Virus record (IMG/VR): IMGVR_UViG_3300005294_000849
Location: 10,292-37,189 of that record
Direction: 5' to 3' (one strand)
Length of the DNA: 26,898 nt
Origin: a virus
Shown: positions 1 through 26,898 of the stretch, one piece after another
Layout: every line of letters begins with the position of its first letter
How positions within the stretch are numbered: position 1 is the stretch's first letter
Notes under the pieces: model-generated
The model's input: the letters and a program-made list of their open reading frames with translations, nothing else
Database searches by the model: none
Told to the model about the DNA's origin: nothing
Program-made: the position numbers and the translations under genes

Positions 1-1302
1 ATCGAAGGCTCCGCCGAGCTTCTCCACGTCGCCAGCCAGGTTGTTCTGCATGAGCGCTGCGGTCTCTGCGGCGTAGCCTGCATCGTTGACTGCGTCTTCC
101 CATTTCTGGATCCCTGCGGCGCCTTCTTCGTAGAGGACGTTGGCGGCACGGACTGCGTCTGATCCGAACATGGTTTTGAGCGCGGCGTTACGTTGCTCGT
201 CGGACATATTCTTGAGTGCGCCTTGGAGTACTCCGGCGTATTCGGACATTCCGATGAAGCTGCCGTTTGCGTCGTATGCGCTGATGTTCAGCTCGTCCAT
301 CAGCTCGGCTGCTTGCTTGGAGTTCGGGTTGAGGGATTGAAGCATGGTCTTGAAGCTCGTGCCTGAGTCGGAACCGGTCAGGCCGGCCGCGGCGAACGCC
401 GTCAGCGTGCCGGTAGCTTCTTCAATGGTGAGGCCTACTGATTTGGCAACGAGACCTGACTGGTTTAGAGCCATGCCGAGGTCTTCGACACCGCCCTGGG
501 CCTTACCGGCACCTGCAGCGAGCAGATCCGCGATGTGCGGTACTGCTTCGCCGGAGAGCTTGAACTGCGTCATGGCCGAGGCGGCGATCTCTGCGGCCTT
601 GGCCACCTCGATGTTGTCTGTGGCGGCTAGGTTGAGCGCTCCGGATAGTCCACCGTTCAAGATCGCCTGGGTATCAACGCCAGCTTTAGCCAGTTCCTTG
701 ATGCCGCCGGCGGCTTCGGAAGCACTGAACGCGGTGTCAGCACCGGCTCCCACTGCTGCCTCACGCAGTAGGTTCATGTTTCCAGTGGTCTCATGGGTTG
801 CTGCCTGCACCTCAGACATGGACTTGTCGAAGTCCGCGTAAGTGGTGATCATCTTGCCGAAAGCAAGGGTGAGCGCACCACCTGCAATAGTCACAGCAGG
901 GGCTAGCGTCTGGTACGCCTGCTTCTGCTTCTCAACTGCTGCGGCGGTCTTGGCTGCCGATTCCTGAGCTTCCTGGTTAGCCAGGTACACCGCTTCGGAG
1001 AACGCATCCACTCCATGGGCTGCCGCCTGAGCGGAAGAAACCACTTTCCCGTTGGAGTTCACCAGCTGACCATTAGCGGAATACAGCAGACCAGCGGCCT
1101 TCGCAGCACGCTGGTCCGCCTCAGCAACGACCTTGATCTTCTGAGCGCGCTCCTCGGCGGACTTCGAAGCCTCCTTAGTGGCTTTGTCCGCGTTCTTCGT
1201 GGACTGCTCGAATTCCTCGTTAGCGCGGGTCGCGTTCTTCCAACCGTTCAGGAAGTTCTGGACCTTAGCCTCAAGAATGAGGGCTATTCTGCGTTCGCTC
1301 AC
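1..1302 (-). CDS. Phage tail tape measure protein, TP901 type (C terminus cut by window edge)
   Basis: The visible part is the first 434 residues of a tail tape measure protein, which sets tail length and acts in DNA ejection. The start is GTG at 1302, preceded by AAGGAGG four bases upstream; the frame is open to base 1. The N-terminal ~130 residues are Ala/Lys/Glu-rich and coiled-coil-like. They are followed by a short hydrophobic segment (near TIAGGALTLAFG) and then the TP901 core, with motifs such as YADFDKSMSEVQAAT, SGTSFKTMLQSL and, at the cut end, QNNLAGDVEKLGGAFD, all typical of this family. It lies 18 bases downstream of the second tail-assembly chaperone frame, the usual order in siphophages. 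Full length is unknown because the gene runs off the left edge; family members usually exceed 800 residues. Identity is secure. Confidence 0.95.
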   Translation of the reverse strand, partial: MSERRIALILEAKVQNFLNGWKNATRANEEFEQSTKNADKATKEASKSAEERAQKIKVVAEADQRAAKAAGLLYSANGQLVNSNGKVVSSAQAAAHGVDAFSEAVYLANQEAQESAAKTAAAVEKQKQAYQTLAPAVTIAGGALTLAFGKMITTYADFDKSMSEVQAATHETTGNMNLLREAAVGAGADTAFSASEAAGGIKELAKAGVDTQAILNGGLSGALNLAATDNIEVAKAAEIAASAMTQFKLSGEAVPHIADLLAAGAGKAQGGVEDLGMALNQSGLVAKSVGLTIEEATGTLTAFAAAGLTGSDSGTSFKTMLQSLNPNSKQAAELMDELNISAYDANGSFIGMSEYAGVLQGALKNMSDEQRNAALKTMFGSDAVRAANVLYEEGAAGIQKWEDAVNDAGYAAETAALMQNNLAGDVEKLGGAFD

Positions 1303-1320
1303 GGTGCCTCCTTAGAGTCG

Positions 1321-1692
1321 TCAGAGGTTCCGGAGCGGCTTATCTGCCGGCCGGTCGTACGTGGTCGATACGCGCTCCCCCAGAGCCGGGGTGTATGCTT
1401 CCTTGCCGATGCCCTTAGTGGAGCGCTCACGAGCAGCACACGAGTTACAGACCTTCTTGTGCGCCGTGTACCAGCCGTCATTGTCCTTATGGTGAGCAAT
1501 GACTACTGGGTGACCGCAAGAGCACAAGCCGTCCTCGTAGATGGTGAGGGCGAGCGTCAGCAGGTAGTCCTTGTCCGTCCAGTCACCGCGAGCCCTGGCG
1601 AACCAGTGCATCGGCGGTTTCTGGGCGGTTCGGGCTGTGCGAAGAACCTGTACTACTGGGTGGAGTCTTGGCTGCCACCAGAGGCACTGGGC
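1321..1692 (-). CDS. Tail assembly chaperone, downstream (T) part made by -1 frameshift
   Basis: This frame supplies the C-terminal half of a G-T type tail chaperone fusion. It is open from the slippery site to the stop at 1321-1323 (123 codons), with an internal ATG at 1611 that lacks an obvious ribosome binding site. The core motif DWTDKDYLLTLALTIYEDGL, followed by a CxCG and a CNSC cysteine pair, is the pattern seen in actinophage chaperone extensions just upstream of the tape measure. The zinc-binding-like CSCGH...CNSC arrangement supports a folded domain. The frame offset relative to the upstream gene is exactly -1. I infer expression as a minor fusion product (about 305 aa in total) rather than as an independent protein. 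Confidence 0.85.
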   Translation of the reverse strand, partial: AQCLWWQPRLHPVVQVLRTARTAQKPPMHWFARARGDWTDKDYLLTLALTIYEDGLCSCGHPVVIAHHKDNDGWYTAHKKVCNSCAARERSTKGIGKEAYTPALGERVSTTYDRPADKPLRNL

Positions 1693-2237
1693 AAAAAATC
1701 TGCGTCCGGAGCCGGTAGCTCGTTCTGCACCTGCTGCCGTTTCTGCAACAGCTTGGTCAGCTGAGCCACACCAATCTTTGCTTCCAACGTGGCCACCAGC
1801 GGGACGGTCATCTTGATATCGCGCTTCTCCAACCGCGGGGACTCCACCGAAACGATCGACTCGACGAGCAACGCACGATTCAAGTGCACCTGCTTCGTGA
1901 GTCGCTCCTCGCGGGAGTCCGCCTCATTGGTCAAGTATTGCGATGCGATTTCGGTGATCTTCTCGCGCGGGATTGCCCGCAGATAGAACGTCATCTCCGA
2001 CGCGGCGAAAGCATCCATCAGCTTCTCGCGGTCCTTGATGAGCTTGCTCAGCGCAGGGTTGCCCCAGCTGGTCATCTCACTGGACTGCGCGTCGGTTTCC
2101 ACGCGGATCTGGCGCGCCAGGTGATTGATCTGCGCTACGAGGTCGCCACGCTTGTACACGGTCTCCGAATCCTCGGGCAGACGTGCATCCTGCAGCCACG
2201 CGTCTAGGTCAAAAGTTTCTGGATTCTGCTCGGTCAT
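1653..2237 (-). CDS. Tail assembly chaperone, upstream (G) protein
   Basis: A 194-aa protein at the position (after major tail protein, before tape measure) and of the size of lambda gpG-like tail assembly chaperones, which coat the tape measure during tail assembly. The chosen start is ATG 2237 with GGAG six bases upstream; an in-frame TTG four codons earlier has no better signal. The N terminus is acidic (TFDLDAWLQDARLPEDSETV). The middle is helical and charged. The C terminus contains ADFLPSASGG, where the DNA reads T TTT TTG, a slippery heptamer. Most ribosomes should stop at TAG 1653-1655, giving the short form; a minority should shift -1 into the T frame. The strong terminator lies just upstream (2277-2317), so this gene may need its own promoter or read-through. 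Confidence 0.85.
   Translation of the reverse strand: MTEQNPETFDLDAWLQDARLPEDSETVYKRGDLVAQINHLARQIRVETDAQSSEMTSWGNPALSKLIKDREKLMDAFAASEMTFYLRAIPREKITEIASQYLTNEADSREERLTKQVHLNRALLVESIVSVESPRLEKRDIKMTVPLVATLEAKIGVAQLTKLLQKRQQVQNELPAPDADFLPSASGGSQDSTQ
1692..1698 (-). promoter_or_regulatory. Programmed -1 ribosomal frameshift site T TTT TTG
   Basis: On the minus strand the G-frame codons GAT TTT TTG contain the X XXY YYZ heptamer T TTT TTG. Both tRNAs can re-pair after slipping back one base. The -1 frame is then open for 123 codons into the CxCG-containing T domain. The G frame ends only 13 codons after the site. The position, direction of shift and domain order match the conserved tail-chaperone frameshift of siphophages. 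I did not identify a stimulatory pseudoknot. Confidence 0.85.
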
Positions 2238-2276
2238 GGTGGGCTCCAATCTGATCGGGCTCCGAAAAAGGGGTTA

Positions 2277-2317
2277 GAAAAGTCCGGCCACGCGGGAGCC
2301 CTCGCGCGTGACCGGAC
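2277..2317 (-). terminator. Rho-independent terminator after the major tail protein gene
   Basis: On the minus strand, arms 2312-2317 plus 2305-2310 pair with 2282-2287 plus 2289-2294: 6 and 6 base pairs around a single mismatch, with a 10-base loop. The stem is very GC-rich (GTCCGG.CACGCG) and is followed at once by TTTTC, with TTTTT a few bases further. It sits between the major tail stop (2345) and the tail chaperone start (2237). This would let the tail tube gene be highly expressed while reducing the chaperone and tape measure. Confidence 0.85.
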
Positions 2318-2344
2318 CATTAGGGGGACGGCATCTACATGGGG

Positions 2345-2857
2345 TTAGACGCCTGCCGGCACGAGGACTTCACTGATCATGTTCTGAGCCAGGAACTCCA
2401 CGCGACGCTTGATGTTTCCGTCGTTACCCGGACGGGTCGGTGAATCGGTCTTTACTTCGCCACCGAGGAAGATCTCATCCCCGGCCTCCCACGGCTCAGT
2501 AGAGTCCTTATCGGTCTCACGCAGGTACACCCACACCGTGGTGTCCTTGACCATGACCGCCTGATACGCCGCATCCAAACCGGCCACATCTGCACCGGTG
2601 CCAGAAGCCAGCCACTCACGGATGAGCGTCAATGCCGTTTCAAAGTTGGACGCACCGAGCGCCTGAGCGTTGCCCTTCTGGCAAGAGGTTTTCTCATTGA
2701 ACCGATCGGACGCGGCCGGTGACCAGGTCACGTCCGAATCGAGGATCACGCAGGAAGGATCGATCATCGCGTTCAGCTCGGTCGCCGTCGGAATCACACC
2801 GGCCGGCTTAGTCAGCGAGAGCGCCCACTTCTTCTTGCCGTCTGCAGAAGTCTTCAC
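2345..2857 (-). CDS. Major tail (tube) protein
   Basis: A 170-aa protein placed between the small head-tail completion genes and the tail chaperones, where the tail tube subunit is found in siphophages. The start is GTG 2857, overlapping the upstream stop as GTGA and preceded by AGGAGG. The sequence has a typical tube-protein look: an N-terminal strand (KKKWALSLTKPAG), a central NFETALTLIREWLASGTGAD segment resembling the helix of the tube fold, and C-terminal beta-rich text (EIFLGGEVKTDSPTRPGND, VEFLAQNMISEVLVPAGV). The strong terminator directly downstream fits a highly expressed structural gene. The call rests on gene order plus sequence resemblance; no catalytic motif is expected. Fairly sure. 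Confidence 0.85.
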   Translation of the reverse strand: MKTSADGKKKWALSLTKPAGVIPTATELNAMIDPSCVILDSDVTWSPAASDRFNEKTSCQKGNAQALGASNFETALTLIREWLASGTGADVAGLDAAYQAVMVKDTTVWVYLRETDKDSTEPWEAGDEIFLGGEVKTDSPTRPGNDGNIKRRVEFLAQNMISEVLVPAGV

Positions 2858-3036
2858 TTGCTGTCCTCCTGTCCTGCATCACCGGAATCAGGCCGGCGAA
2901 CAGCCTTCTTCCCGGTATTTCGGATTGAAGCGACTTCGACAAAGCCGAACGCCTCATTGGTCAAATAATGCACCGGCACCAGCCGGACATCCCCGCCCCC
3001 TTTAGGGCGAGCTTCCACAAAACCTGGCTTACCCAT
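2854..3036 (-). CDS. Small hypothetical protein between tail terminator and tail tube
   Basis: A 60-aa protein with a good ribosome binding site (AAAGGA, eight bases before ATG 3036), overlapping the tail tube start by four bases. The sequence (MGKPGFVEARPKGGGDVRLV... FGFVEVASIRNTGKKAVRRP) is basic at both ends with one hydrophobic beta-like stretch; no cysteines or membrane segment. Small genes at this place are common in actinophage tail modules but have no agreed function. It may be a minor structural or chaperone-like component. The coding call is secure because of overlap and ribosome binding site; function is unknown. Confidence 0.75.
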   Translation of the reverse strand: MGKPGFVEARPKGGGDVRLVPVHYLTNEAFGFVEVASIRNTGKKAVRRPDSGDAGQEDSK

Positions 3037-3053
3037 CGTTTGTGTCCTTTCCT

Positions 3054-3479
3054 TTAGGCCCGATAAGCCATGAACGGGTATTCGTCCACGGCATACAGGG
3101 GGTTCAGAGTGTCAATCGAAATACGGTTATCCGGCTCAGCCGTCAACACCTCGACCTGACGAAGCTTCGAAAAACTCCACCCAGGCACCACCGGACGCTG
3201 ACGATTCAACGCAGCCCTAGCCACACCCACCAGATGATTCAAACCATCTTCGGTCGTAGCCACGACCGTGCACCGGATCAAATACGCCACCTGATCCGGC
3301 ACATCATCCGAAGACCGGTTATCACGCTCACCAGAAACCGCCGTACCAAAACCGCCATGCAACACGACATAAGGGAAATCGGCGAGCGCTGGTGGGCTGG
3401 ATAGTTTGGCTTCGAAGAGGTGCACGCGAGTGGTCGGTGGGAGTAGTGCTTTGACTGCTTCGAATACTTCGAGGCTCAT
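3054..3479 (-). CDS. Tail terminator / tail completion protein (DUF3168-like)
   Basis: A 141-aa protein that starts with an ATGA overlap to the gp10-like gene upstream. Such proteins cap the growing tail tube and form the joint with the head. Visible features fit the family: an N-terminal helix (MSLEVFEAVKALLPPTTRV), the strand FPYVVLHGGFGTAVSGERDN, a central LIRCTVVATTEDGLNHLVGVAR helix-strand unit and the C-terminal DEYPFMAYR. The order head-tail connector, closure protein, gp10-like, this gene, tail tube is the conserved siphophage order. The assignment relies on order and fold-like pattern rather than a catalytic motif. Confidence 0.75.
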   Translation of the reverse strand: MSLEVFEAVKALLPPTTRVHLFEAKLSSPPALADFPYVVLHGGFGTAVSGERDNRSSDDVPDQVAYLIRCTVVATTEDGLNHLVGVARAALNRQRPVVPGWSFSKLRQVEVLTAEPDNRISIDTLNPLYAVDEYPFMAYRA

Positions 3480-3871
3480 AGCAGGCCCTCCCAGATCTTC
3501 GCCATGTACTCTTCGACTGCTGGTGCTTCATCGGCGAGCGCTTCGGCTGGGTCGCGGACTGTTCCGCCGCCGCCTTGCGCGCCGCCGAAGTAGGCGAATC
3601 CTGCGAGTCCGGCAGCGGGGTGCCGGGATTTGTTGGGTCCGATCTCTACTGCGTAGTGGGATTGTCCGAATGCGGCTGAGCCGAGTTCTTCGAAGTCCAC
3701 CGATCTCGCAGCGTGCTTAAACGAGGAAGACGCCCGCAAGTCTTTCTGCATGGCGTCTTTGATGTTGACTGCACCTTTTTTGAGTACTGCTTTGACTTCG
3801 GGGATGAGCCGTCCAGGCACAAGTCCGAGGTCCTGGCTGAATTGGCGTAATTGCGAGTCGTCCAAGCTCAC
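3476..3871 (-). CDS. HK97 gp10-like tail/head-completion protein
   Basis: A 131-aa protein of the HK97-gp10 type, which acts at the head-tail junction or tail completion. I chose GTG 3871, whose GTGA overlaps the upstream stop and which follows GGAGGGCG by 10-11 bases. An in-frame ATG at 3889 lacks a ribosome binding site, and longer extensions to 4105 are Arg/His-rich shadow of the upstream gene. Family-like features: IPEVKAVLKKGAVNIKDAMQ, then H..AR..DFEEL, the beta-rich YAVEIGPNKSRHPAAGLAGF, and the C-terminal DEAPAVEEYMAKIWEGLL helix. The GAQGGGGTVRDP loop is typical. It is followed immediately by the tail terminator gene (ATGA overlap). Confidence 0.8.
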   Translation of the reverse strand: MSLDDSQLRQFSQDLGLVPGRLIPEVKAVLKKGAVNIKDAMQKDLRASSSFKHAARSVDFEELGSAAFGQSHYAVEIGPNKSRHPAAGLAGFAYFGGAQGGGGTVRDPAEALADEAPAVEEYMAKIWEGLL

Positions 3872-4266
3872 ATTGACACCGCCCTCCATCGTTCGGCTGT
3901 GCGGTGGGTGCCTTCGGCGAGCTCTACGAGTTCGGCCTTGGTACCTATGCGGGGTAGTTCGAGCTGTGCGCTGGTGATCTCCAATAGGTCGCCTGGCATT
4001 GCGCCGGTGCCTATGGGAAGTTTCGCCAGTGCGTTGGTGATCGTGTAGTTCGCGGCCGCTACGAGTAGTTCGGTGGGCTGGGTGGCGTCCACGTCGTATC
4101 CGCATCGGCCGGTGTAAATCGTGTCGAAGGTCGCGACTTCGTGCCCGAGTGCCGGGTCGAATCCGCTACCGGTGGGACGTTTGATCGTGCACGTGGCGAT
4201 CATCAGCATCTTGGCTCGTTCCCGGCCACGACGCGTTGCGGAGACTGCCCGGCGCTGCATGCTCAC
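3868..4266 (-). CDS. Head closure / head-tail joining protein (DUF6093-like)
   Basis: A 132-aa protein between the head-tail connector and the gp10-like gene. The start is GTG 4266, overlapping the connector stop as GTGA. After a basic N terminus (MQRRAVSATRRGRERAK) comes MLMIATCTIKRPTGSGFDPALG and DTIYTGRCGYDVDA, a pattern I associate with the DUF6093 family of actinophage head proteins. The C-terminal GAMPGDLLEITSAQLELPRIG resembles the strand region of gpFII/SPP1 gp16-like head stoppers. The function as head-closure subunit is inferred from gene order and these patterns. Confidence 0.75.
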   Translation of the reverse strand: MSMQRRAVSATRRGRERAKMLMIATCTIKRPTGSGFDPALGHEVATFDTIYTGRCGYDVDATQPTELLVAAANYTITNALAKLPIGTGAMPGDLLEITSAQLELPRIGTKAELVELAEGTHRTAERWRAVSM

Positions 4267-4862
4267 AGGCTGCCCACCACCTTCGCACCGTAGTTCCCGA
4301 AGCGCTTTGCGATCCGGTCTCGTGCGCGCTGAGGGAGGGACATTTCTGTGATTGCATCGACGGTGTCGCCGGTGGCATACGCTTCCGCGTAGTCGTCGAT
4401 CTTTACCGAGGATAGGCGCCCGTTGTCCAATGTGAACCCGTCACCTTCACCGTCCAGTGCGGACAGCAGACCCCCGATGACCATCCGACAGACCAGGTCT
4501 TTCAGATCCGCAGGCAGGACAGGTAGACCATGCGTGTATTCCACGGTCACAATCTCTAGCCCTGCCTCGGACCATCCAGTGGCCCGGTACAGTCCCGCGT
4601 TGATGCGTTTCCACCCGGTCACTGGCACACCGTCAACGGAGACCGCGTGGATCTCTGTCACCGGCAGACCGGGCAACCGCAGGATGCGAGCACGGCCGGC
4701 AGGAAGCTCGACCGTGCTGCGCTTGGAAACGATGGGTGAACCCGCTGCGTCGATCACCTCAGCCGAAGCCGATTCGATCAGTACTGCCACGATCGGCGCG
4801 TCCCAGTCCACCTCCGCGGGGAGTGGATAGGTTTGCAGATCAGCAATTGTAATGAGACCCAA
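4263..4862 (-). CDS. Head-tail connector (adaptor) protein, gp6/gp15-like
   Basis: About 199 aa, first of the connector genes after the capsid genes. Start choice: TTG 4862 has AGGAGG eight bases upstream. The alternative GTG 4871 abuts the same AGGAGG and is too close to use it. Sequence features fit adaptor proteins that dock under the portal: IADLQTYPLPAEVDW, a strand-rich middle with RILRLPGLPVTEIHAVSVDG, VTVEYTHGLPVLPADLKDLV starting a helix bundle, and a C-terminal MSLPQRARDRIAKRFG helix. The order capsid, connector, closure, gp10-like, terminator is conserved. The stop overlaps the next gene by four bases. Confidence 0.8.
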   Translation of the reverse strand: MGLITIADLQTYPLPAEVDWDAPIVAVLIESASAEVIDAAGSPIVSKRSTVELPAGRARILRLPGLPVTEIHAVSVDGVPVTGWKRINAGLYRATGWSEAGLEIVTVEYTHGLPVLPADLKDLVCRMVIGGLLSALDGEGDGFTLDNGRLSSVKIDDYAEAYATGDTVDAITEMSLPQRARDRIAKRFGNYGAKVVGSL

Positions 4863-4874
4863 CGAGTTCACCTC

Positions 4875-5321
4875 CTACTTGTCGTCGGAACCGGACAGGT
4901 TCTGCTTCTCGGCTTCGGCTGCTTCCGCGGCGGCATTGGCCTCCGCCTCGGCTTCAGCATCAGCCTTGGCGTTCTCCGCAGCTTCATCTGAATCCTGTTC
5001 GAAGAGAGCTCGAATCTCGCCCTGCTTCAAACCGGCCAAGTCGTCCTCCGAAGTGCCCTGAGACACCGCGTAGGCAACCCAGTCATCACGCGAAGCGTTG
5101 CCGCGAGGCTTCTCCAACGGATCGGCAGACTTAGCGACTACTGCCTTGGGCTCGGCTTCCTTGGCCTGCTCGCCAAACTTGCGTTCCCAGATCGCTTCGA
5201 TCTGCTCTGCAGATGCGTCATCAGGGTATTCAACCAGCGTTCCGTTGGCCAGCAGTGAAGACGCAACGTGCTCGCCGAGATTAGTCAGCTGCACCTTGGA
5301 TTTACCGATGTACGGGCTCAC
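4875..5321 (-). CDS. Small capsid-associated protein with SAP/HeH-like helix pair and acidic Ala-rich tail
   Basis: A 148-aa protein directly after the major capsid gene; the GTG start at 5321 shares one base with the capsid stop TAG and follows GGTGA by seven bases. The N terminus (KVQLTNLGEHVASSLLANGTLVEYP) is probably beta-structured. Residues ~75-108 (RDDWVAYAVSQGTSEDDLAG then LKQGEIRALF) look like a HeH/LEM/SAP helix-extended-helix, a motif frequent in short proteins after phage capsid genes. The last ~40 residues are a low-complexity Ala/Glu/Asp repeat (AEAEAEANAAAEAAEAEK). It may be a head decoration or maturation factor; no enzyme signature is visible. The coding call is firm, the role is inferred from place. 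Confidence 0.7.
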   Translation of the reverse strand: MSPYIGKSKVQLTNLGEHVASSLLANGTLVEYPDDASAEQIEAIWERKFGEQAKEAEPKAVVAKSADPLEKPRGNASRDDWVAYAVSQGTSEDDLAGLKQGEIRALFEQDSDEAAENAKADAEAEAEANAAAEAAEAEKQNLSGSDDK

Positions 5322-6151
5322 TATGGAGTCACCGCCCCGGTCCAGTGGTACACAGCGTCCGGACGCAAGTTCTTCGCGCCGTACACGTGCAGACCACGCA
5401 GGCGGTCAGCGAACTTGTTCTGTGAACGCATAGCCTCGGTCTTGTTGATCGTCGATGCGTAGGCCAGCGCGGACTTGTGGAAGCCCACAATCTGCGGAAG
5501 GTCCACAACCGGCAGGTTCTCCGAGCTGTACGAATCGAAGGAAAGAAGCTTTCCGTACGACGCGTCTCGCAGACCAGCAGTCGAAGCCGATTCATTAGCC
5601 TTCATCAGCTTCGAATCGTTCTCGTCAAGCAGGGCCGCGAACTCGGCATTGAACACAATCACGCGTTCCGAAGCTGGGACCAGGGCCTTCGCCATTGCCT
5701 TCTTCAGATCGCGGATCACGTTCCAAGCCGAAACGCCATCAGTCGCCGGAGCGAGCGGAGTAACCGGGGTGCCCTGAGCGATCAACAGTGCAGCCAGAGT
5801 CTTATCTGCATCGGTCACCAGACCATCAGCAGCCGACTTGGTGTAGGCGTTCATCAACTGCGGCTTGGCCTGTGCCATGTCGATGTCATCAACGAAGAAG
5901 TCAAACGACTTTTCATTGTCGATCGGCAGATCAATGCCGGTATCGGTGACTTCATCAGGGCTGGTCAAACGACCAGCAGCTTTGTAGTCCTTGATGACGA
6001 TTGGGCTGATGCCGGTAATGTGCACGACGCTACCGGTCTTCGCTTCGCCTTCGTACTCGCGATTAGCAAGTCCGGCGAAGATTGCGCGTTCCTGGAACTG
6101 GGTCAGGATCTTTGCTGACCAGATCTCAGGGATTGCATTGGTGATAGCCAT
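5321..6151 (-). CDS. Major capsid protein
   Basis: A 276-aa protein starting at ATG 6151 with AAAGGAAC five bases upstream. The N terminus AITNAIPEIWSAKILTQFQE and the following FAGLANREYEGEAKTGSVVH are characteristic of HK97-fold phage coat proteins of the P22-coat-like/SPP1-like branch. Further hallmarks are IDNEKSFDFFVDDIDMAQAK, WNVIRDLKKAMAKALVP and the C-terminal KTEAMRSQNKFADRLRGLHV followed by YGAKNLRPDAVY. It lies between the scaffold-like gene and the connector genes, as expected. No N-terminal delta domain is present, in agreement with a separate scaffold gene upstream. High confidence. Confidence 0.95.
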   Translation of the reverse strand: MAITNAIPEIWSAKILTQFQERAIFAGLANREYEGEAKTGSVVHITGISPIVIKDYKAAGRLTSPDEVTDTGIDLPIDNEKSFDFFVDDIDMAQAKPQLMNAYTKSAADGLVTDADKTLAALLIAQGTPVTPLAPATDGVSAWNVIRDLKKAMAKALVPASERVIVFNAEFAALLDENDSKLMKANESASTAGLRDASYGKLLSFDSYSSENLPVVDLPQIVGFHKSALAYASTINKTEAMRSQNKFADRLRGLHVYGAKNLRPDAVYHWTGAVTP

Positions 6152-6168
6152 TGCAAGTTCCTTTCGGG

Positions 6169-6909
6169 TTAGAGTGCGACCTTGCCGTCGTCATAAGCCT
6201 TGGCAATGTCTGCCGGGCTCATCGATTCAAGGTCTTTCTTGGTGTATTTCTTCGTCGTCTTGCGCTTGCCGCGAGCCGAATCAAACTGGGTACTCTTACC
6301 GCTTTGCGCGGCGAGGTATGGATCTGTTTCGATAAGGTCATCAATCGCCTGAGCAATCTCGTCCTCGTCGTAAACTCCGTCTTCGTCCGGCTCAAAATCT
6401 GAGAGGTCCAAAAGACGTATCGCCAAGGCCGGGTTCTGCAGCTTGCCTGCCGCCGCGGCCTTGATATCCGAGCGAAGTACTCGCTCGTTGGCTTTCTGTA
6501 GAACTGCCGCATCGCGCTCTTCACGCTTACGCTCGGCTTCCTGATCTTCCTCGGACTTGCCGACAGACGACTTAGAACGCTGCAGCTCAGCCTTAGCCTC
6601 GCGCTCAGCCTTCTTCGACGCCTTGAGCTTGTCCTTCATGATGCGAAGAGCATTCTTGCCTTTATCGCCGAGGGCATCAGCACCATCGGGATCTTTGTCG
6701 TCTTCGTCCTCATCCGAGTCAGAATCGTCGGAGCCGACATCCGAGTCAGAATCATCCGACTCGTCTTCGTCTTCGTCCTCGTCTTCTTCGTCTTCCGAGT
6801 TCGCCGCCATCATTACCGCATCACCGAAGATGTTGTAGTGGAAGGCAAACAAAGCCTCGATGCCGCCGGGAGCGGTCAAATCGATTCCGTGGATGGTCTT
6901 GATGGCCAT
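6169..6909 (-). CDS. Putative capsid scaffolding protein with long acidic Ser/Asp/Glu tract
   Basis: 246 aa starting at ATG 6909, five bases after AAAGGAAA; an in-frame extension to 6954 would overlap the upstream gene and has no better signal. Residues 1-34 (IKTIHGIDLTAPGGIEALFA and FHYNIFGDAVMM) are unusual for a scaffold. A run of about 45 mostly acidic residues follows (EDEEDEDEDEDESDDSDSDV and similar), then a charged coiled coil (residues ~85-150, KASKKAEREAKAELQRSKSS) and a C-terminal part with FEPDEDGVYDEDEIAQAIDD, LIETDPYLA and a basic tail with KRKTTKKYTKKDLESMSPAD. A coiled coil plus basic C terminus just before the capsid gene is the usual scaffold layout. Role inferred; the acidic tract may mimic DNA or buffer charge inside the prohead. 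Confidence 0.75.
   Translation of the reverse strand: MAIKTIHGIDLTAPGGIEALFAFHYNIFGDAVMMAANSEDEEDEDEDEDESDDSDSDVGSDDSDSDEDEDDKDPDGADALGDKGKNALRIMKDKLKASKKAEREAKAELQRSKSSVGKSEEDQEAERKREERDAAVLQKANERVLRSDIKAAAAGKLQNPALAIRLLDLSDFEPDEDGVYDEDEIAQAIDDLIETDPYLAAQSGKSTQFDSARGKRKTTKKYTKKDLESMSPADIAKAYDDGKVAL
6711..6753. repeat. 16-bp direct repeat encoding the acidic Ser/Asp tract of the scaffold-like gene
   Basis: CATCCGAGTCAGAATC occurs at 6711-6726 and again at 6738-6753, embedded in a longer run of TCxTCx/GAx triplets (about 6700-6800). The repeat encodes the DSDSD segments. Such triplet-like DNA may expand or contract by slippage, so its length could vary between related phages. Confidence 0.8.
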
Positions 6910-6920
6910 GGTGTTTCCTT

Positions 6921-8039
6921 TCAGTCGTTCGCATTGCGCGAAGCGGCGTTCCACGACCCCGTTGCGGGATCGAGTGAGTAGCTCGGCTTACGGCCACCGA
7001 GGTAGCCGACGCCGGGCCCACGGACAACACCGTCTGGATCTTGGCCCAGACCGGTGACGTATCCGTAGTCCTCCAGCATCCGGAGCGCTTGCTCACGGTT
7101 GCCTTTGGCACGTTTGTAAATTTCCTCAGGCATCAGACGCACCCTGACAGCACGCCGGTACCGATCACCCGAAACTTTGTTGGCCAGCGATTCCGTGCCA
7201 CCCCAGTAGCCACGCTTCGTGGTGCCGTAATAGGTCGCCAGCGCCCCGCCCTCGGACGTATAGGTTCCCGAGCGAGCATTGACGACCTGGAAGATATCCG
7301 CGCCGTCACGGATCGCCTGAGCGTCCGAAGGTTTGAAGTACTTATCCTGATCCTGCGCACTCAACGAATTGAAGTACTGATAAGGATCTGTGGTCATGTC
7401 ACCGGCGAGCGCCTCGGTCATGGGTATGTGCCGGCAGTCGCATCCGGGGTGTCTGCGGAAGGCTTCTTGGGCTCGGTAGGTTTTTCCTGCGAGGATTGCG
7501 CACCGGCTGCAGGAAGGTGGGTTGAGCATGCGGACGTAGTGCATGCGTACTGGCGCGGCCGTCATGGCCACGCCCTCGGCCTGCCGTGCTGCGTCTGAGA
7601 TTTGCATTTGTGAGCGTAGGAGCAGGTTGTCTAGTCCGATGCCCATGGCCCGGTCGGTGGTGTATCCGGTTTTGATTGCTCGCAGGGCTTTGTAAGCCGG
7701 TGAAGCTATCGATTCTCTAAGCCCGATCGGTTGGCGTTGCCTGTCTCCGAGCGGGTAGGCGATCCCGGCGAATCCCGCAGCCAGTATCTGGTGCTGGGGT
7801 GGGTCGATTTCTTCGGCTTCCATCACTGCCGCGGAGTACTCGATGGAGTCTTCCGCGGTAGCTTGCTGGGCTTGAGCCACGAGCATCGCTGCGGCCCCGG
7901 CTTTTGCTGTCCACGAATCGATGATGTTGTTTCGATCGACGGTTACCCACATACGTGTAATGTCTCGCAGTGCTCTGGTTTGAACCTGCTTGCCGTACGC
8001 GTAGTGGGCTGCCGCTGCCTCGATGATCGTCTGAGCCAC
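6921..8039 (-). CDS. MuF-like minor head protein
   Basis: A 372-aa protein immediately after the portal stop (GTG start at 8039, zero spacing). It belongs to the Mu gpF/SPP1 gp7 type of minor capsid protein, thought to link portal, capsid and entering DNA. The signature lies around residues 165-205: MHYVRMLNPPSCSRCAILAG, then FRRHPGCDCRHIP, i.e. C177xxC180 and H197xxC200xC202xH204, the conserved Cys/His cluster of this family. The N-terminal ~150 residues are helical. The C-terminal ~130 residues (GADIFQVVNARSGTYTSEGG and RYRRAVRVRLMPEEIYKRAK) look like a separate small domain; I do not recognise a known MuF-fused toxin or protease there. Confidence high for the MuF call. Confidence 0.9.
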   Translation of the reverse strand: MAQTIIEAAAAHYAYGKQVQTRALRDITRMWVTVDRNNIIDSWTAKAGAAAMLVAQAQQATAEDSIEYSAAVMEAEEIDPPQHQILAAGFAGIAYPLGDRQRQPIGLRESIASPAYKALRAIKTGYTTDRAMGIGLDNLLLRSQMQISDAARQAEGVAMTAAPVRMHYVRMLNPPSCSRCAILAGKTYRAQEAFRRHPGCDCRHIPMTEALAGDMTTDPYQYFNSLSAQDQDKYFKPSDAQAIRDGADIFQVVNARSGTYTSEGGALATYYGTTKRGYWGGTESLANKVSGDRYRRAVRVRLMPEEIYKRAKGNREQALRMLEDYGYVTGLGQDPDGVVRGPGVGYLGGRKPSYSLDPATGSWNAASRNAND

Positions 8040-9455
8040 TTAGACCCCCTGACGCATCCGTTCTTCGGCTGCTATGAACGGGTCCATTTGGCGTTCTTTC
8101 TTGACCATGGCCATTACTCTGGCCACTTCGACAGGATCGGTGACCAGCTTCTCGGTGATGTACTGCTGAGGGAACCCGGAGGCTTTCAGCTTCACCGCCA
8201 CATCGGCCATCTGAGCTTCGGAACGGTACTGGATGTTGTCCCAGATCAGTGTGCCGGCGCGAAGCGATTGGATACGTTCTTGGCTGGATCCGCGAGCGGC
8301 CGCCATTAGCCGGAAAGTTTTCTTCATACCCTTAGTGGAGTAGAGGATGCGTTCCTTGACCTTGGAAACCAGGCCGGCCTCGGCGATGTTCAGCGACTCG
8401 GCCGCGGTGTTGATCATCTTCGCCACCAGGTAATGCGGTGGTGTGCGAGTCTGTGCCGCGATATGCTCCACGATCTGAGAGATGACCTTGGAGAACACTT
8501 CGAGGTTTGAAGCGGTCCACTCTTCGATCCGTGCGTCTTGCCCGGGAAGGAAGATGATCTTCTCTTTGATCAGCTCGTCTAATTCAACGTCCTGGTAACC
8601 AACTACCTGTCCGTCGTTGTCGAGGATTGGCACCTTTGGAACGTCCGCGTTCACGGCTACCCGGGCTGGCATAGTCGCTTGGTCGAGAGCGTTCATGAGG
8701 TACGCCCAGATAAGGTTCACTGCGTCTTGCAGGGCAGCGACTCCGGCGATGTCCGACATAGGATCATCACTGAGCAGCGTCTTGTTCCGGATCTCGGTGA
8801 GCGGTACCTCGCCCAGGCTGTGGCGCTCGATCGGGTTCTCTTCGTCGCGAAGCACCCAGCCACCGGTTGGTGACATGCGTTCCTCGGACTCGAAGCGTTG
8901 CCGGCCGTTGGAACGCTTGAACTTCACTACGGAGTCCGCCGTGTAGTACGTTGCGAAATCGAACTGGTCATCTTGCCACATGACCAGACCAGCACGGTCA
9001 ATACCGGTAATCGGGTCAGTATCAACGATCGCTGACTGCGGGTGCTCCCAGGTGACCATCGGTGCCGCGTCCGGACTCGATGCAGGGTGCACCAGTGAGA
9101 ATGAACGGCCGGCAGCCATGAACATCACGAACGCCTCGGCACTACCTGAATCCGAGTTGCTACCGAGCCAGTCACGTTGCAGCACCTTGTCCACTCCGGC
9201 AGTCTCGTCATAAGAACGAATACCAAGGATGGTCATACGCTCTGCAGCAGCATCAACAACCGGCATGCACCAGTTATCACCAAACCCAGCGAACTGAGTG
9301 CGGAAGTACTCGTCAAACTTTTTCGAAGCCCAACGCAAGGTCGCTGCCTTGCCCTGGTACCGGTCCACATGGGTTTCGATACCCGCAGCTCGTGAGTCCA
9401 GCTCCCGCGCTAACAGTTCAACGCGCTTCTGCACGTCTTCGAGGGACAAATCCAT
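8040..9455 (-). CDS. Portal protein, SPP1 gp6-like
   Basis: A 471-aa protein, the usual length for SPP1-type portals, which form the dodecameric DNA gate of the head. Its ATG (9455) overlaps the terminase stop (TGATG). Family features: WCMPVVDAAAERMTILGIRS near residues 62-81, the beta domain with MVTWEHPQSAIVDTDPITG, VPLTEIRNKTLLSDDPMSDI, the long helix region DAVNLIWAYLMNALDQATMP, and the C-terminal HIAAQTRTPPHYLVAKMINT followed by AESLNIAEAGLVSKVKER, the tunnel and crown helices. It is followed directly by the MuF-like gene. High confidence. Confidence 0.95.
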   Translation of the reverse strand: MDLSLEDVQKRVELLARELDSRAAGIETHVDRYQGKAATLRWASKKFDEYFRTQFAGFGDNWCMPVVDAAAERMTILGIRSYDETAGVDKVLQRDWLGSNSDSGSAEAFVMFMAAGRSFSLVHPASSPDAAPMVTWEHPQSAIVDTDPITGIDRAGLVMWQDDQFDFATYYTADSVVKFKRSNGRQRFESEERMSPTGGWVLRDEENPIERHSLGEVPLTEIRNKTLLSDDPMSDIAGVAALQDAVNLIWAYLMNALDQATMPARVAVNADVPKVPILDNDGQVVGYQDVELDELIKEKIIFLPGQDARIEEWTASNLEVFSKVISQIVEHIAAQTRTPPHYLVAKMINTAAESLNIAEAGLVSKVKERILYSTKGMKKTFRLMAAARGSSQERIQSLRAGTLIWDNIQYRSEAQMADVAVKLKASGFPQQYITEKLVTDPVEVARVMAMVKKERQMDPFIAAEERMRQGV

Positions 9456-11191
9456 CAGGCCCTCCTTCGGGTACTCGTGCCGGTTGCTACCGTCTTGGTC
9501 TTCTCTTCTAGCGACGTACGAACAATGCCGTCCAAGCCCGTCACCGCCGCCTGAAACCCATCAATACGAGCCGTTGACGTACGCCGGTTAGGTTTCACCG
9601 GACGAATATTGTCAGCGTCATCGGTCTTCACTTCCACGCGGGAAGCCATCCACCGCATCACCGGGTTGCCGTCATGGCGCATCTCCTTGGCTTTCCACAT
9701 GCGTTCCATTTCCTTGGACGCAGGAGACAGCCCGTAGAAGGTCTGAGCCACCGGCACCACGTCGATGCCGTTCAGGTCTCGGTCGAGTTCCTGGACAAGT
9801 TGGCCAGCAAACATCCGGTCATAGGAAACGCGCTGCATATCGAAATGCTTGCAATCGCCAATCACGGCTGACTTCACCGCGCTGTAATCGATCACATCGC
9901 CCTCTGAGGCCGTCACGTAGCCACGATCAACCCAATCGCGTAGCGGAATCAGCAACTGCTTTTCCAAGTCCTCTATGCGCTCTTCAGGCACCCAGAACCT
10001 CGTGAACAGATCCAGTTGCAGGCCCGGTCGATTCGACTGAGCCCACACCGTCCACGCAGTGAAGTCACTGGTCGCAGACAAGTCCAAACCGCCCCATGCA
10101 CGCCGTCCACGCAACGGTGTACGCTTCGCGCCAGCCAACGGATCCCACTTATTCAAGTCCACCCACCGAGCCGAACCCGGCGAGCGCAGATTCAATCCGA
10201 GCTGCAGGAACGTTTTCAGCGCTGCGGGTGAGCCTTGGGCCTTGGTGGCTTGGTCTCGCATGTACGCGAGGGTTGGTGACTTGCCTAGGCCGGGGTTGGC
10301 TTTGTACCAAGTCTTTTCCGCGTAAGGGTCGTCTTTTTCATCGGCCGCCCAGATCACGCCGTAGAAGCGCGGATCATGAATGATTCCGTTGGCGATGTTG
10401 TGAGTGTAGGTGTGTTTCTCGTCGTACGGGGTGCCGTCTTCGGCTTCGTCGGCGGTGGTGATGAACAGGATCAGCGGTTGGTCTCGGGCGCCTGTGCCGG
10501 TTTCGATCGCTTCGATCAGCTTGCCCTGGTTGCGCAGGGTGTGGATCTCGTCAATGGAAGCGCCGGACACGTTGAGCCCGTGGGCTGTTTCAGCGACTCG
10601 GGACAGAACCCGCAGGATGCCCAGAGTCTTCGGCACACGCACCACGTCGGTCAACGGCTCAATACGCTTACGCGCGGCCGGTGAGGACAAGAGCATGGCC
10701 TTGGAATCATCGAACACTCGACGTGCCTGGTCTTTGGAGCCGGCAGCGTTGTAAACCTCGGCGCCTGCCTCGCCATCGGCTAGGAGCAGGATGCCGGAGA
10801 ACCCCGCGGCGAAGGTCGATTTTCCGTTCTTACGCGGAATCTCCACCCACACCGAGCGGATTACTCGGACAACGCGGTCAATCTCTTCATCGTGGTAAAC
10901 CCATCCGAACACCGGGGCGAGCACCCAGACAACCTGCCATGAGTCCAGCCCTTCGCCCAAACGCATGCGCACGCCTGCCCAGCGGCCTTTCGTGTGCCGG
11001 AAGGAGCCGAGTGCCCGAAGCGCCTTGCGCGCCCGTCCTACGTCAAACCATGCGCCCGGCATCTGGTCAGCTTGGTTAGCGACTGTGAGCGGTTCACGCT
11101 TGAGCGCCTCGATGATCTGCTCATGCGTGACGCCCAGCTCGATCAGCGCATCATATGGAACCGGCAAACGGTCAAAATCAACGTCGATCAT
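9455..11191 (-). CDS. terL: Terminase large subunit
   Basis: A 578-aa DNA-packaging motor ATPase/nuclease. ATG 11191 is preceded by GGGGGTGG; a TTG five codons upstream is the only longer option. The Walker A-like motif is RKNGKST (residues ~120-126, within VWVEIPRKNGKSTFAAG) and the Walker B motif is ASIDEIH (~211-217, D214 E215), followed by the coupling region LILFITTADEAEDGTPYDE. The C-terminal RNase H-like nuclease begins with GGLDLSATSDFTAW, carrying the first catalytic Asp, and includes VIDYSAVKSAVIGD and YDRMFAGQLVQELD. This is the Terminase_1 type paired with P27-like small subunits. It sits directly before the portal. Confidence 0.97.
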   Translation of the reverse strand: MIDVDFDRLPVPYDALIELGVTHEQIIEALKREPLTVANQADQMPGAWFDVGRARKALRALGSFRHTKGRWAGVRMRLGEGLDSWQVVWVLAPVFGWVYHDEEIDRVVRVIRSVWVEIPRKNGKSTFAAGFSGILLLADGEAGAEVYNAAGSKDQARRVFDDSKAMLLSSPAARKRIEPLTDVVRVPKTLGILRVLSRVAETAHGLNVSGASIDEIHTLRNQGKLIEAIETGTGARDQPLILFITTADEAEDGTPYDEKHTYTHNIANGIIHDPRFYGVIWAADEKDDPYAEKTWYKANPGLGKSPTLAYMRDQATKAQGSPAALKTFLQLGLNLRSPGSARWVDLNKWDPLAGAKRTPLRGRRAWGGLDLSATSDFTAWTVWAQSNRPGLQLDLFTRFWVPEERIEDLEKQLLIPLRDWVDRGYVTASEGDVIDYSAVKSAVIGDCKHFDMQRVSYDRMFAGQLVQELDRDLNGIDVVPVAQTFYGLSPASKEMERMWKAKEMRHDGNPVMRWMASRVEVKTDDADNIRPVKPNRRTSTARIDGFQAAVTGLDGIVRTSLEEKTKTVATGTSTRRRA

Positions 11192-11234
11192 CTGCCACCC
11201 CCACAATCAGAGGCGAGATCACCCTCCCAAGCGA

Positions 11235-11837
11235 CTAATTATCGAATGGATCATCCTCGTCAGACGTGTCCTCACGGCCGGGGAGTCCGGTACGTGCGGC
11301 AGGAGACAAGCCAAGCTCACGGACGTAGGTCTTGAGCTGCGTCCGGTACTGGCCGGCAATCGTGGTGTGCGGGTTCTTACCCGGTCCCCGCTGGCCCATC
11401 GTGATAAGTCCCTCGCGAGACAGCTCATGCTCCGTCCACTCCAGACGAGCGACGCAGATGCACATGTCCACGACCAGGGAGAAGTCCACGGCGCCGAGTC
11501 CCACGCTCTTTCCAAGCACTGGAACTACGCGGTCCCACTCTTCCTTTGCCCGACGCTTTACGAACCTGGTGCCGTTGATCGCCTGGCGCTTGAGTTGATA
11601 CGAGACCATCTGCTTCTCATATCGGTAGATGCGCTGTTGGAAGTGCTCGATGGACTCATCATCTTCACGCTCAGGCTCCTTGGGCTTCTTCGGAGCCTGC
11701 GCCTCGGGCAGTTCACGAGACCAGTCCGGCTCTTCGAACTCCGCCGGCGGCAACACCACCGATTCTTGCTCTGGACGGTGCCCCGGGTTGCCCTCGCGCA
11801 CCACTGAAAGCGCCGGTTTCGGCATTGGACCAGGCAT
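11235..11837 (-). CDS. terS: Terminase small subunit, P27 type
   Basis: A 200-aa protein starting MPGPMPKPALSVVREGNPGH, the classic opening of P27-family small terminases, which bind the packaging site and recruit the large subunit. A charged linker (residues ~25-65, PEAQAPKKPKEPEREDDESI) is followed by the helical core: RAKEEWDRVVPVLGKSVGLG, DFSLVVDMCICVARLEWTEH and TTIAGQYRTQLKTYVRELGL with SPAARTGLPG, which are the family's usual segments. The acidic tail DTSDEDDPFDN ends the protein. It lies just upstream of terL and downstream of a GC-rich, dyad-rich region that could be its target. Confidence 0.92.
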   Translation of the reverse strand: MPGPMPKPALSVVREGNPGHRPEQESVVLPPAEFEEPDWSRELPEAQAPKKPKEPEREDDESIEHFQQRIYRYEKQMVSYQLKRQAINGTRFVKRRAKEEWDRVVPVLGKSVGLGAVDFSLVVDMCICVARLEWTEHELSREGLITMGQRGPGKNPHTTIAGQYRTQLKTYVRELGLSPAARTGLPGREDTSDEDDPFDN

Positions 11838-11984
11838 TTTCGAGACACCCCCTGATCAAAAAGCTCTAACCTGCGGGACTACGAGTTCGTCTGCCCGGCG
11901 GCTATCTGCAAAGGCAGGAAGGGGGTCACCCCCACCCCCTTTGAGGGGCATCGATGCCCGACATGTCAAGGGTTACGGGGTGTG
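11838..11984. other. Non-coding region between HNH and terS with GC-rich dyads; candidate cos/packaging site
   Basis: 147 bp without a credible gene. It holds the dyad GGGGGT-C-ACCCCC (11921-11933), a second CCCC run, and the perfect 14-bp palindrome GGGCATCGATGCCC (11946-11959). In HK97-like phages with a P27 small terminase and an adjacent HNH gene, the cohesive end site commonly lies next to these genes. The position fits, but no overhang can be read from the sequence. Alternatively the dyads are part of a terminator after the HNH gene, although no T-run follows. Confidence 0.4.
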
Positions 11985-12356
11985 TCACTGCGGTGTATTC
12001 CAACCTCCGGGCTGGTTTACTGCGGTCTCAGACTTGTGGCATGGAGAGCAAAGACCTCGACCGTATTTAGGATCGTCAGGGTTCAAGCCCTTGGATATCA
12101 ATCCCTTTCGGGAGGTCGGCCAGTGGTCGGCTTCTCGAGATGGTCTCTTCATACACAGCACACAGATCGGATGCTTCGCGAGTACTTCCTCACGGAACCG
12201 GCGGTGTCCTCGACCTGTGTACCCACGCCAGCGAGATGAACCACGATGCTCTTCGGCCTTCTGCTGATGATCAGCACACCGACCACGAGTACCGAACGCT
12301 TGAACAAGCTCAGTGCAACCAGGCTGAGTGCATGGTTTCCTCGGCGCTGTTGGCAT
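11985..12356 (-). CDS. HNH endonuclease (packaging-associated type)
   Basis: A 123-aa HNH nuclease. ATG 12356 follows GAGGTGA by six bases. The N terminus has a small zinc-finger-like Cys/His set (C9, C14, C27, H30). The HNH core is HPICVLCMKRPSREADHWP (C65, C68, the ADH motif) and the end is YGRGLCSPCHKSE with the final Cys pair and His. HNH proteins next to terminase genes are known in HK97-like phages to be needed for site-specific cutting by the terminase holoenzyme. That role is inferred from position. It is separated from the next upstream gene by a hairpin-containing gap. Confidence 0.9.
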   Translation of the reverse strand: MPTAPRKPCTQPGCTELVQAFGTRGRCADHQQKAEEHRGSSRWRGYTGRGHRRFREEVLAKHPICVLCMKRPSREADHWPTSRKGLISKGLNPDDPKYGRGLCSPCHKSETAVNQPGGWNTPQ

Positions 12357-12389
12357 TCGTTGTCACCTCATTGCATCTGGGTACGACGA

Positions 12390-12418
12390 AGCCCCGAACC
12401 ACTGAGTGATTCGGGGCT
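12390..12418 (-). terminator. Hairpin, possible terminator between early and late modules
   Basis: A perfect 9-bp inverted repeat (AGCCCCGAA / TTCGGGGCT) with an 11-base loop lies between the Cys-rich gene stop (12477) and the HNH start (12356). The stem is stable, but neither side has a proper T-run, so it may be a weak terminator or an RNA-processing/stability element. The rest of this 120-bp gap shows nothing else convincing. It could mark the boundary between early and late transcription units. Confidence 0.45.
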
Positions 12419-12476
12419 ATCGTTTGAGCCAGTAAGGCCATTCAATCAGTAAATTTACGCGACTATGTCAAGTCCG

Positions 12477-13241
12477 TCAAACCCGACCCACACGTGGCAA
12501 TCGAGCACCCCTTCGCTGAGGCCTGCTCGCCCTCAAAGCCTGCGACCAGATATCCCACGGAACAGCATGCGACACGTCCTCATTGCACCGCACCGTGCGC
12601 ACACCATCAGGCCGCTCGGCCAACATCAGCTGAGCACCACACACCGTGGTCTTCATACCCACGTGGGTCTTGTGCTTGCACACCATGTCCGGCATCTCCA
12701 CCCGCGTCTCCACACCATGAGTCACCGCCGTAATCTGATCAGCAGCCGAAGCAACCAACCAGTAAGCCTCACGACTCCACGCCTTATCCGCGGACCCAGC
12801 AATCTTGATCAGCTGCCACTTAGCCATCCACTCCGCCAAGCTCGGCGTAGTCTGATCAGCCGGCAACACCAACCCATCATGATCATCGACCAGGCGCAGG
12901 GCCACAGACCACACATCATCACGCACGATCCGCAACGCATCAGACACCGAGACATCCAACGGCAGCGGTGCCTCGACCCGGCCGGCATGACGCTCACTGT
13001 CACCACCACCGGAACTAGGATGCAACGCGTCCTGAGCTTCTTCCCACCGATCAGCAATCAACAGCAGATCAGCACGCATCCGATCATCACAGCTAACGCA
13101 GACATTCAGCCCCGACGCTGACGGCGGTGGAACCTGATCCTGCTCAGCCACCAGATGCACCACGCACACTCCGGAACCCTCACGGGCAATCGACTGACAA
13201 CCCCAGCACCCACAACCAGGTGAGTTCTTATGCTCTGGCAC
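12477..13241 (-). CDS. Cys-rich hypothetical protein with zinc-ribbon-like ends
   Basis: 254 aa; not recognised as a named family. The N terminus has CGCWGC (residues 10-15), C26 and CVSC (48-51), a probable zinc-binding module. The centre is helical with DVWSVALRLVDDHDGLVLPA and SLAEWMAKWQLIKIAGSADK, resembling helical parts of small actinophage early proteins. Near the C terminus is a second Cys/His set, MVCKHKTHVGMKTTVCG then VRCNEDVSH. The tail is Arg-rich. It overlaps the VRR-NUC gene start-to-stop by 14 bases, so the two are likely translated together and may act together on DNA or RNA. Two zinc modules plus a basic tail suggest nucleic-acid binding (inference). Confidence 0.75.
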   Translation of the reverse strand: MPEHKNSPGCGCWGCQSIAREGSGVCVVHLVAEQDQVPPPSASGLNVCVSCDDRMRADLLLIADRWEEAQDALHPSSGGGDSERHAGRVEAPLPLDVSVSDALRIVRDDVWSVALRLVDDHDGLVLPADQTTPSLAEWMAKWQLIKIAGSADKAWSREAYWLVASAADQITAVTHGVETRVEMPDMVCKHKTHVGMKTTVCGAQLMLAERPDGVRTVRCNEDVSHAVPWDIWSQALRASRPQRRGARLPRVGRV

Positions 13242-13572
13242 GACTCATCTCCATTCCCGACAACGTGCTCATGACAAGACCTGCAATCCAATCCGACGGG
13301 CGCCACACCATTGCAGTCTGACCAGCCACTCGCAACGCATCGAGCCACACCTCTTGATCCGGAGACACCCGACCGCTCTGCGCTTTCAACTCCACAAACA
13401 ATGTCCGCCGAGTCCGTGGGTTCACCATGACCAAATCAGGGAAGCCAGGATTAGACCGGCGCGAATCTGCCGTGTGGTAAATCTGCTTGAACCCGTACTG
13501 CTTCGCCAACGTGATCACATGAGACTGAAACTCAGACTCAGACCAGAGCAAAGCAGGATGCTTGATATTCAT
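13228..13572 (-). CDS. VRR-NUC domain nuclease
   Basis: A 114-aa stand-alone VRR-NUC protein, a PD-(D/E)XK-type nuclease domain found in phage replication modules. Motifs: the N-terminal SESEFQSHVITLAKQYGF helix (a possible metal-site Glu at residue 14), GFPDLVMV with catalytic Asp46, LFVELKAQSGRVSPDQ with Glu61, Lys63 and Gln73 of the ELK...Q signature, and the C-terminal QTAMVWRPSDW. The ATG (13572) shares its A/TG with the TAA stop of the upstream HNH gene (TAATG), indicating translational coupling. Stand-alone VRR-NUC proteins are thought to process branched DNA (Holliday-junction-like); this specificity is not visible here. Confidence 0.9.
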   Translation of the reverse strand: MNIKHPALLWSESEFQSHVITLAKQYGFKQIYHTADSRRSNPGFPDLVMVNPRTRRTLFVELKAQSGRVSPDQEVWLDALRVAGQTAMVWRPSDWIAGLVMSTLSGMEMSRARA

Positions 13573-14822
13573 TAGTTCTTTCTCCTACGAGGTCTTCTAC
13601 GTCTAGAGCGAGGCTTAGCAGGATCCACAGGCTTAGCAGGCACAGGTACAGGAGAACGAGCTTCCCGACCAGACCCTTCCCGACCCGACCCGGCATATCC
13701 AGATCCGCCACCCTCGTCGTCGTTGATCTTCAATTGATGATCTGTTGATTTATTTTTGATTTGCGGTTGATCGCGTGGAGGCGGTTTCGGCGACGAGTGC
13801 TGCACTTGCTGGCCGGAAGTGTCCATTGCCTGGGTAGTGGCTGCCGGTGTCTCACCTGGTGTGGGAGTCTCAACGGGCTCGTCATCGTGGACTGCAGGGA
13901 ACGAGGCCAGATCCGAATGGGATCTTGGCTTCTCATGGGCCGGAGTATCCGTTGCCTCATGTCGCTCTACCTTGCCTGTTGCCGTAGCTGCCGGGACGAT
14001 GCTGGATGCGCCGGAGGTGTCCGTTGCGTCATCGCTAGCCGGGCGTGCCCATTCGGGCATGCTGGCCGTCGTACCCTCAGTAGCCAGGACTGGCTTGGGA
14101 TCGAATAGTTCTCTGCGTTTCTCTGATGCCTTCACGCGTGTACCGCATTTATCGAGCAGCCACTCGGCTGTCGTCTTGCTGTAGTAAGGCTCTTCCGGGG
14201 CTGGCCGTAGTGGTTTGTCCCAGGTTGCACCGTCCTTTCTAGATGAGTTGCACGTCCTGCAAGCGACGATCAGGCGCTCAGCGGGGGTTGGATCCGAATC
14301 ATCGAGATCGCGTGGATCTAGATGGTCGATGGTTCCCACGCGAGCTGACTTCTGATCTCCACCTGCACCATTGCTGAATCGCACGATGACGCCACACCAG
14401 CGGCACTCGTCACCGTCACGCTTACGTACTGGACCGGAACGCTCAGGCTTGCGATTATCTGCTTCCCTGTTCTTGTTCCGCTCCTTTTCCGACTTGAGAA
14501 TCATGTGGAAGAGATCTGCCTCTTCCACGAGCTTGAGACCAGCGCGCCTAATGCCCTTGTCGTCGTCAAACTCCTTCTCCTCGAATAGCCCGCAGTACAA
14601 CGCTGCTGCGAGCAGCTCCTTGTACCGACTGAGGCCGGAAAGGCTCTTAGCGGTGCCGACCTCCACGATGTAGTCGCGGTCAAACGCCGCTGACCGAGTC
14701 GCACACTTCGCCACCCAGCCCCACAGTTCATTCAGCAGCCGGTCATCAGCCCAGTCCAGCTCCAGTACTCGCATGAACACCGGATGCTCGGCTGAAACGT
14801 CCGACACTTTCAACCAAGACAT
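13572..14822 (-). CDS. Replication-initiator-like protein with internal HNH domain and disordered tail
   Basis: 416 aa in three parts. Residues 1-115 (MSWLKVSDVSAEHPVFMRVL, NELWGWVAKCATRS, RYKELLAAALYCGLFE) resemble the winged-helix N terminus of phage replisome-organiser/DnaD-like proteins. Residues ~135-200 form an HNH nuclease domain: RDGDECRWCGV (C140, C143), TIDHLDP (D166 H167) and ACRTCNSS (C188, C191). The final ~170 residues are low-complexity, rich in Pro/Thr/Ser/Glu, with direct GSGREGSGRE repeats, ending in a very basic SRRRRPRRRK tail. Next to VRR-NUC and upstream of the terminase module, it may open or nick the phage origin (inference). The HNH call is firm, the initiator role is moderate. 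Confidence 0.8.
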   Translation of the reverse strand: MSWLKVSDVSAEHPVFMRVLELDWADDRLLNELWGWVAKCATRSAAFDRDYIVEVGTAKSLSGLSRYKELLAAALYCGLFEEKEFDDDKGIRRAGLKLVEEADLFHMILKSEKERNKNREADNRKPERSGPVRKRDGDECRWCGVIVRFSNGAGGDQKSARVGTIDHLDPRDLDDSDPTPAERLIVACRTCNSSRKDGATWDKPLRPAPEEPYYSKTTAEWLLDKCGTRVKASEKRRELFDPKPVLATEGTTASMPEWARPASDDATDTSGASSIVPAATATGKVERHEATDTPAHEKPRSHSDLASFPAVHDDEPVETPTPGETPAATTQAMDTSGQQVQHSSPKPPPRDQPQIKNKSTDHQLKINDDEGGGSGYAGSGREGSGREARSPVPVPAKPVDPAKPRSRRRRPRRRKN

Positions 14823-15009
14823 TGCTACTCGCTTCTTCCGGATGCTTACTCGTCTGCTGCGCCACGGCCCGAGCCACGGCGAGCGCCCATTTGTATTCTT
14901 TGGCTACGCAGATGCTTTTCTGGTGTTGGATGGTGTGCCATCGGTCTGGGCCTCGGCAGACGCGGATCTTTGAGTCTGTTGCGGTGAGGGCAATGACGAT
15001 CATTCTCAT
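14746..15009 (-). CDS. Hypothetical small protein overlapping the initiator/HNH gene
   Basis: An 87-aa protein, not recognised. The chosen start is ATG 15009, whose ATGA overlaps the upstream stop; a longer start at 15075 would lie inside that gene. The first ~65 residues look like ordinary protein (MRMIVIALTATDSKIRVCRG, KEYKWALAVARAVAQQTSKH), with a strand-rich start and a central helix. The last 25 codons overlap the start of the downstream 416-aa gene by 77 bases in another frame and read as a Gly/Ser/Ala-rich tail. This long overlap makes the true end less certain: a shorter ancestral stop may have been lost. Confidence 0.6.
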   Translation of the reverse strand: MRMIVIALTATDSKIRVCRGPDRWHTIQHQKSICVAKEYKWALAVARAVAQQTSKHPEEASSNVLVESVGRFSRASGVHASTGAGLG

Positions 15010-15296
15010 GGCGTCATCTCGATGCGGATGATTTGTTCTGGGTCGCCTCGGCGTTTGTCGTATTCGCCGTTCCAACGGACGCGGATCTCGGTGACCAGGT
15101 CATCGTGTTCCACGCCGGTGATTCGTCCGTAACAGTCCGGGCGGTTCGGCAGTCGCATGTTGACGTGGAGTCCGCGGTGGAAGCTGGTCACGTCGCCCAT
15201 GCGGGTCGGTTCCATGTCGCGGAGGCCGTGAAGCTTCTGCGGTGGACCGTCGAATTCCGGCGAGCGCTTGACTGGCTCCGGTACTGGCTGGCTCAA
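15006..15296 (-). CDS. Hypothetical small protein, TTG start
   Basis: A 96-aa protein with no recognised family. The start is TTG 15296: it overlaps the upstream stop as TTGA and has GGAGG seven bases upstream, better evidence than any internal ATG. The N terminus is Pro-rich (SQPVPEPVKRSPEFDGPPQK). The second half, FHRGLHVNMRLPNRPDCYGR and ITGVEHDDLVTEIRVRWNGE, looks like a small all-beta (SH3-like or KOW-like) barrel, a common shape for small phage early proteins. The stop overlaps the next gene by four bases, so it belongs to the coupled early operon. Confidence 0.7.
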   Translation of the reverse strand: MSQPVPEPVKRSPEFDGPPQKLHGLRDMEPTRMGDVTSFHRGLHVNMRLPNRPDCYGRITGVEHDDLVTEIRVRWNGEYDKRRGDPEQIIRIEMTP

Positions 15297-15730
15297 TTGG
15301 TGGCCTCCATGAACGCTTGCTCGATCAATCGAAGGACAGTATTGCGAGCAAGCGGCGTTCCGGACTCAACGATTCCCCTGAGTTTCCGCAAGTCATCGGT
15401 TGAGATTCTCGGGCCGCTCATTAGGTTAGAGCGTTCGAAAGAAAGAGCGCCGAGGTAAGCAGACACGGCGGCCCGGGCTTCGTTCCGAAGTTCGTCGCGT
15501 CCATCCTCAAACTGCACATTCCATGCGTAGTCTGCCGAAACTTCGGGCTGTTGCACCGCGAGCAGTGCTTTCGCGCCAGCTTCAAGCGCGTCCTGGTTTA
15601 GGGGTGCTGTACTGGTTGTTGACACCCCCATGTTGCCTACACCCGGTACAGAACCCACTACTGTTCGTTGCAAGTCAGAGGAAAGATCGGTTTCAGATTC
15701 AACATTCTCCCGTGTGGGCTGATCAGTCAT
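15293..15730 (-). CDS. Hypothetical protein, helical C-terminal half
   Basis: A 145-aa protein of unknown function. ATG 15730 follows AGGTGA by five bases; a GTG three codons upstream has no better site. The first ~45 residues are low-complexity and probably disordered (Ser/Thr/Glu-rich). The remainder is helical: QDALEAGAKALLAVQQPEVS, DELRNEARAAVSAYLGALSF, and STDDLRKLRGIVESGTPLAR with NTVLRLIEQAF at the end. The segment EAGAKALLAVQQPE...W...D...RNEARAAVSAYL resembles the short conserved unit seen in many actinophage early proteins of unknown role. It overlaps both neighbours by a few bases, indicating coupled translation. Confidence 0.7.
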   Translation of the reverse strand: MTDQPTRENVESETDLSSDLQRTVVGSVPGVGNMGVSTTSTAPLNQDALEAGAKALLAVQQPEVSADYAWNVQFEDGRDELRNEARAAVSAYLGALSFERSNLMSGPRISTDDLRKLRGIVESGTPLARNTVLRLIEQAFMEATN

Positions 15731-15974
15731 CGGTTTCACCTGATTCGTTTTGGAGGTTCATAAGCGCTTGGAGTGTGGAAATGTCCGAGCGGTCGATCAT
15801 CTTCTGGTAAAGCTGGTACGACATGCTCGAAATTTCTTCCACTGCCTTGACCGCATAGAAGCCGTAGTCTTTCGGGTATCCGATAGCAACGGTCATTGGT
15901 ATCTGAATGCCGTTCGCTGCCGTTGCGGTGATTTCAAATTCGAGAGTGTCAATCTCTGGCGTTTGTTCAGTCAT
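15723..15974 (-). CDS. Hypothetical small acidic protein
   Basis: An 83-aa acidic protein; no family recognised. The N-terminal half is beta-like (IDTLEFEITATAANGIQIPM, TVAIGYPKDYGFYAVK) and the C-terminal half is helical (VEEISSMSYQLYQKMIDRSD, STLQALMNLQ). The ATG at 15974 lies eight bases inside the end of the upstream gene, and its own stop lies within the next gene, so it is the middle of a tightly packed chain. Small acidic proteins in such phage early operons are sometimes inhibitors of host systems; nothing here proves this. Confidence 0.7.
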   Translation of the reverse strand: MTEQTPEIDTLEFEITATAANGIQIPMTVAIGYPKDYGFYAVKAVEEISSMSYQLYQKMIDRSDISTLQALMNLQNESGETDD

Positions 15975-16197
15975 TGGGTGTTTTTGTCCTTCCGATGATG
16001 GTGATCTTGTCGCTGGGTTCGAGGGCGTGGTTTTCGCTGTCTACGATGACGGAGACATACCTGCTGTCGAAGGTTTTCGTCTTGGGGTCGAAATAGCCGT
16101 GGATGACGCAGCACAGAGTGCCTACGGTTTCAGGGAAGCTGATCGTTTTGCCCAGGTCGGTGTTATTCAGCCGACGGGCTTCAATGACCGTGCTCAT
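15967..16197 (-). CDS. Hypothetical small beta-rich protein
   Basis: A 76-aa protein starting with an ATGA overlap to the upstream gene. The sequence (MSTVIEARRLNNTDLGKTIS, then TLCCVIHGYFDPKTKTFDSR, VSVIVDSENHALEPSDKITI) predicts a compact beta barrel. LGKTI...L..V...F...V.V.....L.P...I.I is a pattern of small OB/SH3-like phage proteins of unknown role. No catalytic or metal-binding set apart from the CC pair. Coding is well supported by the overlaps on both sides. Confidence 0.7.
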   Translation of the reverse strand: MSTVIEARRLNNTDLGKTISFPETVGTLCCVIHGYFDPKTKTFDSRYVSVIVDSENHALEPSDKITIIGRTKTPND

Positions 16198-16487
16198 GCT
16201 GCACTCACCAGGTACCCGGCGAATTGGAGCCGAGACACACTGTCCTCACCGTGGATAAGGTACGAGGCGTCATACGTCATCGGGACCCATGCCCAATCCG
16301 TGCGGTGCTGGAACGCGAACTCCACTAGCTCGTCCGCGTCTAGCAGGGCTTCGATGGTTTCGCCGGACTCGTGTTCGACGTGCTGGCGTACGGCCTCGTC
16401 TGCGCTGTGAGCGTCGGTGGTGCCGGTGACTAGCCACTGGGCGCCGTCTTCGCCCATGGTTTGGACGGTGATTGTTTCGGTGCTCAT
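16194..16487 (-). CDS. Hypothetical acidic protein
   Basis: A 97-aa acidic protein, not recognised. Start ATG 16487 and stop both overlap neighbours as ATGA. Strand-forming residues at the N terminus (TETITVQTMGEDGAQWLVTG) are followed by HSADEAVRQHVEHESGETIE, a pattern like the alternating helix of small 'DUF-type' phage proteins, then LVEFAFQHRTDWAWVPMTYD and a C-terminal helix. A beta-strand-helix-strand layout of this size may be a ferredoxin-like fold (inference). Part of the coupled early operon downstream of the glutaredoxin-like gene. Confidence 0.7.
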   Translation of the reverse strand: MSTETITVQTMGEDGAQWLVTGTTDAHSADEAVRQHVEHESGETIEALLDADELVEFAFQHRTDWAWVPMTYDASYLIHGEDSVSRLQFAGYLVSAA

Positions 16488-16930
16488 GATGATGCCTTTC
16501 GTGAGTTGGTGATCTTGCCTTTGAGTTCGCGGATCTTGTCCGGCTGGTAACCGAACCAGGTGTCGGTGTCATCGGTGGACGCGTCATAGACCACGACGCA
16601 CGGCATCTCGGCCGGCACGTTCAGAGCTGCGGCTTCGCGCTTGAGCTCATCGATGAGCGTTTTCTCTTCGTCCCGGACGAGGATCTTCGTAAACGGGATC
16701 TCCATGCGGTCCATAGCTCTCCCGGTATTGATGCACTGATTGCAGCCGGAAGGCTTGGAGTACACGGTGACGCGGATCGTGTCCGCTGGCGCTTCCTCCG
16801 GGGCTTCGTCAGGCAGGTGGCAGTTGCACTGGCACTCCCCCTCGGAATCCGTGGCATCGTCCCAAGCCCGGCCGTAGCAGGTCCGATGTTTCATTTCCCG
16901 GCAGTCTGCCGAAGTTTCGAAGATGCTCAT
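16484..16930 (-). CDS. Glutaredoxin/NrdH-like protein with N-terminal Cys-rich module
   Basis: 148 aa. ATG 16930 follows AGGAGG by nine bases; the longer frame to 16993 would enter the upstream gene. The second half is a thioredoxin-fold redoxin: IRVTVYSKPSGCNQC with redox pair C63/C66 and VPAEMPCVVVYD holding the cis-Pro region, then TWFGYQPDKIRELK, as in NrdH electron donors for class Ib ribonucleotide reductase. The first ~40 residues carry H15xxC18 and CQCNCH (33-38), a probable zinc-binding module not part of standard NrdH (usually ~75 aa). Host deoxynucleotide supply during phage replication is the likely role. The fusion is described in the findings. Confidence 0.85.
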   Translation of the reverse strand: MSIFETSADCREMKHRTCYGRAWDDATDSEGECQCNCHLPDEAPEEAPADTIRVTVYSKPSGCNQCINTGRAMDRMEIPFTKILVRDEEKTLIDELKREAAALNVPAEMPCVVVYDASTDDTDTWFGYQPDKIRELKGKITNSRKASS

Positions 16931-16985
16931 GCTGGTTTTCCTCCTACAAGGTGGTGGGGTTGTTTTAGGATTAACAAGGTTTTGG

Positions 16986-18074
16986 CTAGTCATCGGAGAC
17001 GTCAGCGAGGGCTAGTACCCTGTCGAGGTCGGTGGCCGGCACGAGTACTCCTCTGGCTTTGCTACCGTCTGCGGGGCCGACGATGCCTAGAAGTTCTAGC
17101 TCGTCCAAGAGTCTGGATGCTCTGGCGAAGCCGATACGGAGTTTGCGCTGCAGCATCGAGCTGGACGCGAATTGGCTGGTGACGATCAGCTCGATCGCCT
17201 CGGCCATGAGCTTTCGATCTTCGGACGGCAGCGGCGTGACTTCCAGCGTGGTGCTCCCAGAGCCGATGTTGACGACGTTGCTCCCGTTGTCCTCCACAAA
17301 CTTGGCCACGAAGTCCTTGACACCTGAGACGATGGCCGACTCAGCATCCGGCCGGCCACTGCCACGACCCCGCAGCGCATAAGCCAACGCCGGTAACCTG
17401 GCAGACCAACCCCGGGCAGCGTCCTTGAGCTTGGTATCTAGCTCGGAGCCTTCCTCCGCTTTGATCGGCATCAGCATCCCAATGAACGACTCACCACAAG
17501 TGATCAGCATGCGAGTCTTCAAGTTCGTTGGTTCAATCGCCAACGGCTCCTTATAGGAAGCCGATGCGTGAGCGAACAACTGCAGAAGCTTCCCATTGGC
17601 CATGATGCGAGCTGGCACCCGCTTCTCAGCGTCTACCGCTTCAAGGAAGAGACGTGGCAAGTTCGGGAACATCTCCGAGGTATTGCCATTCGGGACGATG
17701 TACGTTTTACCCGGGAACAGGCCAGAGATATCGGTGAAGGTCAGCTCCTTACCCGTCACGTGGATCTGCAACGAATCGCCGATCTCATCCTCCGGCTGAT
17801 TCTTCGACGCCTTGAATACCGAGAGCAGCTCCTTGACTACCGTTGGGTCAAGGTCGAAAGAGTCTTCTTCCGGATCTCCGGTGAGCCCTTCGGACTCCCA
17901 GACGCTCACGATTGCCAGTGCGGCCGAGGCGGTGTTGGTTGCCTGGACATACACGTGGCCGTCATCAGCCATGAAGTGGATAACGTCCAACCCAGTCGAT
18001 GAGTCGTTGTGCACGTGCGGCTGCACCGACACCAGAGCATGTCTTAGATCTGCGGTGTTGATTGTCAATCTCAT
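16986..18074 (-). CDS. Sliding-clamp-like protein fused to an FtsK-gamma winged helix
   Basis: 362 aa; ATG 18074 follows AGGAGG by seven bases and overlaps the WhiB stop (ATGA). Residues 1-~205 resemble DnaN-type DNA polymerase III beta clamp domains ([38 protein letters not shown], and [14 protein letters not shown] as a clamp-like end), but shorter than the usual three domains. After a helical linker, residues ~288-347 form an FtsK gamma domain: [20 protein letters not shown] then [20 protein letters not shown] and [13 protein letters not shown]. In FtsK this domain reads KOPS DNA and contacts XerD. The fusion implies a DNA-sequence-guided clamp or replication factor (inference). Confidence 0.85.
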
Positions 18075-18418
18075 GACGATCCCTCCTGACCTTGTGCTTC
18101 TTTGGCTTGTCTTCTCATACGGCTGGCGCGACGTTCGTGGCTGATACGCACCTTCGGGATGGTTCCCCCGAATACGCCGTGGTTCCGAGTGATGTCTTTA
18201 CCCATGGAGTAGTCCTGGCAGGCATCCATTACCGGGCAGCCAGCGCAAATTGCTATGGCCTCAGCTGCGGCTTTTTCATCTGCGGAGACCGGGAAGAACG
18301 GGTCACCATTCTTTTTGAAGTCCCAGCCCTTGCATTTCGCTTCATCCATCCAATGCTTCGACTCCGAAGCCTTGCCCTCGGACTGCTTGGTCATGCTTCG
18401 CCAGCCTCGCTCTACCAT
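18071..18418 (-). CDS. WhiB-family iron-sulfur transcription regulator
   Basis: About 115 aa. ATG 18418 follows AAGGTGG and overlaps the upstream stop; ATG 18394 is an alternative giving 107 aa. The four cluster-binding cysteines have WhiB spacing: C29, then C58xxC61 and C67 ([18 protein letters not shown]). The PFFPVS motif and the GVFGG turn (usually GVWGG) follow, and then a basic tail [12 protein letters not shown] that can bind DNA. WhiB proteins are restricted to Actinobacteria and their phages. Phage copies can repress host whiB2 and affect superinfection; that is family knowledge. Located between clamp and ParB-like genes in the early operon, it may adjust early-to-late switching. Confidence 0.95.
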
Positions 18419-18873
18419 TCCGGCGCCCACCTTCGCTGATGCGATCCCAGAGCGCCGGTGCGGTGAAAAACCGCCATCTCACGGAACTCCTTCACGGTCT
18501 TCTGCGCCCACCAGAACACTTCCTCCTGGCTAGTACTAGCTCTGGTAACCCAGACACCGTTTACTCGGGCTTCCTTACCAGGGCCAACCCAGATCTTCGC
18601 GGACCAGATCAGCTCACCCGCGTTCAGGCCAGCAGTCGGGCGAACCGTGGCACGCGGCCACTCCGCGTCGTCAGGCGTGCTCTCGAATCTTCTGTAGGCG
18701 TTCGGCAGATCCACCAACCGAGTAACCGGCGCAGTCCCCATCGTTGAAGGATGAGCACCCATCGACCGGGCACGCTCGCCAGTCTGGTGAAGGGTGAGTG
18801 AAAACTGTCCTACCTCATCCAGCACTGCAAAATTGGCTTCCAAGCCAGACCGAACTAATGCAACGGCGCTCAT
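18412..18873 (-). CDS. Hypothetical protein between ParB-like and WhiB genes
   Basis: 153 aa; ATG 18873 overlaps the ParB-like stop as ATGA, so the longer frame to 18960 is not used. It starts MSAVALVRSGLEANFAVLDE and contains VTRLVDLPNAYRRFESTPDD, ELIWSAKIWVGPGKEARVNG and EVFWWAQKTVKEFREMAVFH, an aromatic-rich C-terminal helix. No known domain is recognised, and no cysteines form a metal site. Coupling on both sides suggests a partner of the ParB-like protein or WhiB. Confidence 0.7.
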   Translation of the reverse strand: MSAVALVRSGLEANFAVLDEVGQFSLTLHQTGERARSMGAHPSTMGTAPVTRLVDLPNAYRRFESTPDDAEWPRATVRPTAGLNAGELIWSAKIWVGPGKEARVNGVWVTRASTSQEEVFWWAQKTVKEFREMAVFHRTGALGSHQRRWAPEW

Positions 18874-20375
18874 TCTGAATCCTCTGCATCTTCGATGCAG
18901 TTCACGCAGAATCCAGCCCACTCGGAATCGGCAACGACTTCCTGCGAGCATTCCTGGCACGTCGCTGTCACCTCGTCCGGCACTGGCACCAGATCGAATT
19001 CACGGTTACGACTCGGCTCAACCTTCGCGGAGTACTGCATCGCTTCAACCTCATCGAGATCAAGCGTGTAGCCGAGCTGACCAGTGAGCAGCTGGTAGTA
19101 CTCACGGACGCCATTCCAACCACCATAGAATCCGTCACGCTCGGACGAACTGCGCTCGAACCCTTTGAGCTTCGCGAGCCTTTCCTCGGTATTGCTGGAA
19201 CTGACCAATTTCAAGACCAAGGCCAACTTAGACAGCGGCCACCGAGATAAGAACTTGCCCACGTTTGCACGCCAGGACTCCCGCGTAGCGAAGTCCTGTT
19301 CATTCGGGTATTCGTTGCTGACGAGCTTGCCCAACAACATCTGCGGAGTATCGTCGTACTTCGAAGCGAATATGATCTGCTCGACCAGGACCTGCTTAGC
19401 GAAATCCTCGTCAGCCTTCTTGTTCTGCACCGCATCAATAATGAAAGCCATGCGAGTCCGGGCAACGATCGACAGCATGCCGTTCAACTTCGCTTGGGTC
19501 TGTTTGTCCTGCTTCTCAGCCTCAGTCAGCTCAAGCTTGGCTTTCTTCTCCTTGACGAACCACTGCGGTTCCGGATCGCTGTAATGGAACCTGTACTTAT
19601 GGCCAGCTTCGACGTGCTCAGCATCTGTCAGCTCGTCCTCAACCTGCGCCCAGGCATTACTGTACGAAATGTCGTAGTCACCCTCGACAGCTTTCAACGC
19701 CTGCAGATCCAATCTTCTGGCATCACGGCGCAGGGAAGACTCAGTTTCCGCAATGACGCGTTCCACCGTATCGATGCTGGCACCGTTGGCCATGGACTCG
19801 ATCTTCTCCACGGTGCGTTCGTAGAGCTGTGGATTATCAGACTGATCTTCGAGCTCCTGCAAACGCTGCACAGCGTCCAAACGCAGGCGGCCTGCAGAGT
19901 AAGCCTTGGACACCCCGTCATTCTTCTGAGCAACCTTGGCGCGGGCCTGCACCTCCTTGCGGGACATCTTGAACTTCTTACCCACAGTGGTGATATCCAT
20001 GCCAAGATCCAGCAAGCCCTGGATACCCTTGGACACTTCATGTTCAGACAATGGTCTGTGGTTGCGACCGGTGGTCAGCATTGTCTCGATATCAGCACGA
20101 GGACCACGCTCCGCCGTCGGTGCCGGCAGTACTACACACGGCACCTCGGTCAGTCCAGCTTCCGCTGCGGCGGATCTTCTGCGGTTACCGTCCTGCACCA
20201 CGAAGTCACCAGCACGGTCAGGATGCGGATACACCAGCAACGGGCTCATCACACCCATTGATTTGATCTCCGAGGCGAGCTGTGTCAGATCGCCCAAATC
20301 GTCACGGATGTTATCGGGGTGCTGGTGCACCGAGGACAAAGCCAAAACTTGCAGTGTGGCATCGAATTTAGCCAT
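18870..20375 (-). CDS. ParB/Srx-fold protein with C-terminal zinc ribbon
   Basis: 501 aa, starting at ATG 20375 after GAGAGGGG. Residues ~10-85 form the ParB N-terminal (Spo0J/Srx-like) domain: LSSVHQHPDNIRDDLGDLTQ, EIKSMGVMSPLLVYP and the nucleotide-binding loop VVQDGNRRRSAAAEAGL, where typical ParB has GERR. A helical HTH region follows (ISTAP-like positions ~105-165: LSEHEVSKGIQGLLDLGMDI, VGKKFKMSRKEVQARAKVAQ). The middle and C-terminal part is unrecognised, except for a zinc ribbon at C473xxC476...C490xxC493. No ParA gene is nearby, so plasmid-type partition is unlikely. A role in early regulation or DNA organisation is more plausible. Confidence 0.88.
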   Translation of the reverse strand: MAKFDATLQVLALSSVHQHPDNIRDDLGDLTQLASEIKSMGVMSPLLVYPHPDRAGDFVVQDGNRRRSAAAEAGLTEVPCVVLPAPTAERGPRADIETMLTTGRNHRPLSEHEVSKGIQGLLDLGMDITTVGKKFKMSRKEVQARAKVAQKNDGVSKAYSAGRLRLDAVQRLQELEDQSDNPQLYERTVEKIESMANGASIDTVERVIAETESSLRRDARRLDLQALKAVEGDYDISYSNAWAQVEDELTDAEHVEAGHKYRFHYSDPEPQWFVKEKKAKLELTEAEKQDKQTQAKLNGMLSIVARTRMAFIIDAVQNKKADEDFAKQVLVEQIIFASKYDDTPQMLLGKLVSNEYPNEQDFATRESWRANVGKFLSRWPLSKLALVLKLVSSSNTEERLAKLKGFERSSSERDGFYGGWNGVREYYQLLTGQLGYTLDLDEVEAMQYSAKVEPSRNREFDLVPVPDEVTATCQECSQEVVADSEWAGFCVNCIEDAEDSE

Positions 20376-20436
20376 GGAAATATGCCCCTCTCAGGGGAAA
20401 GTATTTAGAGTGAAACGAGTTTGGTGTTATTCGCTG

Positions 20437-20646
20437 TTATGCAGCGTTATAAGCTGCACGCTCTGAGATGAACCAGTCACCACACGCGGTAATGACGAGC
20501 ATCAAAGCGACCAGGGCAGCAAGTCCCGAAACACCGTTGCTCAGCTGTGCGGTAAGTCCGCAGAAAACCAGCAGGAACCCGACCATCGGTGACCAGAACC
20601 GCCACATACGACGCGAAGCCATCCGCAGAATCTGCTCGGCGCTCAT
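20437..20646 (-). CDS. Small two-span membrane protein
   Basis: A 69-aa protein overlapping the upstream gene by four bases (ATGA). Two hydrophobic segments are visible: residues ~15-35 (FWSPMVGFLLVFCGLTAQL) and ~40-60 (GLAALVALMLVITACGDWFI), with a basic N terminus (SRRMWRFW) that should stay in the cytoplasm. This predicts a hairpin in the inner membrane. It lies in the early, not the lysis, region, so a holin is unlikely. A membrane anchor for replication or an exclusion protein is possible. Confidence 0.7.
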   Translation of the reverse strand: MSAEQILRMASRRMWRFWSPMVGFLLVFCGLTAQLSNGVSGLAALVALMLVITACGDWFISERAAYNAA

Positions 20647-20957
20647 CTGACGTCACCACCGTCGAACAGCGAAGCAGCTGGCACCGGAGCCGGGACCTCC
20701 ACAGCAGTGAAGTACGCGAGATCCTGGCCATTCACGTTCAAAAGGCCACGGCCGCCCTCGCCCAAGTCCCGAAGGTTGCCCTTGTCGACAACGACCTTTG
20801 CGATCGGATACACCGGGCGCATCATTCTGAGCACCGCTTCGGCAGCGACCTTAGGTCGGTCAGACTTCGGATACCGTTGCCACTCGACATCGATGACTGC
20901 CGAAGGCAGTAGCTTCTTCATCGGGTACACGCTGACCCGGCCTTTCACCTTGCTCAT
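20643..20957 (-). CDS. Hypothetical small basic protein
   Basis: 104 aa; ATG 20957 follows AAGGA by nine bases. Longer versions of this frame overlap the excisionase-like gene and are Arg/Trp-rich shadow. The sequence has a strand-rich core (KVKGRVSVYPMKKLLPSAVI and VAAEAVLRMMRPVYPIAKVV), then GGRGLLNVNGQDLAYFTAVE and a Pro-rich end. No family recognised. It is the second gene of the early operon, just after the excisionase-type DNA-binding protein. Confidence 0.65.
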   Translation of the reverse strand: MSKVKGRVSVYPMKKLLPSAVIDVEWQRYPKSDRPKVAAEAVLRMMRPVYPIAKVVVDKGNLRDLGEGGRGLLNVNGQDLAYFTAVEVPAPVPAASLFDGGDVR

Positions 20958-20988
20958 CTTCTGCCATCCTTGGTGTTGAAGCTCAGGA

Positions 20989-21276
20989 TCAGATCGCCCA
21001 CGAGCTAGCCACCACTTCTCGCTGATTGTCGATGTATGCCTGGATATCGGTGGCCGCGATCCGCGTGGTCTTGCCACGAGTACCCACCATGACCTTCGGC
21101 AGATCGCCATTGTTGATCAGGTCGTACACAGAGGTGAGCCCGATCGACAGCAACTCGGCCGTTTCGGCCACCGTGAACAGCATGCGGACCGGCCGCATCT
21201 CCATCGGTAGACCCGGCTCCACATCAATCACCTGCTCGCCTCTGCGAGCGTTGGGAAAACTGACTACACTAGACAT
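20989..21276 (-). CDS. Excisionase-type (helix-turn-helix 17) DNA-binding protein
   Basis: A 95-aa protein with ATG 21276 eight bases after AAGGAAG; an ATG 13 codons upstream lacks such a site. The C-terminal 55 residues are a winged helix of the excisionase/MerR-like HTH_17 type: LFTVAETAELLSIGLTSVYD followed by LINNGDLPKVMVGTRGKTTR and IAATDIQAYIDNQ. These proteins bend DNA at attachment sites as Xis or act as small regulators. It is far (over 4 kb) from the integrase, which is at the other end of the lysogeny module, but it is the first gene of the long leftward early operon, so it is induced early. Xis or early activator are both possible. Confidence 0.85.
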   Translation of the reverse strand: MSSVVSFPNARRGEQVIDVEPGLPMEMRPVRMLFTVAETAELLSIGLTSVYDLINNGDLPKVMVGTRGKTTRIAATDIQAYIDNQREVVASSWAI

Positions 21277-21316
21277 TGAAATCACTTCCTTGCTTACCGT
21301 TTGATTTGGTTTCATC

Positions 21317-21344
21317 GCACCCAGCAGCTGTAACTGCTGGGTGC
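21317..21344 (+). terminator. Perfect 11-bp hairpin in the divergent gap, terminator-like on the plus strand
   Basis: GCACCCAGCAG (21317-21327) and CTGCTGGGTGC (21334-21344) pair perfectly around CTGTAA, followed on the plus strand by TTCTTATTT. That looks like a rho-independent terminator for rightward transcription, but no plus-strand gene lies upstream. On the minus strand there is no T-run, and the element lies 40 bases before the excisionase-type gene, so it could instead be an operator or attenuator. The remaining part of this 155-bp gap (21345-21431) shows only the ribosome binding site of the plus-strand gene. Confidence 0.55.
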
Positions 21345-21431
21345 TTCTTATTTCCCCGAAATACGAGGCTTAGACCCTCCGCCGATAGGATTCGAGTACC
21401 CCTACACGAACCACCTACCAACGGAGGAAAC

Positions 21432-21983
21432 TTGGAATACTGGCGAGAAGTCTTTACGCCCAGCGCCATGGGCCTGATCATCGGCGGCGCCATTGGTATC
21501 GGGCTGCCCATCCTCAACGAATGGCTAAAAGTGATACACGGACGAAGCGAATCCATCAAAGGCCTGCGGCTACAAACCACTACCGAACTGCTCGCTGGCA
21601 TCTCAGAGTTCCGCAAAGCAATCAACCTCGACGCATACGAGAAGCAAGACAAATACGACGAGCAAGCAGCTAAAGGCCGAGATCGCATTGCCTCGGCGAC
21701 ACATGAAGTTGAAGCCCGAACACAAATGCACTCCATCTGGAATCGGTTCGTCCTGCAATCCAGGAACCTAGCCACAGACTTTTCGAAACGATCAACCGAA
21801 AGCAAGGAACTTTCAGAGACCTTCGAACTCATTCTCGAAACGATCCGAATCGCAGGCACACCCGGCGTTGCCGTCCTGCCAAGCATGCTGTCCGCATGGG
21901 TGCGACGTGGCCGCATCGACTTCAACGAACTCAAGCTAGTCCGAGAAGAACTCTCCAAACAGATCAAGGAAACTCGGAAGTAA
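21432..21983 (+). CDS. Membrane-anchored hypothetical protein, opposite strand insertion (moron-like)
   Basis: 183 aa. I chose TTG 21432 because GGAGG stands four bases before it; the frame is open back to 21276 but that part is shadow of the neighbouring region. The N terminus has one hydrophobic segment (residues ~12-28, SAMGLIIGGAIGIGLPIL), then a charged, mostly helical domain (KGLRLQTTTELLAGISEFRK, YDEQAAKGRDRIASATHEVE, SKELSETFELILETIRIAGT). The protein should be anchored in the membrane with a cytoplasmic coiled-coil-like body. No family recognised. It is the only plus-strand gene between two minus-strand early blocks and is convergent with the next gene after 13 bases, as expected for a moron, perhaps an exclusion protein. 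Confidence 0.7.
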   Translation: MEYWREVFTPSAMGLIIGGAIGIGLPILNEWLKVIHGRSESIKGLRLQTTTELLAGISEFRKAINLDAYEKQDKYDEQAAKGRDRIASATHEVEARTQMHSIWNRFVLQSRNLATDFSKRSTESKELSETFELILETIRIAGTPGVAVLPSMLSAWVRRGRIDFNELKLVREELSKQIKETRK

Positions 21984-21996
21984 CCAACTAGACAGT

Positions 21997-22314
21997 TCAT
22001 CTCGACCTCCGCTTCGAGACTTCATCTGCTCCTGGCGGCCGAACCCTAACCACCTGAAGCGGACCAACTCGCCAGCACATCTGCGAAACTCCCCATCTTT
22101 CAAGCCCTCGGAATTCTTCTCGCTCCACGGTGACCAACACACTGTTCGATTCGGATTCCACCTTGACCAGTTTCTCGAAGGCACCAAATAACTCGATGCC
22201 TCCACCGACGTGACTCTGTGCCAAATCTCTGGCTGGGATATTTTCAACCTCAGGAATTTCCAGAGTCTCCACAACGTCGCCCTCAGGCTCATCGGAACTC
22301 TTGAACCAACCCAT
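21997..22314 (-). CDS. Hypothetical acidic protein downstream of the Cro-like gene
   Basis: 105 aa; ATG 22314 follows GGAGGTG with ideal spacing; longer frames enter the upstream HTH gene. The sequence is MGWFKSSDEPEGDVVETLEI, LAQSHVGGGIELFGAFEKLV, NSVLVTVEREEFRGLERWGV, and ends RVRPPGADEVSKRRSR. A strand-rich middle with acidic N terminus and basic C terminus is visible. No known domain. It is the second gene of the leftward early transcript after the Cro-like HTH protein; its end is convergent with the plus-strand membrane-anchored gene. Confidence 0.7.
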   Translation of the reverse strand: MGWFKSSDEPEGDVVETLEIPEVENIPARDLAQSHVGGGIELFGAFEKLVKVESESNSVLVTVEREEFRGLERWGVSQMCWRVGPLQVVRVRPPGADEVSKRRSR

Positions 22315-22384
22315 CACGCCACCTCCTTTTCCATTTCTTCGTTCCATGCGTCGCATGCCTGACCGGCGAGCGCTGATGGATCGG

Positions 22385-22639
22385 TCATGCTGTCCTCTTT
22401 CGCTCCACATCGTGTTCAGCAAAATCTGACACATGAGTCAAAAAAAGATCTTCAACTCCGACGCCGAGGAATTTTGCTATTCGCAAGGCTGGCTCAGGCT
22501 CCAGGGTCTTCACTTCTCCGCTTACTAGCCGATTCATATAGCTATGAGACTTCCAGCCCGCCGCCTTTGCTAAGCCGCGGTTGGAAACTTCCTGAACGAT
22601 CATGAGTCGCTGGAGCATCTTTCTGTCTCGGAGTTCCAT
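22385..22639 (-). CDS. XRE-type HTH protein, Cro-like
   Basis: 84 aa; ATG 22639 follows GGAGG by seven bases (a longer frame to 22681 would start inside the promoter region). The fold is a single Cro/C1-type helix-turn-helix: RLMIVQEVSNRGLAKAAGWK SH then SYMNRLVSGEVKTLEPEPAL and RIAKFLGVGVEDLF. It diverges from the plus-strand repressor gene across a 249-bp control region, the standard layout of a lytic regulator opposite a repressor. Its predicted promoter overlaps a GTGTCCA box. I infer a Cro- or early-activator-like role. Confidence 0.88.
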   Translation of the reverse strand: MELRDRKMLQRLMIVQEVSNRGLAKAAGWKSHSYMNRLVSGEVKTLEPEPALRIAKFLGVGVEDLFLTHVSDFAEHDVERKRTA

Positions 22640-22888
22640 CCAGAGACCTCCAATTGCTCGGGGGTGTTTGACAATGTTCACTGTACCGCCTCTCGTTACG
22701 TCGTGTCCAGTAAAACGTTACTTGATAATTTCTCTAGTGTCCACCCTGCAAGCCGACTTTTTCCCGGTATCCACGTAGAACGGGGCATCGAACGGATATA
22801 AATGGTAAATTTCTAGTGTCCAGCATGCCGTTACACCCGGTGTCCGCGATGTTTGAATTTCCGTCCACTCCTAGTCCAAGGTTGCTTC
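22640..22888. promoter_or_regulatory. Divergent control region with GTGTCCA and CGTTAC repeats (genetic switch)
   Basis: 249 bp between the two divergent HTH genes. GTGTCCA is found at 22703-22709, 22737-22743 and 22816-22822 (the last two extended to CTAGTGTCCA), with variants GTGTCCG at 22840-22846 and GTATCCA at 22767-22773. CGTTAC occurs at 22694-22699, 22716-22721 and 22829-22834. All are in one orientation. For the plus-strand repressor a -10-like TATAAA is at 22797-22802 without a clear -35. These repeats are the best candidates for repressor and Cro operators. No gene is seen in this stretch. Confidence 0.7.
22680..22709 (-). promoter_or_regulatory. Candidate leftward early promoter overlapping a GTGTCCA box
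   Basis: On the minus strand TGGACA (22704-22709) is one base from the -35 consensus and is followed after 18 bp by TACAGT (22680-22685), a TANNNT -10. Transcription would start near 22673, about 35 bases before the Cro-like ATG (22639). The -35 box is itself the complement of a GTGTCCA repeat, so a repressor bound there would block polymerase. Confidence 0.55.
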
Positions 22889-23521
22889 GTGAACGAAATC
22901 CACCCACTTGGGGAATTGCTCCAAGAAGTCATGGACCGCAACAGCTGGTCGCTGAGGGCCTTATCCTCGCGAGCAGATAGCTTGGGATTCAAAATGAGCC
23001 ATTCAAACTTTGGCCGGCTGAAGGATGAGCCGGTTTCAAGCATGAAAGGCGAGACGATCAAGATGCTCGCCCAGGTCCTCAAAGTTTCTGAGGCTCAGGT
23101 AGCTGATGCGGTACTAGCTTCTATGGGGATTGACTCAAGCGCAGGCAAGGAGCAGCCGGCTCTAGCTGAGTTCGTTCGCACTTCTAGTGAAGTGAGCGAT
23201 CGCGATCAACGGATACTCCTATCCGTGATCGACGCGATGCGCGACAAGGAAAGCGGAACCAATGGACAACACGACAACCAGGACCCCAACCCACCTAAGC
23301 CACTCCGAGCAGTGGCGCCCACGAGTGACGCTAGCCAGGGACAGAAGACCGAGCCTGAGGGCAGCATCATTGAATTCCATGGTGCCGAAGCTCTGGAGTA
23401 CCCGGCGCCACCTATTGAATCTTTAGCAGCACACCCAAAGGTGAAGACCGTACGGGAACAGCTCGACGAACAAACCGACGAGCGCTACGCAGATAAACAA
23501 GGCCCGAGGGATGAAGGATGA
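22889..23521 (+). CDS. XRE-like prophage repressor
   Basis: 210 aa; I chose GTG 22889 with AAGG seven bases upstream; a TTG at 22853 is the alternative. Residues ~5-75 hold an HTH domain: LGELLQEVMDRNSWSLRALS, then SRADSLGFKMSHSNFGRLKD and ETIKMLAQVLKVSEAQVADA. The remainder is acidic/Pro-rich and poorly ordered (NGQHDNQDPNPPKPLRAV, EGSIIEFHGAEALEYPAPPI), ending with a charged tail. There is no LexA-type peptidase, so it is not self-cleaving, in agreement with the ImmA-type protease two genes downstream. It overlaps the next gene as ATGA, tying cargo expression to the lysogenic state. Confidence 0.85.
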   Translation: MNEIHPLGELLQEVMDRNSWSLRALSSRADSLGFKMSHSNFGRLKDEPVSSMKGETIKMLAQVLKVSEAQVADAVLASMGIDSSAGKEQPALAEFVRTSSEVSDRDQRILLSVIDAMRDKESGTNGQHDNQDPNPPKPLRAVAPTSDASQGQKTEPEGSIIEFHGAEALEYPAPPIESLAAHPKVKTVREQLDEQTDERYADKQGPRDEG

Positions 23522-24081
23522 CTGAACCATCTCTACTCACACTAGATAGCCCGTTGCTCCTGTCACCCCCGGGCCGATCCCGTTTAACCTTTAATGATTT
23601 CGAGAATCAATATGGTCCTGGCACGATTTATTGCGGTAATGATCGGCGTCAACAGATTTGGGACCATTTCGTCAAGGCAACTGCCATGCTCAGAGACTCC
23701 TTGCCAATTGCGGCCGTCTGGATTGGTGGATCATTTGTGACGAATAAACCAGAGCCAAATGACATCGATGCGGTGTATATTCTGAATCAGAACAAGTATT
23801 CGACTCTTGATGATTTCGGGAAGCGGCGTATTGCCGGATTTGCTGAGGATGGTTGGCTATTTGATCGAGGTATCCGAGTCGACAGTCACGTAGTTGACTG
23901 GTTTCCGCACAGTGAATTGGACATGGAAGACCCCTCACAGGGGCCGTATCTAAAATCTCGTGGCTATTGGGATGATTTTCTACAGCGATATGCCGTCGAT
24001 AAGCTTGCTGAATTGACCGAAGACAGCGCGATCCCAAAACGAGGTTACTTGGAGGTGATTCTGGATGGGTATGACTCCTGA
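23518..24081 (+). CDS. Nucleotidyltransferase-fold protein (DUF6932-like)
   Basis: 187 aa; its ATG overlaps the repressor stop (ATGA). The core IAAVWIGGSFVTNKPEPNDI carries the nucleotidyltransferase signature: G70-G71-S72 followed by D82-I83-D84 as metal ligands, in the GSFVT-K-PEPNDID form I associate with the DUF6932 family. A third acidic residue may be in RVDSHVVDWFP (D121-D127 region). The C-terminal part (YWDDFLQRYAVDKLAELTED and KRGYLEVIL) is unrecognised. Similar minimal nucleotidyltransferases modify toxins, tRNAs or small molecules in toxin-antitoxin and defence loci. The DNA looks richer in A/T than the structural genes. Overlaps the next gene by 17 bases; the two probably act together. 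Confidence 0.8.
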   Translation: MTEPSLLTLDSPLLLSPPGRSRLTFNDFENQYGPGTIYCGNDRRQQIWDHFVKATAMLRDSLPIAAVWIGGSFVTNKPEPNDIDAVYILNQNKYSTLDDFGKRRIAGFAEDGWLFDRGIRVDSHVVDWFPHSELDMEDPSQGPYLKSRGYWDDFLQRYAVDKLAELTEDSAIPKRGYLEVILDGYDS

Positions 24082-24997
24082 TGATGCAATATGGGCATCT
24101 CTGAATTTCGAAGACTTGCCGGTATTCGATAGCGCCCAGGATCTTTCCCGATACAGCATCGAAACACATCAAGGCCACAACCGATTGGCGCGCACCAAAC
24201 ATAGCCGAGGCTTCCTGCGTCTCGCTGGGCCCGGTGTTGATGGACATCAGGCTGATGCAGCGCAGGCCTTCGCCGTGGGCATCGCGTTCCAAAAGGTAAT
24301 AACTGCATTCGGCTCGGCTCTGCATGGTGCGAAGGCATCTATTTCAAAAATTGCTGAACAACAGACTCGACTCCGTCTAGATGGCTCTCCTGCTCCCGGC
24401 TCTATCATTTTCAATCTCGTTGCAGCCTCTACGCCAGCCGACGAGTTACGCCCAAACGGCGAATTATTCGATAAAAATAACGAGCTGTTGGTCGATCGTT
24501 CATTTGATGCCTTGAACCAGGTCTTTTCTCCAAGTGAATCATTCGAAGATCGGGAAACTCTCGTTACGCAACTTGAAGACCTCGGCCCGCAAGCAGCAAA
24601 GGCATTGCGCTCTTTCGTGACGATCGTTGGGGACCATTATTTCGACATGGAACTTAAGTGGCAACAGCCTTTAGCTCCCGCCTTGCACTGGTCCGTGCCT
24701 ACCTTGAAATCGCAGATGCTGCGTGACTTTATCGCATTGAACCGACTTGACGAAGTCCCAGTTACGCTAACTGGGCGCTTGCATACGGTATCAATTAGCA
24801 ATAAATGGTCGCTGGTATCGGATGAGTTTGGAAAAATTACTCTTGATTTGGCTGACCTGACGGAAAGAATTAGTCGATCCAGCTTCCCCGCTGGGTCCCT
24901 AGTCGAGGCCAACGCCATGATGACGCAAAGCGAAGGGGCAGGATCCAAAGCTAAACGCGACTTTAGAGTTACCAGCCTGAGGGCATTGCAAGACTGA
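24065..24997 (+). CDS. Unrecognised 310-aa protein paired with the nucleotidyltransferase
   Basis: 310 aa, beginning inside the end of the nucleotidyltransferase gene (17-base overlap). No known family. The N terminus (residues 14-45: NFEDLPVFDSAQDLSRYSIE) may be a short extended region; residues ~65-105 are helical (AAQAFAVGIAFQKVITAFGS). A strand GSIIFNLVAA follows at ~112-121. Residues ~165-195 are helical (QAAKALRSFVTIVGDHYFDM). The C-terminal third (VPVTLTGRLHTVSISNKWSL, EFGKITLDLADLTER, then SFPAGSLVEANAMM) looks like a beta barrel, perhaps OB-like, followed by a basic SKAKRDFRVTSLRAL tail. Suggested role: partner, target or effector of the nucleotidyltransferase. No toxin, protease or membrane motif is visible. 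Confidence 0.75.
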   Translation: MGMTPDDAIWASLNFEDLPVFDSAQDLSRYSIETHQGHNRLARTKHSRGFLRLAGPGVDGHQADAAQAFAVGIAFQKVITAFGSALHGAKASISKIAEQQTRLRLDGSPAPGSIIFNLVAASTPADELRPNGELFDKNNELLVDRSFDALNQVFSPSESFEDRETLVTQLEDLGPQAAKALRSFVTIVGDHYFDMELKWQQPLAPALHWSVPTLKSQMLRDFIALNRLDEVPVTLTGRLHTVSISNKWSLVSDEFGKITLDLADLTERISRSSFPAGSLVEANAMMTQSEGAGSKAKRDFRVTSLRALQD

Positions 24998-25061
24998 GTT
25001 ATTTTACTTATCCCATTGCCCCGACAGTTTGAACCGTCACGTTGTCACATTAACTTCACAC

Positions 25062-25089
25062 CATAGTTCGAACATATGTTCGAACTATG
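25062..25089. promoter_or_regulatory. Perfect 28-bp palindrome containing a consensus SOS (LexA) box
   Basis: Bases 25062-25089 are a perfect palindrome whose centre, TCGAAC-ATAT-GTTCGA (25068-25083), matches the SOS box of mycobacteria and related Actinobacteria, TCGAAC-N4-GTTCGA. It ends on the ATG of the ImmA-type protease gene. A TATGTT element (25075-25080) inside the box sits exactly -12 to -7 relative to that ATG, so a leaderless transcript beginning at the start codon is possible. LexA bound here would cover promoter and start. Confidence 0.9.
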
Positions 25090-25488
25090 CAGAATGTATG
25101 GGGCATGCTGCGCTCACTCGCGCACGTAGCAATTATTTGGACTAGACCACACCCAGAAGTAGTAGCCGCGTCGGACGGTCGTCGGATCTGGATTGACCCA
25201 GCGCTGACGACCGCCGAGCAGCACTGCTTCTTGGCACACGAAGCAATACACATCAAGCACGGGCACACTACGTGCCAGACACCAGCCGTTGAACGGCAAG
25301 TCTGCCTAGAGGTCGCTCGATTCTTGATCAGCTTCGAGGCATTACAGAAGGTCGCGGGCTGGTCCCGCTGCCCTATTGAAATAGCAGAGGAACTCGGCGT
25401 CACCGAGGAAGTACTCCTTGACCGGTTCGCCACCTTGGACGGCCAGCAGATCCAAGCGCTCTGGCCACCAGGTGAGCACATCGCCTAA
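25087..25488 (+). CDS. ImmA/IrrE-type metallopeptidase under SOS control
   Basis: 133 aa, short for the family. The zinc-protease motif is HEAIH (H51, E52, H55) in FLAHEAIHIKHGH, with a likely third ligand in the following helix (VERQVCLEVARFLISFEA), as in ImmA/IrrE proteins. The first half carries RPHPEVVAASDGRRIWIDPA, the beta part of the fold. The C terminus is an extra helical segment with IEIAEELGVTEEVLLDRFAT. ATG 25087 has no ribosome binding site; a leaderless message or ATG 25105 are both possible. ImmA-type proteases cleave prophage or ICE repressors; here the HTH repressor is three genes upstream. A palindromic SOS box overlaps its start. Confidence 0.9.
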   Translation: MQNVWGMLRSLAHVAIIWTRPHPEVVAASDGRRIWIDPALTTAEQHCFLAHEAIHIKHGHTTCQTPAVERQVCLEVARFLISFEALQKVAGWSRCPIEIAEELGVTEEVLLDRFATLDGQQIQALWPPGEHIA

Positions 25489-25492
25489 CCAC

Positions 25493-25501
25493 TTATCCAC
25501 A
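25493..25501 (+). promoter_or_regulatory. Isolated perfect DnaA-box sequence
   Basis: TTATCCACA stands just after the ImmA-type gene and before the integrase. It equals the consensus DnaA box, but only one copy was seen and no AT-rich unwinding region lies beside it. This may be chance. The rest of the 78-bp gap holds only the integrase ribosome binding site AAGGAGG. Confidence 0.35.
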
Positions 25502-25566
25502 ATCCGTAATCCCACCGCGTCAAGGGGTCTATTTGGCGCGCACACTTTCCCCAAGGAGGGAAACTC

Positions 25567-26898
25567 ATGGATACCCCAGAGCCCAGGGCCAAGCGAGGCA
25601 ACCAAGAAGGTTCCGAGCCCCGCATCCGAAAGGACGGGCGCTGGCAAGCTAACTACATCGTCGGATACAAACCCAGCGGCCAACCAATACGAAGTTCGGC
25701 CTACGGTAAGACCAAGGCCGAATGCACACGCAAACTCCAAAAAGCTCTGCGTGAAGTTCACGCCGGAGACGTCACTATTGGACTGAAACCTCGGCTGATT
25801 GAATGGCTTGACTACTGGCTGACCAACGTAGCTCCTGCCACAGCTAAGAGCCCACAATCGCGCAAGACTTATCGAAACAGGATCAACAACCATATCCGGC
25901 CACACCGGCTAGCAGGCAAGCGCCTGGACAAGCTCACCCCTACAGACTTCGAAACCATCTACGCCACCATGCGCGAGGCGTCGCTTTCGGAATCCAGCAT
26001 CTCCGGACTGCATGCAATTCTCCGGCGAGCGCTGAATATTGCTGTGAAGCGTGGACTGCTGGGTAAGAATCCGTTGCTGATGCTGGATGCTCCTGTTCCT
26101 GCTGCGTTCGAACCGCAAGTGTATTCGACGGATGAAGTGCGGCGAATGATTTCGGCAGCGGAGGAGCGTGACGATGAAGCGCGGTGGCTGTTGAATCTCA
26201 TGCTTGGTCCGCGGCAGGGTGAGGCGCTAGGGCTCACTTGGTCTGATATTGATTTCAAGGCGGGAAAGATCCGGATAGAGAGGGAGCTGTTTGTGCTTCC
26301 GTGGGAGCATGGCTGCAATGCGGACGATCCGAGCGATACGAAGTGCGGCCGGAAGTTCGGACGGCACTGCCCGATGCGTCATAGCGGCGGTTACTTCACA
26401 GGCCCGCCTAAGAGCTCAGCGGGTGTTCGGCGTGTAACTATGCCCTCCCCCTTGCGGAAGTCGCTCCTGCGCCACTCAGAGACTCAGCGAACCATTCGCG
26501 AGCATGCGCCGTGGAGTCCTTGGGTTGACCAAGACGGGGTTGAGCGGGATCTGGTCTTCTGCCGGCAACGCGGTTTGCCGATCTATCCGAAGGCGGACTG
26601 GCTCGCGTGGCGATCGCTTCTCGAGGATGCAAAGGTTCCGGTAGGGCGACCCCACGACGGCCGGCACACAGCGGCCACCACCATGCTTCTCCTGGGTGTG
26701 GATCAGCGAGTGGTTATGGAGATCCTTGGCTGGTCGCAGATCTCCATGCTCCAGCGATATCAACACGTACTCGACGAGATGCACCAGGATGTGGCTGACA
26801 GGCTCACCGATCACTGGACCACCCCGGAACCGGTGCCACCAAGCAATGTGATTTCCCTTCAGGACCGATTCAAGAAGCGCGGATCTTTCGGGGCCTGA
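25567..26898 (+). CDS. int: Tyrosine-type phage integrase
   Basis: 443 aa; ATG 25567 follows AAGGAGG by seven bases and the stop is the last codon of the window. Residues 1-70 form an AP2-like arm-binding domain (IRKDGRWQANYIVGYKPSGQ, AYGKTKAECTRKLQKALREV), then an SAM-like core-binding domain (~75-175) and the catalytic domain. Catalytic residues: R216 (LGPRQGEALGL), K282 (PPKSSAGVR), H363xxR366 (RPHDGRHTAA), W389 in place of the usual His (ILGWSQISM) and nucleophile Y398 (LQRYQHV). A Cys/His insertion at 250-272 (C250, C260, H267, C268, H272) may bind zinc; similar inserts occur in actinophage integrases. attP is probably close by but was not identified. Confidence 0.97.
   Translation: MDTPEPRAKRGNQEGSEPRIRKDGRWQANYIVGYKPSGQPIRSSAYGKTKAECTRKLQKALREVHAGDVTIGLKPRLIEWLDYWLTNVAPATAKSPQSRKTYRNRINNHIRPHRLAGKRLDKLTPTDFETIYATMREASLSESSISGLHAILRRALNIAVKRGLLGKNPLLMLDAPVPAAFEPQVYSTDEVRRMISAAEERDDEARWLLNLMLGPRQGEALGLTWSDIDFKAGKIRIERELFVLPWEHGCNADDPSDTKCGRKFGRHCPMRHSGGYFTGPPKSSAGVRRVTMPSPLRKSLLRHSETQRTIREHAPWSPWVDQDGVERDLVFCRQRGLPIYPKADWLAWRSLLEDAKVPVGRPHDGRHTAATTMLLLGVDQRVVMEILGWSQISMLQRYQHVLDEMHQDVADRLTDHWTTPEPVPPSNVISLQDRFKKRGSFGA

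Follow-up and report, generated by a model that had tools for sequence, protein, structure and literature searches.

A LexA box on the promoter of an ImmA-like protease gene probably couples host DNA damage to induction of an actinobacterial prophage

ImmA-type proteases are found in ICEBs1 and many phages. In ICEBs1 (ImmR/ImmA) and in ImmAR-type phages, as in the virus described here, an M78 (DUF955) metalloprotease and an HTH repressor are encoded in the lysogeny locus. The Deinococcus pair IrrE/PprI-DdrO likewise consists of an M78 protease and an HTH repressor, which is cleaved there after DNA damage; however, IrrE/PprI is activated after its synthesis (zinc, ssDNA), acts on a host regulon and is LexA-independent. 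The accessible part of a report on the Listeria monocin describes MpaR, a DUF955 metalloprotease that removes CI-like phage repressors, and finds that excision of a Listeria prophage after mitomycin C needed LexA cleavage (PMC6872733). The mpaR gene accompanies the repressor gene and is under autoregulation by the repressor, and a LexA box on mpaR is not reported in that part of the source (PMC6872733). For a Microbacterium prophage an IrrE/ImmA gene has been noted, its promoter not being discussed in the accessible part of the account (PMC9030533). Direct control of phage genes by LexA is known from a different class of proteins, the antirepressors Tum of coliphage 186, AntC of N15, and GfoA/GfhA of the Salmonella Gifsy prophages (PMC3121763).

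The window analyzed here is the last 26.9 kb of a 37.2-kb virus record, and the virus appears to be a prophage of soil bacteria of the Arthrobacter/Glutamicibacter group. Related loci are designated by L numbers. The lysogeny region of the window contains the following features.

22385–22681, minus strand: Cro-like HTH gene, divergent
22703–22845, plus strand: four GTGTCC repeats (22703, 22737, 22816, and 22840), candidate phage-repressor operators, unlike the box
22889–23521, plus strand: prophage HTH repressor gene with no self-cleavage domain, GTG start at 22889
23303–23479, plus strand: codons of the repressor C-terminal tail, common to differing DNA-binding types, candidate ImmA recognition or cleavage region
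23518–24997, plus strand: cargo in the repressor-immA interval, a DUF6932 nucleotidyltransferase-like gene and its partner (PADLOC candidates PDC-M63A/B)
25062–25089, no strand: perfect 28-bp palindrome CATAGTTCGAACATATGTTCGAACTATG, of which the final three bases are the immA ATG
25068–25083, no strand: LexA (SOS) box TCGAACATATGTTCGA, 12/12 to the actinobacterial motif, candidate operator
25075–25080, plus strand: −10-like TATGTT, predicted leaderless promoter within the box, exactly 6 nt before the ATG
25087–25488, plus strand: predicted immA-like gene for a Peptidase_M78 (ImmA/IrrE) metalloprotease of 133 aa, HEAIH at residues 51–55
25567–26898, plus strand: tyrosine integrase gene, following immA after 78 bp, candidate for SOS co-transcription with it

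The open reading frame at 25087–25488 scores above the cut-off set by Pfam for Peptidase_M78 (27 versus 22 bits, E 4e-6) and matches the PHROGs family "metallo-protease" (E 2e-13), and the original prediction of a zinc-protease gene agrees with both matches and with the position of the HEAIH motif. His-51, Glu-52, His-55, Glu-69, and Glu-75 are invariant in 12 relatives, comprising HEXXH and downstream acidic residues. The AF2 model is partial, with an N-terminal part that is not confident; Foldseek returned no significant PDB match, and a search by sequence found no solved relative. The likely membership in the ImmA family is indicated by Pfam and PHROGs.

The palindrome is exact at 25062–25089 and ends, as first claimed, on the ATG of this reading frame; its center reads TCGAAC-ATAT-GTTCGA. 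In a pattern search of the whole 37.2-kb record, the perfect TCGAACN4GTTCGA occurs once, at 25068–25083, and by simple arithmetic a match to 12 specified bases is expected by chance ∼0.002 times in 26.9 kb. Full 28-bp symmetry is found in the window and L006 only, with symmetry ending at 12 bp in most other relatives. Most relatives lack the outer 6 + 6 bp of the palindrome emphasized in the original prediction; conservation applies to the 16-bp box and not to the 28-mer. L006/L013 have a second perfect 28-bp palindrome, CATGATTCGAATATATATTCGAATCATG, ending on the immA ATG, with the box altered symmetrically (C-to-T/G-to-A) and with an outer sequence that in L006 differs from that of the window; the recA box in the L006/L013 host likewise has an ATTCG right half.

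The nearest relatives of this immA are located on IMG/VR contigs, in Arthrobacter sp. MYb213, and in three Glutamicibacter species, and from these relatives we infer a host within the Micrococcaceae. The host boxes were read in the four genomes carrying sister prophages (Arthrobacter sp. MYb213 and the three Glutamicibacter), all of which have lexA. A TCGAAC-N4-GTTCGA site with 11–12/12 matches lies 238–240 bp before the lexA match in each of the four; it is TCGAACACTTGTTCGA, at 238 bp, in two carriers and an 11/12 site in the other two. A TCGAACATCTGTTCGG-type site (10–11/12) lies 179–204 bp before the recA match, again in 4/4, and in G. nicotianae TCGAACACATGTTCGA precedes a dnaE2 operon, dnaE2 having been identified from its translated start. 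The LexA consensus of Streptomyces venezuelae is tCGAAC-N4-GNNCGa (PMC9380542). The presence of the same motif before the host lexA, recA, and dnaE2 genes and in the Streptomyces consensus indicates that the box is of the host's own operator type, and LexA very probably binds 25068–25083.

The predicted promoter lies inside this box. The layout is constant in the box-carrying group, where TATGTT or TATATT is followed after 6–7 nt by ATG, and homologues without the box have TANNNT ∼6 nt ahead of the start codon, in many cases preceded by TGTCGG. The spacing for a leaderless start that was noted originally is thus constant in relatives, and the shared layout of the box-less homologues suggests an ancestral leaderless promoter to which the left half-site TCGAAC was added. 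MFDPW is the start of many ImmA proteins and is coded by ATGTTCGA, which is in itself a right LexA half-site, and the full boxes at −8 (L009, L191, and L293) are built on this MFD-coding ATGTTCGA. Because such a start is already a half-site, it may offer an easy path to repeated evolution of the box. A promoter and terminator scan gave nothing informative near immA, its strict −35/−10 rule being one that does not cover the promoter predicted here.

A search of related prophages for a box before immA, suggested alongside the original prediction, found one at the start in 12/12 distinct close relatives, the window counted among them; the strongest match to the LexA box in the entire 6–12-kb locus is at −19/−20 of immA, and at −8 in L009. 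Away from immA starts, matches of at least 10/12 occur at 8 of 183,375 positions in the related loci, and 0.11 hits would be expected in the immA start windows. A hit is present there in 18 of 38 loci, in 15 of them at −19/−20, in two at −8, and in one, probably by chance, at −50. The right arm is GTTCTA, not GTTCGA, in most close relatives and the arms are TCGAAT...ATTCGA in L005, L006, and L169, variants that may lower the affinity of LexA in those relatives.

ImmA relatives were found in 48 of 295 Micrococcaceae genomes. Among distant homologues, the box is on the start in L171 (12/12) and L172 (10/12), both at −19, and in L191 (12/12, at −8), and L173 has a 12/12 box at −103 of immA. In the 30 loci inspected, a start box is absent outside the close group, L171, L172, and L191, and ImmA homologues of Gordonia, Mycobacterium, and faecal phages have no such box. 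The distant homologues that keep the same synteny without a box imply that ImmA can work without LexA control. A scan of viral contigs for a box before an ATG, which was not based on ImmA, found L293, in which the identical 16-mer is at −8 of a diverged ImmA-like gene, the other matches being mostly chance; a deeper alignment-based search for related loci gave no new viral loci. L117 has a perfect LexA box inside the repressor gene, ∼200 bp ahead of another M78 gene and also upstream of a serine-type integrase; this box may be due to chance, and L117 was left out of the box-carrying count. Box presence requires five changes on the ImmA tree, and the well-supported branches by themselves demand a minimum of two changes in the −19 group and of three in the −8 rows; some rows are long-branched, making the number of origins only approximate. 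The LexA box on immA appears to have evolved more than once. The host lexA, recA, and dnaE2 boxes, the presence of the box in every close relative, and its recurrence in distant ones bear out the original description of a textbook SOS box.

The putative target of the protease is the repressor encoded at 22889–23521. Family searches with this protein give an HTH only, in agreement with the earlier claim that it has no self-cleavage domain: an HTH_26-like HTH was found at E 0.004, below the Pfam cut-off, a PHROG "transcriptional repressor" at E 6e-8, and no Peptidase_S24 anywhere in the 37.2-kb record. The AF2 model consists of the HTH, a long helix, and a largely disordered C-terminal tail. Across the close relatives, all of which encode the repressor, the DNA-binding halves are of three types, 21–34% identical between types, and the C-terminal tails are 38–54% identical across the types, with the consensus AVAP..D...GQKT..GITELHG.EA..YP.PPIEQLAAHPKVKT.REQLDE. 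The tail is the best candidate for recognition by ImmA. It is also present beside some box-less immA genes (L202, L208, and L213), so it marks partnership with ImmA and not LexA control.

The switch region differs with the repressor type. The spacing of the GTGTCC repeats (34, 79, and 24) is also found in L001, L002, and L012, and in repressors of type I the repeats are at −150, −116, −37, and −13 of the repressor reading frame in the window, L002, and L012, with a shifted register in L001. Loci with other repressor types have different switch repeats and an unchanged box, and in type I loci no GTGTCC lies closer to the immA start than 150 bp. With three DNA-binding types and differing repeats beside a constant box, a host factor is the simplest reader of the box. 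These sequence comparisons support the identity of the box and its placement over the promoter, and they support a conserved site that is independent of the phage operator.

The gene order Cro-like gene, repressor, cargo, immA, and integrase is kept in nearly all loci. The integrase is reversed in L199, L200, and L201, and L009 has no cargo, immA being located directly 3′ of the repressor. The cargo is swapped in almost every relative, with PD-Lambda-5 in L008 and HipA-like and PDC-M66 in L003/L005. The slot at 23518–24997 is a defence hotspot of candidate defence genes, flanked by the repressor and the predicted SOS-controlled immA.

In the circuit that we propose, host LexA on 25068–25083 would cover the −10 element and the start of the immA promoter in the lysogen, keeping the protease gene off. 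DNA damage would activate RecA, and the self-cleavage of LexA would allow a leaderless immA mRNA to be made. ImmA would then inactivate the repressor, which cannot cleave itself, probably by cutting or docking at its disordered C-terminal tail, and loss of the repressor would free the divergent Cro-like and early genes. What we infer here is that LexA occupies the box, that the protease is active and cleaves the repressor, and that the prophage is induced, with synteny and the common repressor tail favoring the step from protease through repressor to induction. We put the probability of the whole circuit, from the box to prophage induction, at roughly 0.8; host DNA damage probably leads to production of the protease and through it to the awakening of the virus.

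In one alternative the switch consists of more than the box, RecA or ssDNA also activating ImmA post-translationally and LexA control raising its dose. In the accessible parts of two sources, RecA or ssDNA is considered to be the signal for ImmA-type and PprI proteases (PMC12637031; PMC10904395), and box-less ImmA homologues must have other control; however, a box over the promoter would leave little ImmA for activation in undamaged cells, and this dual control is a tentative possibility. An SOS promoter that drives an immA-integrase operon, damage supplying the excision enzyme along with the protease, would be compatible with LexA-driven induction through ImmA. The integrase gene follows immA at 78 bp on the same strand, the gap at 25489–25566 contains a strong ribosome-binding-like AAGGAGG, and a simple, crude scan of 22300–25700 gave no promoter-like site on the plus strand. 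Against this, the integrase is needed on infection too and has the opposite orientation in L199, L200, and L201, which leaves such an operon possible but doubtful.

The box could also control an ImmA that mainly targets repressors of other prophages, a cargo or defence protein, or a host factor. The cargo slot adjoins immA, and the tail common to heteroimmune phages makes cross-targets plausible, as in the Gifsy cross-talk (PMC3121763), but the repressor and ImmA are found together in every close relative while the cargo varies, and in L009 there is none; a main target other than the phage's own repressor is unlikely. The 28-bp palindrome might instead function chiefly in the RNA, as a hairpin that masks the immA start codon when transcription reads through. 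The palindrome RNA folds well (z −3.3), ATG included, and the hairpin is real in the window; L006, with another outer sequence, also has a perfect 28-bp palindrome. However, the outer arms and the pairing of the ATG are not kept in most relatives and a leaderless immA mRNA would not include the hairpin, and for lack of conserved outer pairing this role, very improbable, was rejected. An operator of the phage's own repressor in place of a LexA site, although ImmR-type repressors usually control their own repressor-protease genes and a repressor gene is nearby, was rejected as scarcely credible because the box stays constant and equals the host lexA/recA/dnaE2 motif while the HTH types and the switch repeats, AGTGTCC in type I, vary and GTGTCC is not near the immA start.

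If LexA-driven induction through ImmA is correct, it provides a possible DNA-damage sensing route for actinobacterial prophages whose repressors cannot self-cleave. The common repressor tail offers a specific candidate target for the protease and a possible basis for cross-induction of unrelated prophages, since repressors of different immunity types that share one C-terminal tail could be cross-cleaved. More speculatively, the LexA-to-ImmA wiring might be a recurrent induction module of actinobacterial prophages, in which one SOS-made ImmA co-induces heteroimmune co-residents by repressor cleavage. For the many phage genes annotated as "IrrE-like", a LexA box in the promoter is a testable prediction.

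Among described phages, OneDirection and Sejanus of Gordonia/Mycobacterium have the same lysogeny locus of repressor, IrrE-like protein, and integrase, but no SOS box upstream of the IrrE-like genes. The ImmA of ICEBs1 is made with the repressor and is activated by RecA or signals, whereas the immA described here has its own predicted promoter under a LexA box. Our searches of the open-access literature turned up no description of an immA gene with a LexA box directly on it, and the arrangement that joins the two known parts, a LexA-controlled antirepressor and an ImmA-type repressor protease, was not found there either. The box and promoter parts of the originally predicted SOS-to-ImmA circuit are supported, but its logic, that of a LexA-controlled antirepressor, was already known and had been overlooked (PMC3121763). 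The likeness to Tum, AntC, and GfoA lies in the direct LexA control, predicted here, of a phage gene that inactivates a non-self-cleaving repressor. In contrast to these small repressor-binding proteins, the product in the present locus, where the repressor and the integrase are encoded alongside it, is predicted to be a zinc metalloprotease.
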